Shown: in pieces, positions 1 through 64,000 of the stretch
Numbering within the stretch: position 1 is the stretch's first letter
Layout: every line of letters begins with the position of its first letter
Assembly (NCBI RefSeq): GCF_004023665.1
Contig: NZ_SAUF01000001.1
Span: 1,164,501-1,228,500 of the forward strand
Source: Afifella aestuarii
GTDB taxonomy: Bacteria; Pseudomonadota; Alphaproteobacteria; Rhizobiales; Afifellaceae
Length of the DNA stretch: 64,000 bases
Reading direction: 5' to 3'
The notes under the pieces: model-generated
What the model saw: the letters and a program-made list of their open reading frames with translations, nothing else
Told to the model about the DNA's origin: nothing
Databases searched by the model: none
Position numbers and translations under genes: made by a program

Positions 1-2320
1 ACTGGTCGCTCGGTCGCTTCCACAGCAAGCGTTCGAGCGGCTTCTCCAACTCCGCAAAGAGTTCGACGGAGCGGTCCTGGCGAACGAGTATCTCGATCTT
101 AAGCAGACGTGCCTGCGACTGGTCCGGCTCTTGGGCGAGCAATTCGTCAACGGCCGTCATTGCGGCGGTGAGGTCGCCTAAGTTCCAGGAGTGCGCGGCG
201 ACGGTCCAGAGCGTCTCCGGGTCATTGAGTACCTCCGGTGCGGCCTCGGCCAGAGCCGCCCGGAATGCTGCATCGCGACGGGCCCCAGCCAAGCTCTGGA
301 GGAACAAAGATGTCAACGGGCTACGCCGTGTCAGATCGACATGCCCTTCGAGAAGTCTCGATGCCTCCTCCGGCATATCCTGGTTCCGCAGCTCATCGGC
401 CAAGAAGTAGCGGGACACCGTGTCGAAATCGGCTGGGACGGATGCCGCCAGCGCTCGCAGCCGCTCTTGGGCGGTGTCCTCATCCGCCACCGTCTCCCGC
501 TCGCTCCGAATCTGCAGCAGGCTCGCGCTGATATCCTGCGGGTTAAGGGAGCGCAAGCCAGCAACTGCCGCGTCAAGGCTTGCCTGATCGTTGATGCGCA
601 GGGCGCACTCGCCGACGATCCGCCACCGAAGCCGTTGTAGCCGCTCCGGCAGATCATCAGTTTCGATTGCACGCGCGTCCGCCATGGCGCTGACTGCCTG
701 GCCAGCGGAGATTTTTAACTCAGCACGAAGGATCTGGTTTTCCGGATCGGTGTCCCCATCGAGCCCGGCGATGGCTTCTTCGTACCGATCCCGAACCGAG
801 CGGATCAAGGCCAACAGTCGCCGCAGTTGCGGTTGATCGCCGACCTTCGGCATCCCGCGCACGAGGAGTGCTTCGGCCTCGCCGTGGCGCTCGCAGAGCC
901 GGAGCAGGACCGCGGCATTGTTCAGATGGACCATCAGGTCGTGCGTATCGGCGAACCCGATGTCGAGGCAGTGTTCGGCTAGGGCCTTCATGTCGTCGGC
1001 TGCTGCGCTCAGCTCGACGTTGGTCACCGGACCGTGGCCGCCCGGGATGATCGCCCCGCACTCGACCGCCAGCGACAGAACGGCGATGGCGCGAACACGC
1101 TTGAACTCCGGTACGTCGGCATGGCGGCGCGCCATCTCGAGGCTTCGTTCGGCCCAGCCTGGTACGTCTCGGCGGCGCAGGAATTCCGCTATGCCGATGT
1201 CCGCCTGCGCCGAGCCCACCAGGTCAGGTGGGATAAGCGTCTCGGGATCTCCCAGCCAGTCCGACCGTGCGGCCGCTTGGAGCAGGTAACCTACCGCGTG
1301 ATCCGCCCGTGGGGCGCCATTGAGGGCGGTTTTCGCCGCGGTCATAGCCTCATCGAACCGCCCCTGTATGGTCCGGGCCAAGGCCAGATTCGCCAGCGCG
1401 TTGGGATCTCCTGGGCGGACTGCGTGCGCGGCCTCGAAGTGGGTGGCCGCTTCCGCCTCGCGTCCAAGATCGATTGCAATCGAGCCGAGGTTCGTCTCGA
1501 CGCGGTATCGCGCCCATGGCTCCGCCGAAAGGTCTTCCTTTGCTAGGATTGCTCGCAGCCCCTTCTCGGCTAGCAGCGGTTCGCCTTCATCCTTGAAAAG
1601 ATCGCGGAAAGTGTCGATACGGGCGTGGAGCGCCGGATCTTCATCAGCGCTGGCAGTACCCTCACGGGGCGCGACGGTCAGGGTCGCGCCGCGCATTTGC
1701 TCCACGACTTGCGCCGCAACGAACGCCGCAAATTCGGGCGTGCCTGCTGGCGCGGTTATGCTCTGGGGTGTCGAGCTAGCGACCGCAGAGGGATGGAAGG
1801 CGTTATGCGCCACCTCGTGGAGCGCGATGATCGTCTGCAGCTGACCCCATCCGTAAACCACGACTGTCAGGTCGTGTCCTTCGGCCCTCAGTGTCCGGGT
1901 GACGGCGATAGCGGCGTCGGAAGCGGTCGTGTCGTCCGGTGCCGTGGTCGCGAAGATGAGTTCCTTCAAGCCCGCCTTGAGCTTAAGCGCCTCGCGGGCA
2001 TCGGAGAGTATCTTCTTCTCCTTCATCGGCTTGGTGATGAGCCGGCACTGTACCCCAACGAAGTGATCGTCCCGCCCGTGGCGCCGGGCAAGTATGTCAA
2101 TGCCACCCTGCTTCTGCCCGCCGCGGCCATATTCCTGCGCGTGAGGGTCATTCAGCTCGGTGCGGAACAGCAACACGCAGTTACGCTGGAATGCCTGCCA
2201 ATCCTTTGGCTTCGGAATTTCGATCGCGAGCCGCGTCGTGATCGGAATGGTCGCTTTCCTGTCCTGGCCGAGAGGTGATGATGGCAGAAGGCTATTGCTA
2301 GATTCTACCCCATTGGACAC
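1..2320 (-). CDS. REase-like domain plus TPR repeat protein (C-terminus outside window)
   Basis: The minus strand is open without a stop from a GTG at 2320 to the window edge, giving 773 residues of a longer protein. An in-frame TGA lies five codons before the GTG and no ATG is available, so GTG is chosen. Residues about 35-130 look like a restriction-endonuclease-type PD-(D/E)XK fold: EYGRGGQKQGGIDI (D75) followed by VGVQCR (Q91, R93) in the place where the family usually has QCK. From about residue 235 onward the chain is helical TPR repeats, for example NLGSIAIDLGREAEAATHF. Proteins of this build are often found in defence loci, and a restriction-modification cassette lies 6 kb downstream. 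The function is unknown; a DNA-targeting role is inferred only from the N-terminal motif. Confidence 0.8.
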   Translation of the reverse strand, partial: MSNGVESSNSLLPSSPLGQDRKATIPITTRLAIEIPKPKDWQAFQRNCVLLFRTELNDPHAQEYGRGGQKQGGIDILARRHGRDDHFVGVQCRLITKPMKEKKILSDAREALKLKAGLKELIFATTAPDDTTASDAAIAVTRTLRAEGHDLTVVVYGWGQLQTIIALHEVAHNAFHPSAVASSTPQSITAPAGTPEFAAFVAAQVVEQMRGATLTVAPREGTASADEDPALHARIDTFRDLFKDEGEPLLAEKGLRAILAKEDLSAEPWARYRVETNLGSIAIDLGREAEAATHFEAAHAVRPGDPNALANLALARTIQGRFDEAMTAAKTALNGAPRADHAVGYLLQAAARSDWLGDPETLIPPDLVGSAQADIGIAEFLRRRDVPGWAERSLEMARRHADVPEFKRVRAIAVLSLAVECGAIIPGGHGPVTNVELSAAADDMKALAEHCLDIGFADTHDLMVHLNNAAVLLRLCERHGEAEALLVRGMPKVGDQPQLRRLLALIRSVRDRYEEAIAGLDGDTDPENQILRAELKISAGQAVSAMADARAIETDDLPERLQRLRWRIVGECALRINDQASLDAAVAGLRSLNPQDISASLLQIRSERETVADEDTAQERLRALAASVPADFDTVSRYFLADELRNQDMPEEASRLLEGHVDLTRRSPLTSLFLQSLAGARRDAAFRAALAEAAPEVLNDPETLWTVAAHSWNLGDLTAAMTAVDELLAQEPDQSQARLLKIEILVRQDRSVELFAELEKPLERLLWKRPSDQ

Positions 2321-2772
2321 GTCGGTACCTGCTCATTCCCGCAACACCTCTCTTTGCGCTCATCGCCGGCTGGTTGCGATCACTTGTTGCTCATCACCCG
2401 GGGCCGGGGAGTATTGATTAGTCATAAGACTCAGTGACGCGATACGCTAGGCTTGTCTGTGAACGATGCCACTATCGTCGCTCGCCGTCTAAGGCCGGCC
2501 AGGCGGTAATTCCCAGGCTTATCGTGCCGCCACCCTTCGGCCGCCTCGCAATGGCAGGGGTTTGGGCGGTTTCTTGAGAAAATTCGCAAACTGGCTCGCC
2601 TCTTCGGATGGGATCTCCGAAAGATGCCAGCGTTGCGTGTATTGTGACAGTTTTATTGCAGTAAACTCTTACGGTTTGGTTAGAACTCGCCGTTACGTCT
2701 GACGATATCCTTGGGGGTTTCGGGGGGGGCAAGTGATATCGATACTGACGTCAAGATGATCGAAGCGGTGAG
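2321..2772. other. Intergenic region between divergent genes
   Basis: These 452 bases separate the GTG of the TPR protein from the ATG of the PAS-GGDEF gene and must hold the promoters of both. The only open frame (complement 2472-2732, 86 codons) is proline/serine-rich with no recognisable features and I do not call it. No hairpin terminator or repeat stands out. Confidence 0.5.
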
Positions 2773-4581
2773 ATGACCGGGCACGAGAGAGAGACTGGGG
2801 CGGCGAAGGCGGGTTTGCGTCTCGACAATCCGGTGCAGCATTTTTTGCGGCGTTGGGCTTCGGAAATTCGGCCGGGCGAGACGCTGCCGTCTTATGAGAG
2901 CGTGGCGCTCGGGCATCTTGGGCGGCTCATCGAGATGAAGGCGCTGGCGTTTCGCGATGCCGGCGAGGCGGAGGATTTGCGGCTTCTGCGCATCGGCCCC
3001 GCCTTTGCCGCCTGGGCCGACACTGCTGGCGATGCCGATGGCGGGGAGAATGGTGCGGCGGTGGTCTCCGGGCTTCGCCGCGACCGCGCCCGCGCCGTTT
3101 GCGAGGTCATCGCGCGCGCCGAGGAAAGCTGTCGGCCGGAGCGCGTCGAGACGCATATGATCGTCAACGGGGCGATCGCCACCTACGATCTCTGGGCGCT
3201 GCCGCTCTCGAACAGGTGGGGGCCGGTGAGCTTCATCCTGCTTCTCGACGAGCACGCGGCGCGGCAGGATCTTCTGGAGACGATGTTCGTCGCCACGATG
3301 GAGGGGATGCTGGCGCTGCAGGCGATCCGCGACCGGGCGGGGGCGGCGGTCGATTTCGAGATCATCGCCTTGAACCAGGCGGCAGCAAGGCTCCTCGACC
3401 GGGAGGCGGGGGCGCTCTCCTGGCAAAGAATGTCCGATCTTGCGGGGCTGTTTCCGGGGCAGGATCTCGTTTCGGCCCTGCTCGCCTGCGTCTGCGATGG
3501 GGGGCGGACGCATTTTGAAGCGACGTTTGAAGGGGCGACGTTTGAGGGGGCGACGTTCGAGGGGGCGGCGTTCGAGGGGGAGGCGGGCGCGCGGCATCTG
3601 CGCTTCGGCGTGGCGCCGACGGGCGATCTCGTCTCGGTGACGGTGAGCGACATCGCCGATATTCGCGCGCGCGAGGAGGCGCTGCGCACGCTCTTCGACG
3701 ACAATCCCGTGCCGATGTGGCTCGTCGACAAGGAAAGCCGCCAGATCATCCGCGTCAATCGGGCGGCGAGCGCGCATTACGGCTATGGGCCTGAGGACTT
3801 TCTGACGATGGATGTGCTCGATGTCGCCGCCCCCGGCGACCGCACGCGCATGCGCGAGTTTCTGGAGACGCTCTCGGACACGCGCTCGGGGGCAGGCCAG
3901 GCGGCGCGGCCGGTGGAGCAATCGTGGATCCATGTGACGGCGGACGGGCGGCGGATCGAGGTGTTTCCCTATGCGCGCGAGCTTTTTGTGGAGCGGCGGC
4001 CGGTCATTCTCCTGTCGGTGATCGACGTCACCGAACGGCGCAAGGCGGAGGCGCGGGTGGAGCATATGGCCCATCACGACGCGCTGACCGATCTGCCGAA
4101 CCGGCTTCTCTTCCGCACGCGGCTCGAAGCCGATCTTCTGCGCGCCCGGCGGAGCGAGGGGGCGCTCGCCGTCCTCTGCCTCGACCTCGACCATTTCAAA
4201 GGCGTCAACGACACGCTCGGCCATCCGATCGGCGACAAGCTGTTGCAGGCGGTGGCGGAGCGCTTCAACCGCACGCTGCGCGAGACGGATTTCGTGGCGC
4301 GGCTCGGCGGCGACGAATTCGCCATCATCCAGGCCGATCTCGACGATCCCTCGGATGCGAGCGGGCTCGCCGGCCGGTTCATCGAGGCGATCGAAAAGCC
4401 TTTCGATATCGACGGCCATCAGGTCGCCGTCGGCACCAGCATCGGCATTGCGTTCTCGCCCTTGGACGGATGCCAGGCGGATACGCTGTTGAAGAACGCC
4501 GATATGGCGCTCTACCGCGCCAAGGCCGACGGGCGCAGCACGTTTCGCTTCTTCGAGCCCGGCATGCCGAACGCGGCATGA
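2773..4581 (+). CDS. PAS-containing diguanylate cyclase (GGDEF), separated from its EAL half
   Basis: This 602-residue protein has an N-terminal PAS-like region (residues about 15-130), a second sensor segment (about 170-310) interrupted by a tandem FEGAT repeat, a clear PAS domain (about 310-420, ending in the usual DVTERRKAEARVEHMAHHD linker) and a GGDEF domain (about 430-600) with intact RLGGDEF, so cyclic-di-GMP synthesis is expected. No membrane segment is seen, so it should be cytosolic. After FFEPGM the frame ends abruptly where related proteins continue into an EAL domain. The stop (4579-4581) overlaps the ATG of the next frame (ATGA), which carries the rest of an EAL domain. An internal deletion with frameshift is the simplest reading. 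Confidence 0.85.
   Translation: MTGHERETGAAKAGLRLDNPVQHFLRRWASEIRPGETLPSYESVALGHLGRLIEMKALAFRDAGEAEDLRLLRIGPAFAAWADTAGDADGGENGAAVVSGLRRDRARAVCEVIARAEESCRPERVETHMIVNGAIATYDLWALPLSNRWGPVSFILLLDEHAARQDLLETMFVATMEGMLALQAIRDRAGAAVDFEIIALNQAAARLLDREAGALSWQRMSDLAGLFPGQDLVSALLACVCDGGRTHFEATFEGATFEGATFEGAAFEGEAGARHLRFGVAPTGDLVSVTVSDIADIRAREEALRTLFDDNPVPMWLVDKESRQIIRVNRAASAHYGYGPEDFLTMDVLDVAAPGDRTRMREFLETLSDTRSGAGQAARPVEQSWIHVTADGRRIEVFPYARELFVERRPVILLSVIDVTERRKAEARVEHMAHHDALTDLPNRLLFRTRLEADLLRARRSEGALAVLCLDLDHFKGVNDTLGHPIGDKLLQAVAERFNRTLRETDFVARLGGDEFAIIQADLDDPSDASGLAGRFIEAIEKPFDIDGHQVAVGTSIGIAFSPLDGCQADTLLKNADMALYRAKADGRSTFRFFEPGMPNAA
3520..3584 (+). repeat. 15-bp tandem repeat encoding FEGAT pentapeptides
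   Basis: About four copies of a 15-bp unit (consensus TTTGAGGGGGCGACG) lie in frame inside the GGDEF gene and encode (T/A)FEGA repeats, ending in FEGEAG. They sit in a loop between the second sensor segment and the third PAS domain. Copy-number change here would keep the frame. Confidence 0.75.
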
Positions 4582-5300
4582 TCCCGCCCGATGCCTTCAT
4601 TCCGGTCGCCGAAGAGATCGGCCTCATCGTGCCGATCGGCGAATGGGTGTTGCGGCAGGCCTGCGCGGAGGCGGCGGGCTGGCCGGAGATGATCAAGATC
4701 GCCGTCAATCTGTCGCCGGTGCAGTTCAAGAGCAAAAGGCTCGTGGAGACCGTCGTCGAGGCGCTTCAGGAATCCGGGCTCGATCCGGCGCGGCTTGAGC
4801 TGGAGATTACGGAATCGGTGCTGCTGCACGGCAGCGCGGGGAATGTGGCGGTGCTGCAGGAGCTCAAGGATCTCGGCATCCGAATTTCCATGGACGATTT
4901 CGGCACCGGCTATTCCTCGCTGAGTTACTTGCAGAAATTCCCCTTCGACAAGCTCAAGATCGACCAGTCCTTCGTGCGCGAACTCTCCGACCGGCCGGAG
5001 GCGATGGCGATCATCCGCGCCGTCACCGGGCTCGGGCGGAGCCTGCAGATGCTGACGACGGCGGAGGGGGTGGAGACGCCCGAACAGCTGGAACGCCTGT
5101 CGCGCGAGGGCTGCACCGAGGTGCAGGGCTATCTCTTCAGCGAACCGCGGCCGGCGAGCGAACTCGCACGCCTTCTCGCCTGCGGCACGGCGCCGTTCGA
5201 ACGCCTGGCGAAGGACAGGGCGGCCCTGGGAAAAATGGAGGGGGCAGAGATGGACGGGGGAGAGGCGGGAGAAACGGGGGAGATGCAGGCGGTGGCGTAA
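4578..5300 (+). pseudogene. Truncated EAL domain (degraded phosphodiesterase half)
   Basis: The 240-codon frame opens at an ATG overlapping the stop of the GGDEF gene. It starts at GMIPPDAFIPVAEEIGLIVP, which is normally about 45-50 residues inside an EAL domain. Still present are NLSPVQFK, LELEITES, DDFGTGYSS, KIDQSF, AEGVET and QGYLFSEP. The EAL motif itself, whose Glu is a metal ligand, has been deleted with the preceding linker, so cyclic-di-GMP hydrolysis is not expected. The codons before the ATG read ERG in this frame, the usual residues ahead of MIPP, showing that the joint lies just upstream. Translational coupling through ATGA could still produce the fragment, perhaps as a nucleotide-binding remnant. 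Confidence 0.8.
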
Positions 5301-5309
5301 GCGGGTGCC

Positions 5310-5759
5310 TCAGCGCGCCGGCCTGCGCAGGCGGGCGTTTTCGAACGGAAAGCCCTCATCGTCTCGGGGGCGGCGCGAGATTTCCTCAAAGCCTTGCGCC
5401 AGATAGAAGCGCAGGGCGCCCGCGTTTTCCGTGTAGACTTCGAGGGTGAGTTCGTCGCGGCGCGTGAAGGCATGGGCGATCAGGCGGCGGCCGATGCCTT
5501 TTTTCTGATGCGCGGGGGCGACGAACAGGCCGCCGATGAAATTCTCCATCAGGCTGATGAAGCCCGCGGGCTCGCCGCTTCGACATGCGACCCATGTCTC
5601 GGCCGCGGGAAGATATCTCTCTTCGATGAGACGCCGCTGTTCCAGGAGCCGGTCGCGGCCGATGAAGGGATGCGCCAGGAGCGAGGCGTCGAGCCAGATT
5701 TTTGAAAGTCTTTCGGTGTCCGTCGCCGGGTCGAAGGCGCGGATCGTGACATCGTGCAT
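5310..5759 (-). CDS. GNAT-family N-acetyltransferase (YjaB-like)
   Basis: A 149-residue single-domain acetyltransferase. The acetyl-CoA loop is visible as GLFVAPAHQKKGIGRRLIAH (about residues 76-95), and the C-terminal part has the usual LEVYTENAGALRFYLAQGF. The opening MHDVTIRAF with WLDASLLAHPFI resembles E. coli YjaB-type enzymes, whose substrates are poorly known. It converges on the EAL fragment, 9 bases away. Its first 18 codons and its upstream region are duplicated imperfectly at 13.2 kb, where only a remnant of the gene survives. Confidence 0.85.
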   Translation of the reverse strand: MHDVTIRAFDPATDTERLSKIWLDASLLAHPFIGRDRLLEQRRLIEERYLPAAETWVACRSGEPAGFISLMENFIGGLFVAPAHQKKGIGRRLIAHAFTRRDELTLEVYTENAGALRFYLAQGFEEISRRPRDDEGFPFENARLRRPAR

Positions 5760-5893
5760 GAACCCCTCGCAAAAGACGATGCCCGGAGCAGGTCGCCGGT
5801 CTTAACTCCGGCGCCGGACCGCGATGAACGAGCTGCGGTTAGTCGGGCTGGGAGATGCGCGTCAAGACGCGGGATGCGCGTTTTGCTGTGGGG
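5701..5893. repeat. Direct repeat A, copy 1 (GNAT start and upstream region)
   Basis: This stretch covers the first 19 or so codons of the GNAT gene (minus strand) and about 130 bases upstream. It aligns colinearly, with roughly 10-15 percent mismatches and a few small indels, to 13201-13405. Shared blocks include GGATCGTGACATCGTGCATG, GAACGAGCTGCGGTT and GAGATGCGCGTCAAGACGCG. Confidence 0.85.
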
Positions 5894-5917
5894 CCGCAGA
5901 GCCTGCAGCCATCGACA

Positions 5918-6748
5918 TCATGCCCGCCGAAATTGGCTTGGGCACATGCCCAGTCGTTGGCTGAACTGTGCGGTCATATGGGCGTGAGAGGAGAATCCGC
6001 TCGCCAGGGCGATTGCGGCCAACGGCGCATCGCTCTTCAACAGCAGATCGCGTGCATGGCGAATGCGGCGGTCGATGATGGCGTCGCGCGGGGTCCGGCC
6101 GAAAGCCGCGCGAAAGGCGCGGGTGAAAAAATCGGCAGATAGATTAAGGGCCTCGGCCAATTCGGCGACAGTCAAAGCCTGGGCAAAGCGGGCTTCGATG
6201 ATCGCCTCGACACGGTTCATGCGTCTCTGCGTCATCCATTGCGCCGCCAAATCGCGAGGTTCCGCCCCATCGATGATCGCCGTTGCCGCACGCTCGAGGT
6301 CGAGGGCCAGCGCTTCGATCGCGAGGGGATCGCGGGTGTTTTGAAGCAGGATTTCCCGGCGCAAACGGTGGGCTGAATTGGTCGCCGCCCGATGGGCCGT
6401 ATCGCTGAAGTGCCGCTCGCGCGGCCTCGCATATTGGCCGTTCTTGCGCAGAATTCTGAGGTATTCGCCGCCGCCTTCAGAGCGCGAGTAGATTTCGCAG
6501 CCGGCGGGCAGATAGGCGAAGCCGTTCGCACGCGCCGCAAAATCACGGGTCCTGTCGCCCGCAAAGGCATGCACGCCATTCTGGCGATCAAACGCAAAGC
6601 CGATCACAGGTCGTTCGGGCGTGTAGCGCGTTTCGTAGGCCTGCCGGGGGAGGAGCTCCACGCGCCATGTCGCGTCCTCGTACGTCCTGACCGGCTCGGT
6701 GGGGTAAGCGCCCATGCTGTGCGTCGTCGTCATGCCGCAGCGTAGCAT
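5918..6748 (-). CDS. AraC-family transcriptional regulator
   Basis: The 276-residue protein has an N-terminal cupin-like sensing region (about 20-125) and a C-terminal AraC/XylS DNA-binding domain (about 170-276) with two helix-turn-helix units: LTVAELAEALNLSADFFTRAF and, nearer the end, PLAAIALASGFSSHAHMTAQF followed by GMCPSQFRR. The start at 6748 is the longest; an internal ATG at 6733 is possible. It is divergent from the threonine-dehydratase-like gene at 6871 with a 122-base shared promoter region, so it probably controls that gene. The effector is unknown. Confidence 0.88.
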   Translation of the reverse strand: MLRCGMTTTHSMGAYPTEPVRTYEDATWRVELLPRQAYETRYTPERPVIGFAFDRQNGVHAFAGDRTRDFAARANGFAYLPAGCEIYSRSEGGGEYLRILRKNGQYARPRERHFSDTAHRAATNSAHRLRREILLQNTRDPLAIEALALDLERAATAIIDGAEPRDLAAQWMTQRRMNRVEAIIEARFAQALTVAELAEALNLSADFFTRAFRAAFGRTPRDAIIDRRIRHARDLLLKSDAPLAAIALASGFSSHAHMTAQFSQRLGMCPSQFRRA

Positions 6749-6870
6749 TTTGCGGAGGCATCCTCACCCGCAGTTCATGGACGCAGGCGATTTCGCATCG
6801 GATTCATGAAAGCCCGCCGGGGCACGCGGGGGGCATGATCCGAGAGCCATTGCCACGCAAGGATTTTGCA

Positions 6871-7842
6871 ATGCTCTTCACCCTGAACGACCTGGACGCC
6901 GCCGTTGCCGTCGTCGGCACGACCGTCAAGCCGACACCGGCCTATGCCTGGCCTCTTCTCGCGAGCCGAACCGGGGCGGAGGTCATCGTCAAGCATGAAA
7001 ACCACACGCCCACCGGCTCGTTCAAAGCGCGGGGTGGGCTGTTTTATGTCGAAAAAATGCGCCGCGCCGGCGCCCTGCCGCCCGGCCTGGTGACGGCGAC
7101 GCGCGGCAACCATGGCCAATCCATCGCCATCGGCGCCGCCCGAGCCGGCATTCCGGCGAAAATCATCGTTCCGGAAGGCAATTCGCGCGAAAAGAACGCG
7201 GCGATGGCGGCTTTCGGCGGCGAAGTCATCGTCGCGGGCAAGGATTTCGACGAAAGCCGGGAGATTGCGGCGGGCTATCAGGCCTCGCACGGCTTTACGT
7301 TCGTCCCCTCCTTCCACCCCGATATCGTTGCGGGCGTTGCGACCTACGCCCACGAATTGTTCACCGACCACGCCGATATCGATGCCGTCCTCGTTCCGGT
7401 CGGCATGGGATCGGGGATCTGCAGCCTGATCACGCTGCGCGATCTGTTGGGGCTGAAGACGGAGATCTGGGGCGTGGTCGCCCGAAACGCGCCGGCCTTT
7501 GCGCAATCCTTCGAGGCCGGCCGCCCCCGGCCGACCTCGACCGCGCGCACATTTGCCGACGGCGTGGCCTGCCGCGAGCCTCAGCCGGAGGCGCTGGAGA
7601 TCATTCTGAACGGCGCGGCGGGCATCTTGCAGGTCGGCGAGGACGAAATCGCCGAGGCAATCCGCATTCTCTACACCCACACGCACAACATGGCAGAAGG
7701 GGCGGGCGCCGCGCCTCTGGCTGCGCTGATGGGCGAGAGCGAACGCTTCCGCGGCAAACGCGTCGCCCTCATCCTGACCGGCGGCAATATCGACATGCCC
7801 GTCTTCCGGCAGATTCTTTCGGGCCAAACGCCGGTAGCTTAG
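6871..7842 (+). CDS. Threonine dehydratase-like PLP enzyme (fold type II)
   Basis: The 323-residue enzyme belongs to the threonine/serine dehydratase family of PLP-dependent lyases. The PLP lysine is K52 in HENHTPTGSFKARGG and the phosphate-binding glycine loop is VGMGSG. There is no C-terminal ACT regulatory domain, so it resembles catabolic dehydratases or threo-3-hydroxyaspartate ammonia-lyases rather than biosynthetic IlvA. I place the start at 6871 because AAGGA lies 6 bases upstream; a longer frame begins at 6835. Its 3' end, with about 70 following bases, is duplicated at 11407-11694, on the far side of the restriction-modification cassette. Amino acid deamination is likely, the exact substrate uncertain. 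Confidence 0.85.
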   Translation: MLFTLNDLDAAVAVVGTTVKPTPAYAWPLLASRTGAEVIVKHENHTPTGSFKARGGLFYVEKMRRAGALPPGLVTATRGNHGQSIAIGAARAGIPAKIIVPEGNSREKNAAMAAFGGEVIVAGKDFDESREIAAGYQASHGFTFVPSFHPDIVAGVATYAHELFTDHADIDAVLVPVGMGSGICSLITLRDLLGLKTEIWGVVARNAPAFAQSFEAGRPRPTSTARTFADGVACREPQPEALEIILNGAAGILQVGEDEIAEAIRILYTHTHNMAEGAGAAPLAALMGESERFRGKRVALILTGGNIDMPVFRQILSGQTPVA

Positions 7843-7915
7843 ATGCGGTGGAGGTCAAGCCGGGAGGGTGCGGCGTGCGGGTCGAGATCGCAGGGCGCGA
7901 TTTTGCCGAGGGGAT
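7627..7915. repeat. Direct repeat B, copy 1 (3' end of threonine dehydratase)
   Basis: Covers the last 72 codons of the dehydratase gene and 70 bases after it. It aligns colinearly to 11407-11694 with about 93 percent identity across the coding part and continues past the stop to a shared CGCGATTTTGCCGAGG. The two copies flank the methyltransferase/Vsr/endonuclease cassette. Confidence 0.9.
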
Positions 7916-8098
7916 GGAATGCAGTTTCTCTAAAGGGGGCGCAGGATGGGCCTGGGCGGCATCGACACTACCGTCCACCTGCTCTGTGCCTCGTTTGCCC
8001 CGGCCGGCGGAGGTCTTCTGTTCACTTATAATCGCACGGAGTCGACACAGATCATCGGCACCGCTACCTATGCACGGTTATTAGGTCGCGGGTTGTAG

Positions 8099-8947
8099 AT
8101 GGCTGGATTGGAAATTCTCGCACGTACGCTGAGCGCAGTTACTCGGCCGGATAAACGAGGCAATCACTGGCAGTACAACTCTCGAAGCGATCATCACTCG
8201 AAGGTGGCTTGCTGGGCGATAATTTTCGACCTCATGCAGCGTAGCACGCTTCTGAGGGAGCACGTCGAATCGGGTCTCGTACATTTCGGCATCAATCACG
8301 AAATGCGTGACTTCACCAACAATCGGAAGAAGGATCTCGATCTTGTACTCTGCACGGCGGCAACCGGCTCCGTCGTCTCTGAGGAAATGACCCTTTCGGC
8401 TCTCGCTCTACGGTACGATGTACAGCTGACCGCCACCGAACAGCAGATTCTGCGAGGCCTTCCGGCGCTTACAATGGCGCCAGTGGGTGCGGTTCTCATG
8501 GCGCTTGAAGCGAAGGCCTGCATGACCGAGCATTCGAAGGCTCGGCCGAGGCTTTACGACGAACTGAATTCTTCGCACGCTACTGTTCACGGCGCGACTG
8601 ATCAGGCGATCGCAGCTGGCTTCGTGATGGTCAACTTTGCCGACGAGTTTCTCAGTCCCGGCCGCAATCAAGATATCCAGCGGGTAGGGCCCGTATGGAA
8701 CCGGCACCGCCAGCCCCATGCGACGACCACCGCGATCGAGAAGGTGCGTGAGCTTCCTCGTCGGTCGCGTCTCGGCGACGTGGGTTATGACGCGCTGGCA
8801 ATCGCAGTCGTAGAATGCCGTAATGACGGCTCTCCGGTTTCTCTGGTTACCGATCCGCCGGCACCGCAGCCAGGCGACGTCGACCACTACAACTCACTTA
8901 TCGACCGTCTGACCCACATCTATGCGACTCGGTTCAGTCAGCTTTAG
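8099..8947 (+). CDS. Putative type II restriction endonuclease (cassette partner of the C5 methyltransferase)
   Basis: A 282-residue protein I do not recognise by overall similarity. It carries a plausible PD-(D/E)XK signature: NNRKKDLDLVLC (D79/D81) and, about 55 residues on, VLMALEAKACMTEH (E137-x-K139), the order and spacing typical of restriction endonucleases. It lies convergent to a vsr gene and a C5 cytosine methyltransferase and its 3' end overlaps the vsr 3' end by 54 bases. A nuclease recognising the same site as the methyltransferase is the natural inference from position. The recognition sequence cannot be read from the DNA. The start at 8099 has only a weak ribosome-binding site. 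Confidence 0.65.
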   Translation: MAGLEILARTLSAVTRPDKRGNHWQYNSRSDHHSKVACWAIIFDLMQRSTLLREHVESGLVHFGINHEMRDFTNNRKKDLDLVLCTAATGSVVSEEMTLSALALRYDVQLTATEQQILRGLPALTMAPVGAVLMALEAKACMTEHSKARPRLYDELNSSHATVHGATDQAIAAGFVMVNFADEFLSPGRNQDIQRVGPVWNRHRQPHATTTAIEKVRELPRRSRLGDVGYDALAIAVVECRNDGSPVSLVTDPPAPQPGDVDHYNSLIDRLTHIYATRFSQL

Positions 8948-9331
8948 GACGCGCTTGCGGGCCTCTTCGCCCTGACACTCCCAGATAACGGCGACGCGGT
9001 AGCCTGCCCGTCTAAGCTCACGAATAGCATGCGCATCGCGCTGACGGTTTCGTTGAAACTTCGCCCACCAGAAGTCTCGGTTCGCTTTGGGTACTGTGGC
9101 TTTTCGACAGTTTGTGTGGTGATGCCAGTAGCAGCCGTTGACGAAGATTGCCCAGCGCCGTTTCCGGTTGGCGAAGTCGGGGGAGCCGGGCAGCGCGCGT
9201 ACATTCTTGCGGTATCCGACGCCCAATTCTCGGAGCAGTGATGCGATCCTCAGCTCCGGTGAGGTCTCCTTCTGGCGCACCCGGCCCATAAGGGCGCTGC
9301 GTTCCGCCGTCGTGGGGACCGGTTGTCCCAT
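8894..9331 (-). CDS. vsr: Very short patch repair endonuclease Vsr
   Basis: The 145-residue protein has the Vsr signatures in order: an N-terminal RSALMGRVRQKETSPELRI, LPGSPDFANRKRRWAIFVNG with the metal-binding Asp, CYWHHHTNC with zinc/active-site residues, and a C-terminal VAVIWECQ. Vsr nicks T:G mismatches that arise when 5-methylcytosine deaminates, which fits the C5 methyltransferase directly upstream. The ATG at 9331 is 4 bases after the methyltransferase stop codon, so the two are co-transcribed. Length is normal for the family. Confidence 0.93.
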   Translation of the reverse strand: MGQPVPTTAERSALMGRVRQKETSPELRIASLLRELGVGYRKNVRALPGSPDFANRKRRWAIFVNGCYWHHHTNCRKATVPKANRDFWWAKFQRNRQRDAHAIRELRRAGYRVAVIWECQGEEARKRVLKLTEPSRIDVGQTVDK

Positions 9332-9335
9332 CAGC

Positions 9336-10490
9336 TCATTCCGCAGCGATGTTGTTGGCAGAAACCATCATACGGTGAAGGTGCTGGCGCACCCGGTCTC
9401 GAAACCCGGGCACAAACCGCAAGCTGCTGCGCTCGGTGCGGGACAGGAAACCCTGACTCGCTCTTACCGATAGCGGCTTTCCCGGATGTTGCAGGAACTC
9501 GGCCAACGGCGCGCGCGGCCGATAGTCGGGGAAGCCACTTATCTCTACTGCGAGGCGGTTTGTTCCATCGTAGCGAGCGGCACGCGGCCAGCGGCCATTC
9601 GCCGGCAACGCGCGGTCTCTGGCACAGTCGTATCCACCTGGCATTGACAGTCTCTGTCCGATCCATTCCGCGACAGGCACGGATACGGCGTTGCCTACCA
9701 GTGACCAGCGGCTCGATGGCCGAGCGACTTTCTCGGCTTCAAGCGTCCAGTCTCTGGAGAACCCTTGAAGCCGTTCGGCATCACGAATGTCCGGGGTAAC
9801 GACGTCGCCGTTGGGCAGCAGAATCGCCGGGGGCGAAGGTATCCCGATCGTGGATCCATTCTTCAGCGTGGGGATGGCATCTGGTGCCCATCCCAGACCG
9901 CGCACACCTTCGGTCCAATAGAAACCATGCGCGTGGGTCTCGAGACGCGTTTCTGGCGTCGGGGCTTCGGCTTCATCTGCCAGCACTACACTGGCCGGAT
10001 CGATATCGCTGGTGGTTGCGATGAAAATTACCCGTTCGCGTCGCTGCGGCAGAAAAGCTAGCGTATTCACCACGCGATAGGCCCACCTGTAGCCCCTCTC
10101 CTCAAACGCCTCAACGATAGTGCGCATGCCGCGCCCGGCGTCGAGCTGTAGCATAAATGAAACGTTCTCCAGGACGACCCACGGCGTTGGATGGTCATCC
10201 AATAGACGGAAGATCTGTCCGACAAGGCCGGAACGCTCACCCGTGATACCCTTTGTTGTGCCTGCCTGACTGAGGTCCTGACAAGGGAATCCCGCAGTGA
10301 TCAAATCTACGCTGCTGGGGAGATTTTGGATCGCGCGCACATCGCCGGCACACTCGATATCAGGAAACTTGGCAGCCAGGACGGCTCGCGCCGGTTCGGA
10401 TATCTCGCTGAGAAGCACTGGATGGTGACCAGTTGCTGCGAGACCGATCTCCAGACCGCCGATGCCAGCAAAGAGTCCTGCGACTTGCAA
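9336..10490 (-). CDS. DNA cytosine-5 methyltransferase
   Basis: A 384-residue m5C methyltransferase. Motif I is VAGLFAGIGGLEIGL (about 3-17), motif IV with the catalytic cysteine is AGFPCQDLS (C70), motif VI is WVVLENV, motif VIII is FLPQRRERVIFIA, and motif X includes SLVGNAVSVPVAEWIG. About 100 residues follow motif X, an extension longer than in Dcm or HhaI. The start is TTG at 10490: an in-frame TGA lies upstream and no ATG or GTG falls between, and motif I begins only two codons later. It forms an operon with vsr and faces the putative endonuclease; together they look like a complete type II restriction-modification system. Confidence 0.92.
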   Translation of the reverse strand: MQVAGLFAGIGGLEIGLAATGHHPVLLSEISEPARAVLAAKFPDIECAGDVRAIQNLPSSVDLITAGFPCQDLSQAGTTKGITGERSGLVGQIFRLLDDHPTPWVVLENVSFMLQLDAGRGMRTIVEAFEERGYRWAYRVVNTLAFLPQRRERVIFIATTSDIDPASVVLADEAEAPTPETRLETHAHGFYWTEGVRGLGWAPDAIPTLKNGSTIGIPSPPAILLPNGDVVTPDIRDAERLQGFSRDWTLEAEKVARPSSRWSLVGNAVSVPVAEWIGQRLSMPGGYDCARDRALPANGRWPRAARYDGTNRLAVEISGFPDYRPRAPLAEFLQHPGKPLSVRASQGFLSRTERSSLRFVPGFRDRVRQHLHRMMVSANNIAAE

Positions 10491-10754
10491 ACTTCCCGAT
10501 CCCGCGTTTGACGGCCTCTCACGTGATTCGCTTTTTGTTCACGTAGGGTACCCATACAACGCTGGTTGGTCGGTGGAAACACGGTTTCTCGATTTCCTAA
10601 CAGACAAACCGCCTATGGCCTTCTCGCAGCACGCGTTCGGCCTCGCTGGTGATCGGAGCGGCTGTTGGTTTTGACAGAGCCGCGCCGGGCGATCAGTCTC
10701 TTGGGCGGGGCGCAGGATGAGCCTCAGATGTCGATCCCGGTGAGGGGAGAGCAG

Positions 10755-11042
10755 ATGGATCTGATTGATATTGAATTTGTCAGGAGCGCTTTGATGGCGC
10801 TTTTCACTATCAGCTTTTTTGCCGGGTTTATTAATACTTTTATAGTTATCGGAAAACTTAGTTTGATCGATATGAAGCCTTCGACTATGGGGCGGCGCGC
10901 GGCTCAGAGTTCGGAGCGGCTCGGATATCTGTTTACGAAGAAGGAGTTTCGTCGGGAAAGAAATATCATGTTTCTTTCCATGGGCGGTTGTTTCTTTTCG
11001 TTCATGTCGCTCGCCATTCTCACGGCGGTCGCTGGCAAGTAG
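10755..11042 (+). CDS. Small two-helix membrane protein
   Basis: The 95-residue protein starts at an ATG preceded by GAGGGGAGAG; the longer frame from 10665 lacks a comparable site. Hydrophobic segments at about residues 8-30 and 74-92 flank a basic loop (TKKEFRRERN). I recognise no family. The last nine codons (LAILTAVAGK) and about 30 bases after the stop reappear at 18.24 kb fused to the end of a GNAT fragment, so an intact relative of this gene probably lay beside the SecD-like gene in an ancestor. Confidence 0.7.
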   Translation: MDLIDIEFVRSALMALFTISFFAGFINTFIVIGKLSLIDMKPSTMGRRAAQSSERLGYLFTKKEFRRERNIMFLSMGGCFFSFMSLAILTAVAGK

Positions 11043-11270
11043 GGCGTGACCTGCGGGCGAGGCCCGGCTTTCGGCTTGCCCGAGAGGGTGGTGTTGCGAG
11101 AATGGCCCCGGACGGGTTCTCGGCGCCGTGGAATGGTCGCGAAAGCGGTCCGTGGGCGGTGGCTACTTTGCAGGGGCGAGGGTGAGGATGGAGCGGCCGC
11201 TCTGCAATCGCTTGGCCAGATCCTGGCTTTTTGCTGCGCTCTCCGATCCGCCGACCGTTACGGGCTTCGC
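11014..11270. repeat. Direct repeat C, copy 1 (interrupted)
   Basis: 11014-11048 (end of the small membrane protein gene) and 11155-11270 (3' end of a SecD-head-like gene, minus strand) match the continuous stretch 18235-18372. About 107 bases at 11049-11155 are extra in this copy. Shared blocks include GGCGGTCGCTGGCAAGTAGG and GGTGAGGATGGAGCGGCCGC. Confidence 0.82.
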
Positions 11271-11282
11271 CCGGTGTCTTAG
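11163..11282 (-). pseudogene. 3' remnant of a SecD-head-like gene
   Basis: Read on the minus strand this encodes GGSESAAKSQDLAKRLQSGR followed by SILTLAPAK and a stop, clearly homologous to the last 35 or so residues of the intact protein at 18285-18656 (GGSDSQAKSQDLAERLQSGR). No start or upstream half is present. It lies directly before the dehydratase remnant, so two unrelated gene ends are joined back to back here. Confidence 0.8.
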
Positions 11283-11400
11283 GCGGGACGCGCGACGGCG
11301 GGGTATTGGCGTTCAAACCTTGTGAGATGCCAGCATCCAGACTTGTCGGCCTACTGTCCGCACAGCCGGGCCGGCCGTCTTGGCACGCCGAATGTCCGAC

Positions 11401-11622
11401 GCCACCTTGCAGGTCGGCGAGGACGAAATCGCCGAGGCAATCCGCATTCTCTACACCGACACGCACAACATGGCGGAAGGGGCGGGTGCTGCGCCTCTGG
11501 CCGCGCTGATGGGCGCGCGCGAACGTTTTCGCGGCAAACGCGTCGCCCTCATCCTGACCGGGGGCAATATCGACATGCCCGTCTTCCGGCAGATTCTCTC
11601 GGGCCAAACGCCGGTCGCTTAG
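11401..11622 (+). pseudogene. 3' remnant of threonine dehydratase gene
   Basis: Encodes ATLQVGEDEIAEAIRILYTD and the rest of the final 72 residues of a threonine dehydratase, ending QILSGQTPVA and stop, nearly identical to the C-terminus of the intact gene at 6871-7842 (changes such as TH to TD and ES to AR). The PLP lysine and the whole catalytic core are missing. Mismatches are mainly synonymous, so the copy diverged as a functional gene elsewhere before being left here. Confidence 0.88.
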
Positions 11623-11694
11623 ATGCGGTGGAGGTCAGACTGGGGGCGGTGGTGTGCATGTCGAGATCGCCGGGCGCGATTTTGCCGAGGGGCG
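11407..11694. repeat. Direct repeat B, copy 2
   Basis: Second copy of the dehydratase 3' end and downstream bases, paired with 7627-7915. The distance between the copies is 3.78 kb and contains the methyltransferase, vsr, putative endonuclease, the small membrane protein and repeat C copy 1. Confidence 0.9.
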
Positions 11695-11753
11695 CCGTTC
11701 CGGCGATTGTTATGCTTCATAACAGCGGACATTCGCGAGGCGGGACGAGGGCT

Positions 11754-12143
11754 TTAAGCGTCCGCCGAGCCGTGGTCAGCCTGCATGGCATCATAGCGCC
11801 GTTTGGCTTCTTCTATTTTATCGAGATTTTCGATTGACCAGTCATAGACTGCCCGGAAGGGAACTTGCAGCGTCTGCCCGAGGGGGGTGATGGAGTATTC
11901 TACGGCGACAGGCGAGGTTGCTAGGACCCGGCGTGAGAGCAGGCCATTGCGCTCCAGCCGGCGCAGCGCCTGAGTCAGTGCCTTGTGGGTGACCCCCTCC
12001 ATACGGCGCTTCATCTCGTTGAAGCGCGACGGCCGCTCACTGAGGATCGTCAGGATCATCACCGCCCACTTGTTCGCCACCTGATCGAAGAAGGATCGCG
12101 CCGCGCAATCGGCAAAGAAAACCGGATCGTGTCCATCAGCCAC
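11754..12143 (-). CDS. HxlR-family transcriptional regulator
   Basis: A 129-residue winged-helix protein with the HxlR layout: N-terminal cysteine (C13 in FFADCAARSFF), KWAVMILTILSERPSRFNEM, the recognition region GVTHKALTQALRRLERNGLL, and a wing VEYSITPLGQTL. Start is GTG at 12143 with GAGGA 7 bases upstream and an in-frame TGA just before that. It is divergent from the secreted hydrolase at 12260, and the shared 116 bases contain a perfect inverted repeat (12164-12183), so it probably represses that gene and itself, perhaps in response to thiol oxidation or an electrophile via C13. Confidence 0.9.
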   Translation of the reverse strand: MADGHDPVFFADCAARSFFDQVANKWAVMILTILSERPSRFNEMKRRMEGVTHKALTQALRRLERNGLLSRRVLATSPVAVEYSITPLGQTLQVPFRAVYDWSIENLDKIEEAKRRYDAMQADHGSADA

Positions 12144-12200
12144 TAGATATCCTCACATCCATCTACGCACTTTCAGGTGCGTAATTGATCCTAGATATCC
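12143..12200. repeat. Direct 10-bp repeat CTAGATATCC
   Basis: CTAGATATCC occurs at 12143-12152 (touching the HxlR start codon) and again at 12191-12200, bracketing the inverted repeat. The arrangement could mark regulator binding or simply promoter elements. Confidence 0.6.
12164..12183. promoter_or_regulatory. Inverted repeat, probable HxlR operator
   Basis: TACGCAC, six bases, GTGCGTA: a perfect 7-bp inverted repeat centred between the HxlR gene and the divergent hydrolase. Position and symmetry fit an operator for the dimeric HxlR protein. Confidence 0.65.
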
Positions 12201-12259
12201 GATGTGCATCTTGATGTCAGCTTCTATGAGAAGTGGCGCGACAACGGCATCAGGACCAG

Positions 12260-13141
12260 ATGGAAATGGATCAACCGAGTTTGTCGAGGCGAAGTCTGCT
12301 TGGTTTTGCAGGTGCTGCGGGCGTCATGGCAATGGCGCCGGCCCGCGCGGCGGCAGCGGCGCGAACAACCGCCCGCCTTTTCTCGACGGAAAGCGGCAAG
12401 GGCCGAAATCTCCTCCTGCTCCACGGATGGACGGCGGACTCGAACGATTGGTGCTGGCAGCTTCCCGTTCTGGAAAGTCGCTATCGCACCGTGGCCGTCG
12501 ATTTGCGTGGGCACGGCTGGTCGGAGGTCGTGCCGTCAGGCGCCTACGACCCTGCCGACTACGTCTCGGACCTGGAGGCGTTCATCGACACCGGATATCC
12601 GACAGAGCGGTTCGTGCTGGTCGGGCATTCGATGGGCGGGCAGCTTGCCGCCCGGCTTGCAGCCAAGCGCCCCGACATCGTGGATGCCGTCGTGTCGGTA
12701 GATGGCTCTTTGGGGTTCGCCGAAAACCTCACTCCAGTATTCCAGAAGGTCAGCGCCGCTCTCGGCACTGGTGATCCTGGATCGGTCGCGCCTGCGCTCT
12801 TCGAACAGTTCTACGATCCTGCCACGGCTCCGGCGATGAAGCGCTGGCACGCGCGGCGGGTCCAGGGCATGCCCGCCCATGTGGTGCGTGAGACGTTCGG
12901 CCCACTGTTTCTAGGGGCCAATCAGGTCGGCGTCGGCGCGCAGAGCGAAGTCTTCTGTCGCAAGCTTCGCGTGCCGGTCTATCATTTGTGCCGCGACGAC
13001 GCGCAAGCCGAGCGGATGCGGCCCTGGTTCTCTCATCCAGCGTCAAAGGTCGAAGCGTGGGAGCATGCCGGGCACTGGATCATGCAGGACCGTCCCGAAG
13101 ACGTGAACGCCGCGCTGACGGCGTGGATCGACGGGCTGTGA
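12260..13141 (+). CDS. Secreted alpha/beta hydrolase with Tat signal
   Basis: The 293-residue protein opens with a twin-arginine signal (LSRRSLLGFAGAAGVMAMAP) and AxA cleavage near residue 30, so export folded to the periplasm is expected. The hydrolase core has the oxyanion region LLLLHGWTADS, the nucleophile elbow VGHSMGG (S124) and a late WEHAGHW giving the catalytic His. The ATG at 12260 has AGGA 5 bases upstream and is preferred to 12233. It is related to haloperoxidase/epoxide-hydrolase-like esterases; the substrate cannot be told. The neighbouring HxlR gene is its likely repressor. The following region is repeat A copy 2. Confidence 0.85.
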   Translation: MEMDQPSLSRRSLLGFAGAAGVMAMAPARAAAAARTTARLFSTESGKGRNLLLLHGWTADSNDWCWQLPVLESRYRTVAVDLRGHGWSEVVPSGAYDPADYVSDLEAFIDTGYPTERFVLVGHSMGGQLAARLAAKRPDIVDAVVSVDGSLGFAENLTPVFQKVSAALGTGDPGSVAPALFEQFYDPATAPAMKRWHARRVQGMPAHVVRETFGPLFLGANQVGVGAQSEVFCRKLRVPVYHLCRDDAQAERMRPWFSHPASKVEAWEHAGHWIMQDRPEDVNAALTAWIDGL

Positions 13142-13200
13142 TTGAGCTGCTCCGACCCCGACAAATCAAGCCGCAGTAGACTCTGCGGTCGCGTGAGATC

Positions 13201-13405
13201 TTTCAGAGGTTTTCGGTGTCCGACGCCGGGGCGAAGGCGCGGATCGTGACATCGTGCATGAAACCCTTCGCAAAAGACGATGCCAGGAGCAGGTTGCCGG
13301 CCCGGCAGGGTCGCCGGCCTGACCTTCGGCGCCGGACTGCGAGGAACGAGCTGCGGTTCGTGGGGCGGGGAGATGCGCGTCAAGACGCGGAGTGCGCGTT
13401 TTGCC
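13201..13405. repeat. Direct repeat A, copy 2
   Basis: Partner of 5701-5893: the start of a GNAT gene (minus strand) and its upstream region, with small insertions (for example about 12 extra bases near 13300). Confidence 0.85.
13204..13260 (-). pseudogene. N-terminal remnant of GNAT gene
   Basis: The minus strand reads MHDVTIRAFAPASDTENL followed by a TGA, against MHDVTIRAFDPATDTERL in the intact acetyltransferase at 5310-5759. Nothing of the remaining domain follows. Its upstream region is preserved, so the broken point lies within the gene. Confidence 0.8.
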
Positions 13406-13503
13406 GGGGGCAGACGAGTCGCGAGTTCAGGATCGTCTTTCCGTAGGATGCGAGACGCGGAACGATGTCAGAACTGCTCGCCTGAGCGGTCGCTGCGACA
13501 AAG

Positions 13504-13761
13504 TCAGCGGAGGGAGCGAAGGAGCCGCCAGATCAGGACGATCAGTGCCGTCGGGGCGATCACGATGCCCATGAGAATCAGGGCCACAAAGAGGAATTCC
13601 CCCTCTTCAGAGCAATAGGGGCTATCGGAGATGAATGTTACTCCGCAGTAGCGCATTAACCCCCAAAATCCAAAGAGAACTCCAGCTGTGCCTGCCACGG
13701 TCATTCCCAATGGCCAAATGTAATGGAGCGGGCCTTTATTCGAGTAACTTGTATCGTTCAT
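13504..13761 (-). CDS. Small two-helix membrane protein, unknown
   Basis: An 85-residue protein with hydrophobic segments at about 17-37 and 55-78, an intervening loop with two cysteines (RYCGV and SPYCSEEG) and a basic C-terminus (WRLLRSLR). The longer frame to 13992 runs through repeats and has no ribosome-binding site, so I start at the ATG at 13761, though that also lacks a clear one. No family recognised. Confidence 0.55.
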   Translation of the reverse strand: MNDTSYSNKGPLHYIWPLGMTVAGTAGVLFGFWGLMRYCGVTFISDSPYCSEEGEFLFVALILMGIVIAPTALIVLIWRLLRSLR

Positions 13762-14256
13762 TTTTGCGATGCTGCCGGTCGAATACGTTCCGTCCTGCCA
13801 GGTAAGCGGGGCCAGGTAAGCGGGGCCAGGTAAGCGGGCCAGCCTAACTAACCTCGCGCTCTCGTAGTGTCGTGGAAGGGGCGCAAGCAAGGCCGCTGTG
13901 GAGGGCCGGTAGAACAGCTCAATGCGTAGCTGCCGCAGTTCGAGACGGAAACCCCACCGCGCTGCGCGTGTGGTCAGCCTTGCCGTCCACAATGAGATAT
14001 TGTTCGAAAGAGGAATAGGGCGGGAGCTGTGGCCTGCTGCCGGTTTCCATCCGTCCGAGCCCTATGTAGCGCCGTCACGACGGGACGATTGCTGACTGTC
14101 CGGTCTGGAGTGGGTGCACTGGATAGATGCCGTTTCCAGTCCAACCTCCTATCCCCGCTCACGACCCATCTCCGCCCTTCCCAGACTCTCTACCGCTTGC
14201 CGTATGCGGACTCCGCGTCAGTTGCTACGGAAAGGTCTGGCGAGAGCGGGTGCATT
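13762..14256. other. Intergenic region with 14-bp tandem repeat
   Basis: A divergent spacer of 495 bases. Apart from the tandem repeat at 13797-13838 I see no gene or structure; open frames on both strands have no recognisable features. Confidence 0.5.
13797..13838. repeat. Three exact copies of a 14-bp tandem repeat
   Basis: GCCAGGTAAGCGGG is repeated three times without change, just upstream of the small membrane protein gene on the minus strand. Exact copies suggest recent slippage or a multi-site binding element. Confidence 0.85.
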
Positions 14257-14907
14257 ATGGGCTCAGGCGGTTTCAACGAGGTGCTGGAGGAGCAAGGGCC
14301 GACCACGGACACGTTCTTTCGAGGCGAGCCTCACTGGTCGGATCCTCCTGTGGCGAATGTCGCTTTGATCGCCGCAATCGAGGAACGTCTCGACATCACC
14401 CTGCCCAGCCTTCTGAGGGAACTCTACCTGCGCCAGAATGGCGGCAGCACCGACTTCGTATTTTCCGCCATAACGCCCGACGCACCCCTCGACGCAGGCG
14501 ATGATTTTGAGCGGCACTGGCGCACCAGCCTGCCCGACGATGGTCTTCGACCCGTCGGTGACCTCGATACGATGACCGAGTTGCAGGCGACGTTCGACCA
14601 CGATCCAGACGGCTCCTGGGAGACGTATCTTCCGGGAGCGGAGCGGCTCGTTCGCATCGCACAGCAGGGTTGGGACGAGTATCTTTGCCTCGATTATAGC
14701 GATGGGCGACGCGAGCCGAGGGTCGTCCTGTTCTATGACGGACACTCGGCACCGAGGAGCGAGATGACGTTCGAAACAGTGTGGCCGAATTTCGAGGCGT
14801 TCTTCTCTGGACTGCGTCGCGCGACCCTGACGGAAGAAGGCGGAGTTCTCTATCGCGGCATCAATCCCGCGGGGCCGCACGATCAGCAGGGGCAGGGCTC
14901 GCAATAG
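14257..14907 (+). CDS. SMI1/KNR4 (SUKH)-family protein
   Basis: The 216-residue protein starts at ATG 14257 (MGSGGFNEVLEEQG). The SUKH pattern is seen: an aromatic-rich start, IAAIEERLDITLPSLLRELY followed by LRQNGGS, a central acidic stretch, and WDEYLCLDYSDGRREPRVVL with YDGH close to the end. SUKH proteins are best known as immunity proteins for polymorphic and contact-dependent toxins, and some act as adaptors. No toxin gene lies nearby, so this would be an orphan immunity protein. The frame can be extended to 14029 but that part looks non-coding. Confidence 0.75.
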   Translation: MGSGGFNEVLEEQGPTTDTFFRGEPHWSDPPVANVALIAAIEERLDITLPSLLRELYLRQNGGSTDFVFSAITPDAPLDAGDDFERHWRTSLPDDGLRPVGDLDTMTELQATFDHDPDGSWETYLPGAERLVRIAQQGWDEYLCLDYSDGRREPRVVLFYDGHSAPRSEMTFETVWPNFEAFFSGLRRATLTEEGGVLYRGINPAGPHDQQGQGSQ

Positions 14908-15197
14908 AGGGGGGCACGGTAGCGGTAGCTCTTGGGGAACTCGTCTCGGAGGCAGAATGGAAATTATCCACCCAACCCCGCGATCGAACCCGCCGCTCCG
15001 ATTTCTCGATTGCGGAACGGCAGCTTCCCGTTGGATGCTGCTACAAAGCTGTCGATCCGGTCTCAGCCCAGAACGGAAGTGCGGCGTTCACTTTCGTTTT
15101 TTGCCACGGAGGCCATAGGATCGGATCGTCTGCTATGGCGACCTGATCGACCAAATTTATCATATTGAGGACATCGGGCACGGAAGGACTGGCTCAC

Positions 15198-16019
15198 ATG
15201 ACGCATTGGCGGACCGTGATGGCCACGATCTGCATCACGGCGGCCGGACTTGCCGCCACTCTCTGGACTTGGACGGAGGAAACTGCCGCGACATTGGCCC
15301 CTGCGAAGTCCTTGCCGGTTACTCTGCTCGGGGACGTCGTTTCGTTTCACCAGCACATCGGGGAGCCACCTTATATGGGGCATGACGGCGGACGGGAGGA
15401 CATCGGCACATTTTTCTTCGAGGCCCCCGCCGCGGCGACTGAGGGGCCGGACGGATATGTCCTGCGTTACGAAGATGGCGAATGCCCGCCCGTGATCTTG
15501 CCTGCGGGACGCATGGTGGCTGTCGATTACGTCGGGCTGTGGATCTCCGGCGTTTCCGCGACCCTGCCGATGGAGCCACTCTCTTTCGAGGAGGCGCGCG
15601 CGATGGCCGAGGAGATCATGGAGAAGATGATGGCCGCCAGCTGGGAGCGGACGTACCATCGTCCGGACTTCGATGCGGCCCGTATCGCGAACGTCATGGG
15701 CCACCGCCACACGCTCGCAAGATTCACCGTCTGCGGCGATACAGGCACCTACGCATCGGTGGTCGTGCGCAACTACGGCGATGGCCCTGCGGGGTATTCG
15801 ATTCCGCCGATGGCCGTAGGCCAACCCTTGCCGGAGAACACGCCGACGCGTTACCTCGTGCGCGTCGAGATCCTGGGCCGGAACTTCTCCGACGACACTC
15901 CAAACCTCATCGATGACCGTAAAGCTGCGGTCCGATCCATGCGCGAAAAGGTTTCGGGCAACGCGAAACAGGCGATCCCGCTCTCCGTCTGGCTAGATAA
16001 GCCGGATTGGCAGCCCTAA
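15198..16019 (+). CDS. Membrane-anchored or secreted protein, unknown
   Basis: A 273-residue protein starting at ATG 15198 with GGAAGGA upstream. Residues 4-28 form a single hydrophobic segment (signal or N-terminal anchor), followed by a soluble region with two cysteines (EDGECPPV, FTVCGD). I recognise no domain. The context of neighbouring poorly characterised accessory genes suggests a horizontally shared locus. A weak 5-bp hairpin followed by Ts lies at 16194-16209. Confidence 0.65.
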   Translation: MTHWRTVMATICITAAGLAATLWTWTEETAATLAPAKSLPVTLLGDVVSFHQHIGEPPYMGHDGGREDIGTFFFEAPAAATEGPDGYVLRYEDGECPPVILPAGRMVAVDYVGLWISGVSATLPMEPLSFEEARAMAEEIMEKMMAASWERTYHRPDFDAARIANVMGHRHTLARFTVCGDTGTYASVVVRNYGDGPAGYSIPPMAVGQPLPENTPTRYLVRVEILGRNFSDDTPNLIDDRKAAVRSMREKVSGNAKQAIPLSVWLDKPDWQP

Positions 16020-16382
16020 CCGGCGAGCATGGGATAATCCGATCGGACGCGATTGAGGTTGTGATACTTCAATGGCCTTGGATGAGTTCGACTGAACATC
16101 CGCAAGGTATCAGCCGTCGATCTGCGGTCTCGCGAAAGACTGGTTCCATCCGCCCGGAGAGGTCCATAATGCCTCTCCTGGCACTTCTTTCCTAACGGTT
16201 GTCCGTTTTCAAGCAGCAGATTTGACTGTCGCAACGACCGAGATGGGGCATTGCTGCCGCGATTCACGGGCGGCGGATTTCCAACATTTCTTTCGGAGCG
16301 CGCGCAATCGTCATTGGTGGCGCGCTCTTGTCGCCTGAAGCGCGGAGGCTGGCCTCGCAACGGTTCGTGCTTAAAATGAGGC
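16020..16382. other. Intergenic region, no gene seen
   Basis: The 363 bases after the membrane-anchored protein contain only a weak AACGG/CCGTT hairpin with four Ts at 16194-16209, which may act as its terminator. Frames on either strand look like shadow frames. Confidence 0.5.
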
Positions 16383-17201
16383 GTGGATGCAGTCGATCGA
16401 TATAGATTTGGGCCGCCGGATGACACGCCAATCCTGCCTTGGTTTGGTGGCGCATACACGCATGGCTTTGTCGCCCTCCATCCATTTTTCACTGTAGATG
16501 GGCTGGACCCGACGATCTGCGAATACGGTACGCTCATCCTCTCGCGGGCAGCTCTGCCTAACGGGCTCGGTCTGTTGGAGTGGGGCGACGACGAGGAGGC
16601 CAAACGACGTGTCGGCAAGGACGTCGATCCCGAAGAGGTCGATCGCGCGGCAAAGCGGAATGGGCTTCAGATCGGCTGGCAAACGATCTGCCGGCAGGCT
16701 GGTTTTGCCGACCACTGCGAACTGGATCAGGCCCTTCGTACGAGCATCGACGGTCTCAGAGATGATCTCGCGGACGCAGCCAAGTCCGACCGGCTGGCGT
16801 CTTACTGCTCTCTGCATCGCATATTTCCGCCGAACGAAGGGCGTTTCGAGCCGCTGATGCAAGCCAGCCTCGCCAGCCTATTCAGACGAACCGGTCACGA
16901 CCGGGTGATCGTGGGAGATGAGTTCGGTGAGGACGAGCGCCTGGTTGACGCTGGTCTGTTGGAACAAGGTGATTTGTGGGATGCCATGGCCGAACTTCCA
17001 CAATATGGCGTGAAGCGCCTTATCGCTCCCGATCGATCGCTTCTCGCATGGGTCCACTGGGATAGCTTTTACACTCTGATCCTAGGGAAAGCCGAGACGT
17101 TCCAAGAGCTCGAAATCGCCGGGCTATTTGAGGGATTTTGGTGTTCCGACGAAACGGAGACTTACTGGCTGACACAGCCCTGCATCCCGCTTGCGGAATA
17201 G
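16383..17201 (+). CDS. Soluble protein of unknown function
   Basis: A 272-residue acidic protein translated from GTG 16383, with GAGG 5 bases upstream. It has no signal or membrane segment, and many aromatic residues (WFGGAYTHGFVALHPFF, LAWVHWDSFYTLILG, FEGFWCSDETETYWL). The layout resembles cytosolic proteins of immunity-gene neighbourhoods, but I cannot assign a family. It sits between the SUKH gene and the secreted CoxII-like gene. Confidence 0.6.
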   Translation: MDAVDRYRFGPPDDTPILPWFGGAYTHGFVALHPFFTVDGLDPTICEYGTLILSRAALPNGLGLLEWGDDEEAKRRVGKDVDPEEVDRAAKRNGLQIGWQTICRQAGFADHCELDQALRTSIDGLRDDLADAAKSDRLASYCSLHRIFPPNEGRFEPLMQASLASLFRRTGHDRVIVGDEFGEDERLVDAGLLEQGDLWDAMAELPQYGVKRLIAPDRSLLAWVHWDSFYTLILGKAETFQELEIAGLFEGFWCSDETETYWLTQPCIPLAE

Positions 17202-17406
17202 ATCGCAAGCCAATCGGCCTTTTCAGATCGGCTGGATAATAGCGGCCCGGCGGGGACCCGAACGGCGTCACGTCTGCGATGGTGCCGCGTCGTCGTGTCT
17301 GCGGGCGATCGGTGGTGGATGGTTGGAGATCGTGGGCCCGATTGGCCGCGGACGCGTTATCGTGGGAGCTCGAAACGAGGTGGTGGCTCTCGATGGAGTA
17401 TGACGA

Positions 17407-17976
17407 ATGATCGCCAATCGCAGGCTTTTTTCTGTCCTCGCCCTGATGATGCTTGCGGAGCCCGTCTGTTCGTCGTTTGCCCAGGAGACGATGACGCCGC
17501 AGGAGCTCTGCGCCGGACTGCCCGCCTTGGCGCAGGAAAACTGCAATGCTGCCGGCGAGCTTCTTTCGGCCCCGCCGACCGAGGAGCATCTCACCGTATT
17601 CTTGAGGGCCAGCGACGGCGCTCTTTCCGTCGAATACCGTTTCTCTGGCGAAGGCGCTTCTGACGATCATTCGGTCGAATGCTCTGCGGAAAACGTGATC
17701 ACTCTTCCGGCGGGCGAAGTTGTGCGTCTGCTCTTTACGTCATCGGACGCCATCTACAGCTTTGACGTGCCAGGTTATGCGGGGCCGGTCGACCTTGTTC
17801 CGGGTCGCGTGAACGAACTCCTCGTCAAATCTCCTTCGCAGCCGGGTGAGATCGATGGGACCCTTCAGACGGATCCGGAGGATACAAAGAGAGCCGTGCG
17901 CTTGCGCTTCGTCGCGGACAAACAAGCGTTCAATCCGCAAGACGGAAAACGAGTGGCAACTGTTTGCCCTCGATGA
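17407..17976 (+). CDS. Secreted CoxII-like cupredoxin protein lacking copper ligands
   Basis: The 189-residue protein has a signal peptide (residues 1-25, cleavage after SFA). Residues about 95-150 resemble the cytochrome oxidase subunit II periplasmic domain: ITLPAGEVVRLLFTSSDAIY then SFDVPGYAGPVDLVPGRVNE. In true CoxII this reads DVIHSFWVP with a CuA His and is followed by a Cys-rich GQCSELCG; here the His is Tyr and the cysteine motif is absent, so CuA cannot form. A stand-alone structural or binding role is likely. GGAG lies upstream of the ATG. Its 3' end overlaps the GNAT fragment. Confidence 0.65.
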   Translation: MIANRRLFSVLALMMLAEPVCSSFAQETMTPQELCAGLPALAQENCNAAGELLSAPPTEEHLTVFLRASDGALSVEYRFSGEGASDDHSVECSAENVITLPAGEVVRLLFTSSDAIYSFDVPGYAGPVDLVPGRVNELLVKSPSQPGEIDGTLQTDPEDTKRAVRLRFVADKQAFNPQDGKRVATVCPR

Positions 17977-18271
17977 AGGCCGACCCGTCGGATTTGTCTC
18001 GGTTTGGGAGCCAGGCAATTTCATCCACCACCTGCATGTCGACCCGCGAGAGACAGGGCGGGGCATCGGTCGGGCGCTGCTGTCCGCGTTGCCGGGCTGG
18101 GAGGTGGCTCGCTACCGGCTCAAATGCGTGTCTGCGAACGCCGAGGCGCTCGCTTTCTATCGTGCGCGCGGCTTCATCGAAGTTGGTGAGGGCAGCTCCG
18201 ATGGGCAGGGTTACCTCATCCTGGAATCATCTGTGTCGTTCGCCATTCTCTCGGCGGTCGCTGGCAAGTAG
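17938..18271 (+). pseudogene. Truncated GNAT acetyltransferase with foreign C-terminal tail
   Basis: In frame the DNA encodes NEWQLFALDEGRPVGFVSVW, the acetyl-CoA loop HVDPRETGRGIGRALLSALP and ANAEALAFYRARGFIEVGEG, i.e. the central and C-terminal part of a GNAT domain; the first 40-50 residues are missing. After LILES the reading frame continues into FAILSAVAGK and stop, which is the tail of the small membrane protein at 10755-11042 (LAILTAVAGK). So both ends are recombination joints. A frame exists from 17846, but its first 30 codons are arginine-rich shadow sequence. Confidence 0.72.
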
Positions 18272-18372
18272 GGCGTGGCGGTGGCTATTCTGCAGGGGCG
18301 ACGGTGAGGATGGAGCGGCCGCTTTGCAATCGCTCGGCCAGATCCTGGCTCTTGGCCTGGCTGTCCGAGCCG
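18235..18372. repeat. Direct repeat C, copy 2
   Basis: Continuous partner of the interrupted copy at 11014-11270: tail of the small membrane protein gene, then the 3' end of the SecD-like gene on the opposite strand. Confidence 0.82.
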
Positions 18373-18656
18373 CCGATCGGGAGAGGGCCGCCGTAGATCG
18401 GTGAGCGGATCATCGGCGTGACGAGCACCTTGCCGTCGACCATGACGGCGATCTTTTGTTGCTGATGCGCCTGCGTGAACCGGGCGAAGGCTTTCGCGCT
18501 GTCATCGTCGAGACGGATGACGACCTCCCATTGCCGGCTCGCCTCGTTGAACACGGTCTGGGCCTCTGCCAGCGACAGCGCGAGCGTGTCCGCCAGGGCG
18601 TGCGTCGGGAGAAGGCCGGCCAGGAGGGCGGCGGCGAAGATGTGTCGTATCCGCAT
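18285..18656 (-). CDS. Secreted SecD P1-head-like protein
   Basis: The 123-residue protein starts at ATG 18656 (MRIRHIFAAALLAGLLPTHA), giving a signal peptide cut after ALA at residue 23; the longer frame would bury this signal. The mature part resembles the head of the P1 domain of SecD: VVIRLDDDSAKAFARFTQAH, KIAVMVDGKVLVTPMIRSPI and GPLPIGG. It has no membrane domain, so it is not a translocase; similar stand-alone periplasmic proteins exist with unknown roles. Its 3' end is duplicated at 11163-11282. Confidence 0.7.
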   Translation of the reverse strand: MRIRHIFAAALLAGLLPTHALADTLALSLAEAQTVFNEASRQWEVVIRLDDDSAKAFARFTQAHQQQKIAVMVDGKVLVTPMIRSPIYGGPLPIGGSDSQAKSQDLAERLQSGRSILTVAPAE

Positions 18657-18752
18657 GGGTTTTCCGGGTTCGATCGTCAGACATGAGACTGCGCAAGCGG
18701 GCGGCGCATATATGGCGGCCATCGGAGGCGCCGGCACGATCAATGCGTCCGC

Positions 18753-19421
18753 CTAGTCTCCGAGGATGATTCCGGCCCGCCTCAGCCATGCTTCGGGGTT
18801 GGCGGATTGCGAGGTTCCGCCGGCTGCGCAGACCAGGGGACGTACCTCTCGATTGGGAGGCCATTCGACCTTCGCCTTGTCGAGCGCCGCGAAGTCGCAA
18901 AAGACCGGGCTCGTTTCTACGAACTGGGTGGGAAAGTCTTCGATGGCGCCCGTCACGCAGGAAAGCCTTTCCTCTCCATGCCCGGGGCAAAGCAGCCAGA
19001 CGAAGCTCATCAGCACGACGTCGCCGCGATAGCGAAAGGAGCCGTCGGGATCGACAATTCGATCGCCCAGTTCCGGCTCCATGGATCTTGAGACGTAGAA
19101 GCTGAAGAGAGCGGATCGTTGCGCTTCGGCGATCTCAAGGGTGCTGCTGGTGACGATGTTGAGGATGGCGCGGACCGTGGAGCTCGGGCAATTCGCATCC
19201 GGCACGGGCGAGCGGCCATTGCGCAGGCCGCTGAAATAGTCGAGCCACGGGCCGACCTCCTCGATGCGTTCCAGGACGAAAGTCTGCCGCTCGCAGAACG
19301 CCTTCGCCGCATCGAACGGCTTCGCCTCGGCGGCTTGTGCCTGGATTGCGAAGAGGGCCGCGGGTATCGCCACAAACAAAGCGGCTCCCCACGAAACAAA
19401 CGGCTGCTTTGGCTGGGGCAT
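18753..19421 (-). CDS. Secreted cysteine-containing protein, unknown
   Basis: The 222-residue protein has a signal peptide (WGAALFVAIPAALFAIQAQA, cleavage near residue 31) and AAGGAAA before the ATG. The mature part has five cysteines (AFCERQ, DANCPSS, LLCPGHG, LSCVTG, VFCDF and a late LVCAAG), consistent with periplasmic disulfides. No family recognised. Its product is divergent from the ASCH gene with a 159-base spacer. Confidence 0.7.
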   Translation of the reverse strand: MPQPKQPFVSWGAALFVAIPAALFAIQAQAAEAKPFDAAKAFCERQTFVLERIEEVGPWLDYFSGLRNGRSPVPDANCPSSTVRAILNIVTSSTLEIAEAQRSALFSFYVSRSMEPELGDRIVDPDGSFRYRGDVVLMSFVWLLCPGHGEERLSCVTGAIEDFPTQFVETSPVFCDFAALDKAKVEWPPNREVRPLVCAAGGTSQSANPEAWLRRAGIILGD

Positions 19422-19580
19422 GGTTTCCTTCCTGCTGTCCGAAGAGGGGGCGCCAGTGAGGGGTCTCGGTTTTCTGTCCTAAAACGTCAAGTTCGCGACT
19501 CGGTTATATGGCGAAGCGATACGCATGGGGTCGGATGTGCCGTATGCGGCAAAGCCTGTTGGGCAAGAGGGAATGCGCTG

Positions 19581-19994
19581 ATGTCTGAGGAGTTGGCGGC
19601 GCTGAAGCGGCGTTATCCGGGCGCGGAGACGTTCAAGTTCGGCGACAGCGCCGCGTTGTGCGACACCCTTCTTGCGCTGGTGCGGGCCGGCAGGAAGGTG
19701 GCGACCTGCGGCGCGCTGCGGGACTTTGAGGCTGGCGAGCCGATGCCCGCCATCGGGCGGCGGGACATCGCGCTCAACTGGGACGACACGCCGGCGCTCG
19801 TCATCGAGACCGTCGAATTGGTGGAATGCCGCTTCGACGAGGTGACGGAGGCGATGGCGCTCGCCGAGGGCGAGGACGACAGCCTGGAGGGATGGCGCGC
19901 GGGCCATCGCGGCTATTTTGAACGCAATGGCGGGTTTTCGCCGGAGCTGCCGATCCTCTGGGAGCGGTTCGTTCTCATTGAAGATCTGGGCTGA
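19581..19994 (+). CDS. ASCH domain protein
   Basis: The 137-residue protein is an ASCH-domain (PUA-like) protein: LNWDDTPALVIETVELVECR, then EGEDDSLEGWRAGHRGYFER and LPILWERFVLIED at the end are typical. The fold binds RNA or hydrolyses acylated cytidine derivatives (as in E. coli YqfB), and the exact role here is unknown. The ATG at 19581 has GAGGG upstream; the frame open from 19119 is antisense to the neighbouring gene. After its TGA the same frame stays open for 32 codons. Confidence 0.85.
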   Translation: MSEELAALKRRYPGAETFKFGDSAALCDTLLALVRAGRKVATCGALRDFEAGEPMPAIGRRDIALNWDDTPALVIETVELVECRFDEVTEAMALAEGEDDSLEGWRAGHRGYFERNGGFSPELPILWERFVLIEDLG

Positions 19995-20136
19995 AAGCGA
20001 GCCCGGGCGGTGCTGCGGGATCAGCCGGCGCTTCGGGCGCGGGCCGATCACCTTTTCGACGTGATCGCCGGCGCCATCCTGATGAAGGGGTGAGGCGCCG
20101 GCGGGTTTGTCTTCGGGGGGGCTCAGGCCCGCCTGT

Positions 20137-20168
20137 GGCCTGGCCTAAGCCCAGCCCAGGCCAGGTTT
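20137..20168 (+). terminator. Possible terminator after the ASCH gene
   Basis: GGCCTGG and CCAGGCC form a 7-bp stem with a 12-base loop, followed by AGG and four Ts. It lies between the convergent ASCH and dhaM genes, touching the dhaM stop. The T run is short. Confidence 0.4.
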
Positions 20169-22709
20169 TCAGTCCGTCTCGATCTCGTCCAGGAAGGCCG
20201 CGACGCGTTTGCGGACGGCTTCTGCACCGTCGAGCTTCAGCACTTCGGCTGCGAGATCTTCGCAGGCGGGCTTTGCGAGGCGGCGGACGGTGAGCTTGAA
20301 GGTGCCGATATCGACGGGCTTCATGCTGAACTCGTCGAGCCCGAGACCGAGCAGGACCGGGGCGGCGAGGCGGTTGCCGGCCATCGCCCCGCACATGCCG
20401 ATCCAGATGCCGGCCTCGTGGGCGGCTGCGATCGCGCGGGCGACCATGCGCAGGACCGCCGGCTGCAGCGGATCGGAGAGCTTCTGCACCTTCGGGTTCG
20501 CCCGGTCGGCCGCCATCATATATTGCGTGAGGTCGTTGGTGCCGATGCTGAAGAAATCGACTTCCGGGGCGAGGAGGTCGGCCATTTCGGCGGCGGCCGG
20601 CACCTCGATCATGATGCCGATTTCGAGCTTGTCGTCGAAGGGCTGGCCGGCCTCGCCGAGCCTGTCTTTGACAGCTTGCAGCCGATCTTTTGCGGCCCGC
20701 AGCTCCTCAAGGGTTGAAACCATCGGGAACATGATGCGCACGGGACCCTCGGTGCTCGCCCTGAGGATTGCCGCGAGCTGGGTGTCGAAGAGCGCCGTCT
20801 CGTCCAGACTGTAGCGCAGGCCACGCCAGCCGAGATTGGGGTTTTCCTCCGCCGGGCGGTCCATATAGGCGACCGGCTTGTCGCCGCCGATATCCATGGT
20901 GCGCACGGTGAGGGGTTTGCCCTTCAGACCGGCGATGATGCGCTTGTAGATCTCCGTCTGCTCGTCCTCGTCCGGCGCCGCATCGCGGTCCATGAAGAGG
21001 AATTCGGTGCGCATCAGGCCGATTTCTTCCGCGCCGCTGTCGGCGACGGCGGCGAGCTCTTCGAGCGCGGCCATGTTGGCGGCGGCACGCACGAGGTGGC
21101 GGTCTTTGGTTTCGGCCGCGAGGTCTTTGGCCGCTTCCGCTTCGGCGCGAAGAGCTTCGAAGGCGGCGCGGTCGCGCTCCATCCTGGCGATATCATCCGG
21201 ATCGGGCGCAAGATCGAGACGGGCCTTGCCGCCGTCGAGCAGGACTTTCTGTCCGTCTTTCACGCCGTTCAGCCCCTCGCCGAGGGAGAAGACGACGGGG
21301 ATCGACAGATTGCTCGCCAAAATGCCGGCATGAGAGGTTTCGCCGCCGACCGCCGAACAGATGCCGAGAACCGACGTGTCGGCGAGGCGAAGGACGTCGG
21401 AGGGGCGCAGTTCGTGAAACGCCAGAATGGCTGGCTCGTCGGGGAGGGCGGATGCCGCCTCGTCTCCAATGAGAAAGCGCAGGACGCGCTGGCCGACATC
21501 GACGATATCGGCGGCCCGGCCCTGCAGGAGCTTGTCTTCGAGCCCGGAATAGGTGTCGGCGAGCTCCGACATCGTCTCCTGCCAGATTGCGGCCGCGCCG
21601 AGCTTTTCGGAGCGGATGCGCTCGCGCACGCCGCCGGTGATTTCCGGGTCGTGGAGATAGGTGATGTGGGCGGAAAAGATCTGGCGATCATAGTCGCTCA
21701 GGCCTTCGCCCATCGCCTGCATGGCGGCCCCGATCTCCGCTTCCGCATCTTGCAGCGCCTTGTCGAAACGCGCGATTTCGGCGTCGGGATCATCGATTTT
21801 GGCCGCCTCGATCTTCGGCATTTCCTGGCGGACATGATGGAGCGGGCCGAGGGCGAAGCCGGGCGCGATGGTGATGCCGGTCAAAGTGTCGGTTGCCTCC
21901 GGTGCCTCCGACGTGCCGGGAGAAGAGGCGGCCTGAGCCTTGGACGGGGCCGGCTTTGAAGGTGCGGGTGCCTCCGCCGGTATCGCGTCGTCTTCGCCGA
22001 AATTGTCCTCGACGAGGCGGCGCATGGCGGAAAAGACCGCGTCTGCCTCGTCCGGCGCAGCGGTGAGGCGGATGCGGTCATTGCCGGTGACGGCCGAGAG
22101 CATGATGCCATTGATGCTCTTGGCGTTGACCGGCTTCTTGCCCTTGGTGAGGTTTTCCAGACGGATGTCGCCGTCAAAGCCGTTCATCGTCTGAACGAGC
22201 AGCGAGGCCGGGCGGGCATGGAGGCCATGCCGGTTGCGGATGACGAATTCCTCGGCCTTGGCGTCGCTGTCGTCTTTTGGCGCAGCGGCGCCGGTGTCTT
22301 CTGAGTCCTCCTCGGGGGCGGCGACCGCGCCGGCCTCCTGGGCCTCGCGCATGACGTCGGCGAGCTTGCCGCCGGAGGCGATCTGCACGGCTGCGGCGAG
22401 GACGCCTTCCACCAGCGGCGCGTCGCAGAACTTCACCTTTTCCTGTTCTTCGGGCTCCAGGAGGTCGATCGCCATGTCGGCGCTGAGCTTTGCCGAGCCG
22501 AGATCGGCAAAGATCAGGACGCCTTCATCCGACATGACCTCGTGGATCGCCTCCAGGACACGGATGCCATCCGTGCCCAGAGGGTTTTCCGGATCATCGA
22601 CGCCGCCGGCCGCGGCGATCGGGATCTCGACCTGGGTCATTCCATCGGCGAGTTCCTTCACGCCCTCGGCAAGCCTGGCGCTGTGCGAGACGACGACGAT
22701 GCCGATCAT
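20169..22709 (-). CDS. dhaM: DhaM: EIIA(DhaM)-HPr-enzyme I phosphoprotein of dihydroxyacetone kinase
   Basis: The 846-residue fusion has an EIIA-like DhaM domain (1-130, phospho-His H9 in VVVSHSARLAEG), an acidic linker, an HPr domain (about 153-245, H164 in NRHGLHARPAS), another proline/alanine linker, and a full enzyme I (about 280-846) with active His in GGETSHAGILASN and the PEP site IGTNDLTQYMMAADR. It passes phosphate from PEP to ADP held in DhaL. Its start overlaps the dhaL stop by 4 bases (ATGA). A complete EI here means the kinase need not borrow general PTS proteins. Confidence 0.95.
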   Translation of the reverse strand: MIGIVVVSHSARLAEGVKELADGMTQVEIPIAAAGGVDDPENPLGTDGIRVLEAIHEVMSDEGVLIFADLGSAKLSADMAIDLLEPEEQEKVKFCDAPLVEGVLAAAVQIASGGKLADVMREAQEAGAVAAPEEDSEDTGAAAPKDDSDAKAEEFVIRNRHGLHARPASLLVQTMNGFDGDIRLENLTKGKKPVNAKSINGIMLSAVTGNDRIRLTAAPDEADAVFSAMRRLVEDNFGEDDAIPAEAPAPSKPAPSKAQAASSPGTSEAPEATDTLTGITIAPGFALGPLHHVRQEMPKIEAAKIDDPDAEIARFDKALQDAEAEIGAAMQAMGEGLSDYDRQIFSAHITYLHDPEITGGVRERIRSEKLGAAAIWQETMSELADTYSGLEDKLLQGRAADIVDVGQRVLRFLIGDEAASALPDEPAILAFHELRPSDVLRLADTSVLGICSAVGGETSHAGILASNLSIPVVFSLGEGLNGVKDGQKVLLDGGKARLDLAPDPDDIARMERDRAAFEALRAEAEAAKDLAAETKDRHLVRAAANMAALEELAAVADSGAEEIGLMRTEFLFMDRDAAPDEDEQTEIYKRIIAGLKGKPLTVRTMDIGGDKPVAYMDRPAEENPNLGWRGLRYSLDETALFDTQLAAILRASTEGPVRIMFPMVSTLEELRAAKDRLQAVKDRLGEAGQPFDDKLEIGIMIEVPAAAEMADLLAPEVDFFSIGTNDLTQYMMAADRANPKVQKLSDPLQPAVLRMVARAIAAAHEAGIWIGMCGAMAGNRLAAPVLLGLGLDEFSMKPVDIGTFKLTVRRLAKPACEDLAAEVLKLDGAEAVRKRVAAFLDEIETD

Positions 22710-23365
22710 TGCGACGTCTCGGCGACCGCATCGGCGAGCGCACGGATGATCAGGTAGCTCGAGGTCGCCCCCGGATCCTGATGGTCGATGCTGCGTTCGC
22801 CAAGATAGCTCGCGCGGCCGCGCTGGGCCTGCATCGGGATCGTCGCCTTCATGCCTTCTTCGGCGGCGTCGGCGGCGGCTTTGAGCGCTTCGGCGGCGCT
22901 CTTGCCCTCGGCGACCGCGGCCTTCAGCGCTTCGGCGGCCGGGATCTGCGCATCGAGCATGGTCTTCATGCCGGGTTCGGCGCGGCCGCGTTTTTTCACC
23001 CCGGCGATGCCGTCTTCGAACATCGTCACGAGATCGGCCGGCTCAAGTTCGGCCTTGCCCGCAAAGGGTTTGCCGGCGTCGAGGAAGAAGGTGCCGTAGA
23101 GCGGCCCGGAGGCGCCGCCGACCTTGGAGATCAGCGTCATGGCGACGGCCTTTAGGACGGCGCCGACATCTTCCTTGTCGGAGAGCGTCGCAACGACGGC
23201 CTTGAAGCCGCGGTCCATGTTGTTGCCGTGATCGGCATCGCCGATCGGGGAATCGAGCTCGGTGAGGTAGGCGCGCTTTTCGGCGAGCACCTCGGCGCTC
23301 TTCTGGAGCCAGAGGCGGATGGCGGCGGCCGAAACGGCCGCCTCGCTGTTCGTGGTCTCGCTCAT
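22706..23365 (-). CDS. dhaL: DhaL: ADP-binding subunit of PTS-dependent dihydroxyacetone kinase
   Basis: A 219-residue helical-barrel subunit. The metal/nucleotide-binding acidic motif is LDSPIGDADHGNNMDRG (about 38-52) and the phosphate-loop region is KVGGASGPLYGTFFLDAG; the C-terminus has DPGATSSYLI. The bound ADP is phosphorylated by DhaM, and the ATP hands phosphate to dihydroxyacetone on DhaK. The ATG at 23365 lies 2 bases after the dhaK stop. The longer frame to 23656 only overlaps dhaK. Confidence 0.95.
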   Translation of the reverse strand: MSETTNSEAAVSAAAIRLWLQKSAEVLAEKRAYLTELDSPIGDADHGNNMDRGFKAVVATLSDKEDVGAVLKAVAMTLISKVGGASGPLYGTFFLDAGKPFAGKAELEPADLVTMFEDGIAGVKKRGRAEPGMKTMLDAQIPAAEALKAAVAEGKSAAEALKAAADAAEEGMKATIPMQAQRGRASYLGERSIDHQDPGATSSYLIIRALADAVAETSQ

Positions 23366-23367
23366 GG

Positions 23368-24435
23368 TCACACACCCCAACGCAGAGCCGGTGTGTTCAC
23401 CGGCGCATCGTAAAGACGCAGGATCTCCTCGTCGGCCTTTACCAGCGTGATGGAGACGCCCGCCATTTCGAGAGAGGTGATGTAATGGCCGATGAGCTTG
23501 CGGACGATCTTCACGCCGTGCTTTTCGGCGACTTCGGCGAGCTTGGCATAGACCGTGTAGAGCTCCGAGATCGGCGTCGCGCCCATGCTGTTGACGATGG
23601 CGATCACCTCGTCGCCGGACTGGAAGGTGATGTCCTTCACTTCGACATCGACCCAATCGCCCTTCTCAGAATCCCATTCGGTGAGCTCGCGGGTGTAGGC
23701 GCCGTCTTCCAGAATCCGGGTGGCGAGGATTTCGGTGATCTCGTCGGCGCTCTTCACCGGCATGCGCTCGGTTCCGGGCTCGCCGTGAATGCCGATGCCG
23801 ATTTCCATCTCGTTGTCGGCGAGTTCGAAGCTCGGTGTGCCGTTCTGCGGCGTGGTGCAGGGGGTGAGCGCCATGCCCATGCTCTTGCCGTGGATGTTGA
23901 CCTTCTTGCAGAGGGCGGCGAGCTGGTCGAGGTCGTAGCCTTCCTGGGAGGCGGCGCCGCAGACCTTTTCAGCGATGACGGTGGTGCCGAGGCCGCGGCG
24001 GCCGGCGGTGTAGAGCGAATCCTTCAAAGCGACATCGTCGTCGATGACGACGTTGCGGACTTCGATGCCCTCGTCGCGCAGGAGGTCGGCGGCCATGCGG
24101 AAGTTCAGCACGTCGCCGGTGTAGTTCTTGATGATCTGCAGGATGCCCTTGCCGCCGTTCACGGCCTTGCCGGCTTCATACATCTGATCGGGGGTCGGCG
24201 AGGTGAAGGTCTGGCCGGGGCAGGCCGCATCGAGCATGCCCATGCCGACATAACCGCCGTGAAGCGGCTCGTGACCGGCGCCGCCGCCGGAGACGACGGC
24301 CACCCGGTTCTGGACGCCGCCGGCGACGGCGACGTAATTCGGGTCGAAATGGACCTCGATCTCAGGATGCGCGAGGCCGAACCCCTTGAGCTGTTCCAGC
24401 GTCACGTCTTCGGCGTTGTTGATCAACTTCTTCAC
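23368..24435 (-). CDS. dhaK: DhaK: dihydroxyacetone-binding subunit
   Basis: A 355-residue protein with the GGGAGHEP loop (50-57), D108 in NYTGDVLNF and H217 in IGIGIHGEPG, the His that binds dihydroxyacetone covalently as a hemiaminal. Start is GTG at 24435 with AAGGAAGA upstream. It is first in dhaKLM, which turns dihydroxyacetone into dihydroxyacetone phosphate using PEP. No DhaR or DhaS regulator gene is adjacent. Confidence 0.95.
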   Translation of the reverse strand: MKKLINNAEDVTLEQLKGFGLAHPEIEVHFDPNYVAVAGGVQNRVAVVSGGGAGHEPLHGGYVGMGMLDAACPGQTFTSPTPDQMYEAGKAVNGGKGILQIIKNYTGDVLNFRMAADLLRDEGIEVRNVVIDDDVALKDSLYTAGRRGLGTTVIAEKVCGAASQEGYDLDQLAALCKKVNIHGKSMGMALTPCTTPQNGTPSFELADNEMEIGIGIHGEPGTERMPVKSADEITEILATRILEDGAYTRELTEWDSEKGDWVDVEVKDITFQSGDEVIAIVNSMGATPISELYTVYAKLAEVAEKHGVKIVRKLIGHYITSLEMAGVSITLVKADEEILRLYDAPVNTPALRWGV

Positions 24436-25087
24436 GGCTTGTCTTCCTTTTCAGGAGTGGGGAGCTTGGGTGGCGCTGAGATATCGCGCCTCTGCGCCGG
24501 GCCTCGGGCCATGGCGCAGCATCTGCCTCTCGGCATGGAACGGCCTTCATGACGCGCGGCGGGTGCGCCGCGGCCGGTCGTGGGGTCCGAGATGAAGATA
24601 GGGGAGGAGAGGGCGTTTCGAAGACCCGCGCTGCGTCTCGCCTTCATATGCAGCGGAAAGGGTGCGGGCGGACAGGAAGCTGCGGTCGGGCGCCGGGATG
24701 TGCGGTCCGGCGCGGGACCGGCAATCCGGGAAATGATAGCTGTGGGGGAAATGAGAATGGCGGGTCTGGCGCCGGATTTTCCAAAAAATAGCGTCGATAT
24801 CGGGGGCTTTGCGCCCTCTGAACTTACTTTTTCAAGTATAGATCCCGACACCATACGCCTATTCTCTACGACGACATCAATTTTCCCGTGGAGATTGAGA
24901 TGTCATGCGCATGCACCTAGCGTAATAGACCTTCGTAACTGTCATATAGTCATGCAAAACCCGCGGCAAGGTGTAATTGATTGAAATCAATTGGACATCT
25001 CGGGGGCGCTTCGGCGACTTCGCGGGCATGTGCGCGACAGCGCGCCGTGGCCTGGAAACCTCGCGGCGCCAGGGGCGTTCTGGTGCG
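24436..25087. other. Divergent intergenic region with FNR-type box
   Basis: This 652-base spacer holds the promoter of dhaKLM at one end and that of the lipoprotein gene at the other. The part 24580-24984 is open on the plus strand but shows no codon bias or domain. The AT-rich part 24820-25000 contains a perfect FNR/FixK-type box. Confidence 0.5.
24977..24990. promoter_or_regulatory. FNR/FixK-type box TTGAT-N4-ATCAA
   Basis: TTGATTGAAATCAA is an exact match to the anaerobox consensus TTGAT-N4-ATCAA and sits inside a larger 8-bp inverted repeat (AATTGATT, GA, AATCAATT, 24975-24992). It lies 98 bases before the lipoprotein ATG at 25088, a usual distance for activation, and 540 bases from dhaK. 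Confidence 0.65.
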
Positions 25088-25696
25088 ATGACACGCTTTC
25101 TTTCTCTTCCCCTTCTTCCTCTCGCCCTCCTCGTCGCCCTCGCAGCCTGCTCTCCGGACGCAGATCAGCAGGCGGCGAACGGGGCTTCGGAGACGAGCGC
25201 ACCTGCGGCGTCGTCCGCATCGGCACCTGTGGCATCGCCCGAGGCCGGGTCGGCCCCCGCGTCCAGAAACGTGATTGGGCTCGAGGGGCTCGGCGATCTC
25301 AGGATCGGCGAGGCGGTGCCGGAGGGGGGAAGCTTCGCGGAGCGGGGGGCGCAGACGAGCGATGCCTGCCGCACGGTGAGTTCGCCCGATTATCCCGGCG
25401 TCTATGCGATCGTTGCCGACGGCAAGGTGCAGCGCATCACCATCGGGCAGCGCTCAGACGTCAAGCTGGCCGAGGGTGTGGGTGTCGGCTCCAGCGAGAC
25501 GGAGGTGCGGAGCTGGTTCGGCGGCTTCCGCGAGGAGCCGCACAAATATGAAGAGGCGCCGGCCAAATATCTGACCGCGCCGAACGCCGAGAGCGGCAGT
25601 TCGGCGCTGCGCTTCGAGATCGGCCGGGACGGGAAGGTGAAACTGTTTCATATCGGCGTGATGCCGTATCTCGCCTATGTCGAGGCCTGTGCGTGA
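25088..25696 (+). CDS. Lipoprotein of unknown function
   Basis: The 202-residue protein has a lipoprotein signal (LPLALLVALAAC, lipobox LAAC, C21), then a 35-residue Ala/Ser/Pro-rich spacer and a folded domain (about 60-200) with GDLRIGEAVPEGG, CRTVSSPDYPGVYAIVADGK and RSWFGGF. Such domains occur in small periplasmic lipoproteins with no known role. The FNR-type box upstream suggests expression at low oxygen. The ATG at 25088 is chosen over the frame from 24977 because the lipobox must be near the N-terminus. Confidence 0.75.
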   Translation: MTRFLSLPLLPLALLVALAACSPDADQQAANGASETSAPAASSASAPVASPEAGSAPASRNVIGLEGLGDLRIGEAVPEGGSFAERGAQTSDACRTVSSPDYPGVYAIVADGKVQRITIGQRSDVKLAEGVGVGSSETEVRSWFGGFREEPHKYEEAPAKYLTAPNAESGSSALRFEIGRDGKVKLFHIGVMPYLAYVEACA

Positions 25697-25768
25697 GGCC
25701 GCTCACGGGAGGTGCGAGATACCATCCGGCGAGACGGCCCGCGGGGGGGAGCCCGCGGACCGGGTTTC

Positions 25769-26431
25769 TCACAGGCCTTTCTTGCGGCCGGTGAACATCG
25801 GCGTGATCAGGTCTTCATGCTTGTAGAGCTTGTAGAAGGCGATCGAGGCGATGTGGACGCCCACCATGATCAGGAGCAGCGTCGACAGGGGTTCGTGCCA
25901 TGAGAGCGCCTGCCGCGCCGTCTCGATGGAGACGTATTTGGCGAGCGGTCCGGCGTTGATGTAATCCTCCGGATCGGCCAGGAGGCCGGTGCCGATCTGC
26001 ATGGCGAGCACGATCAGAACGCCGACGATGAACAGCGCGCCGACAGGGTTGTGCCCGGGGCAGTTCGACGGTTCGCGCGAGGCGAAGTGGCGGGCGTAAT
26101 GCAGGATTTTGCGCGGGCCTTTGACGAAGTTCACAAAGCGCGCATTGGCGGACCCGACAAAACCCCAGACGATGCGGATGACGACGAGAGCCGCCACCGT
26201 GTAGCCCGCATAAAAATGCAGGGTCATCTCATCCGGGCCGAACTTGCCGAGCCCCCAGGCGGCCGCGAAGGCCACGACCAGGGCCCAATGAAAGATGCGC
26301 ACCACCGGATCCCAGACGCGGATCTCCTCGCCCGCCTGCAAAGGCGCGTGATCGGAGTTTTTGGTCTGATGCGGGATGTCGCCGGAGGGGCGGGGGACTG
26401 GACCCCGGCCCGGTTCGCTCATTGTCGACAT
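25769..26431 (-). CDS. Cytochrome b561-type membrane cytochrome
   Basis: The 220-residue protein has four hydrophobic helices after a 38-residue polar start. Likely haem b ligands are His in VRIFHWALVV, LHFYAGYTV, LSWHEPLSTLL and VGVHIASIAFYKL, the arrangement of the prokaryotic di-haem b561/cytochrome b family. It ends basic (FTGRKKGL). The cytochrome c' gene lies 94 bases upstream on the same strand, so the two probably form an electron-transfer pair moving electrons between the quinone pool and a periplasmic c-type haem. Confidence 0.88.
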   Translation of the reverse strand: MSTMSEPGRGPVPRPSGDIPHQTKNSDHAPLQAGEEIRVWDPVVRIFHWALVVAFAAAWGLGKFGPDEMTLHFYAGYTVAALVVIRIVWGFVGSANARFVNFVKGPRKILHYARHFASREPSNCPGHNPVGALFIVGVLIVLAMQIGTGLLADPEDYINAGPLAKYVSIETARQALSWHEPLSTLLLIMVGVHIASIAFYKLYKHEDLITPMFTGRKKGL

Positions 26432-26525
26432 TTTTCAGATCCCTTGGGTTTCTCGTTCCTCGGGTTCGAGGATCGCCTGGTCCAGAAGCGCTCCGGACCA
26501 GGCATCCCAGGCTTCAAATTCCGGC

Positions 26526-26984
26526 TCAGAAATCCTTGGCGCGGAAATCGTCGTGGCAGGATTTGCAGGCGCCGCCGAGCTTGCCGACGGCCGGACGCAG
26601 CTGGTCGAGGCCTTCACCGGCGACGGTGTTGAGGTTCTGGACGGCGGCGACATAGGCCTCGGCCTTTTCCTGCAGGCCGTCCATGTTGTCCCAGATCGCC
26701 GGCAGAGCGCGGGTCTTGCCGGGCAGATCGGCATTGGAGGTGCCGGGGGCGAGGAGGCCGGCCATCGAATAATGCGTCAGCGCCTCGAGGTTCGCGGCAT
26801 GGGTTTTTGCGGCCTCGGCGTCATAGTCCTTTTCGCCCTTCGCCATGGCGGCGAGGTCGTGCATCTCAAGACCGAGCAGGCGGAAATAGCCGATCCGGGC
26901 CTCGGCCACATCCTGCGGCGACTGGGCGAGTGCCAGGCTCGGAGCGGCAAGGACGGCGAGGGAAAGGAGAAGTCTGCGCATCAT
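26526..26984 (-). CDS. Cytochrome c' (class II c-type cytochrome)
   Basis: The 152-residue protein has a signal peptide (MMRRLLLSLAVLAAPSLALA), a four-helix bundle body and a C-terminal haem site GACKSCHDDFR, as in cytochrome c'/c-556. AAGGA lies 5 bases before the ATG at 26984. These proteins bind NO or carry electrons in the periplasm. The conserved RLLGLEMHDLAAMAKGE at the mature N-terminus matches the family. It precedes the b561-type gene in the same orientation. Confidence 0.93.
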   Translation of the reverse strand: MMRRLLLSLAVLAAPSLALAQSPQDVAEARIGYFRLLGLEMHDLAAMAKGEKDYDAEAAKTHAANLEALTHYSMAGLLAPGTSNADLPGKTRALPAIWDNMDGLQEKAEAYVAAVQNLNTVAGEGLDQLRPAVGKLGGACKSCHDDFRAKDF

Positions 26985-27323
26985 AATATCCTTCGGGTGA
27001 TTTTCATTCAGGTGCGAGTTCGCAAAGCTGCGAATTCCGCGGAGGTGCCCCGTCCCCGCCGGGCCGGTTTTGCCAATACATATCCGGACCGGAATGCGAC
27101 ACCGGGACACCCCACGAAAGGCGTAGGCCCGGAAACGGCGGTTCTCTGCGGAAGTCTCCGTCGCCGCTCACGAAGTTGTGCGGAATCCGTGATGCGCCAA
27201 AAGAAAACGCCCGCGCGAGGCGGGCGTGTGCGAAGGCTCAAAGGTGGCTGCCCGAAGATCTTTCAGGCGGCTTTTGTGGCGGCTTCCCCGGACGGTCGCA
27301 GTGCTTTCGGCCCGGGGAAGATG
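26985..27323. other. Intergenic region with terminator
   Basis: These 339 bases hold the promoter of the cytochrome c' gene and, at 27199-27227, the terminator of cheZ. No further gene is seen. Confidence 0.6.
27199..27227 (-). terminator. Rho-independent terminator of cheZ
   Basis: On the minus strand ACGCCCGC, CTCGC, GCGGGCGT form a perfect 8-bp stem followed by TTTTCTTTT, about 100 bases after the cheZ stop. Confidence 0.8.
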
Positions 27324-28010
27324 TCAGTTGAAGAGGGAATCGATGTCGTCCTGGGAGACGACGTTTTCGTCGCTCTTGAGCGCCGGACCGTTGAGGAGAG
27401 CCTCGTCGCCCTCTTCCTCCGGCTCGTCCTCGGCATGCTGCTCGAAAGCCGTGGCCTCGCCGGACCAGATCTTCAGCATCTTATCGATGCGGCTTTCGAT
27501 GAATTGCAGGAGGTTGACGACCTTGGAGATGCGCTGGCCGGTGATGTCCTGAAAGTTGCACGCCTCGAAGATGGCGATGCAACGCTCGTTGATCGCCTGC
27601 AGCTGGGCGCGCTCGTCATCACCGAGCGTCTTGCCGAGCTTTCTGGCGATGTCGTCGATCTCTTCGGCGGAGGTGAGGATCGTCTCAGTGGCGCCCTCCG
27701 TGTCGGCGACGACGGCATCAAGCTCGTCGGCAGCGCGGTTGAACTGCTTGGAATCGACAGCCTTGGCGTGAATCGACGCGATTTCGCCGCGGGTATCGCG
27801 GATGGCGTGCTGAATGGACTCGACGCCAAGCCACAGCTTCTGCTGATCGGCGACGACCTCATCCTGCTTGCCGGCGATCTGCCGAAGCTCGGAAAGCTCG
27901 GTGAAAATCTTATCGAGGCGAAGTGCCAGGCTGAGCTGCTCTGTGGCGTGCTGTGCCCAAGCTTCCTGCTCGGTCACATCCTTTTTCGCGGTGGCGCGCT
28001 TTGCGGACAT
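27324..28010 (-). CDS. cheZ: Chemotaxis phosphatase CheZ
   Basis: A 228-residue, largely helical protein. The CheZ signature is EACNFQDITGQRISKVV (about 150-165), containing the catalytic glutamine region, and the C-terminus VSQDDIDSLFN is the CheY-binding peptide. An acidic linker (EDEPEEEGDEA) joins the two. CheZ dephosphorylates CheY-P. It is divergent from a lone cheY, 172 bases away, which is its likely substrate. Confidence 0.92.
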   Translation of the reverse strand: MSAKRATAKKDVTEQEAWAQHATEQLSLALRLDKIFTELSELRQIAGKQDEVVADQQKLWLGVESIQHAIRDTRGEIASIHAKAVDSKQFNRAADELDAVVADTEGATETILTSAEEIDDIARKLGKTLGDDERAQLQAINERCIAIFEACNFQDITGQRISKVVNLLQFIESRIDKMLKIWSGEATAFEQHAEDEPEEEGDEALLNGPALKSDENVVSQDDIDSLFN

Positions 28011-28182
28011 ACGTGAACCCTATCCCATCAAAGAAAGTGGCGACTGTATATTCGAAGGCCTGAAAAGAGAAAAGATAGCGGGGGTTTGCGGCGCAAGCCT
28101 GGCGCAAGTCAGTTCAATTTAAACACACCTCGATCCCGCCGGAGATAGCGGTGCAGTCTAGATTCTATATGGAGCGCGGCGA

Positions 28183-28566
28183 ATGTCGTTGAACCTTTCT
28201 ATGCCGATCCTTGTCGTCGACGATTACAAGACGATGATCCGGATCATTAAGAACCTGTTAAAGCAGCTCGGCTTCGAAGATATCGACGAAGCGGCCGATG
28301 GCAGCGAGGCGCTCAACAAGATGAAGGAGCGCGAATATGGTCTGGTCATCTCTGACTGGAACATGGAGCCGATGACCGGTTACGAGCTTCTGAAGCAGGT
28401 GCGTGCCGACGACAAGCTGAACGCCACACCGTTCATCATGGTCACTGCCGAGGCGAAGTCGGAAAACGTCATCGCCGCCAAGAAAGAAGGCGTGAGCAAT
28501 TATATCGTGAAGCCGTTCAATGCGCAGACGCTGAAGGGCAAGATCGAAGCCGTCTTCGAGAACTGA
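28183..28566 (+). CDS. cheY: Chemotaxis response regulator CheY
   Basis: The 127-residue single receiver domain has D13/D14 (ILVVDDYKTM), phospho-acceptor D58 (VISDWNMEP), T88 (VTAEAK) and K110 (YIVKPFNAQTL). There is no output domain, as expected of a CheY that binds the flagellar switch. Placement opposite cheZ and just ahead of the flagellar regulator ftcR supports a motility role. Confidence 0.93.
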   Translation: MSLNLSMPILVVDDYKTMIRIIKNLLKQLGFEDIDEAADGSEALNKMKEREYGLVISDWNMEPMTGYELLKQVRADDKLNATPFIMVTAEAKSENVIAAKKEGVSNYIVKPFNAQTLKGKIEAVFEN

Positions 28567-29213
28567 TCACTTTCGGCAGGCCTGACCTTCAAGGTACGGG
28601 CCGCCGCGCCTGTTGAGCTTCCGGATTGTCCTTTCGGAGGCTTTCGGCGCAACCCTCTCAACGGCCGCCGCTCCTCTCACTCTCGCGGTCGTCCGCGCGG
28701 CTGCTTCGGCAGCCGCGCGCCTCTCCCAAGCAAACCTTTCTTTACTCTCTCCCCCTCTGCCGGCCGCCCGCTTCGGGCCCGCATCCTCTCCTTCACGCCT
28801 TTGTGAGCTTCGGGTTCCCCCAGATCGTTCCTTTTTGAGTCCAAAAGACAATGCAATTGCCCCGCTTCCGGGGCGATCGGGCGCGATCGATGGCTCTTTT
28901 GGCCAAAAAACCGTGGCGCATCGGCAACAATCCGGCCCTCGGGACGCCTCAAATGGTGTCCTTTCGCGCTAATTTCGTTCTGCGTGAGGCTAACGTCCTC
29001 TCCAAAACCGCAGAAATCCGCGGGTTTTTCGGCTGCGAAACGATAACCTTTCATTATCCAGCAATTTGGAGCGAAACGTCTCCGGCAACGGATTCAGTTC
29101 TGATTGAGTGGAATGAAGTTGATCGGTACTTCCAAACCCATCGGAGCCGCAGTTCTCCAGCAAGCAATACTGCGGAATACGAAAAATTTTAATTTAAATA
29201 CCGAGGGTGCGAG
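28567..29213. other. Long intergenic region ahead of ftcR
   Basis: 647 bases without a credible gene. It contains the strong UUCG-type hairpin at 28694-28719, a pyrimidine-rich tract (about 28725-28835), a GATAA-N7-TTATC inverted repeat near 29040, and an AT-rich block (TTTTAATTTAAAT) at 29188-29200 just before ftcR. The size suggests complex control of ftcR or an unrecognised small RNA. Confidence 0.45.
28694..28719. terminator. Perfect 11-bp hairpin with TTCG loop
   Basis: CGCGCGGCTGC, TTCG, GCAGCCGCGCG. A UUCG tetraloop on a GC-rich stem is exceptionally stable. It lies 128 bases after cheY and no T run follows, so it may be a 3'-end-stabilising element, a factor-dependent terminator or part of an RNA. 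Confidence 0.6.
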
Positions 29214-29882
29214 ATGTACGTCGTTGTTGATCCCCGGGCAGAGGTTGCTGCCGGTTTCACGTCCATGTTCAGCCGCGAAGGGCTTTCCGCCGTCGGTTTC
29301 GACTCCGAAGAGTTCCAGGAATGGCTGACGACGGCCGCTGATCGGGATCTCTCGGCGGTGCAGGGCTTCCTCCTCGGCGACTTCGCCGAGCGGCCCAACT
29401 ATCCGAACCTCATCCGCAGCCATTCGCGGGCCCCGATCATCGCCCTGAGCGACGTGCGCTCTCTGGAGCAGACGCTGGAGCTCTTCACGGCGGGCATCGA
29501 CGACGTGGTGCGCAAGCCGATCCATGTGAAAGAGATCGTGGCGCGCTCCGACGCCGTGTGGCGGCGCATGAATGGCCCGAAGCAGGAAGTTGAGAGCGAC
29601 CGGCTGAAGATCTTCTTCGACGGCCGCGACCCGGAAGTCGACGGCGAGCCGCTCGCCCTGCCGCGCCGCGAGCGCCACATTCTCGAATATCTGGCGAAGA
29701 ACCGCATGCGCCGCGTGACCAAGACGCAGATCTTCAACGCCATCTACGGCGTCTTCAACGACGACGTCGACGAGACGGTGGTGGAAGGCCACATCAGCAA
29801 GCTCCGCAAGAAGCTCCGCCTGCGCCTCGGCTTCGAGGTGATCGATGCGAAGCGCTATCTCGGCTACCAGTTCGTCGCCTGA
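29214..29882 (+). CDS. ftcR: Flagellar transcriptional regulator FtcR/Rem
   Basis: The 222-residue OmpR-type regulator has an atypical receiver (1-120) without the usual Asp pair at the start (MYVVVDPRAE) and with LLGDFAERP near the phospho-site, plus LELFTAGIDDVVRKPIHVKE; its DNA-binding domain (130-222) reads LPRRERHILEYLAKNRMRRV, FNAIYGVFNDDVDETVVEGH and ISKLRKKLRLRLGF. This matches Brucella FtcR and Sinorhizobium Rem, which activate flagellar genes in Hyphomicrobiales. Flagellar genes themselves are not in the window. It is a useful marker of the order. Confidence 0.92.
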   Translation: MYVVVDPRAEVAAGFTSMFSREGLSAVGFDSEEFQEWLTTAADRDLSAVQGFLLGDFAERPNYPNLIRSHSRAPIIALSDVRSLEQTLELFTAGIDDVVRKPIHVKEIVARSDAVWRRMNGPKQEVESDRLKIFFDGRDPEVDGEPLALPRRERHILEYLAKNRMRRVTKTQIFNAIYGVFNDDVDETVVEGHISKLRKKLRLRLGFEVIDAKRYLGYQFVA

Positions 29883-30105
29883 GCGGCGGCGGACTTTTCC
29901 CAAGGAAGGCAGAGACCCGGGCAACGAGCCTCGGATCGCCGCGAAGAGATGCGGCAACAGGCTCGGCCAAGAACCCGGGCCGGGCCCCGGGATGGGCTCT
30001 GAGCGTGGCCCCCGAGAGAGGCCCCCCGAGAGAGGCCTCCGGGAGAGGCCACAGAGGGCGGCCCCGAAAGAAGGCCCCAAAATCGATTGGGGAGCCTGAG
30101 GCGGC

Positions 30106-30891
30106 TCAGCCGACCTTGAGGCCCAGACGAGCGGCCTGACGCTCGACAAAAGCATGCATGCGCTCAAGACCGGTTTCGGTCAGGCGGACGAGGGTACGAC
30201 GACGGTCGGTCTCGTCAGGGAAGCGCATGATGAGATCCGCCTCCTGCAATTCATCGATGCGGCGCAGCGCCGTGGTCGTGGCGACGCCGGAGGCGAGACA
30301 CAGGCTCGTGACGGAGACGAAGCGACCGGTGGCTTCCGCGACGGCGAGATCAAGCATCATATCCCAGGCGGGATCGGAGAAGAGCTTCGCCTTGAAGATC
30401 GCGTCGCGATCGGTGCGTGCTGCGACCAGGGCGCGAAGATAATCGGATTCCGTCGCCGACTGGGACGGTTCCGGTCTCGCGCGGCCGGTGAGGTCGAGGG
30501 CCCGGCGGATGGCGATCGCCACCTCTTCCGCGGAAACCGGCTTTTGAAGAAAATCGACGGCATTGAGACGCAGCGCCGCGACGGCGCGGTCGAGCGAGGC
30601 GTTGCCCGTCATGACCACGGCCGTGAGCGGCCGGCTGTTCCGCCTTGCCGTCAGTTTCTGCAAAAGTTCGATTCCATCGATCTGCGGCATCTGCAAATCG
30701 GTGACGATGACGCGCAAACCTGGGTTGCGCTGTACGATCGCCAGAGCTTCGACGGCGGTGCTCGCCTTCAGCGGCGGCAGGTCAAGCGCGGTCAGGCCTT
30801 CGGCCAGCTCATCAAGAATATCGACATCGTCGTCGACGAGAAGAATCTGCGGCGGGGAATTGGTTCTGGCACCAGGTTCCTTGGTATCCAT
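30106..30891 (-). CDS. Response regulator with MarR-like winged-helix output
   Basis: The 261-residue protein has an N-terminal receiver (about 15-135; DDD at 20-22, phospho-acceptor D65 in VIVTDLQMP, FLQKPVS near the end) and a C-terminal segment (about 165-260) resembling a MarR winged helix: VTSLCLASGVATTTALRRID, ELQEADLIMRF and DRRRTLVRLTETGLERMHAF. Receiver plus MarR-type output is less common than OmpR, NarL or NtrC types. The start at 30891 is preferred; a frame from 30948 is possible. No kinase is adjacent, so the partner is unknown. Confidence 0.82.
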   Translation of the reverse strand: MDTKEPGARTNSPPQILLVDDDVDILDELAEGLTALDLPPLKASTAVEALAIVQRNPGLRVIVTDLQMPQIDGIELLQKLTARRNSRPLTAVVMTGNASLDRAVAALRLNAVDFLQKPVSAEEVAIAIRRALDLTGRARPEPSQSATESDYLRALVAARTDRDAIFKAKLFSDPAWDMMLDLAVAEATGRFVSVTSLCLASGVATTTALRRIDELQEADLIMRFPDETDRRRTLVRLTETGLERMHAFVERQAARLGLKVG

Positions 30892-31250
30892 ATCGTGTTG
30901 ATACCTCACGATGCCTCCTCCCGTTTCACGGCGGAGATTGAGAGGCACTTCCTAAGACGGGGTTTAGTCAATTGATCTGAAACGCGCGAAGCTTGCTAAG
31001 TCTTTGTTGACGATACACCCATCGCGCCGTCCGGCCGATATCGGCCCGCCATAGCCCGAGCGCCCCCAAGGGGGACTTAATCTGTTGGTCCGCATCGTGT
31101 AAACAGCCTGAAGGTCCGCATCATTCTTGCCCGAAGGCATTCTGCCTCCTGATATTTGAGACAGGGTCTGAAGCAATTAAAGGGCGTTGTGCGTCCTTTT
31201 GTTGCATTGGTCCAAGTTTCTCAGCTTTGGGCGACAGGGGCAAGAGGGCT
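30892..31250. other. Intergenic region with palindromes
   Basis: The 359 bases between two minus-strand regulator genes contain GGCCGATATCGGCC (31033-31046, perfect palindrome) and CCCCCAAGGGGG (31063-31074). Either may serve control of the downstream regulator or termination of the upstream operon. No gene is seen. Confidence 0.5.
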
Positions 31251-31676
31251 TCAACGCGAAGCTGCATTCCGTCGGGCCGCGGAGAGCGGCCAGCGGATGA
31301 TTTTGCAATCCACGAACCGCGCCTGGAGATCCGCCAGCATTTCGAACGGATCGACGGGCTTGAAGAAGAGGACGTCGGGACCGAAGGGTTCGCCCAGCGC
31401 GACGTCCGTCGCCTCACCGGTGATGAGGGCTAGAACCTGCGGACGCAGCGGTTTCGGAAGCTGGCGGGCGCGTCCAATGAGGTCGAGGCCGCTCCTGTCG
31501 CCAAGACGCAGATCGGTCAACAGGCAGTCGGGCGCAAGTCCCTGCACAAGCAGAGCGTGTGCCTGCGAAACGCTTGCGCACAACGTTGGTCGCCAGTGTT
31601 CGGCTTCCAGGAATTCCGCGATTTCGGCCGCAAGCTCGTGCTCGTCCTCGCAGATCAAAATTGAGCGAGGTGGCAT
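31251..31676 (-). CDS. Single-domain response regulator
   Basis: A 141-residue receiver without an output domain: E10/D11 (ILICEDEHE), D55 (LLTDLRLGD), and FFKPVDPFE near the end. Its ATG overlaps the stop of the histidine kinase gene (TGATG), so they are co-translated and form a two-component pair. Output is probably by protein contact or phosphotransfer. Confidence 0.88.
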   Translation of the reverse strand: MPPRSILICEDEHELAAEIAEFLEAEHWRPTLCASVSQAHALLVQGLAPDCLLTDLRLGDRSGLDLIGRARQLPKPLRPQVLALITGEATDVALGEPFGPDVLFFKPVDPFEMLADLQARFVDCKIIRWPLSAARRNAASR

Positions 31677-33424
31677 CAGGCGGCTTCTTCAAGCGATAGC
31701 GTCTGAGATGCTACGGGCAGGCGGATGGTGAAACATGCGCCGGATCTGACGTTGCGGGCGGCGATGTCGCCGTTCATGTCGCGCACGATGTTGCGCGCCA
31801 TGGAAAGACCGAGGCCGGTGCCTTTGCCGACGGGTTTCGTCGTCACGAAGGGATCGAAGAGATGCGCGATGATCTCCTCGGGAATGCCGCCGCCATTGTC
31901 TTCGAGTTCCAGGACGACCGAGCCGCTCTTCATCCATCCGCGCACCTGGAGAACCGGCGTTCGATCGGTGTCGCGATCGTGAAGCGCATCGAGGGCATCG
32001 CGCGCATTCACCAGAATGTTGACGATGACCTGCTCGAACATCGTCTGTTCGCCGGCGACGGCGAGATCGGTGGCGAAATCGAGGTCGATATCGAGGCGGA
32101 TGCCTGCGGCGCGATATTGCTCGGCGACGAAGCCGATGGCGAGTTGAACAGCGTCGTGAAGCGCGAACGGCTCGCATTGCTGCGAGGTGAGGCGCCCATA
32201 GCGGCGGACCTGGTCGGTGATGCGCTTCACCCGCTCCACCTGATCGCTGATGCGGGTGAGTTTGGCGGCAAGGGCCTCGCCGGTCTCGCCATGCTCCAAG
32301 AGGCGGCGGGCATTGGCGATGGCGAGCCTGATGACGGCGAGAGGCTGGTTGGTTTCATGGGCGATGGCGGTCGCCATTTCGCCAAGCGTCGCAAGCTTCG
32401 CCGCCTGCATGACCTTGAGTTCAGCATCGCGCAATTTGGTGACGTCGGCGAGGGCCAGCATGCGCAGGCGCCGGCCGCGCCAGCGCGCGGGCGAAATGGT
32501 GCCGCGCAACGAGCTGATCTCGCCGTCGCGGCGCCCGAAGCTCAAAATGGTGGTGCGGGTGTCGCCCTGATCGGACGTCTTGGACACGTCGATGGCGGAG
32601 CGGATGAGGCGGGTCCAATCCGGGTGGGCGAGCGAGGCGCCGACGAGCTCGATCGCTTCGTCATTGGCGAATTTCACTTCGTGGGTGTCCGGATCGAAGA
32701 TCAAGGCCACGAAAGGCATCGCCTGCATGGTCTTTTCGAAGCTGGTTTCCACCTCGATCTGGGCGCGCCGCGCCTCCAGGACGTCGTGAAGACGCCGGCG
32801 GTCGCGTCGTGCCTGGACGAACAGAAGCAAGACAAGGCCGCCGCCGCTGATGAACATCAAGGCGAGGGGAAGCGCAGCCGTCTCTTTGGAGAGCGCAGCT
32901 TCGCGGCGGTTGATCTCGTCATTGTCGACGACGGCCGCTTCCAGGATGGTTTGCAGATTGCGCCCGAGCGGGACGAGTTCACTGCGCCATTGCGAGATGA
33001 GGCGGCCGCTTTTGGGGGGTGGCGGAAGCGGGTCTTCGAGGCGTCGAAGATATGTTTCGATGCGCGTCCGGTAGTCTTTGAGGGCCGGCGCGAATGCATC
33101 GATGCCCGCGATCAGGCGACCTTCTTCCGAGGCATAGAGGAGCGGCAGGCGCGAAGCGAGAAGTTCCAGACGCAGTTCGAGCTGATCGATGATGCGGGGG
33201 GAGGGGTCGTCTCGGGCGATGTCCAGAGTGGCGGTGGTTTTGACGTATTCGAGCTGCGCCTGATAGGCGATCCAGCCGGAGCTGCGGATGGAGGTCGCGA
33301 GAAGCTGGCGCTGCTCGGCCTGCCGCAGATAGAGCATGCCGGTGGCGATGAAGAGGCCGAGCGTCGTGACGACGAGGGCGCCGGCAAGCAGCTTGTGGGC
33401 GATCTTTGCCTTCTTACTCAACAC
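31676..33424 (-). CDS. Membrane sensor histidine kinase
   Basis: The 582-residue kinase has TM1 (12-32), a periplasmic helical region (33-183), TM2 (184-203), a coiled linker, a PAS-like domain (about 230-330), the phospho-acceptor H356 in IAHETNQPLAVI, and the ATPase domain (about 440-575: NILVNARDAL, ELEDNGGGIP, FDPFVTTKPVGKGTGLGLSM). It belongs to the NtrB-like group. Its start overlaps by 11 bases the gene for a periplasmic oxidoreductase-fold protein, and its stop overlaps the receiver gene: a three-gene sensory operon. Confidence 0.92.
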   Translation of the reverse strand: MLSKKAKIAHKLLAGALVVTTLGLFIATGMLYLRQAEQRQLLATSIRSSGWIAYQAQLEYVKTTATLDIARDDPSPRIIDQLELRLELLASRLPLLYASEEGRLIAGIDAFAPALKDYRTRIETYLRRLEDPLPPPPKSGRLISQWRSELVPLGRNLQTILEAAVVDNDEINRREAALSKETAALPLALMFISGGGLVLLLFVQARRDRRRLHDVLEARRAQIEVETSFEKTMQAMPFVALIFDPDTHEVKFANDEAIELVGASLAHPDWTRLIRSAIDVSKTSDQGDTRTTILSFGRRDGEISSLRGTISPARWRGRRLRMLALADVTKLRDAELKVMQAAKLATLGEMATAIAHETNQPLAVIRLAIANARRLLEHGETGEALAAKLTRISDQVERVKRITDQVRRYGRLTSQQCEPFALHDAVQLAIGFVAEQYRAAGIRLDIDLDFATDLAVAGEQTMFEQVIVNILVNARDALDALHDRDTDRTPVLQVRGWMKSGSVVLELEDNGGGIPEEIIAHLFDPFVTTKPVGKGTGLGLSMARNIVRDMNGDIAARNVRSGACFTIRLPVASQTLSLEEAA

Positions 33425-33899
33425 GGAAGTCGATGCTCCGGATTTGCCAGATCATCCGGCTTTGGTAGCGATGGCTTGCGAGTTCGGGATACGCATCGAG
33501 GGGATAGACGATGCGGAAGGGGCCTTTGTCGCGGATGCGCATTTCCTGGCCGTCCTGGCGCACGGCCATGATGACGTCGTAGAGCGCCCAGTCCGATTGC
33601 GGGATTTCGGCGGAATAATCGTTGAGCGCGACGAGCGCCGCTTCGACGACGGGAAGACCGGCAAGGTCGGCGAGAGTGGCGAGGAGCGGGCCGGTGAAGG
33701 TCTGGTTTCCCGCGTCCCAGGGCGTGTGGGTGACGATTGCCCGCTGCTGGAGCGCCTCGATGTCTTCGACGCTCATCAGCTTTTCCGCGAGAACCGTGCC
33801 GCTTTCACCGAGCCAACGCAGCGTCAGCTCCTGCGCGGCGACGGGGCCGCAAGCGATGGTCGAAAGTAAGGCAGCTAAGACAAAGGTGAGGCGGGACAT
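33414..33899 (-). CDS. Periplasmic oxidoreductase molybdopterin-fold protein (probable sensor subunit)
   Basis: The 161-residue protein starts at ATG 33899 with a signal peptide (MSRLTFVLAALLSTIACGPV, cleaved after AAQ). The mature part resembles the sulfite-oxidase-type molybdopterin domain in reduced form: TPWDAGNQTFTGPLLATLAD, ALNDYSAEIP, PFRIVYPLDAYPEL and IWQIRSIDF. The cofactor-binding cysteine of the real enzymes is absent, so it is unlikely to be an enzyme. Overlap with the kinase gene suggests that it presents a periplasmic signal to the kinase. Confidence 0.72.
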   Translation of the reverse strand: MSRLTFVLAALLSTIACGPVAAQELTLRWLGESGTVLAEKLMSVEDIEALQQRAIVTHTPWDAGNQTFTGPLLATLADLAGLPVVEAALVALNDYSAEIPQSDWALYDVIMAVRQDGQEMRIRDKGPFRIVYPLDAYPELASHRYQSRMIWQIRSIDFRVE

Positions 33900-34425
33900 T
33901 GAGGTGGCCGGCGATTTGTATCTTGAATTCATTGTCGTGCAATCTTGTAAATTAGGTTTACTCGAAAAGCTGTTTTGTCGCGATAGAGTTTCGAAAATAT
34001 CTCGACTCTCTTCATCGTATTCAAAACGAGATCGTCTCTAAATTGCTAACTGTGCCGTGGTTCTCGCCGGTTATCGGGTGGCCGTGGGCCTTTGCGTCCT
34101 TCTTGCCTGCGTTATGTTGCAGTTTTCCGAAGCTGGCGCAGCAAATCAGAAACACTTGATTTTGCAGTTAAGGAGCTCGGCTCGAAGAGATTAAAAACTG
34201 AGCGGTTTGCAAAGCCGATCGCCGCGCGGAAGGCGACGAGCGAGCCCAGACGGTGGCGGGAATCTGCCTGTCGGAGTGGTATCTGAAAGTTCAATCGTCT
34301 CGGGGAGGTCTCCGGAAGGCGCCCGGAAGGTGGCGCTGCGGCGTGGCGCCGCAGAGATGGAACCAAAGAGCGGTAGGGCCCGCGAGGGATCCGCGCAGAC
34401 CGGAATGTGCAAAGCGTGCCGGGGC
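33900..34425. other. Intergenic region, no gene seen
   Basis: 526 bases. The left 150 bases are AT-rich and carry the promoter of the sensory operon. A CTGCGGCG/CGCCGCAG hairpin (8-bp stem, 34336-34354) lies about 70 bases after the secreted protein stop and may help end its transcript. Open frames look like shadows. Confidence 0.5.
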
Positions 34426-34965
34426 TTACCGGCTCATCGAGACACGGCCGGCACGGAAGGAATCCTCCACGCCTTCGACGACAGAATCGAAAATGCCGCG
34501 CTTTGCGGCCGGATATTGCAGGCTGAAACCCTGCACCGTGTCGCCGCGCACGAAGAACTTTTCGTAGAAGATGTCCGAACCGCGATAGCCGGAGACGACC
34601 AGCCAGTTCTGCCCCTGCGGCGAGTAGGTGACGTTTTCGTAGCCGCCGGTGCCGCGCATGAGGGCGCGCAGATCGGCGGCGTCGTCGACGCCTTCGACCG
34701 CGCGGGCGGAGAGTTCGAGCCGCGCCTCATCGCCGACGAAGGCGGTGCCGTAGGCGAGGGGCGCCTCTTGCGGGAAGAGCTTTTCGGGATAGGCGAGGCG
34801 GGCGCCGGAGCGGGGATCGGCATACGTCGTCCAGCCCTTGGGGGCAGCAGCCGCGGTCGTGGGCACAAGGACGGGCGTTGCTGCAAGAGCCGTTGCGGCG
34901 GTGAGACCGGCGATTGCGGTTGCGCTCAAAGCGGCGCGCAGGGTGGCGGCGAAAGCCCTCATCAT
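34426..34965 (-). CDS. Secreted protein of unknown function
   Basis: A 179-residue protein with a signal peptide (MMRAFAATLRAALSATAIAG, cleaved in an Ala-rich stretch near residue 40), AAGGA before the ATG at 34965. The mature part starts GWTTYADPRSGARLAYPEKL and includes YRGSDIFYEKFFVRGDTVQG; this resembles small periplasmic proteins of Hyphomicrobiales with no known role. A much longer frame to 35793 is a shadow of the GntR gene. Confidence 0.75.
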   Translation of the reverse strand: MMRAFAATLRAALSATAIAGLTAATALAATPVLVPTTAAAAPKGWTTYADPRSGARLAYPEKLFPQEAPLAYGTAFVGDEARLELSARAVEGVDDAADLRALMRGTGGYENVTYSPQGQNWLVVSGYRGSDIFYEKFFVRGDTVQGFSLQYPAAKRGIFDSVVEGVEDSFRAGRVSMSR

Positions 34966-35054
34966 GGCGTCCTTTCCACGGTGCGAGTGGAGACGAACGG
35001 CAGGGTGGAGGCATCGTTCCGAAATCACCCTCCGATCTGAAATTGGCGGGTGGC

Positions 35055-35717
35055 TCACTCGCCGGCGAGCGAGGCGATCATGTCTTCCATGCCGGCGGTG
35101 TTGTGCATGCGCAGGACGGCGGCGCAGGCGGCGAAATCGTGCCGGCGGAGCGCATCGACGAGAAGCCGGTGCTCTTCGATGACGGAGGCAAGACGGTTGG
35201 GCCCGTAGCCGAGGCGTCGGCGGAGCGCATAGATGAGCTCCCAGCCGAGCTCGAAGAGGCGCGTCGCCTCCGCGTTGCCGGCCAGTTCGAAGAGCCTGGT
35301 GTGCAAGGCGCGGTTGGCCATGATGATTTCTTCGAGATCGGCTCTTTCCACGGCCGTGGCGTGAGCGGCCTGGAGGGCCGAGAGCTCGTCGAGCATGGCG
35401 AGGGTGATGCGCGGCATCAACCTTTGCACCGCGAGCGTTTCGAGCGCGGTGCGGACCTCGTAGACGTCCTTCAGGAATTTCTCGTCGATCGGGCGGATGA
35501 CGGCGCCGCGATTGGGCAGGATGGCGACGAGCCCTTCGCCCTCCAATTTGCGCAAGGCTTCGCGCACCGGCATGGCGCTGAAGCCGAAGCGGCGCGCCGC
35601 ATCGGCGACCTTCAGGCGCTCGCCCGGCCGATATTCGGCGGTGACGATGGCGCGCCGGATGAGCGCCGTCGCCTGTTCCACAGAGGTCGGACCAACCTCC
35701 TCCTCCTGCGCATCCAT
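35055..35717 (-). CDS. GntR-family regulator, FCD (FadR) subfamily
   Basis: The 220-residue protein has an N-terminal winged helix (about 12-78: RPGERLKVADAARRFGFSAM, PVREALRKLEGEGLV) and an FCD ligand domain (about 85-210) with the metal-binding pattern YEVRTALE, HTRLFELAGN and EEHRLLVDALRRHD. The start at 35717 gives the normal family length; the frame to 35924 is an upstream extension. It is divergent from the DUF3830 gene (208-base spacer), which it may regulate. Confidence 0.88.
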   Translation of the reverse strand: MDAQEEEVGPTSVEQATALIRRAIVTAEYRPGERLKVADAARRFGFSAMPVREALRKLEGEGLVAILPNRGAVIRPIDEKFLKDVYEVRTALETLAVQRLMPRITLAMLDELSALQAAHATAVERADLEEIIMANRALHTRLFELAGNAEATRLFELGWELIYALRRRLGYGPNRLASVIEEHRLLVDALRRHDFAACAAVLRMHNTAGMEDMIASLAGE

Positions 35718-35925
35718 CCCGATCACAACCCGAGCCTTGCGGCTCTTCTCCCCCAATCTGTTCTCTTTGCCACAGAAGAAGCACTTCCTCCATTGGCCAA
35801 ACGGCGCGCGCGAGGTGTTTTCCGGCAAGGCGACGCGGGCCCTAAGATCGGGCGTGGCGGCGGGTGCTTGTGGCTCTCGCGAAAGTGCGAGAAAAGCGCC
35901 CGGTTGCGAGGAATGGGAGGACACG

Positions 35926-36339
35926 ATGTCGAAGCTCGTGGTGCATGCGGGGCCATACCGGTTCGATGCGAGGCTTGAGGAAGAGGCGGCGCCTCAGACC
36001 TGCGCGGCGTTCCGCAAGGTGATGCCGTTCGAAAGCAAGATCGTGCATGTGCGCTGGAGCGGCGAGGGCGTGTGGATCCCGCTCGGCGATATGCAGTTCG
36101 GCGTCGGCTACGAAAACCATACGAGCTATCCGGCGCCCGGCCAGATCGTGCTCTATCCGGGGGGCATCAGCGAGACGGAGATCCTGCTCGCCTATGGCGG
36201 CGTGCATTTCGCCTGCAAGATGGGCCAGCTCGCCGGCAACCATTTCATCACGCTGACCTCGGGGCTCGAGGATCTTGCGAAGCTCGGCCCGATGACGTTG
36301 TGGGAAGGCGCCCAGCCGATCCGCTTCGAATTCGCCTGA
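35926..36339 (+). CDS. DUF3830 family (cyclophilin-like fold) protein
   Basis: The 137-residue protein starts at ATG 35926 with GGGAGG upstream. It shows the DUF3830 pattern: APQTCAAFRKVMPFESKIVH, VHVRWSGEGVWIPLGD, and LAYGGVHFACKMGQLAGNHF. The fold is cyclophilin-like, function unknown. Many relatives are found with GntR/FCD regulators and amidohydrolase or ABC transporter genes. A strong terminator follows. Confidence 0.85.
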   Translation: MSKLVVHAGPYRFDARLEEEAAPQTCAAFRKVMPFESKIVHVRWSGEGVWIPLGDMQFGVGYENHTSYPAPGQIVLYPGGISETEILLAYGGVHFACKMGQLAGNHFITLTSGLEDLAKLGPMTLWEGAQPIRFEFA

Positions 36340-36376
36340 GCCGCTGGGGCTCAGGCTTCAGCTCAAAATTCCGCGG

Positions 36377-36416
36377 AGGCCGGATCGGGAGGCGGTGCCT
36401 TGCGATCCGGCCTTTT
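36377..36416 (+). terminator. Rho-independent terminator after DUF3830 gene
   Basis: AGGCCGGATCG and CGATCCGGCCT form a perfect 11-bp stem with a 15-base loop, followed by TTTT. It also separates the convergent aldo/keto reductase gene. Confidence 0.85.
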
Positions 36417-36429
36417 GCGTTTGCGGGCC

Positions 36430-37854
<1,425 letters not shown>

Positions 37855-39261
37855 ATGGGCAGTTTGCCCCCCGAAAGGGGGATGGGGGAAGGCGACGACG
37901 CATCGTCCGCAGACCGGATTTTCAAAGCGGGATTTTTCGTCTCGCTCGTGTTCATCGCCTTCGTTGCGGGGGCTATCGTAACGACGGCCGGGGTGACGCC
38001 CGGCAAGCAAATCGGCGATGCCTATCTCGGCGGCAAGGCGCTCTACGACCGCGCCACCACGACGCAAAATCTCTATCTGACGGATCTCTGGTATCCCGAG
38101 CGCCGGCCCGACAAGGGCGTGACGGTGAACGATGCGACGCGGACCGAGCAGGGGCTGACGCTCTATACCTCTGGCGAGGAGGCGGTGGCGCGGCTCATCG
38201 CCATGGACGGCACCGTCGTACACGAATGGCGCCGGCCCTACAGCTCCGTCTGGCACGAGGGCGCCGCCGTGAAGCGGCCGCAGCCCGACGCCTTCGTCTA
38301 CTTCCGCAAGGCGATCGCCTATCCGAACGGCGATCTTCTCGTCGTCTACGAGGGGGCGGGCGACACGCCCTACGGCTATGGCGTCGCCAAGCTCGACAAG
38401 GATTCCAACGTCATCTGGAGCTATCTCGCCAATGCCCACCACGACATCGATGTCGGGCCGGACGGGCGGATCTACGTCATCACGCATGAGTTCGTGAACG
38501 AAAAGCTCGACGGATTCGACAATTTCAAGCAGCCGCGGCTCGACGATTTTCTCGTCATCCTGTCGCCCGACGGACAAGAGCTGAAGAAGATCGCGCTCAT
38601 TCAGGCGGTGGCGCGGTCGGAATTCCGGCAGATGCTCTACACCGTGTCGGCCTTCGCCGTGTCGGACCCGCTGCACACCAACAATGTCGATTACATCACG
38701 GCGGAAGAGGCGGCGAATTTCCCCTATGCGAAAGAGGGGCAGGTGCTTGTGTCCTTCCGCGAACTCGGCGCCGTGGCGGTCCTCGATCCCGATGAGGAGA
38801 CGATCACCTGGGCAAAACGCTCCGACTGGCTCGGCCAGCACGATCCGGACATTCTGCCGAACGGCGATCTCATCCTCTTCGACAATTTCGGCAATTACGA
38901 TCGCGCCAATGCCCGCTCGCGCGTCATCGAGGTCAATCCGCGCACGTCGGAGATCGTCTGGGAATATGGCGGCACGCCCGAAGCGCCGCTCGACAGCATG
39001 ATCCGCTCGGCGCAGCAGCGTTTGAAGAACGGCAATACGCTCATCACCGAATCCTCCGGCGGGCGGCTTCTGGAGGTGACGCGCGAGGGCGACATCGTCT
39101 GGGAGTACATCAATCCCGTGCGGGCGGAGACGCTTGCCGGCGAGACGGTGCCGCGCCTCTCCATCCTGTGCTGGGGCCAGCGATTGCCCCCCGATTATTT
39201 CGATGCCTCCTTCACCAGCTCGTTGCAGGCGACGAGCCAGACAGGGAAGAAAACGATATGA
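37855..39261 (+). CDS. Arylsulfotransferase (ASST)-family membrane-anchored protein
   Basis: The 468-residue protein has an N-terminal transmembrane anchor (about 26-47) and a periplasmic beta-propeller with repeated NGDLL/WEY blades: AIAYPNGDLLVVYEGAGDTP, HHDIDVGPDGRIYVITHE, LPNGDLILFDNFG, and EIVWEYGG. This is the arylsulfotransferase family, whose studied members move sulfuryl groups between phenols without PAPS. AAGGAG precedes the ATG. The stop overlaps the next start (ATGA), and the operon ends with a PAPS-type sulfotransferase, suggesting a two-step sulfation or sulfate-group transfer system. Confidence 0.82.
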   Translation: MGSLPPERGMGEGDDASSADRIFKAGFFVSLVFIAFVAGAIVTTAGVTPGKQIGDAYLGGKALYDRATTTQNLYLTDLWYPERRPDKGVTVNDATRTEQGLTLYTSGEEAVARLIAMDGTVVHEWRRPYSSVWHEGAAVKRPQPDAFVYFRKAIAYPNGDLLVVYEGAGDTPYGYGVAKLDKDSNVIWSYLANAHHDIDVGPDGRIYVITHEFVNEKLDGFDNFKQPRLDDFLVILSPDGQELKKIALIQAVARSEFRQMLYTVSAFAVSDPLHTNNVDYITAEEAANFPYAKEGQVLVSFRELGAVAVLDPDEETITWAKRSDWLGQHDPDILPNGDLILFDNFGNYDRANARSRVIEVNPRTSEIVWEYGGTPEAPLDSMIRSAQQRLKNGNTLITESSGGRLLEVTREGDIVWEYINPVRAETLAGETVPRLSILCWGQRLPPDYFDASFTSSLQATSQTGKKTI

Positions 39262-39554
39262 GACGGTTTGTGTTTTTTGCTGTGACCGCAGCACTTCTGC
39301 CTTCGGCCGCCTTCGCCTATGTGGGCCCGGGCGCGGGGCTCAGCCTTCTCGGCGCCTTGTGGGCGCTCGTCGCCGCGATCGGCCTTGCGATCAGCTTCGT
39401 CGTCGCCTGGCCGATCCGCAAGCTGATGCGCAATCGCCGCAAGGCGGCTGCTGCGCGGCAGGAGAATGCCGCCGGCGCCGCACCGCTTGCTTCCCAGGCC
39501 GCGACCGCAGAGCCGGCCGGCGTCAGCGAACGGACGGCGAATGGGGCTTCTTGA
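39258..39554 (+). CDS. Small membrane protein with YVGPGAG motif
   Basis: A 98-residue protein starting within the stop of the arylsulfotransferase gene (ATGA). It has a signal-like segment (1-20), the YVGPGAGLSLLGALW motif at the mature N-terminus, one transmembrane helix (about 22-50), then a basic stretch and an Ala/Glu-rich tail. Small proteins of this type occur beside arylsulfotransferase-like genes; no function is known. Its 3' end overlaps the next gene by 14 bases. Confidence 0.75.
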   Translation: MRRFVFFAVTAALLPSAAFAYVGPGAGLSLLGALWALVAAIGLAISFVVAWPIRKLMRNRRKAAAARQENAAGAAPLASQAATAEPAGVSERTANGAS

Positions 39555-40257
39555 TCTGCCGGCGCCGCTGTTCGGCTGGATCGACGGACAGCTGTCGCAC
39601 ATTCTGCCCTCCTTCCTGGTGGTCCTGATCTGGGCGTCGGTCGCCTCGATCGCCTCCATGGAGCTCTACCGGCTGTTGTCGCCGCAGGCGCGGATCGCGG
39701 AATTGCGGGTTGCGCTGAAGGGCGCGCAGGAGCGGCTTGCCGAATTCGACGGGCCGTTCGAGGAGGCCGGCGGGCTCATCCGCAATATGCTGGGGATCGC
39801 CCTGAAGCGGGTGTTTCTCGTGCTGCCGTCGACGCTGATCGCCTCGCTGCCGCTACTCACCCTCATTCTGTGGCTCGATTCCTCCTATGCGCGCACGCTG
39901 CCGCCGGAGGGCCAGAGCGTCACCGTGCGGGCGTCGGGCAATTACGGCGGCGAATGGGTGGAAGACCGGCCGGCGCCGCGTGCCATCGTGAAGGACGCGA
40001 ACGGGGCGACGATCGCCGACGTGCCGGTGAAGGCGCCGGTGCCTGTCGTGCACAAGAAGCAGTGGTGGAACTACATCATCGGCAATCCGATCGGCTATCT
40101 CGCCGACGAGGCGCCGGTCGACGAGATCGAGATCGATTTGCCGAAGCGGGAGATCTTCACGGCCGGGCCGTCCTGGGCGCGCGGCTGGGAGATCATTTTC
40201 TTTCCGGCGCTGATCCTGATGTCGTTCGCCGCAAAATCCATCCGCAGAATCGAATAG
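39541..40257 (+). CDS. Membrane protein with TM-coiled coil-TM layout (possibly DUF106/EMC3-like)
   Basis: The 238-residue protein has TM1 (about 22-45), a charged coiled coil (RIAELRVALKGAQERLAEFD, 51-70), TM2 (about 90-112), a soluble periplasmic domain (113-212) and TM3 (about 216-232). The TM1-coil-TM2 part recalls the YidC/Oxa1/EMC3 superfamily, specifically DUF106-type proteins, but the similarity is by layout and is not firm. It lies in the sulfation operon, overlapping the previous gene and 19 bases before the sulfotransferase. Confidence 0.6.
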   Translation: MGLLDLPAPLFGWIDGQLSHILPSFLVVLIWASVASIASMELYRLLSPQARIAELRVALKGAQERLAEFDGPFEEAGGLIRNMLGIALKRVFLVLPSTLIASLPLLTLILWLDSSYARTLPPEGQSVTVRASGNYGGEWVEDRPAPRAIVKDANGATIADVPVKAPVPVVHKKQWWNYIIGNPIGYLADEAPVDEIEIDLPKREIFTAGPSWARGWEIIFFPALILMSFAAKSIRRIE

Positions 40258-40276
40258 ATGGCGCAGGAACGAATAG

Positions 40277-41428
40277 ATGGCAAAGTCTGAGACGAGCGGC
40301 CCGAAGGTCAGCGGCTGGATGGACTTTCTGAGCGGCCTCGTGGAGCGGCATCCGAGGGCGTGGATCAGGCTCGGCGATTTCGAAACGCGGATGGCGCGCG
40401 AGCGCGTCGCGGATATCAGGGTGGAGCGGCCGATCTATGTGACGGGGCTCGCGCGCTCCGGCAGCACGATGCTTCTCGAGCTTCTTGCGACCCATCCCGA
40501 TGTCGCGACGCACCGCTACCGTGATTTTCCGGCCGTGATGACGCCCCTTGCCTGGAACTGGTTCACCGACCATGCGGCGAGCGGCGAGGCACCGGCGGAG
40601 GAGCGGGCGCACAAGGACCGCATTCTGGTGACGCCGGAAAGCCCGGAAGCCTTCGAAGAGGTGATGTGGATGGCGTTCTTTGCCGGTCTGCACGATCCGG
40701 CAGCCTCCGCCGTGCTCGACCGGGCGACGGCGCATCCGGAGTTCGAGCGCTTCTACCGCGAGCATATCGCCAAGCTTCTCGTGCTGCGCGGCGGGCGGCG
40801 CTATCTCGCCAAGGGCAATTACAACGTCACGCGGCTCTCCTACCTGCAAAAACTCTTTCCCGATGCGCGCTTCCTGGTGCCGGTGCGCGACCCGGTCTGG
40901 CATATCGCTTCACTGATGAAGCAGCACCGGCTCTTCGTCGAAGCCGGCAAGGCCGATCCGCGGATCACGCGGCATTTGAGCCGCACCGGGCATTTCGAAT
41001 TCGGCCTGGAGCGGCGGGCGATCGGGCTCGGCGACAGCCAGGCGCCGGAGATCATGCGGCTGTGGGCCGAGGGCCAGGACGTCGAAGGGTGGGCGCGTTA
41101 CTGGGCGGCGCTCTATGGGCATGTCGCCGACAAGCTCGACGCTGATCCGACGCTCTCCGCGGCCACCCGCATCGTGCCCTATGAGCGGCTTTGTGCCGAT
41201 CCGGCGCGCGAGATGGCGGCGATCGCCGGCCATTGCGGGCTTCAAGGCGGCAATCTGCCGGCGCTTGCGGCCGAGCGGATCAGCGAGCCGTCCTATTATC
41301 GGCCCGATTTTACGCCAGACGAGTTGAGGACGATTGCGGCGATCACCGAGGAAACCGCGATGCGCCTTGCCCGGCATGCCGCGGATGTGCCCGCCAAGGC
41401 GGAGGCGCGCGCCGTCGCAATGGCCTGA
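40277..41428 (+). CDS. PAPS-dependent sulfotransferase family protein
   Basis: The 383-residue cytosolic protein has the 5'-phosphosulfate-binding loop YVTGLARSGSTMLLELLATH (about 50-69) and the 3'-phosphate-binding region FPDARFLVPVRDPVWHIASL (about 193-212), the two marks of PAPS-using sulfotransferases. Its acceptor is unknown; bacterial relatives modify glycans, lipids or natural products. It is last in the four-gene operon starting at 37855. Confidence 0.87.
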   Translation: MAKSETSGPKVSGWMDFLSGLVERHPRAWIRLGDFETRMARERVADIRVERPIYVTGLARSGSTMLLELLATHPDVATHRYRDFPAVMTPLAWNWFTDHAASGEAPAEERAHKDRILVTPESPEAFEEVMWMAFFAGLHDPAASAVLDRATAHPEFERFYREHIAKLLVLRGGRRYLAKGNYNVTRLSYLQKLFPDARFLVPVRDPVWHIASLMKQHRLFVEAGKADPRITRHLSRTGHFEFGLERRAIGLGDSQAPEIMRLWAEGQDVEGWARYWAALYGHVADKLDADPTLSAATRIVPYERLCADPAREMAAIAGHCGLQGGNLPALAAERISEPSYYRPDFTPDELRTIAAITEETAMRLARHAADVPAKAEARAVAMA

Positions 41429-41458
41429 GGCGCGATGACGTGGGGCGCGATGACGTGG
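41429..41458. repeat. Two exact copies of a 15-bp tandem repeat
   Basis: GGCGCGATGACGTGG occurs twice in direct succession, with a partial third copy (GGCGCG), immediately after the sulfotransferase stop. Confidence 0.8.
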
Positions 41459-41526
41459 GGCGCGCACCACGCGGGGCTGCGCATGTGTGCCGACAGTGGA
41501 CCATCCCGGCGCAGATGCGATATGGT

Positions 41527-41549
41527 GCCAAAAGGTATTACCTTTTGGC
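41527..41549. promoter_or_regulatory. Palindromic operator of the toxin-antitoxin operon
   Basis: GCCAAAAGGTA, one base, TACCTTTTGGC: a perfect 11-bp inverted repeat ending 12 bases before the antitoxin ATG. Its position over the promoter fits autorepression by the ribbon-helix-helix antitoxin. Confidence 0.82.
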
Positions 41550-41561
41550 GTCGAGGCGCGC

Positions 41562-41840
41562 ATGGCATCTGCAACATCCATCAAGCTCGATGACGAGATG
41601 AAGGCGCGCGTCCGGCATCTCGCCGAGGCGCGGCAACGCACGTCGCATTGGATCATGCGGGAAGCCATCGCGCAGTATGTGGAACGCGAGGAGAGGCGTG
41701 AGGCGCTTCGGCGCGACACGCTGCAGGCGTGGGAAGAGTTCCGCGAGACGGGGATGCATGCGACCGCCGACGAGGTCGACCGGTGGCTGGAGAGCTGGGG
41801 AACCGAGGACGAAACGCCTGCTCCCGGATGTCACAAGTAA
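41562..41840 (+). CDS. Ribbon-helix-helix antitoxin (ParD/CopG type)
   Basis: The 92-residue protein has an N-terminal ribbon-helix-helix fold: ATSIKLDDEMKARVRHLAEA then RTSHWIMREAIAQYVEREER, followed by an acidic C-terminal part (EVDRWLESWGTEDE) that would bind the toxin. GAGG precedes the ATG at 41562. It overlaps the toxin frame by 13 bases, the normal arrangement. With the toxin broken, it may persist as a DNA-binding regulator or as protection against related toxins. Confidence 0.9.
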   Translation: MASATSIKLDDEMKARVRHLAEARQRTSHWIMREAIAQYVEREERREALRRDTLQAWEEFRETGMHATADEVDRWLESWGTEDETPAPGCHK

Positions 41841-41965
41841 GATTTGCCCCGGCGGCGATCCGAGACCTGCAACGGCTCCGTGCGTTTCTGCGCCCGAAGA
41901 GTGCCGATGCCGCGCGCCGAGCTGGTGAAGCGATCCGGCACCAGCGTGAAGCCGGATACTCCTGA
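41828..41965 (+). pseudogene. RelE/ParE toxin with internal deletion
   Basis: The frame encodes 45 residues: MSQVRFAPAAIRDLQRLRAF, LRPKSADAARRAGEAI, then RHQREAGYS and stop. The first part is the N-terminal helical hairpin of a RelE/ParE toxin and the last part is the conserved C-terminus (usually VRHQREAGY), but the central beta-sheet and active residues, about 45 codons, are missing. An in-frame deletion within the gene is the simplest explanation. The product should be non-toxic, though it might still bind the antitoxin. Confidence 0.82.
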
Positions 41966-42054
41966 AGGTCTGTTTAAGGTCCGTGCGTGGCCTCAGCTTT
42001 TTACGCAAGCGGTTCTGAGGTGCCGACGCGCCGGGGAGGGCGCGCTGGGGTTTT

Positions 42055-42993
42055 TCAGGCGAGCTCAGGCAGGACGGCTTCGATCTCCGTCCGCCGGGCC
42101 TCGTATTGGTCGGGCAGTTTCAAGGCCTGGCCGAGATCCGTCTCGCTCTCGTCGATGGCAAAGCCCGGATCGTCGGTTGCGATCTCGAAGAGGACGCCGC
42201 CCGGCTCGCGGAAATAGACCGAGCGGAAATATTTGCGGTCCTTCTGCTCGGTCGTGGCGATTCGGTGCACCTCGCGCAGGCGCCGCGCCATCTCCGCCTG
42301 GCCGGCCTCGTCGGCCCGGAAGGCGATGTGGTGGACGGAGCCCGCGCCCATGCGGCCGCGCAGGAACTCTCCCGCGGCATGCAGATCGACGAAGGTTCCA
42401 GGCGTTGCCGGGGTGCTGCCCTTTGCCTGAAAGCGCGCAAGCGAACCGTCTTTGCCGGCGGCTTCAAAGCCCAGCACATCCGTCAGGATCTCCGCCGTCG
42501 GCTCCGCGTCCTCGAGGAGGAGCTTGACGCTGTGGATGCCGCGGATCGCGTGCTCCTGAGGAATCTCGCCATCCGACCAGCCCGGTTCGGCCTCAGCACC
42601 CGCGACGCCGACGAGCGCGAGATGCGTGCCGTCGGGATCGGTGAAGGCGATCGTCGTCTCGCCGAAGAGTTTTGTGGGCGCCTCATGGGCGACGCCCTTT
42701 TCGACGAGGCGCTGCGTCCAGAAGCTGAGCGAGGCTTCCGGCACGAGAAACCGCGTCTCCTGCGTTTCGCCGATGCCGGCGCGGCCGGGGGCGGCATGCT
42801 CCAGCGGGAAGAAGGTGAGGATGGTGCCCGGATGGCCGGCCTCGTCGCCATAATAGAAGTGGTAGCCGCCGGGATCGTCGAAATTCACCGTCTTCTTGAC
42901 GAGGCGCATGCCGAGGATGCGGGTGAAGAAATCGAGATTGCGTCGCGCCGAAGCCGCGATCGCGGTCACGTGGTGGATGCCGTTGTGGCGCAT
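42055..42993 (-). CDS. Ring-cleaving dioxygenase, VOC family (MhqO-like)
   Basis: The 312-residue protein contains two glyoxalase/VOC modules (about 3-135 and 148-285) with likely metal ligands in GIHHVTAIA, GSVHHIAFRAD and GGVLFEIATDD. Relatives (MhqO, LinE-like) open hydroquinone-type rings during quinone detoxification. The start at 42993 has GGAG upstream. It is divergent from a DoxX gene (191-base spacer) and near a LysR gene: a familiar quinone-stress neighbourhood. Confidence 0.9.
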   Translation of the reverse strand: MRHNGIHHVTAIAASARRNLDFFTRILGMRLVKKTVNFDDPGGYHFYYGDEAGHPGTILTFFPLEHAAPGRAGIGETQETRFLVPEASLSFWTQRLVEKGVAHEAPTKLFGETTIAFTDPDGTHLALVGVAGAEAEPGWSDGEIPQEHAIRGIHSVKLLLEDAEPTAEILTDVLGFEAAGKDGSLARFQAKGSTPATPGTFVDLHAAGEFLRGRMGAGSVHHIAFRADEAGQAEMARRLREVHRIATTEQKDRKYFRSVYFREPGGVLFEIATDDPGFAIDESETDLGQALKLPDQYEARRTEIEAVLPELA

Positions 42994-43184
42994 GGTGGAA
43001 GCTCCAATCAGATGCGTTCGTGACGAACGCGCTCTTTCGTTCCTCCCACAGATAGGCTGGGAACGGCCGATTGCGATGGGGAAGACATTGCGCTGATGCA
43101 ATGATATATGTGCAGAGAAGCCGTTTGAATTGCATGTGGGGAATGTTCAATTTCGGGGAAGAACAACCGAAATTGGAGCGACAG

Positions 43185-43622
43185 ATGATCGATACCCGCC
43201 TTGCCCCCTATGGCGCCTTCCTCCTGCGCATCGCGCTCGGCGTGATGCTTCTCGCCCACGCTTATATGAAGATCGTGACCTTCACCGTTCCGGGCTTTGA
43301 AGGCTTTCTCGCCCAGCTCGGCCTGCCGACGCTCTTCGCCTGGCCGATCATTCTCGGCGAGCTTTTTGGCGGGCTGGCGCTGATCGCCGGCGTTTACAGC
43401 CGCCTCATCTCCATCGTGGTTCTGCCGATCCTCCTGGGCGCCATCTGGGTGCATGCGCCGAACGGCTGGAGCTTTTCCGCGGCCAATGGCGGCTGGGAAT
43501 ATCCGGCGTTCCTGTCGGTGGCGGCTCTCGTTCAGGCGCTGATCGGCGACGGGGCCTTTGCGCTGCGCCGCACGGTGCTGCCGGCGTCTGCCCATGCGGG
43601 CCGGGTCGCGGAAGCCGCATGA
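43185..43622 (+). CDS. DoxX-family membrane protein
   Basis: The 145-residue protein has four hydrophobic helices and the DoxX pattern LLRIALGVMLLAHAYMKI, FAWPIILGELFGGLALIAGV and ILLGAIWVHAPNGW. GGAG lies upstream of the ATG at 43185. DoxX proteins often accompany ring-cleaving dioxygenases or thiol/quinone-stress genes. The following LysR gene in the same direction is separated by a hairpin. Confidence 0.9.
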   Translation: MIDTRLAPYGAFLLRIALGVMLLAHAYMKIVTFTVPGFEGFLAQLGLPTLFAWPIILGELFGGLALIAGVYSRLISIVVLPILLGAIWVHAPNGWSFSAANGGWEYPAFLSVAALVQALIGDGAFALRRTVLPASAHAGRVAEAA

Positions 43623-43649
43623 GGCTTCACGACAGATTTCGAAAAGACC

Positions 43650-43679
43650 GGCCGCGTTCTCCTTCCCGGGAGCGCGGCC
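43650..43679 (+). terminator. Probable terminator between doxX and lysR
   Basis: GGCCGCG and CGCGGCC form the outer stem, with CTCC/GGAG pairing inside, preceded by an A-rich stretch and followed by a short T-containing sequence (CCATTCTGTTT). Confidence 0.55.
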
Positions 43680-43701
43680 GCCATTCTGTTTGAGGGAAAG
43701 A

Positions 43702-44649
43702 TTGGTCGAGCCGTTCAAGAATCTCGCCTGGGACGATTTCCGCCTGATCAAGGCGATTGCCGAAGCGGGCCGGCTTCCGGCCGCGGCCGAGCTTCTCGGC
43801 ATCAACCATTCGACCGTGTTTCGAAGGCTCGGGCAGATCGAGGCGACGCTCGGGGTGAGCCTCTTCGAGCGGCATCGCACCGGCTACGTGCCGACGGCGG
43901 TGGGCGAGGAGATGGTGGAGCTCGCCAGCGACATCGACGAGCGCATCACGGGCTTTGGACGCAAGGTCGCCGGGGCCGAGGTGGTGCCGGAGGGCGAGGT
44001 GCGCGTGACGACGAGCGACACGCTTCTGACGCATCTCTTCACGCCGCTGTTTGCGCGCTTTCGCGAGAAGGAACCGCGCGTGCGCCTCGACATCGTCGTT
44101 TCCAACCAGGCGCTCAATCTTTCCAAGCGTGATGCCGACGTGGCGATCCGGGCGACCGACACGCCGCCGGAGAACCTGGTCGGGCGGCGCGTGGCCCGCA
44201 TCAACTGGGGACTTTACGGGCGGGCGGCCGATTTTCCGAGTGCGGAAGAGGTGGAGGTCACGGACCTGTTCGATCGGCCCTGGGTGGCACTCGGCGACCG
44301 AATGGCGGGGCTCAAGGCGGTGCGCTTCGTCCACGAGCACGTGCCGGCTGAGAAGATCGTCTACCGCATCAGCAGCGTTCTCGGCCTTGCCGAGGCGATC
44401 GCGGAGGGGATCGGCATCGGGCATCTGCCATGCTTCATCGGCAATGCCGAGCCCGGTTTGACGCGGATCGCCTCCGCAGAACCCACCTTTGCCACCGATC
44501 TCTGGCTTCTGACGCATCCCGATCTCCGCCATGCCGCGCGCATCCGTGCGCTTCTCGACTTTCTGGCTGCGGAAATCGCGCGCGATCGCGATTTCATCGA
44601 AGGCCGGGCCGGGGAAGGGCGGCAGGCTGGCACCAGCGCCGACGGATAG
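43702..44649 (+). CDS. LysR-family transcriptional regulator
   Basis: The 315-residue protein has an N-terminal winged helix (NLAWDDFRLIKAIAEAGRLP, AAAELLGINHSTVFRRLGQI, 5-65) and a LysR ligand domain (about 90-295). I place the start at TTG 43702, which has GAGGGAAAG 5 bases upstream; the longer frame from 43558 overlaps doxX. HSTVFRRL replaces the more usual QSAVSRQI, as in a subgroup that often lies by DoxX or dioxygenase genes. It may control the divergent pair upstream. Confidence 0.87.
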   Translation: MVEPFKNLAWDDFRLIKAIAEAGRLPAAAELLGINHSTVFRRLGQIEATLGVSLFERHRTGYVPTAVGEEMVELASDIDERITGFGRKVAGAEVVPEGEVRVTTSDTLLTHLFTPLFARFREKEPRVRLDIVVSNQALNLSKRDADVAIRATDTPPENLVGRRVARINWGLYGRAADFPSAEEVEVTDLFDRPWVALGDRMAGLKAVRFVHEHVPAEKIVYRISSVLGLAEAIAEGIGIGHLPCFIGNAEPGLTRIASAEPTFATDLWLLTHPDLRHAARIRALLDFLAAEIARDRDFIEGRAGEGRQAGTSADG

Positions 44650-44782
44650 AACCTCTCCAATCATTCATCTGGAAAGAGTTTTACCTGTGGTTGCGGAGCG
44701 CTATTGTGCACCGCAGCAACCATATCGATGCGCGGCCGTTTTCCCCCTGCCGCTTCGGGGAAGCGGCTTTAGAGGAACCACG

Positions 44783-45997
44783 TTGAGAAACCTGTCCGAC
44801 ACCATTGCCCGGCTTTCCGCCTTGAAGGGATTTCATCTCCCGCGCGGACCGGTGGTCGATCGCCTTTTCGAGATCTCCCGCTTCGGCTCCAATCCCGGGG
44901 CGCTGCGCGCGCGAGCCTATGTTCCCGACGACCTTCCGGAGGGGGCTCCGCTCGTCGTCGTGCTGCACGGATGCACGCAAAGCGCGGCCGGCTACGACCA
45001 CGGCTCCGGCTGGTCGCGGCTCGCCGACGAGGCGAAATTCGCGCTTCTGTTTCCCGAGCAGCAGCGCGGCAACAACCCCAATCTCTGCTTCAACTGGTTC
45101 CAAGAGGACGATATCCGCCGCGGCTCCGGCGAGGCGCTGTCCACCCGCCAGATGGTGGAGCATATGGTGGTGACGTACCGGCTCGACCGCAGCCGCGTCT
45201 TCGTCACCGGCCTGTCGGCGGGGGGCGCGATGGCGGGCGTCATGCTTGCGACCTATCCAGAGGTCTTTGCCGGCGGCGCGCTCATTGCCGGCATTCCCTA
45301 TGGCAGCGCCACCTCGATGCCCGCCGCCTTCGACCGGATGCGCGGCCATGGCCTGCCCGGCGAAGACGAGCTGCAGGCGGCCGTGCGCGGTGCCTCCGAC
45401 CATAACGGGCCCTGGCCGATCATTTCGCTGTGGCATGGCACCGGCGACCGCACCGTCGATCCGATCAATGTGGAAGCGACATTGGCGCAATGGCGGGCGC
45501 TGCATCACGTCGCCGCCGAACCCGACCGGACCGACGAGGTCGACGGCTATCCGCACCGGGTCTGGCACGACCGCAACGGGCGCGCGGTGATCGAGGAGTT
45601 TTCCATCACCGGCATGGGCCACGGCACGCCGATCGAGGCGGACGGGCCGAACGGTTATGGCACGCCGGCGCCCTTCATGCTCGACGTCGACATTTCCTCG
45701 ACGCTGCATATCGCGCGCTTTTTCGGGATTGCCTCAGAACCCGCCGGCGGGCGCACACGCAAGGCGATCATGCGCATGGCGGACACGCCATTGCGGGCGG
45801 CGGCGCAGCCGCTCCGCAACGGCGCCGGCGCGACCGCCAAGGAGAAGACGGCTGGCGCGAAGACAGCTGGCGCGAAGACGGGCGGGGAGAGCGGCAGCCG
45901 GTCCAAAGGCTCCGGGCCGTCTGCCTCCGGGTCCTCGACCTCCGGTGTTGGCAGGGTGATCGAGGACGCGTTGCGCAAGGCCGGCTTGATGCGCTGA
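44783..45997 (+). CDS. PHB-depolymerase-family esterase
   Basis: The 404-residue alpha/beta hydrolase starts at TTG 44783 with AGAGGA upstream. It has VVVLHGCTQSAAGYDHGSGW (oxyanion region), RVFVTGLSAGGAMAGVMLAT (nucleophile S145), SLWHGTGDRTVDP (Asp) and a late His in GMGHGTPI, all typical of the PHB depolymerase/esterase family. No signal peptide is seen, so it may act on intracellular polymer or other esters. The last 70 residues are low-complexity with KTAGA repeats and a Gly/Ser-rich stretch, then VIEDALRKAGLM. Confidence 0.88.
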   Translation: MRNLSDTIARLSALKGFHLPRGPVVDRLFEISRFGSNPGALRARAYVPDDLPEGAPLVVVLHGCTQSAAGYDHGSGWSRLADEAKFALLFPEQQRGNNPNLCFNWFQEDDIRRGSGEALSTRQMVEHMVVTYRLDRSRVFVTGLSAGGAMAGVMLATYPEVFAGGALIAGIPYGSATSMPAAFDRMRGHGLPGEDELQAAVRGASDHNGPWPIISLWHGTGDRTVDPINVEATLAQWRALHHVAAEPDRTDEVDGYPHRVWHDRNGRAVIEEFSITGMGHGTPIEADGPNGYGTPAPFMLDVDISSTLHIARFFGIASEPAGGRTRKAIMRMADTPLRAAAQPLRNGAGATAKEKTAGAKTAGAKTGGESGSRSKGSGPSASGSSTSGVGRVIEDALRKAGLMR

Positions 45998-46084
45998 GTT
46001 TCGGGCGCGGCGCAAGCTGGTCTTTCTGCGCCTGAGGCCTGCAATCTTGTGATAAATTCCCTCCGGGAGAGGCCGGAGGGGGCA

Positions 46085-47182
46085 ATGCCCAAGAATATCG
46101 TCATTCTCTTCGACGGCACGTCGAACGAAATCTCCGAAGACCGTACCAATATCCTGCGCCTTTACGGCACGCTGGAGAAAAGCGAGGACCAGCTCGTCTG
46201 GTACGATCCGGGCGTCGGGACGCTCGCCGCCGACAATTCCTGGGTGAGGTGGTGGCCACGCGTCGTCGAATTCTGGGGCATGGTGACGGGCTGGGGCCTC
46301 GATGAGAACGTCAAGGAAGCCTACCGCTTCCTCGCCGAGAACTGGGTGAGCGGCGACCGGATCTATCTCTTCGGCTTCAGCCGGGGCGCCTATTCGGCCA
46401 CGGTGCTCGCCGGCTTCATCCACGCGATCGGTATTCTCGAGACGCGCAATTTCAACCTCCTCGACTACGCCTACCGCGCCTATCGTAGCGTCGGCGCCGA
46501 GCGCGAGACGAAGCTCGACGAGATCCGGCTCTACGACCGGGTTTTGCAGACCGAGCATCCGCCGATCCGGCTTCTCGGGCTCTTCGATACCGTCGCCTCC
46601 GTCATCGAGCATGGCGGCTATCGCATCCGGCTGCGCTCGCATGCCTTCACCAATGCCAATCCGAGCGTCGAACGCGTGCGCCATGCCGTGGCGATCGACG
46701 AAGTTCGCGTCATGTTCCGCGCGCAGCTCTGGCCGGAGGCGGAAAACCAGGATGTCCGCGAGGTGTGGTTTGCCGGCGTGCACGGCGATGTCGGCGGCGG
46801 CTATCCGGAGGCGGAGAGCGGCCTCGCCAAGGTGCCGCTCGCCTGGATGATCGGCGAGACGGCGGATATGGGGCTCGTCTATTCCGAAGAGGTGGTGCGG
46901 CGTCTTGTTTGCGGCGAGGGGGCGATGAAATACGAAGAGCCCGATCCACTCGGCAAACGGCATCAATCGATGAACTGGTTCTGGGCGATCTTCGAATTTC
47001 TGCCAAGGCTGTGCGTGCCAGGCTCTCACGGCCGGCGTTTTCTCGGTCTTGCCCCGCCCGCCTTCTTCTCGGGGCGGAAGATTGCCGAGGGCGCGCGCAT
47101 CCATCGCTCGGTGATCATCCGGCGCGACCGGCTCGGCGAAACGCATAAGAACCTGCCGGAGGAGTTTGTCGTCGAGGGTTGA
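46085..47182 (+). CDS. DUF2235 (T6SS phospholipase-like) hydrolase
   Basis: The 365-residue protein has the DUF2235 pattern: KNIVILFDGTSNE at the start, VWYDPGVGT, the nucleophile motif YLFGFSRGAYSATVLAGFIH (S99), LGLFDTVASV and WFAGVHGDVGGGYPE. Some members (Tle1) are type VI secretion phospholipase effectors, others are housekeeping hydrolases. No VgrG, PAAR or immunity gene is near, so a secreted effector role is not supported here. GGAGGGGG precedes the ATG at 46085. Confidence 0.88.
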   Translation: MPKNIVILFDGTSNEISEDRTNILRLYGTLEKSEDQLVWYDPGVGTLAADNSWVRWWPRVVEFWGMVTGWGLDENVKEAYRFLAENWVSGDRIYLFGFSRGAYSATVLAGFIHAIGILETRNFNLLDYAYRAYRSVGAERETKLDEIRLYDRVLQTEHPPIRLLGLFDTVASVIEHGGYRIRLRSHAFTNANPSVERVRHAVAIDEVRVMFRAQLWPEAENQDVREVWFAGVHGDVGGGYPEAESGLAKVPLAWMIGETADMGLVYSEEVVRRLVCGEGAMKYEEPDPLGKRHQSMNWFWAIFEFLPRLCVPGSHGRRFLGLAPPAFFSGRKIAEGARIHRSVIIRRDRLGETHKNLPEEFVVEG

Positions 47183-47261
47183 GCGCGATTTTGGCTTCTG
47201 CCGCCGCCTTTGAAGCGGGGCCCGGGCTTTTGGGGCCTGCCGTCATCGGCTATCACAGGCC

Positions 47262-48137
47262 ATGACCTATTCCATTCTCGCCCGAGAGCCCGAGACGGGG
47301 GCGCTCGGCATCGCCGTGCAGTCGAAATTTCCGGGCGTCGCCAACCTCATCTGCCATGGACGGGCAGGTGTCGGGGTGATCGCGACGCAGGCTTTTTCCA
47401 ATCCCGATCACGGCACGAAGGGGCTCGAGCTTCTGGCGCTCGGCGTGCCGCCGGAGACGGTGCTCGATCTCGTTCTCGCCGAGGATGCGGCCCGGGGCGA
47501 ACGCCAGATCGCCATCCTGTCCGCCGATGGGCGGGCGGCGCAGCACACCGGCGCGGCGGTGGAAAGCTGGGACGGCGCGGCCTCCGTCGCCTTCGGAGAC
47601 AATGCGCTCGCGCATGGCAATTCGCTCACCTCAGAGGACGTGCCAGCGGCGATGGTGGCGCGCTTTGAACGTGCCGAGGGCGATTTTCAGGAGCGGCTGA
47701 TTGCAGCGCTTGTTGCAGGCCAGGAGGCGGGCGGCGAATTGCGCGGCGTGCAATCGGCGGGGCTGCAGGTGTTCCTGGCCGGGGTCGGCTATGGCGGGCG
47801 GCAGGGCAAGGCCGTCGATATCTCCATTTACGATCATAACGATCCCATTTCGGAGCTATCGCGCTGCTACCGGCTCCACCGTCTTTCCTATTTCGGATCG
47901 GATCCCGACAATCTCGTTCAAATTGATAGCAAAATCGCTCCGTATTTAATTCGATTGCTGATGCGCGAGGGCTATCTCGATCCGGATAGTTCCAATTCGG
48001 CGGATATCTGGGGGCCGGAGAAGATCGCCGCGATGGCGCGCTTCATGGGCGTCGAAAATTACGACAACCGCATCCGCGACGACGATTTGATCGACACGGA
48101 GGTCTTGAGCGACATCCGGGCGCGCAAGGGCGGCTGA
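47262..48137 (+). CDS. DUF1028 family protein (Ntn-hydrolase-like)
   Basis: The 291-residue protein begins MTYSILAREPETGALGIAVQ, then GVGVIATQAFSNPDHGTKGL and LTSEDVPAAMVARFERAEG: the DUF1028 signature. The fold is related to Ntn-hydrolases. A C-terminal part (about 215-291) is extra. Relatives are often found with M20 peptidases or ABC transporters for amino acids; the function is not known. It stands alone between the DUF2235 and Crp/Fnr genes. Confidence 0.87.
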   Translation: MTYSILAREPETGALGIAVQSKFPGVANLICHGRAGVGVIATQAFSNPDHGTKGLELLALGVPPETVLDLVLAEDAARGERQIAILSADGRAAQHTGAAVESWDGAASVAFGDNALAHGNSLTSEDVPAAMVARFERAEGDFQERLIAALVAGQEAGGELRGVQSAGLQVFLAGVGYGGRQGKAVDISIYDHNDPISELSRCYRLHRLSYFGSDPDNLVQIDSKIAPYLIRLLMREGYLDPDSSNSADIWGPEKIAAMARFMGVENYDNRIRDDDLIDTEVLSDIRARKGG

Positions 48138-48283
48138 GGGACCTCTGCCGCCGAAGTCCGCTTCCTTCGGATGCCGTCCGGCGCTTGTCACCGGCACCGA
48201 ATGTGAAGCCCCTTTATAGAAATCGAACAGCAATCATGCTGAATTTCGTGTGCAACGAGCGAGATCGACAAAGGGACGTCGGA

Positions 48284-49036
48284 ATGCAGGACGGACAGGA
48301 CTACGATAACCCGCTGGTCAGAAAGCTCAACGGCTTCGTCCGTCTCGATGCAGAGGATTGCCGGCTTCTCGACGAGATCATCGAGAAGACCCGTTTGGTG
48401 CCGGCGCGGACCGACCTCATTCAAGAGGGCGACGAGCCCGACCATGTGCATCTGATCCTCGAAGGCTTCGCCTGCCGCTACAAGATCCTGGCGGAGGGCA
48501 GCCGGCATATCATGGCCTATCTCATCCCCGGTGATTTCTGCGATCTGCACATCTTCATCCTGAAGGAGATGGACCATTCGCTGTCGGCGCTGTCGCCCTG
48601 CAAGGTCGTGGATATTCCAAGGGAGCGGATCCTCAAGCTCATGGAAAGGCCGAAGCTCGCCCAGGCGATGTGGGCATCGGCTCTCGTGGACGAAGCCACG
48701 TTGCGCGAATGGCTCGTCAATCTCGGTGGCCGTGAGGCGACGGAGCGGGTCGCGCATCTTCTCTGCGAGCTGCTCTACCGGCTGAGGGCGGTCGGCCTTG
48801 TCGACGGCCACAGCTACGAGCTTCCGCTGACGCAGATCGATCTCGCCGACACGCTCGGCCTGTCGAACGTGCACATGAACCGCGTCTTGCAGCGGCTGCG
48901 CGGCGACGGGCTGATCTCGTTTGCGGGGTCCCGTCTCGTCATTCACGACATCGAACGGTTGGAAGAGTTCGCCGGCTTCACGCCGAACTATCTGCATCTG
49001 GACCAACAGAAGCTCGCGCCCCGCCCGCACGCCTGA
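48284..49036 (+). CDS. Crp/Fnr-family transcriptional regulator
   Basis: A 250-residue regulator with a cyclic-nucleotide-binding-like sensor domain (about 20-140: VHLILEGFACRYKILAEGSR, IPGDFCDLHIFIL) and a C-terminal HTH_Crp domain (about 155-232: LPLTQIDLADTLGLSNVHMN, RVLQRLRGDGLI). No N-terminal cysteine cluster is present, so it is not an FNR-type iron-sulfur sensor. The start at 48284 is preferred over 48185 by frame composition. Its stop is 4 bases from the convergent DUF6894 gene. Confidence 0.88.
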   Translation: MQDGQDYDNPLVRKLNGFVRLDAEDCRLLDEIIEKTRLVPARTDLIQEGDEPDHVHLILEGFACRYKILAEGSRHIMAYLIPGDFCDLHIFILKEMDHSLSALSPCKVVDIPRERILKLMERPKLAQAMWASALVDEATLREWLVNLGGREATERVAHLLCELLYRLRAVGLVDGHSYELPLTQIDLADTLGLSNVHMNRVLQRLRGDGLISFAGSRLVIHDIERLEEFAGFTPNYLHLDQQKLAPRPHA

Positions 49037-49040
49037 GGGC

Positions 49041-49283
49041 TCAGAGTTCGCCGTCGGCGACCTCTCTTGCCGAGAAGCGGACGACGAAGATCCTGTTGCC
49101 TTCGGCGTCGATCACTTCGAGGCGCCATTCGTCCCCCGTCCAGAACTGGCGGCCCATATCGCGCATGATCTCGCCGGCCATGCGGACCGCTTCGGCCTGA
49201 GCCGTGTGGGTGTCGGTGATTTCGGTGCCCTCGCGGTCGAGCTCCGCGCTGTCCGGGTAGACGTTGAAAAAATAGCGAGGCAC
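49041..49283 (-). CDS. DUF6894-type small protein
   Basis: An 80-residue protein translated from GTG 49283 with AAGGAAG upstream, giving the family start VPRYFFNVYPDSAELDREGT, followed by EAVRMAGEIMRDMG and VIDAEGNRIFVVRF. Such small proteins are common and often multiplied in Hyphomicrobiales; they have been linked to stress but have no proven function. The frame can be extended to 49370. Confidence 0.8.
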   Translation of the reverse strand: MPRYFFNVYPDSAELDREGTEITDTHTAQAEAVRMAGEIMRDMGRQFWTGDEWRLEVIDAEGNRIFVVRFSAREVADGEL

Positions 49284-49569
49284 GGCGCTTCCTTCATCAA
49301 GCGATGCGCTCGTGTCATACCGACCGTTCGCGTGGTCCAAGATGCCACCTTCCGTCGGTCCATCACTCACCTGTGTTAGGTGGCCGGGAAAGCCAGCTTT
49401 CTGTCGCGACCGCTTCGTGGGTGCAGAGGTCTGTTTCGATCCCCTGGCTTAAGAGGGGCTATGCGGCCTCGCGGGTCTGCGCAACTTTTAGAATAGTTCT
49501 CAAGCCTGGCAACAGCCTGGAATTTTATGGGTGCAAAGACCGTATTCTCTGATTTGGAACGAGACGCCC

Positions 49570-50190
49570 ATGCTCCGACTTGCCATGGCCGCCCTTGTGG
49601 CGGTTCCAGCCTTCGCCGCAAAGGCCGAACCTGTGCCATCCGATCCACTGGCCCCCGATCCCAAACGGCTCATCGACGCCTCCGTGATGGACGATATCCG
49701 CAGCTGGATGGATTCAGAAGTCGTGCGTCTCTCCGTCAGGACCCAGAACCAGCGTTATGGCACACTGGAGCAGGCCAAGATCGATCAGCTCGATGAACAA
49801 TGGAAAGCGGAGCGCGAGGCTGTCGACAAGCCGTTGATCGCGGCGACGCTGTCGAACCCGCTGTCGGTCTATCTGACGCGCATGCAGGGCCAGTCGGCCG
49901 GCCTCTTCGTCGAGATCTTCGTGATGGACGACAAGGGGCTGAATGTCGGCCAGTCGTCGATCACGGGCGATTTCTGGCAGGGCGACGAGGCGAAATTCCA
50001 GGAGACTTATCCGAAAGGCGCAGGCGTTGTCTTTATCGACGCGCCGGAGTTTGACGACACTCTGCACATCTGGCGGGCGCAGGTGAACATGACGCTCGCC
50101 GACGAAGCCAGCAACACGCCGATCGGTGCCGTCACCGTCGAAGTCAATCTGACCGAGCTGGCGCGCCGCAAGCTCGCCATGGCCAAGTGA
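49570..50190 (+). CDS. Periplasmic sensor-type protein coupled to a chemoreceptor
   Basis: The 206-residue protein has a signal peptide ([20 protein letters not shown]) and a body that resembles a PDC/Cache extracellular ligand domain: a long first helix ([20 protein letters not shown]), then [20 protein letters not shown] and [18 protein letters not shown]. Cache domains usually belong to the receptor itself; here it is a separate polypeptide whose stop overlaps the start of the chemoreceptor gene (GTGA), suggesting equal amounts and a direct complex in the periplasm. Confidence 0.7.
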
Positions 50191-51884
50191 TCGGAGACCT
50201 GACCGTGCTCAACAACATGTCTGTCACACTGAAAGCGATCCTGGCCTTCACGGTTTTGACCCTGATCGGCCTCGTGCTCAACGCCGTCATCTATCTGCAG
50301 GCGGTCGACGCCGAACGCGCCGTCGCCGATTACGAAGAACTCAAGTCTTCGATCGTCGAGATCGCCAAACTTGAAACCGCTATCGATGACCAATCCATCG
50401 GCCTCAAGAACTTCCTTCTGACCGGCGACCGCGACTGGGTCGAGACAATCGAGGCGAATAGGGCCGAAACCGAAACCCTCGTTGTGGAGCTTGCTCCGTT
50501 GCTCGAGCGTCTCGACATTGCCGACAATGTCGGGAAGGCGATCGTGAATTGGCGCCAGTGGTACGAGGATTTCGTCGTGCGTCAGGTCACGCTGATGCGC
50601 GATCCGATGACCGTCGATCTCGCCAAGGCGATCGAAGCGGCCGGCAACGGGCAGGCGGCCTTCCGGGCCATCAAAGCGGATATCAAGACGAGCCTCTCAG
50701 AGCTCGGCGAGCGCCAGAGCGTTCTGGCAACCGCACAGAACAGCGCCTTGTCCATGGTCGAAACGGTGGCCATCGTCAGCGCCGTGATCAGCGCGCTCTG
50801 CGCCGTTCTCTTCGGCATCTTCAACCATCTGAGCGTCGTGCGCCCGCTCGGCAATCTCGCCAAGGTCACCCAGGATCTCTCCGAGGGCCACACGGATGTG
50901 ACGATCACGGAGGTGAAGCGCGCCGACGAGATCGGGCGGATGCACAATGCGCTGTCCGTCTTCCGGGCGAGCCTGGTGCGGGCGCGAGAGCTCGAGAGCG
51001 CCGCAGCCGAAGAGCGCGAGATCGCGAACCGGCAGCGCCGCGAAGCGATGCTGCGTCTCGCCGACGAGTTCGAGGCGTCGGTTCTCAGCCTCTCCGGCGA
51101 GATCAGCGCCGCCTCGCAGCAGCTGGAGGAGACGGCGGGTCTTCTTCAGGAGGTCTCAAGCTCCACGAGCGAGCAGTCTCTGACGGTGTCGTCGGCGGCC
51201 GAACAGGCGACCAACAACGTCCAGACGGTGGCGAGCGCCACGGAGGAATTGTCCGCCTCCACGCGTGACATCAGTGCCCAGATCGAGGCCTCTTCCAAGG
51301 TTGCCCGCACGGCGGCCGACGAGGTGGAGCGGTCGAGCCAGGCGGTCGACGGGCTCAATGCCGTCGTGCGGCGGATCGGCGACGTTACCAAACTCATCAC
51401 CGACATCGCTTCGCAGACCAATCTTCTTGCGCTCAATGCCACGATCGAGGCGGCGCGGGCCGGCGAGGCGGGCAAGGGCTTTGCGGTCGTTGCCGCCGAG
51501 GTGAAGGCTCTCGCCGAGCAGACGGCCAAGGCGACGGAGGAGATCAACCGCCAGATCGGCGATATCCGCTCAGCGGCGGACGTTTCCATCGAAGCCACCC
51601 GCTCGATCGCGGAAATGGTGCGCGACATTGCCGAGCGGTCCGACGATATCGCAACGTCGACCGAGCAGCAGAATGCCGCCACGACCGAGATCGCTCAAAA
51701 CATCACCGAAGCCGCATCCGGCACGCAGGAGGTCAGCGCCTCGATCAGCAAAGTGTCGGAATCGGCGTTGCGGACCGGCAATGCGAGCAACGAGCTGCGC
51801 AAATCGGTCGGCGATCTCGACACGCGGCTCGGCTCGCTGCGCGGTGCGATGAACCAGTTCCTGGAGAATGTCCGTGCAGCATAA
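50187..51884 (+). CDS. Methyl-accepting chemotaxis protein
   Basis: The 565-residue receptor has TM1 (about 12-36), a helical CHASE3-like periplasmic domain (37-187), TM2 (about 190-213), HAMP (about 213-266, [20 protein letters not shown]) and the signalling coiled coil with the hairpin tip [20 protein letters not shown] and [20 protein letters not shown]. The start at GTG 50187 overlaps the sensor gene stop; a GTG at 50203 is an alternative. The simple four-helix sensor domain fits docking of a separate ligand-binding protein. Confidence 0.9.
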
Positions 51885-51917
51885 GGCCCGACTCGGTTAA
51901 GGTCGGAGTGACAGTGG

Positions 51918-51936
51918 AGCGGGCGCCGCGCCCGCT
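51918..51936 (+). terminator. Hairpin after the chemoreceptor gene
   Basis: AGCGGGCG, CCG, CGCCCGCT: a perfect 8-bp stem 33 bases after the stop. No T run follows. Confidence 0.5.
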
Positions 51937-52079
51937 TCGGAGCCCTCTCGATCTTGAGTGAATGGTTCCCTTTTCGCGTCGGCAGGGTGGTCCGGCAAGA
52001 GAGACGCAAAGCGCGATGCGGACATCGCGCAAGCGGCTCGAGGCAGCGGATCGCCGCCGACGCGAAGTCTCATCGGGCT

Positions 52080-52132
52080 GGGGCTCTCACCCGAGCCCCG
52101 CGATAGAGCGGTTCATCCGAGACGCTCTATCG
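52080..52132. terminator. Tandem hairpins at the end of the liv operon
   Basis: GGGGCTC-N6-GAGCCCC (52080-52099) is followed by CGATAGAGCG-N12-CGCTCTATCG (52101-52132); the second includes the livM stop codon. No T run is present on either strand, so they probably protect the 3' end or act in factor-dependent termination. Confidence 0.5.
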
Positions 52133-53098
52133 GCGCATCCAGGCCAAAATTTCGCCGACGATGCCTCTTCGGAAGGTCAGGACGCAGATGACGAAGATCG
52201 CGCCCATGACGACCGTCACCCAGGAGCCGATCGTCGACAGATAGTTCTGCAGCGCGATGACGATGCCGGCGCCGACGACGGGCCCGAGAATGGTGCCCAT
52301 GCCGCCGATCAGGGTCATCAGCACGACTTCACCCGACATGTGCCAGTTGACGTCGGTCAGGGTGGCGCTCTGGAAGACGATCGCCTTCGTCGCGCCGGCA
52401 AGGCCGGTGATCGTCGCCGACATCGTAAAGGCGAGCACCTTCAGGAGGGCCACCGGATAGCCGAGCGAGATCATGCGCGGCTCGTTCTCGCGGATGCCTT
52501 TCAAGGCCTGGCCGAAGGGCGAGTGGACGGTGCGGTAGAGGACGAAGAAGCCGGCGGCAAAGATCACGGCGACGAAATAGTACATGGTCAGCGTGTCGCG
52601 GAGATCGACGAGCCCGAAGACGGTGCCGCGCGGAATCCCCTGGATGCCGTCCTCGCCATGGGTGAAGGGCGCCTGCAGGCAGAAGAAGAAGACCATCTGG
52701 GCGAGCGCCAGCGTGATCATGGCGAAATAGATGCCCTTCTGGCGGATGGCGATCGCCCCGAAGACGAGGCCCATCACGCCTGCGGTGAGGGTGCCCGCCG
52801 CGATGCCGAAGACCGTGCCGATGCCCCAGACCTTGACGGCGTGGCCTGCCACATAGGCCGCCATGCCGAAGAAGGCGGCGTGGCCGAAGGAGAGAAGCCC
52901 GACATAACCGAGCATCAGATTGAAGGAGCAGGCGAAGAGGGCGAAGCACAAAAGCTTCATCAGGAAGATCGGATAGATGCCGAGGAAGGGCGCGACGGCG
53001 AGAGCGGCGATGCCGACGGCCGCGATCAGATAGCCGGCGAGGCGATGCCTGCGGAACGTGTCGTCGCTGAGTTCGACATTGGAGGTCGTGTCGGTCAT
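52127..53098 (-). CDS. livM: Branched-chain amino acid/amide ABC transporter permease LivM
   Basis: The 323-residue permease has about nine hydrophobic helices and LivM-type motifs: NLMLGYVGLLSFGHAAFFGM, GIRENEPRMISLGYPVALLK and MTLIGGMGTILGPVVGAGIV. It overlaps livH by 4 bases. Substrate specificity of the HAAT family is broad (branched-chain amino acids, urea, amides, aromatic acids), so the name denotes family rather than a proven substrate. Confidence 0.9.
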   Translation of the reverse strand: MTDTTSNVELSDDTFRRHRLAGYLIAAVGIAALAVAPFLGIYPIFLMKLLCFALFACSFNLMLGYVGLLSFGHAAFFGMAAYVAGHAVKVWGIGTVFGIAAGTLTAGVMGLVFGAIAIRQKGIYFAMITLALAQMVFFFCLQAPFTHGEDGIQGIPRGTVFGLVDLRDTLTMYYFVAVIFAAGFFVLYRTVHSPFGQALKGIRENEPRMISLGYPVALLKVLAFTMSATITGLAGATKAIVFQSATLTDVNWHMSGEVVLMTLIGGMGTILGPVVGAGIVIALQNYLSTIGSWVTVVMGAIFVICVLTFRRGIVGEILAWMRR

Positions 53099-53985
53099 TC
53101 GCGGGGCCTCCCGAAAAGGCCGTTCGGCCGCAAGATGAGAACGATCGCCATGATGACGAAGACGACGGTGGAGGAGGCCTCCGGGTAGAAGGTCTTCGTC
53201 AGACCTTCGACGACGCCGATGCCGAGCCCGGTGAGAATGGAGCCCAAAATGGAGCCGAGGCCGCCGATGACGACGATGGCGAAGACAACGATGATGAGAT
53301 GCTGGCCCATGATCGGGCTCACCGTATAGACGGGCGCGGCGAGAACGCCGGCAAAGGCCGCCAGCGCCACGGCGAAACCGTAGGTGAGGGTCATCATCAA
53401 GGGCACGTTGATGCCGAAGGCGCGCACGAGCTCGCGGTTTTCGACCGCGGCGCGCAGATAGGCGCCGAGACGCGTGCGCTCCACCAAGAGCCAGGTGCCG
53501 AGGCAGACGAGAAGCGAGGCGACGATCACCCAGGCGCGGTAGGTCGGCAGGAACATGAAGCCGAGATTGTGCCCGCCGGTCAGGATTTCCGGCGGCGCAT
53601 AGGGCTGGCCGGAGACGCCGTAGAAATTGATGAAGGTGCCCTCGATGATGAGGGCGAGGCCGAAGGTCAGAAGCAGGCCATAGAGATGGTCGAGGTCATA
53701 GAGGCGCGACAGCATGGTGCGCTCGATGACGATGCCGAAGACGCCGACGATCAACGGGGCGACGATGAGGCTCGGCCAGTAGCCGATGCCGAGATGATGC
53801 AACAAGAGCCAGGCGACGAAGGCGCCCATCATATAGAGCGCCCCGTGGGCGAAATTGATGACGTTCAAAACGCCGAAGATGACGGCCAGGCCGAGGCTCA
53901 ACAGCGCGTAGAACGAGCCGTTGATGAGCCCGATCAGAAGCTGCCCGAACAACAGGGGCGCCGGCACACCCAGGATTTCCTGCAT
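53095..53985 (-). CDS. livH: Branched-chain amino acid/amide ABC transporter permease LivH
   Basis: The 296-residue permease has GLINGSFYALLSLGLAVIFG, NVINFAHGALYMMGAFVAWL and VIGGLGSILGSILTGLGIGV, the LivH signatures, with about eight helices. Good ribosome-binding site (AAGGAAAG). It follows the binding-protein gene by 82 bases and overlaps livM. LivH and LivM form the heterodimeric channel. Confidence 0.9.
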   Translation of the reverse strand: MQEILGVPAPLLFGQLLIGLINGSFYALLSLGLAVIFGVLNVINFAHGALYMMGAFVAWLLLHHLGIGYWPSLIVAPLIVGVFGIVIERTMLSRLYDLDHLYGLLLTFGLALIIEGTFINFYGVSGQPYAPPEILTGGHNLGFMFLPTYRAWVIVASLLVCLGTWLLVERTRLGAYLRAAVENRELVRAFGINVPLMMTLTYGFAVALAAFAGVLAAPVYTVSPIMGQHLIIVVFAIVVIGGLGSILGSILTGLGIGVVEGLTKTFYPEASSTVVFVIMAIVLILRPNGLFGRPRE

Positions 53986-54067
53986 ACGAGCCTTTCCTTG
54001 GTTGGGGGAACCTGGCGTTTGCGGGAGGCCCGGGCGGCGAGGCCGCGCCGGGCCGTTTCAGGGACGA

Positions 54068-55288
54068 TCAGTTGCTGACGAGCTTGCAGCTGCCCTTGTC
54101 GAGCGGCTGGAAGGCCTCATCGCCCGGGATCGTCTTGACGATGTTGTAGTAGTCCCACTTGCCTTTGGACTCGTCCGGGCCCTTCACCTCGACGAGATAC
54201 ATGTCGTGGACCATGCGGCCGTCCTCGCGGATCTTGCCGTTCTCGGCGAAGAAGTCGTTGATCGGCATCTTCTTCATCTGGGTGACGACCGCTTCGCCGC
54301 CGTCATCGTCGATCTCGTCCACGGCTTTCAGATAATGCGTGACGGCGGAATAGACGCCGGCCTGCACCATCGTCGGCTTCTGGCCGTTCATCTTCTCGGC
54401 AAAGCGATCGGCGAATTTCCGCGTCTCGTCGGTGCGGTCCCAGTAGAAGCCCGTCGTCAGCGTCAGGCCCTTCGCGACATCGAGGCCGAGGGCGTCGACA
54501 TCGGTGATGAAGCCCAAAAGGGCCGCGAGTTTCTGCCCGCCCTGGACGATGCCGAAGGAGTTCGCCTGCTTGATCGCGTTGGTGGTGTCGCCGCCGGCGT
54601 TGGCAAGGCCGATGACATCGGCGCCGGAGGCCTGCGCCTGCAGCAGGAAGGAGGAAAAGTCGGAGGTGGAGAGCGGGTGATTGACCGAGCCCAAAACCTC
54701 GCCGCCATTCTCCTTCACGACCGCCGAGGTGTCCTTTTCGAGCTGATGGCCGAAGGCGTAATCGGCGGTCAGGAAGAACCAGCTCTTGCCGCCCTGTTCG
54801 ACGACCGCCTTACCGGTGCCGACCGACATGGCGTAGGTGTCGTAGGTCCAGTGCACGAAGGTCGGGGCGCACTGGTCGTTGGTGAGCGCGGTCGAGCCGG
54901 CGCCGGAATCAAGAAACGCCGTGTCCTTTTCCGAAGTGACCTGCTGGACGGCGAGCGCTACCGACGAGGTCGGCACGTCGACGATGACGTCGACGCCGTC
55001 CTGGTCGATCCATTCGCGGGCAATGGATGAGCCGACGTCGGGTTTGTTCTGATGGTCGGCGGAGACGACTTCGATATTGGCGTCACCGACCTTGCCGCCG
55101 AAATCTTCCACCGCCATGCGGGCGGCGACGACGGAGCCTTCGCCGGAGAGATCGGCATAAAGGCCGGAGCGGTCGTTGAGGACGCCGATCTTGACGACGT
55201 TGTCGGACATCTCCGCCTGGGCGGCACCCACCATCGCGGCGAGTGCGGCAAGCGCGGTTGAGGCCAGGGCGACCGATTTGATGCTCAT
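54068..55288 (-). CDS. ABC transporter substrate-binding protein (HAAT family)
   Basis: The 406-residue periplasmic binding protein has a signal peptide (SVALASTALAALAAMVGAAQ, cleaved after AQA) and GAGGAGA before the ATG. The mature domain VVKIGVLNDRSGLYADLSGE and SWFFLTADYAFGHQLEKDTS matches the Leu/Ile/Val-type periplasmic-binding family. The particular subgroup often lies with genes for uptake of aromatic or amide compounds; the ligand is not certain. Gene order livG-livF-binding protein-livH-livM is unusual only in that the binding protein is central. Confidence 0.9.
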   Translation of the reverse strand: MSIKSVALASTALAALAAMVGAAQAEMSDNVVKIGVLNDRSGLYADLSGEGSVVAARMAVEDFGGKVGDANIEVVSADHQNKPDVGSSIAREWIDQDGVDVIVDVPTSSVALAVQQVTSEKDTAFLDSGAGSTALTNDQCAPTFVHWTYDTYAMSVGTGKAVVEQGGKSWFFLTADYAFGHQLEKDTSAVVKENGGEVLGSVNHPLSTSDFSSFLLQAQASGADVIGLANAGGDTTNAIKQANSFGIVQGGQKLAALLGFITDVDALGLDVAKGLTLTTGFYWDRTDETRKFADRFAEKMNGQKPTMVQAGVYSAVTHYLKAVDEIDDDGGEAVVTQMKKMPINDFFAENGKIREDGRMVHDMYLVEVKGPDESKGKWDYYNIVKTIPGDEAFQPLDKGSCKLVSN

Positions 55289-55338
55289 TGGGGTTCTCCT
55301 CTCGTTTGGACTTTTTGTGGTTCTCCGGGCGCCGTCCG

Positions 55339-56052
55339 TTACACGCCCAGAAGTTCGTTGAGTTCGCCCATGCGCGTCTTGATGTCGTCGCGCTGGTAGC
55401 GGTCGACGACGCGGCCATGCTCGATGACGTAGTGACGGTCGGCGAGCCGGGCGGCGAAATGGAAGTTCTGTTCGACCAGCAGAACGGTGAAGCCGAGCTC
55501 CTGCAGGCGGCGCACGCTGGCGCCGATCTGCTGGACGATGACGGGGGCGAGGCCCTCGGTCGGTTCGTCGAGCAGGAGGAGCTTCGCCCCGGTGCGCAGA
55601 ATCCGGCCGATCGCCAGCATCTGCTGCTCGCCGCCGGACAGGCGGGTGCCGGAGGCGCCGAGAAGCCGCTCCTTCAGGTTCGGAAAAAGCTCGTAGATTT
55701 CGGGGATGGGCAGACCGCCCTTCTGCACGACGGGGGGCAGGAGAAGGTTCTCCTCCACGGTGAGGCTCGCAAAGATGCCGCGCTCTTCCGGGCAATAGGC
55801 GATGCCGCGGCGGGCGACCTTGTCGGGCTTCAGGTCGATGAGCTCCTGGTCGTCGAAGCGGATCGAGCCGGAGCGGCGTCCGACGAGGCCCATGATGGAG
55901 CGCAAAGTCGTCGTCTTGCCGGCGCCGTTGCGCCCCAAGAGGCTGACGACCTCGCCTTCGCGGACTTCGAAATCGACGCCGTGGAGAACGTGGGATTCGC
56001 CGTACCAGGCGTTGAGATCGGAGACTTCGAGGATGGTCTTGCGCACGCTCAT
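55339..56052 (-). CDS. livF: ABC transporter ATP-binding protein LivF
   Basis: A 237-residue ATPase: Walker A LLGRNGAGKTTTLRSIMG, signature LSGGEQQMLAIGRIL, Walker B KLLLLDEPTEGLAP, and switch His in VEQNFHFAARLAD. It starts within the livG stop (4-base overlap). LivF and LivG form the energising pair of the transporter. Confidence 0.92.
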   Translation of the reverse strand: MSVRKTILEVSDLNAWYGESHVLHGVDFEVREGEVVSLLGRNGAGKTTTLRSIMGLVGRRSGSIRFDDQELIDLKPDKVARRGIAYCPEERGIFASLTVEENLLLPPVVQKGGLPIPEIYELFPNLKERLLGASGTRLSGGEQQMLAIGRILRTGAKLLLLDEPTEGLAPVIVQQIGASVRRLQELGFTVLLVEQNFHFAARLADRHYVIEHGRVVDRYQRDDIKTRMGELNELLGV

Positions 56053-56810
56053 GCCTCCGCCTCGTCGCCCGTGCCCATATAGGCCTCCCGGACCTCGGGG
56101 TTTTGTGAGACCTCGTCGTAGCTGCCCTCCGCCAGGATCTGGCCGCGCTGCAGGACCGTGATCGTGTCGGAGAGGTTGGCGACGACTTCGAGATTGTGTT
56201 CCACCATCAAGACAGTGCGGTTTTGCGCCACCTGGCGGATGAGATCGGAGACGCGGGCGATGTCCTCATGGCCCATGCCGGCCATCGGCTCGTCGAGGAG
56301 CATGACCTTCGGTTCGAGGGCGAGCGTGGTCGCAATTTCGAGCGCACGCTTGCGGCCATAGGGCATCTCGACCGCCAAGGTGTCGGTGAACTCCGACAGG
56401 CCGACGGCTGCGAGAAGCTCGTAGGCGCGCTCGTGAAGCCGCTCCAGAACCCGGCTCGACTTCCAGAAATGGAAGGAGAGGCCGGTCGGGCGCTGCAGCG
56501 CGAGGCGGACGTTTTCGAGCGCCGTCAGATGCGGAAAGACCGCAGAGATCTGAAACGAGCGCACGAGCCCGTCACGCGCCACATGATGCGGCGTCGATCG
56601 GGTGATGTCGTGGCCGGCGTAACGGATCGTGCCCGAGCTCGGCTGCAGAAATTTGGTGATGAGGTTGAAGCAGGTCGTCTTGCCGGCGCCGTTCGGGCCG
56701 ATGAGAGCATGGATCGTGCCCTCACGTACCCCGAGACTGACGCCATCGACCGCCGTGAAGCCGGCAAAATACTTCGTGAGATTCTCGGTTTCGAGAATGA
56801 ATTCCGACAT
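56049..56810 (-). CDS. livG: ABC transporter ATP-binding protein LivG
   Basis: A 253-residue ATPase: Walker A IGPNGAGKTTCFNLITKF, signature-position MPYGRKRALEIATTLA, Walker B VMLLDEPMAGMGHED, and VEHNLEVVANLSD. The YGRKR form of the signature is seen in part of this family. It is the first gene of the transporter operon; the promoter must lie in 56811-57160. Confidence 0.92.
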   Translation of the reverse strand: MSEFILETENLTKYFAGFTAVDGVSLGVREGTIHALIGPNGAGKTTCFNLITKFLQPSSGTIRYAGHDITRSTPHHVARDGLVRSFQISAVFPHLTALENVRLALQRPTGLSFHFWKSSRVLERLHERAYELLAAVGLSEFTDTLAVEMPYGRKRALEIATTLALEPKVMLLDEPMAGMGHEDIARVSDLIRQVAQNRTVLMVEHNLEVVANLSDTITVLQRGQILAEGSYDEVSQNPEVREAYMGTGDEAEA

Positions 56811-57160
56811 TTCCCCGCCTGATCACAGTTGCCCAATGCGCAGCGGGTTTGCGGGGAAGCATTGTCATCCTCCCTGCGGCCCCGCCGTCTTTTGTTCACA
56901 GCAGCCGCGGAGCGGTTCTTTGTTTTATTCCGCTCGGTGCATGTTGTCGCACCGGATTGCCTGAAACTTCAAGTCAGATCGGGCCGGAGATGCGGAGATT
57001 TTCTGAGAAACGTCAGCTGACGCAGTGGCGGAAACGGGTTTTTCTTGCGCCTTCCCGGTTCGTTGACGGTGATGAGGGCGCGGTGGCATATCGGCCAGCA
57101 GCCGGCCTGACGAGACGCCGGCGGGAGCCCAGAAAAAGCGGCGAAGGCAGCGAGGCGAAG
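56811..57160. other. Divergent intergenic region
   Basis: 350 bases holding promoters of the liv operon and the glyoxalase gene. Open frames here are shadows; no operator or repeat stands out. Confidence 0.5.
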
Positions 57161-57556
57161 GTGGCCAAGAATATTCACATGATGATCCGCGTGCTCGAAG
57201 AGGAGCGCTCGGTGGCATTCTACGACAAGGCGTTTGGCCTCAAGATCGCCGACCGTTACGAGTTCGACGGCTTCACGCTCGTCTATCTGGCAAACGAAGA
57301 AAGCGAATTCGAGCTGGAGCTGACGATCAACAAGGGCGAAAGCACACCTTATGATCTCGGCAACGGCTACGGGCACATGGCCGTATCCGTCGGCGACCTC
57401 GATAAAGAGCATGCGCGTATGCGCGAGGCCGGGCTGGCGCCGAAGGACATCAAGGAAATGGTGCATCAGGGCGCGCCCTTCGCGCGCTTCTTCTTCATCG
57501 AAGATCCCGACGGCTACAAGATCGAGGTTCTCGAGCGCGGCGGCTGGTTCAAGTGA
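57161..57556 (+). CDS. Glyoxalase I-like (lactoylglutathione lyase) protein
   Basis: The 131-residue VOC protein starts at GTG 57161. Metal ligands expected for glyoxalase I are present: His in KNIHMMIRV, Glu in SEFELELT, His in NGYGHMAVSV and Glu in DGYKIEVLER. This suggests isomerisation of the methylglyoxal-glutathione adduct, protecting against methylglyoxal. Close relatives with this start (AKNIHMMIRVLEEERSVAFY) are typical of Hyphomicrobiales. The gene stands alone. Confidence 0.87.
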   Translation: MAKNIHMMIRVLEEERSVAFYDKAFGLKIADRYEFDGFTLVYLANEESEFELELTINKGESTPYDLGNGYGHMAVSVGDLDKEHARMREAGLAPKDIKEMVHQGAPFARFFFIEDPDGYKIEVLERGGWFK

Positions 57557-57644
57557 ACTCAGCGCGCGGCTGAGACCCGGCCTCCGGCGCGAACCGGGCG
57601 CTGGCTTTCGGGATGGTGTTCGAAAGGGGCGGGAGCGCGCCTTT

Positions 57645-57872
57645 TCAGGCGCGTTCGGGCTTCGGCTGGCGGATCATCGGGGCGGCTTCGACGACGAGGG
57701 GGTCGAGGCCGGTGCCGCCCGCATCCAGGATCTCGAAGAGCTTTGCGCGCATGCGCGGTTCCCAGAAGGAGTTGATGTGGTCGGCGACGCCGGCGGCGGC
57801 CTCGTGGTCCGGGCGGCTCTTGAAGAAGGTGGCGATCTGGTTCGCCATATAGGCGAGTTTGTCAGGCGACAT
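57645..57872 (-). CDS. fdsD: Formate dehydrogenase delta subunit FdsD
   Basis: The 75-residue protein starts MSPDKLAYMANQIATFFKSR and has INSFWEPRMRAKLFEILDAG, the FdsD pattern. It overlaps the fdhD stop by 11 bases and is last in fdsGBACD. FdsD is needed for maturation or stability of the complex. A 7-bp hairpin (57636-57653) overlaps its stop codon. Confidence 0.92.
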   Translation of the reverse strand: MSPDKLAYMANQIATFFKSRPDHEAAAGVADHINSFWEPRMRAKLFEILDAGGTGLDPLVVEAAPMIRQPKPERA

Positions 57873-58701
57873 GGGTGAGCCTCGCCGAGGTTTCGGGCGT
57901 GTCGGTGATGCGGCCCGGATGGGTGAAGACTTCAAAGTCGCGGTCGCGGACGATGGCGACGAGGGTGATGCCGGCGGCCTCCGCCATGCGGACGGCAAGT
58001 GCTGTGGGAGCCGAGACGGCAAGCAGGATCGGGCTGCCGGCGACCGCCGCCTTCTGCACCATTTCGACCGAGACTCGGCTCGTCAGCACGATGGCGCCCT
58101 CAGTGGCCGGGATGGCGCGGCGGGCAAGCGCGCCTGCGAGCTTGTCGAGCGCATTGTGGCGGCCGACATCTTCGCGCACGGCGACGAGGCCTTCGCCCGG
58201 AGCGTAGAGGCCCGCGGCATGCACGGCGCGCGTTGCGGCATGCAGCGGCTGGGCCCGGGAGAGCGCGCCCATGGCACGGGCGATGTCGGCCGGCGACAAA
58301 GTGAGATCGGAGGCGGGGACGATGGGCGGCTGGCGCACGGCGCCTTCCAGGCTCTCGATGCCGCAGAGACCGCAGCCGACGGGACCGGCGAGGCGGCGGC
58401 GGCGTTCGGCGAGCTTTTCGTCCGCCTCTTCGGCCAGCATGATCTGCACGTCGATGCCGGCTTCGAGTTCGACGATGTCGACGGCGTCGATCGCCTCGGC
58501 CGTGTCGCCGATGCCCTCCGTCAGGGTGAAGCCGACGGCGAAATCGACGAGATCGGCGGGCGTCGCCATCATCACCGCCTGGGTGGTGCCGCCATAGGTG
58601 AGGGCGATGGCCGTCTCTTCCGGCAGGTCACGTTCGCCCGGCCGCGCCGTGCCGAGGCGATGGGCGATGCGGGCGACCAGGTGATGGGTCTTTTGCATCA
58701 T
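57862..58701 (-). CDS. fdhD: FdhD/FdsC, sulfur-carrier protein for formate dehydrogenase
   Basis: The 279-residue protein has the CGLCG motif (C110, C113) of FdhD, plus FTLTEGI, REDVGRHNALDKLAGALARR and TSRVSVEMVQKAA. FdhD passes sulfur from IscS to the molybdenum/tungsten cofactor, giving the sulfido ligand needed for activity. The ATG at 58701 lies 10 bases after the fdsA stop; the longer frame overlaps fdsA. Confidence 0.94.
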   Translation of the reverse strand: MMQKTHHLVARIAHRLGTARPGERDLPEETAIALTYGGTTQAVMMATPADLVDFAVGFTLTEGIGDTAEAIDAVDIVELEAGIDVQIMLAEEADEKLAERRRRLAGPVGCGLCGIESLEGAVRQPPIVPASDLTLSPADIARAMGALSRAQPLHAATRAVHAAGLYAPGEGLVAVREDVGRHNALDKLAGALARRAIPATEGAIVLTSRVSVEMVQKAAVAGSPILLAVSAPTALAVRMAEAAGITLVAIVRDRDFEVFTHPGRITDTPETSARLTHVA

Positions 58702-58711
58702 CCGCGCTCCC

Positions 58712-61591
58712 TCACTCGGCCGCTTCCATCGCCGGGGCGATGCGGCGGGCCTGGCGGGTCTGCTCCTCATATTCCTGCTGCCAGTCGCTCGGTCCGTTCG
58801 ACAGCGCCACCTGGACGGCCGTCACCTTGTATTCCGGGCAGTTGGTCGCCCAGTCGGAGAAATCCGTGGTGATGACGTTCGCCTGCGTGCCGGGATGGTG
58901 GAAGGTCGTGTAGACGACACCCGGCGCGACGCGGTCGGTGATGCGGGCTTTCAGCGAGGTCTCGCCGGAGCGGCTCGCGAGCCGGACCCAATCGCCATCC
59001 TTGACGCCGCGCTGTTCGGCGTCGTGGGGATGGATTTCGAGGCGATCTTCCTCGTGCCAGACGGTGTTGGCCGTGCGCCTCGTTTGCGCGCCGACATTGT
59101 ACTGGGTGAGGATGCGGCCGGTCGTCAGAAGGAGCGGGAAGCGCGGGCCGGTCTTTTCGTCCGTCGCCACATATTCGGTGACGACGAACTTGCCCTTGCC
59201 GCGCTGGAAGCCGCCGACATGCATGACCGGCGTGCCCTGCGGCGCCTTGTCGTTGCACGGCCATTGCACCGAGCCTTCCTTTTCCAGGAGGTCGTAGGTG
59301 ACGCCCGCGAAACTTGGCGTGGTCGCCGCGATCTCGGCCATGATCTCGCGCGGATGGGTGTAGTTCCAATCGCAGCCGAGCGCGTTCGCCAGAAGCTGCG
59401 TCACCTCCCAATCGGCATAGCCGTTCTTCGGCGCCATGACGCGGCGGACGCGGTTGATGCGCCGCTCGGCGTTCGTAAAGGTGCCGTCCTTTTCCAGGAA
59501 GGTGGAGCCCGGCAGGAAGACATGGGCGTAATTCGCCGTCTCGTTGAGGAAGAGGTCGTGGACGACGACGCATTCCATGGCGGCGAGACCGGCGGCGACA
59601 TGCTTCGTATCGGGGTCGGATTGCAGGATGTCCTCGCCCTGGATGTAGATGCCGCGGAAGGAACCGTCGACGGCGGCATCGAGCATGTTGGGGATTCGAA
59701 GCCCCGGCTCGTCGTCGAGCGTGACGTTCCAGAGCTTTTCGAAGATGTCGCGCGTCGCCTCGTCGGAGATGTGGCGGTAGCCCGGCAGCTCATGCGGGAA
59801 GGAGCCCATATCGCACGAGCCCTGAACGTTGTTCTGGCCGCGCAGCGGGTTCACGCCGACGCCCGGGCGGCCGAGGTTGCCGGTCGCCATGGCGAGATTG
59901 GCGATCGCCATCACCGTGGTGGAGCCCTGGCTGTGTTCGGTGACGCCGAGGCCGTAATAGACCGCGCCGTTGCCGCCGGTCGCATAGAGACGTGCCGCGC
60001 CGCGGATGGCGGCGGCCGGAACGCCGGAGATTTTTTCGACTTCCTCCGGTGAGTTGCGCGGCTCGGAGACGAAGGCCGCCCAATCCTGGAACTCGTCCCA
60101 GTCGCAGCGCTCGCGGATGAAAGCCTCGTCGAAGAGGCCTTCGGTGACGACGACATGGGCGAGCGCGGTCAGGACCGCGACGTTGGAGCCCGGCTTCAGG
60201 GGCAGGTGATAGGACGCCTCGATATGCGGCGAGCGCACGAGATCGATGCGGCGCGGATCGATGACGATGAGTTTGGCGCCTTCGCGCAGCCTTTTCTTGA
60301 GGCGCGAGGCGAAGACCGGATGGCCGTCCGTCGGATTGGCGCCGATCAGGATGACGACGTCGGTCTTCTCGACGCTGTCGAAATCCTGCGTGCCGGCGGA
60401 GGTGCCGAAGGTGGTCTTGAGGCCGTAGCCGGTCGGCGAATGGCAGACGCGGGCGCAGGTATCGACATTGTTGTTGCCGAAGCCGGCGCGCACCAGCTTC
60501 TGGACGAGGAAGGTCTCCTCGTTGGTGCAGCGCGAGGAGGTGATGCCGCCGAGCGCGCCGCGGCCGTATTGATGCTGGATGCGGCGGAATTCCGACGCCG
60601 TATGGGCAAGCGCCTCCTCCCAGGAGACCTCGCGCCAGGGATCGGTGATCTTTTCCCGGATCATCGGGTTGAGGATGCGGTCCCTGTGATTGGCATAGCC
60701 GTAGGCGAAGCGGCCCTTGACGCAGGAATGGCCGCGGTTCGCCTTGCCGTCCTTGTAGGGGACCATGCGGATAAGTTCCTCGCCGCGCATCTCCGCCTTG
60801 AAGGAGCAGCCGACGCCGCAATAGGCGCAGGTGGTGACGCGCGCATGCTCCGGCAGGCCGTTCTCGATCACCGATTTTTCCTGGAGCGTCGCCGTCGGGC
60901 AGGCCTGGACGCAGGCGCCGCAGGAGACGCATTCCGATGCCAGGAACTCTTCGTCCTGGCCGGCGGCGACCACGGAGCCGAAGCCGCGGCCTTCGATCGT
61001 CAGCGCGAAGGTGCCTTGCACCTCCTCGCAGGCGCGCACGCAGCGCGAACAGACGATGCATTTCGTGGGATCGAAGGTGAAATAGGGATTGCTCTCGTCC
61101 TTCGGCCGGTAGCGCGGGTTCGCCTCGCCGTTGTTCCTCGCCTTGACGTGGTTGGCACCGTCATAGCCGTAGCGCACGTCGCGCAGTCCGACTTCGCCCG
61201 CCATGTCCTGGAGTTCGCAATCGCCGTTTGCCGCGCAGGTGAGGCAGTCGAGCGGGTGGTCGGAGATATAGAGCTCCATGACGCCGCGGCGGATCTCTTT
61301 GAGGCGCGGCGTCTGGGTATGCACGACCATGTCCGGGGCGACCGGCGTGGTGCAGGAGGCGGGCGTGCCACGCCGTCCCTCGATCTCGACGAGGCAGAGG
61401 CGGCAGGAGCCGAAGGATTTCACCATGTCGGTGGCGCAGAGTTTCGGCACCTGAATGCCGGCTTCGGCGGCCGCGCGCATGACCGAGGTGCCGGCCGGGA
61501 CGGTGATCTCAAAGCCGTCGATCGTGAGCGACACCGTCTCTTCGGAGGTGGAGGCGGGGGTGCCGTAGTCGATTTCGTGGATGAGGCTCAT
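58712..61591 (-). CDS. fdsA: NAD-dependent formate dehydrogenase alpha subunit FdsA
   Basis: The 959-residue catalytic subunit has an N-terminal [2Fe-2S] domain (C52, C63, C66, C80), a His/Cys cluster (HPLDCLTCAANGDC), two ferredoxin [4Fe-4S] clusters (C178-C188 and C221-C231), the [4Fe-4S] of the molybdopterin domain (CAYCGVGC, C290) and the active-site cysteine in TCARVCHSPTGYG with the neighbouring His. It oxidises formate to CO2 at a bis-MGD Mo or W centre. It is cysteine, not selenocysteine, dependent. The 1041-codon frame includes an upstream shadow; ATG 61591 is the family start. Confidence 0.96.
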   Translation of the reverse strand: MSLIHEIDYGTPASTSEETVSLTIDGFEITVPAGTSVMRAAAEAGIQVPKLCATDMVKSFGSCRLCLVEIEGRRGTPASCTTPVAPDMVVHTQTPRLKEIRRGVMELYISDHPLDCLTCAANGDCELQDMAGEVGLRDVRYGYDGANHVKARNNGEANPRYRPKDESNPYFTFDPTKCIVCSRCVRACEEVQGTFALTIEGRGFGSVVAAGQDEEFLASECVSCGACVQACPTATLQEKSVIENGLPEHARVTTCAYCGVGCSFKAEMRGEELIRMVPYKDGKANRGHSCVKGRFAYGYANHRDRILNPMIREKITDPWREVSWEEALAHTASEFRRIQHQYGRGALGGITSSRCTNEETFLVQKLVRAGFGNNNVDTCARVCHSPTGYGLKTTFGTSAGTQDFDSVEKTDVVILIGANPTDGHPVFASRLKKRLREGAKLIVIDPRRIDLVRSPHIEASYHLPLKPGSNVAVLTALAHVVVTEGLFDEAFIRERCDWDEFQDWAAFVSEPRNSPEEVEKISGVPAAAIRGAARLYATGGNGAVYYGLGVTEHSQGSTTVMAIANLAMATGNLGRPGVGVNPLRGQNNVQGSCDMGSFPHELPGYRHISDEATRDIFEKLWNVTLDDEPGLRIPNMLDAAVDGSFRGIYIQGEDILQSDPDTKHVAAGLAAMECVVVHDLFLNETANYAHVFLPGSTFLEKDGTFTNAERRINRVRRVMAPKNGYADWEVTQLLANALGCDWNYTHPREIMAEIAATTPSFAGVTYDLLEKEGSVQWPCNDKAPQGTPVMHVGGFQRGKGKFVVTEYVATDEKTGPRFPLLLTTGRILTQYNVGAQTRRTANTVWHEEDRLEIHPHDAEQRGVKDGDWVRLASRSGETSLKARITDRVAPGVVYTTFHHPGTQANVITTDFSDWATNCPEYKVTAVQVALSNGPSDWQQEYEEQTRQARRIAPAMEAAE

Positions 61592-61608
61592 CAGGCTGCT
61601 CCTCGGCT

Positions 61609-63183
61609 CTACTCGGCAGCTTCGGCGAAGGGGGTGGGGCGGAAATCGTCGGGGAAATGTTCGATCGCGCTCAAGACCGGGAAGGGCGTGAAGCCCCCGA
61701 GGGCGCAGAGCGAACCGAAACGCATGGTCTGGCAGAGGTCGGTCATGAGCGCGATCTGCGCCTCCGGGTCTTCGCCCGCGGCGATCCTGTCGGCGACCTC
61801 GACACCGCGCACGGAGCCGATGCGGCAGGGGGTGCACTTGCCGCAGGATTCAATGGCGCAGAATTCCATGGCGAAGCGGGCCTGCTTCAGCATGTCGACG
61901 GTGTCGTCGAAGACGACGATGCCGGCGTGGCCGATCAGGCCGTTCTTCGCGGTATAGGCTTCGTAATCGAAGATCGTGTCGAAGAGGGCGCGCGGGAAAT
62001 AGGCGCCGAGCGGGCCGCCCACCTGCACCGCCTTGACCGGGCGGCCGCTTCTCGTGCCGCCGCCGATCTCGTCGACGAGCTCGTGCAAGGTGAGGCCGAA
62101 GGCGATCTCGAAGAGGCCGCCATTCTTGACGTTGCCGGCGATCTGAATGGGGATCGTGCCGTGCGAATGGCCGACGCCGAAATCGCGAAAGAATTCCGGC
62201 CCGTGGTCGAGGATCGCCGGTACGGTCGCAAGCGAGATGACGTTGTTGACGACGGTCGGGCGGCCGAGAAAGCCCTCATGGGCGGGAAGCGGCGGCTTCG
62301 CGCGCACGACGCCGCGCTTGCCTTCCAGGCTGTTCAGAAGCGAGGTTTCCTCGCCGCAGACATAGGCGCCGGCGCCCATGCGGATTTCCATGTCGAAGGC
62401 GTGGCCGGAGCCCAGAATGTCGGGGCCGAGAAAGCCGTGGCTGCGGGCAATGGCGATCGCGTCGCGCATCGTTGCGATGGCATGCGGATATTCGGAGCGG
62501 GTGTAGACGTAGCCGCGCGTCGCGCCGGTGGCGAGACCCGCGATCACCATGCCCTCGATCAGCATGAAGGGGTCGCCCTCCATGATCATGCGATCGGAAT
62601 AGGTGCCGCTGTCGCCCTCGTCGGCGTTGCAGACGATGTATTTCTGCTCGCCTTTCGCCTCGGCGACGGTCTTCCACTTGATGCCGGTCGGAAAGCCGGC
62701 GCCGCCGCGACCGCGAAGACCCGACGTGATCATCGTCTCGACGATCTCTTCGGGCGTCATCATGACGGCATTGCGCAGCCCCTTCAGACCGCCATGCGCC
62801 TCGTAATCGGCCGGATCGAGCGGATCGATGATGCCGCAGCGCGCGAAGGTGAGGCGGGTCTGGCGGGCGAGGAAGGGAATTTCTTCCGTTTCGCCCTGGG
62901 CGAGGGGGTGGTCGCCGCCGGACAGAAAACCCGCAGCGAAGAGGGAGGCGACGTCTTCGGGCGCGACGGGCCCATAGGCGAGGCGGCCGTCTTCGGTCGC
63001 GACCTCGACCATCGGCTCCAGGAAGAAGAGACCACGCGAGCCGTTGCGGATGAGACGGATGGCGAGACCGCGGGCTTCGGCCTCGCGGGCGATTTCGGCC
63101 GCGACCTTGTCGGCACCGAGCGCGAGCGCGCCGGCATCGCGCGGGACGTAGACCTTGATGGGGCCTTTTACGTGATCGGTCAT
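61609..63183 (-). CDS. fdsB: Formate dehydrogenase beta subunit FdsB (NADH:FMN-binding)
   Basis: The 524-residue subunit resembles NuoF: an N-terminal thioredoxin-like part, the NADH/FMN loop RGRGGAGFPTGIKW with NADEGDSGTYSDR, and the [4Fe-4S] site ESCGKCTPCR with a later SLCALGG. It takes electrons from FdsA and reduces NAD. Its start overlaps the fdsG stop by 4 bases. Confidence 0.95.
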   Translation of the reverse strand: MTDHVKGPIKVYVPRDAGALALGADKVAAEIAREAEARGLAIRLIRNGSRGLFFLEPMVEVATEDGRLAYGPVAPEDVASLFAAGFLSGGDHPLAQGETEEIPFLARQTRLTFARCGIIDPLDPADYEAHGGLKGLRNAVMMTPEEIVETMITSGLRGRGGAGFPTGIKWKTVAEAKGEQKYIVCNADEGDSGTYSDRMIMEGDPFMLIEGMVIAGLATGATRGYVYTRSEYPHAIATMRDAIAIARSHGFLGPDILGSGHAFDMEIRMGAGAYVCGEETSLLNSLEGKRGVVRAKPPLPAHEGFLGRPTVVNNVISLATVPAILDHGPEFFRDFGVGHSHGTIPIQIAGNVKNGGLFEIAFGLTLHELVDEIGGGTRSGRPVKAVQVGGPLGAYFPRALFDTIFDYEAYTAKNGLIGHAGIVVFDDTVDMLKQARFAMEFCAIESCGKCTPCRIGSVRGVEVADRIAAGEDPEAQIALMTDLCQTMRFGSLCALGGFTPFPVLSAIEHFPDDFRPTPFAEAAE

Positions 63184-63659
63184 CGCCGGGCCTCGTCGAG
63201 AAGCGGGGCGAGGCGGGTCTCGTCGAGGCGGCCGGTCACCTCGCCGTCGAGCATCGCGGCCGGGGCGCAGGAGCAGAGGCCGAGGCAGTAGACGGGTTCG
63301 AGCGTGACGGCGCCGTCGGGTGTCGTCTCATGCCAGTCGATGCCGAGGGCCGAGCGCACGCGGTCGGCGATTTTTTCGCCGCCCATCGACTGACAGGCCT
63401 CGGCGCGGCAGACCTTCAGCACATGGCGGCCGGAGGGGGTGTGGTGGAAGTCGGGATAGAAGCTGACGACGCCATGGACTTCGGCGCGGCTCAGATTGAG
63501 GCGGTTGGCGATGACCGGCACGGCCTCTTCCGGCACGCAGCCGAACTCTTCCTGGAGATCGTGCAGGATCGGCAGGAGGGGGCCTTCGAGGGCGGCGTTG
63601 GCATCGACGATCGCTGTGGCGCGGACGGCAATGTCCGCTGCGCCTGTCTGGGCAGTCAT
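63180..63659 (-). CDS. fdsG: Formate dehydrogenase gamma subunit FdsG
   Basis: The 159-residue NuoE-like subunit has a thioredoxin-like [2Fe-2S] site with four Cys: VCRAEACQSMGG and VYCLGLCSCAPA. ATG 63659 has GGGAGGAAG upstream and is preferred over 63671. It is the first gene of fdsGBACD, so the operon promoter is in 63660-63780, where a CCGGC-N10-GCCGG inverted repeat occurs at 63674-63693. Confidence 0.95.
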   Translation of the reverse strand: MTAQTGAADIAVRATAIVDANAALEGPLLPILHDLQEEFGCVPEEAVPVIANRLNLSRAEVHGVVSFYPDFHHTPSGRHVLKVCRAEACQSMGGEKIADRVRSALGIDWHETTPDGAVTLEPVYCLGLCSCAPAAMLDGEVTGRLDETRLAPLLDEARR

Positions 63660-63780
63660 TCTTCCTCCCATGGCCGGCGATTGTTTTTGCCGGATTTCTT
63701 ATTGCGGTAATTTTGACGCGCGACGTCATGTCTTATCAATAGCTTTATCCCGTCGAGTGATCGGGAAAACCTATCGAGCG

Positions 63781-64000
63781 CTAGGCCGAGGGCCGTTTCT
63801 CTCGGGGCAGAAGCTGCGAAACCTTGCGGGCTTCGGCGAGAAGGGCGGCAAGAACCGGCGTGTGCGGCTCGCGGTAGGCGGCGACGAGGCCGATGCTTTC
63901 CGCGGCTTCCGGCTCCACGATCGGGATCGCCGTCAGATTGTCCAGGCGGCCGAAGGCGTCCACCAGCCGCCAGGGCATGACGCTCGACCAGCGGCCGGTG
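63781..64000 (-). CDS. LysR-type regulator, C-terminal fragment (continues outside window)
   Basis: The minus strand is open from the window edge to a stop at 63781 and encodes TGRWSSVMPWRLVDAFGRLD, IPIVEPEAAESIGLVAAYRE and a basic end: the C-terminal part of a LysR substrate-binding domain. A LysR-type gene commonly precedes fdsGBACD and regulates it, and the 121-base gap and same direction fit. The DNA-binding part is not in view. Confidence 0.7.
   Translation of the reverse strand, partial: TGRWSSVMPWRLVDAFGRLDNLTAIPIVEPEAAESIGLVAAYREPHTPVLAALLAEARKVSQLLPREKRPSA

Follow-up and report, generated by a model that had tools for sequence, protein, structure and literature searches.

A four-gene operon in the window (the whole stretch of 64,000 nucleotides that was analysed) links one branch of the arylsulfate sulfotransferases (ASSTs), by way of two membrane proteins, to a PAPS-type sulfotransferase, which makes the question of the natural donor testable. 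D, the PAPS-type enzyme, probably loads sulfate inside the cell, and A, the ASST-type propeller, probably passes it on outside; we consider it an even chance that the cassette works as a sulfuryl relay in two steps, from D to a carrier and from the carrier to A, spanning the inner membrane. The enzyme families, the catalytic positions, the membrane anchoring, the co-inheritance and the association of one B–C–D set with one or several A genes are supported by sequences and structural models; the carrier, its passage by way of C and B, the acceptor, the direction of transfer and the face of the membrane at which A acts are inferred. To our knowledge, no substrate, carrier or activity is known for A, B, C or D proteins.

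Organization of the cassette

The genes lie in the order A, B, C, D, all co-directional on the + strand, and an ORF check returned the coordinates and strand given by the first-pass annotation (Table 1). Its description of four overlapping or nearly touching genes was confirmed: A (stop 39261) and B (start 39258) share the 4 bases ATGA, B (stop 39554) and C (start 39541) overlap by 14 bases, and 19 bases separate C (stop 40257) from D (start 40277). Four window neighbours of the cassette were scanned, encoding an aldo/keto reductase, a GntR regulator, a glyoxalase-family protein and an RHH protein, and none of the four gave a glycan hint.

Table 1. The four genes and their predicted features, in window coordinates
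Feature	Position	Strand	Length	Assignment	Basis
A	37855..39261	+	468 aa	arylsulfate-sulfotransferase-type propeller	Pfam, model, hydropathy
A His196	38440..38442	+		AssT His252 (proposed)	motif by eye; His in 52/54 rows
A His274-x-Asn276	38674..38682	+		AssT His356-x-Asn358 (proposed)	motif by eye; each 53/54 rows
A Arg302	38758..38760	+		AssT Arg374 (proposed)	motif by eye; 53/54 rows
A His329	38839..38841	+		AssT sulfated nucleophile His436	profile alignment E 0.025; hhalign local E 1.9e-4; 53/54 rows
B	39258..39554	+	98 aa	signal-like helix, YVGPGAG motif, second hydrophobic helix, basic tail	alignment of 29, hydropathy
B YVGPGAG	39318..39338	+		motif	A20, Y21, G23, P24 invariant in 29 rows
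C	39541..40257	+	238 aa	membrane protein, Oxa1-superfamily-like core plus beta-rich insert	model, fold matches, profile, shuffle control
C residues 24–46	39610..39678	+		membrane helix 1	model; hydropathy peak 21–39
C residues 49 to about 85	39685..39795	+		helical hairpin	model helices 49–68, 73–101; aligned with MJ0480
C residues about 86–116	39796..39888	+		membrane helix 2	hydropathy peak 91–109; model helices to 101 and 103–116
C residues 117–215	39889..40185	+		beta-rich insert	model; missing from 151-aa C of L087
C residues 217–235	40189..40245	+		proposed membrane helix 3	model; hydropathy
D	40277..41428	+	383 aa	PAPS-type sulfotransferase	Pfam Sulfotransfer_3 9.5e-21, hydropathy
D GLARSGST	40445..40468	+		candidate 5'-phosphosulfate-binding loop	R60, G62, T64 in 31/31 rows
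D RDPVWHIAS	40886..40912	+		candidate 3'-phosphate-binding motif	R204, S212 in 31/31 rows

The two sulfotransferases

By sequence and predicted structure, A is an arylsulfate-sulfotransferase propeller in which the sulfo-histidine position is kept. It scores above the Pfam cut-offs of Arylsulfotran_2 (PF14269; 98.9 bits, cut-off 27, E 4.8e-28) and Arylsulfotrans (43.1 bits, cut-off 24.2), and its model (pLDDT 92.8) is closest to the structure of Cpz4 (9kf6; Z 32.2, rmsd 2.8, 312 aligned), with E. coli AssT (3ets) matched at Z 26.4. The position aligned with H436 of AssT is occupied by His in 53 of the 54 A rows, so that the ASST catalytic residue is found where it was looked for; the position of AssT Thr501 is Arg384 in A according to the profile alignment. 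Because whole-length alignment of A with AssT (global hhalign) was unsuccessful, four of the five residue equivalences were read by eye from motifs. A dead propeller was ruled out by the conservation of the catalytic positions across the A rows; the second A copy of L091, in which they are lost, is an exception among A proteins. A has a single predicted N-terminal membrane helix (hydropathy peak at residues 25–43) and a single cysteine (residue 439). The Pfam families, the AssT/Cpz4 propeller fold and the sulfo-histidine position place A among the ASSTs, as the first-pass annotation had done.

The designation of D as a PAPS sulfotransferase is likewise supported as to enzyme type, by a score well above the cut-off for Sulfotransfer_3 (PF13469; 75.5 bits, cut-off 27) and by candidate PAPS residues conserved in 31/31 rows. 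These belong to the motifs GLARSGST and RDPVWHIAS, which we take to be the 5'-phosphosulfate loop and the 3'-phosphate motif, respectively. D displays no membrane helix by hydropathy and is weakly similar to protein-tyrosine sulfotransferase structures (E 1e-4). An APS kinase gene is present in this genome (PF01583, E 2.7e-69).

The two membrane proteins

B matches no Pfam family above cut-off, and its NCBIfam matches are all below cut-off. C likewise has no Pfam family above cut-off and no NCBIfam family. EMC3_TMCO1, 60KD_IMP and CHD5, which we take to be the Pfam families of the Oxa1 superfamily, gave no match to the 29 C members at E up to 5; therefore, C is not filed as a member of the EMC3, TMCO1, GET1 or YidC families. 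A profile of the 29 members nevertheless points to sequence homology with one member of the superfamily, MJ0480 (E 8.4e-6; next match 0.15), at 28.6 bits, whereas 3000 block shuffles reached at most 18.5 and the reversed control 5.9; MJ0480 itself weakly matches YidC2 (0.022) and OXA1L (0.28).

The C model (pLDDT 91.6) is composed of an N-terminal helix, a membrane helix, a hairpin, a membrane helix and a third helix, to be compared with the three membrane helices and cytoplasmic helical hairpin described for the Oxa1 superfamily core (PMC8675477). The hydropathy of the third helix peaks at 1.57 in the window protein, for a threshold of 1.6 that is reached or exceeded in 21 of 29 rows. By Foldseek alone, nothing matched C significantly (best E 0.3). 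A second fold comparison returned as its top match chain 8 of 7TUT, a multipass translocon (Z 10.2, rmsd 4.0, 137 aligned), followed at Z 6.7 by 6so5_C, which is GET1 (PMC8675477), and a chain of a Get1/Get2 complex, values to be read in the light of the fact that Z below about 13 can be due to chance in helical folds. Its size, together with PMC9630114, suggests that the 7TUT chain is TMCO1, although neither that paper nor a PDB search with MJ0480 settled the name. The word 'coiled-coil' previously applied to C is imprecise, the part that links its membrane helices 1 and 2 being modeled as a helical hairpin; similarly, the statement that both middle proteins are uncharacterised is not quite exact for C, whose Oxa1-superfamily-like core emerges from the fold, the MJ0480 profile and the shuffle control.

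Oxa1-superfamily members are known for inserting proteins into membranes (PMC8675477, PMC8890630). Movement of lipids between leaflets has also been reported, for YidC, Oxa1 and Get1 in vitro and for TMCO1 and Emc3 in simulation (PMC10491306, a preprint), and a flipping role for C is therefore plausible, bilayer crossing via C being suggested by the likeness of the modeled fold.

Recurrence and co-inheritance

The cassette is a recurring set, present in several bacterial phyla. Within the order, A, B, C and D follow one another in the same way in all six genomes that contain C, including the present one and two others of its genus. All four genes are found in 28 of the 29 C-bearing loci of a genome-contig scan of the best 80 of 548 A matches, counts that describe a sample chosen on A. 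Among 398 genomes, strong matches (E <= 1e-20) to A (21) and D (18) coincide in 14 (Fisher p 1.5e-17), always encoded by a single strand and with a spacing of no more than about 1.3 kb; C occurs in eight of these 398 genomes, flanked by B and D in 8/8 and by A as well in 7/8. Of the B matches in 339 genomes, 11 fall below 1e-10, and each of these has A and D within about 2.1 kb; two others are weaker (E 3e-4 and 9.5e-4). Recurrence in the order, in the contig scan and in the 398 genomes rules out an operon formed by chance, and the first-pass annotation, which viewed the contiguous genes as one operon and proposed to look for co-occurrence of the families, is upheld on both counts. The pairwise distances of A, C and D correlate (r 0.84–0.89, 22 of 29 rows), as they would with shared vertical descent. 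No description of the four-gene set was found among the paper titles and abstract openings of the matches listed.

Seven close A loci are orphans (L060, L066, L070, L071, L092, L094 and L102). They do not count as counter-evidence, since all seven genomes hold one strong C adjoining one strong D elsewhere, with B–C–D contiguous in the five orphan-A genomes fetched. Other genomes have several A genes, as tandem copies (L061, L083, L091) or, in G440, as three A matches for one C and one D. One B–C–D set with one or more A genes per genome fits a relay from a shared donor. Two full cassettes coexist in one genome (L059, L064), and therefore B–C–D is not always single; L269 and L270 have B–C–D intact and A elsewhere in the genome.

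In G528, B, C and D are accompanied by a PF01663 phosphodiesterase in the place of A; L080, the one incomplete set among the 29 C-bearing loci of the contig scan, lacks D but has the other three genes; in L108 and L123, parts resembling C and B accompany phosphodiesterases and A, and no D was found. B and C are therefore not tied to the four-gene set alone. The fetched flanks, some of them on short contigs, contain neither C nor D for 38 of the best 80 of 548 A loci, whose titles name Planctomycetota or Planctomycetaceae ten times, Eisenbacteria seven times and proteobacteria several times; one of the 38, L109, has B. Some distant loci have a short or divergent ORF where C would be expected, flanked by B and D. 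These ORFs count as positional equivalents of C only: those of L214 and L215, of C-like size and place, match the C profile weakly (E 0.0037, probability 9%), and those of L216, L218, L219 and L223 (117–131 aa) do not match it (E 0.52).

These arrangements bear on the idea that B and C are assembly factors, C serving as a small insertase or chaperone for the placement of A (and B) in the membrane, and that the two sulfotransferases have separate substrates, with nothing in common but a need for sulfate. Insertion is the documented job of the superfamily (PMC8675477, PMC8890630), A has an N-terminal membrane helix and its copies can outnumber C. We nevertheless regard this explanation as unlikely, as it leaves unexplained both the tight tie of D to the other three genes (14 of 18 strong D matches with A; C beside D in 7/7 orphan-A genomes) and the persistence of C and B without A in G528.

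Genomic neighbourhood and the acceptor

At five loci, DprE1-, DprE2- and UbiA-type genes are found in the vicinity of A. At two of the five, the A protein follows a multi-helix membrane domain in a fusion; this domain shares about 58% identity with free-standing proteins of L065 and L068 and about 51% with a protein of L092. These neighbours and the fusion point to a glycan acceptor. UDP-galactopyranose mutase genes lie near some A genes. Polysaccharide genes (glycosyltransferases or sugar-nucleotide genes) surround three of the seven distant loci with wider flanks (L238, L241, L244), with a Polysacc_synt flippase at one of them, and were not clearly visible by eye around the other four. Neighbour clustering, in which most neighbours were not scanned singly, gave no recurrent glycan gene family among the cassette loci beyond a Mesorhizobium pair, and no carrier-making gene (e.g. 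a type III polyketide synthase as in caprazamycin) was recognised among the neighbours scanned, a minority of all.

Such surroundings, from the three distant versions and their flippase to the DprE1/DprE2/UbiA or UDP-galactopyranose mutase genes, would suit two sulfations of one glycan, with D acting on a lipid-linked sugar in the cytoplasm, A acting outside from an environmental aryl sulfate, and C and B taking part in glycan export. This seems to us improbable: B–C–D is intact in two genomes with A elsewhere, the clustering result above gives no common glycan family, and the donor of A would be left to environmental chance. A role of A in taking sulfuryl groups from environmental aryl sulfates, for detoxification or sulfur scavenging, with D a cytosolic detoxifying sulfotransferase, would be in keeping with the many foreign phenols and aryl sulfates accepted by ASSTs (PMC13426309) and with a neighbour family including a PF00884 sulfatase-type protein at 8 of the best 80 of 548 A loci, one such protein also lying beside the G528 set, but is very improbable given that this family occurs at 1 of 29 cassette loci (L067) and that dedicated membrane partners B and C would be superfluous.

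A putative sulfuryl relay

In the two-step relay, D, a soluble enzyme, would use PAPS to sulfate a carrier, the likeliest candidates being a phenol, an enol or a lipid soluble in the membrane. C, with its Oxa1-superfamily-like core, three proposed membrane helices and putative extracytoplasmic domain, would act together with B to dock D and to bring the loaded carrier through the bilayer. On the outer side, the propeller of membrane-anchored A would receive the sulfuryl group on His329 and hand it to an acceptor of the envelope, for which a surface glycan is the best candidate. A is read in this way because it shares its fold and nucleophile position with aryl-donor ping-pong enzymes, and because Cpz4 is described as acting downstream of a PAPS-dependent sulfotransferase. 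The conserved candidate PAPS residues of D, the APS kinase gene, the co-inheritance of the four genes and the glycan-related surroundings of some A loci also speak for the relay. Points against it are the versions that lack A or D (G528, L080, L108, L123), the genome with two full cassettes, Arg384 at the Thr501 position, the third helix of C falling slightly below the hydropathy threshold in the window protein, the lack of a significant Foldseek match for C, the four distant loci with no clear polysaccharide genes, the four scanned window neighbours that give no glycan hint, and the failure to recognise a carrier-making gene among the neighbours scanned. The first-pass annotation had already proposed a sulfation relay; the operon, the recurring set, the ASST-type propeller and the PAPS-type sulfotransferase on which it built are supported as above, and the shared-donor pattern fits the relay itself.

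More tentatively, the cassette may represent a dedicated trans-membrane sulfuryl-carrier system in several phyla, in which D would load a lipid-soluble carrier, C, gone from protein insertion, would flip it with B, and one or several A outside would share this donor for envelope glycans, possibly furanosides. The DprE1/DprE2-like and UDP-galactopyranose mutase neighbours suggest such acceptors, as does the action of Cpz4 on an aminoribose, and the phosphodiesterase-linked versions in L108, L123 and L151 suggest that B–C could be a general carrier-flipping pair, which would follow if this sulfuryl-carrier reading is true; such a system would be to sulfur what polyprenyl-phosphate donors are to sugars. 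The cassette could explain the natural donor source of a poorly understood enzyme family and provide a route to sulfated envelope molecules without PAPS outside the cytoplasm. With C, the archaeal and eukaryotic insertases gain a candidate relative in bacteria, whose genomic setting hints at a role different from inserting proteins.

Comparison with known systems

AssT works by a ping-pong mechanism in which the sulfuryl group is taken from an aryl donor; ASSTs are described as having a poorly understood physiological role, which for most bacterial members is unknown, as are the natural acceptors, and Cpz4 as preferring sugar hydroxyls (PMC13426309). In caprazamycin biosynthesis, PAPS-dependent Cpz8 sulfates a triketide pyrone, and PAPS-independent Cpz4 passes the sulfuryl group to an aminoribose (PMC6731281). 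The earlier claim that no pathway of this composition had been described was therefore too strong, the more so as Cpz4 leads the structural matches of A. The cassette, like the Streptomyces Cpz8/Cpz4 system, encodes together a PAPS-dependent-type sulfotransferase and a PAPS-independent ASST, which in Streptomyces act in series. Cpz8/Cpz4, however, belongs to a small-molecule antibiotic pathway with a pyrone carrier, in whose account B or C are not mentioned as far as PMC6731281 was consulted, whereas A is membrane-anchored and the cassette genes form one operon across several phyla.

E. coli AssT (3ELQ and relatives) shares with A the propeller fold, the H436/H329 pair and, by eye, similar His/Asn/Arg motifs. 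AssT has an N-terminal beta-sandwich, a required disulfide and the partners DsbL/DsbI (PMC13426309); A has, in the model, two N-terminal helices instead of the beta-sandwich, a single Cys and a PAPS-type sulfotransferase as partner. C resembles the Oxa1 superfamily (MJ0480 = DUF106, TMCO1, GET1/WRB) in its modeled helix/hairpin order and MJ0480 profile match, and differs by its beta-rich insert before the last helix, the absence of such a Pfam family and its place in a bacterial operon with sulfotransferases. Finally, D is related to tyrosylprotein sulfotransferase and other Sulfotransfer_3 proteins through PF13469 and its weak similarity to protein-tyrosine sulfotransferase structures, but is bacterial, and 14 of its 18 strong matches in the 398 genomes lie beside A.

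Organization of the cassette and families of its products

Four open reading frames lie at the positions where the first-pass annotation had proposed a sulfation operon; all run in the same direction, the first two overlapping by 4 bases and the second and third by 14, while 19 bases separate the last two. They encode an arylsulfate sulfotransferase (ASST)-type propeller (A), a small YVGPGAG membrane protein (B), a second membrane protein (C) and a PAPS-type sulfotransferase (D), together referred to as the cassette. The host genome (3.9 Mb, 8 contigs) contains the cassette region once and possesses an APS kinase gene. Of the four neighbors scanned, the two upstream, on the opposite strand, encode an aldo/keto reductase and a GntR regulator, and the two downstream a ribbon-helix-helix (RHH) protein and a member of the glyoxalase family; none of them suggests a link to sulfur metabolism. 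The RHH/CopG-type gene (PF01402, 4.6e-13) immediately follows D and precedes a short ParE-like frame, recognized by eye and apparently truncated.

Locations of the features discussed (window, the Afifella aestuarii stretch; L, locus fetched with flanks; G, genome of the phylum-wide sample)
Feature	Location	Strand	Remark
A	window 37855-39261	+	ASST-type propeller
B	window 39258-39554	+	YVGPGAG membrane protein
C	window 39541-40257	+	Oxa1-superfamily-like membrane protein
D	window 40277-41428	+	PAPS-type sulfotransferase
RHH/CopG-type protein	window 41562-41837		
ParE-like frame	window about 41828-41970		
Second tandem A	L091:5081-6355		
A fused in frame behind a multi-helix membrane domain	L066:6834-9347; L070:6849-9350		Membrane domain with no Pfam family
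B and C with PF01663 phosphodiesterases	L151:4001-6967; L108:9197-14382; L123:703-6230		L151 in G528
D with preceding C-like stretch	L153:5608-6845	 	G013; last 47 residues of C
Member of the PF00884-containing neighbor family	L067:11441-13474		Also in seven other A loci

Protein A belongs to the Arylsulfotran_2 family (Pfam, 4.8e-28). The PDB fold closest to its model (pLDDT 92.8, built from 54 aligned sequences) is that of Cpz4 from the caprazamycin sulfation pair (9kf6; Z 32.2, rmsd 2.8, 312 aligned), followed by Escherichia coli AssT (3ets; Z 26.4, rmsd 3.8, 321 aligned) and the uncharacterised Bacteroides protein 3no2 (Z 22.2), other propellers scoring at most 20.9. Residue H329 of A stands opposite H436, the AssT nucleophile (PMC13426309, excerpt), both in a profile alignment (AssT E 0.025) and in local hhalign (E 1.9e-4, probability 48%); by eye, motifs at H196, H274-x-N276 and R302 resemble those at H252, H356-x-N358 and R374 of AssT. 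H329, H274, N276 and R302 are kept in 53 of the 54 aligned rows and H196 in 52. Both proteins differ in that T501 of AssT is R384 in A and in that a β-sandwich in AssT replaces two helices, the first one hydrophobic, which the model and hydropathy assign to residues 18–68 of A. In the second of the tandem A copies in L091 the catalytic His and Arg positions are lost, whereas the first copy retains them.

Protein D is a member of Sulfotransfer_3 (Pfam, 9.5e-21), and residues R60, G62, T64, R204 and S212 are present in 31/31 aligned members; the stretches holding R60/G62/T64 and R204/S212 are presumably the PAPS-binding motifs. Protein B (98 residues), for which no family scored above its cut-off, consists of a signal-like helix, the sequence AYVGPGAG, a second hydrophobic helix and a basic tail, with A20, Y21, G23, P24 and P52 invariant in 29 rows.

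Protein C probably belongs to the Oxa1 superfamily

Run singly against Pfam, the 29 members of the C family gave just scattered weak matches. A profile built from these members retrieved MJ0480 from the PDB at 8.4e-6 (next match, 0.15), with the match running from the N-terminal helix through membrane helix 1 and the hairpin to membrane helix 2. The matching MJ0480 stretch scores 28.6 bits, whereas the highest-scoring of 3000 block-wise shuffles reaches 18.5 bits and the reversed stretch 5.9 bits; MJ0480 in turn has weak matches to YidC2 (0.022) and OXA1L (0.28). For the model of C (pLDDT 91.6), the best fold is chain 8 of the multipass translocon 7TUT (Z 10.2, rmsd 4.0, 137 aligned), followed by kinesin (Z 7.4) and by 6so5_C (GET1/WRB) and a Get1/Get2-complex chain (Z 6.7), Z values that can arise by chance for helical proteins; Foldseek alone gave no significant match for this model. 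We tentatively identify chain 8 as TMCO1, which represents the Oxa1 superfamily in the translocon (PMC9630114, excerpt). The hydropathy peak of the third helix is 1.57 in the window protein, against a threshold of 1.6 that is reached in 21 of the 29 rows. Taken together, the sequence match, the fold match and the order of the elements suggest that C fits the Oxa1 superfamily as described in PMC8675477 (excerpt), which terms hypervariable the segment where the β-rich insert of C sits. The 151-residue C of L087 is devoid of this insert.

The four genes are inherited together

If the four proteins form one machine, as initially proposed, then their genes should recur together elsewhere, and they do. 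Of 150 genomes sampled from the order, six contain C, including the genome studied here and two others of the genus, and all six carry A, B, C and D in that order. The A and D families are also found without C, since in the same sample A is present in 14 and D in 23 genomes (E 1e-3). A search of genome contigs with A gave 548 relatives, the best 80 of which were taken as loci: C is present in 29 of these 80, and the set is complete in 28 of them; the exception, L080, is without D. Among the 28 complete loci, 24 display the order ABCD, including two with an extra B fragment match (L064 and L089) and two with tandem A genes (L083 and L091); the others are one AB-A-CD, two BCD-A and one with A divergent from DCB. 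Their titles name Alpha- and Gammaproteobacteria, Desulfobacterota-type genera, Nitrospinota and Pontiellaceae. In L095, L097 and L131, a divergent D accompanies A and B, and C was not found; L082, a short contig, contains A and D.

Searches from the other genes gave a similar picture. Across 398 genomes of the phylum-wide sample, C had eight matches, with B and D nearby in 8/8 and A in 7/8; in 339 genomes, B had 13, of which 11 lie below 1e-10, all with A and D no more than about 2.1 kb away, and two are weak. Strong A matches occur in 21 and strong D matches in 18 of the 398 genomes, both being present in 14 (p 1.5e-17), so that seven have a strong A without a strong D and four the reverse. 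In the latter class, G528 has a PF01663 phosphodiesterase at A's place (see below), and D is preceded by a short hydrophobic ORF in G491, lies about 0.5 kb from the contig start in G181 and is accompanied by a weak B-like ORF on the opposite strand in G248. In G013, a partnerless D follows a stretch resembling residues 191–237 of C (36% identity, E 3e-6), which we read as the probable scar of a cassette that lost A, B and most of C. Finally, the A, C and D distances correlate (0.84–0.89) over 22 of the 29 C-alignment rows, those whose loci have a single A and are represented in the D alignment, as would also result from shared descent alone.

Among the best 80 of the 548 A relatives, 38 loci harbor A relatives, some in tandem, with no recognised C or D nearby (e.g. 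L103–L107, L110–L122, L124–L130, L133 and L134); ten of their titles name Planctomycetota or Planctomycetaceae and seven Eisenbacteria. One neighbor family, which counts a PF00884 sulfatase-type membrane protein among its members and may mix families because of single-linkage clustering, is found in 8 of these 80 loci but in a single cassette locus out of 29. In Thalassospira (L073–L075, L077, L078, L086 and L088), the cassette adjoins genes that resemble, by eye, ectoine-breakdown and TRAP-uptake genes, several of these families being common to most of the seven loci.

B-C-D may serve several transferases

In seven loci a close A stands alone, with none of B, C and D beside it, and in 7/7 of the corresponding genomes one strong C adjoins one strong D elsewhere. 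B-C-D is contiguous in the five such genomes fetched, with an A also there in three and absent in two; for the remaining two orphan A (L071 and L092), the same sequencing records also contain complete cassettes, L062 and L063. Likewise, G440 has three A matches for one C and one D, and tandem A copies are found in L061, L083 and L091. Extra A genes with a single B-C-D are what would be expected if B-C-D makes a donor shared by several A; this pattern is no proof, and Pelagibius bin.145, with two complete cassettes (L059 and L064), is to be set against it.

Two more A loci, L108 and L123, encode C-like proteins (32.9 and 23.5 bits; leaving aside the 29 C proteins, the next-best ORF in the 80 loci reaches 9.0 bits). 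Here, a type I phosphodiesterase (PF01663) carries B as its N-terminus, a second protein with a similar start (by eye) lies next to it, and D was not found in either locus. Since, moreover, a PF01663 phosphodiesterase stands at A's place in G528, B and C seem also to partner enzymes of another superfamily, suggesting a role wider than sulfation.

Possible acceptors

In five loci (L065, L066, L068, L070 and L092), A lies near a DprE1-like oxidase (L070: NF053785, 5.9e-104, under the family cut-off), a DprE2-like reductase (L065 and L066: NF053786, under cut-off) and a HAD-UbiA protein (L092: above the general UbiA cut-off, under those of the decaprenyl-phosphate phosphoribosyltransferase models), the copies in the remaining loci being detected by tblastn. 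More distant DprE1- and DprE2-like copies are present in L099, an A locus without C. In L066 and L070, a multi-helix domain precedes A in a single fusion protein, a fusion found in Chelativorans; L065, L068 and L092 encode this domain as a protein of its own. L066 also encodes a DUF4185 protein, with homologues in L065, L068 and L070 and none in L092; endo-D-arabinofuranase activity is reported for this family (PMC10115798, excerpt). By gene content, the fused-A loci are thus candidates for a decaprenylphosphoryl-arabinose-like pathway in Gram-negative bacteria. In addition, UDP-galactopyranose mutase and glycosyltransferase genes lie near A in L071, and Pfam identified polysaccharide genes in three of seven distant genomes with wider flanks (L238, L241 and L244; ten neighbors picked by eye, nine with a Pfam family), no clear ones being seen by eye in the other four. 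Neighbor clustering of the 29 cassette loci revealed no recurring glycan family beyond a Mesorhizobium pair. We therefore advance a furanosyl glycan as acceptor as a hypothesis only.

A putative sulfuryl relay across the membrane

The cassette is real and conserved, and the case for it now goes beyond the first-pass annotation; what is supported comprises the enzyme families, the conserved residues, the predicted topology and the co-inheritance, and nothing beyond. The best-supported reading is a relay across the membrane in which D would load a carrier with the sulfuryl group and A would receive it from the carrier, while C and B would serve for docking and for the crossing. Foremost among the alternatives is a role for C as an assembly factor of A. 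In the relay, the flipping role proposed for C would parallel the scrambling observed in liposomes for YidC, Oxa1 and Get1 and in simulations for TMCO1 and Emc3 (PMC10491306, preprint, excerpt). The relay principle itself has a precedent in Cpz8 and Cpz4 (PMC6731281, excerpt): two-step sulfation is known, and the membrane setting was not found described in the literature searched.
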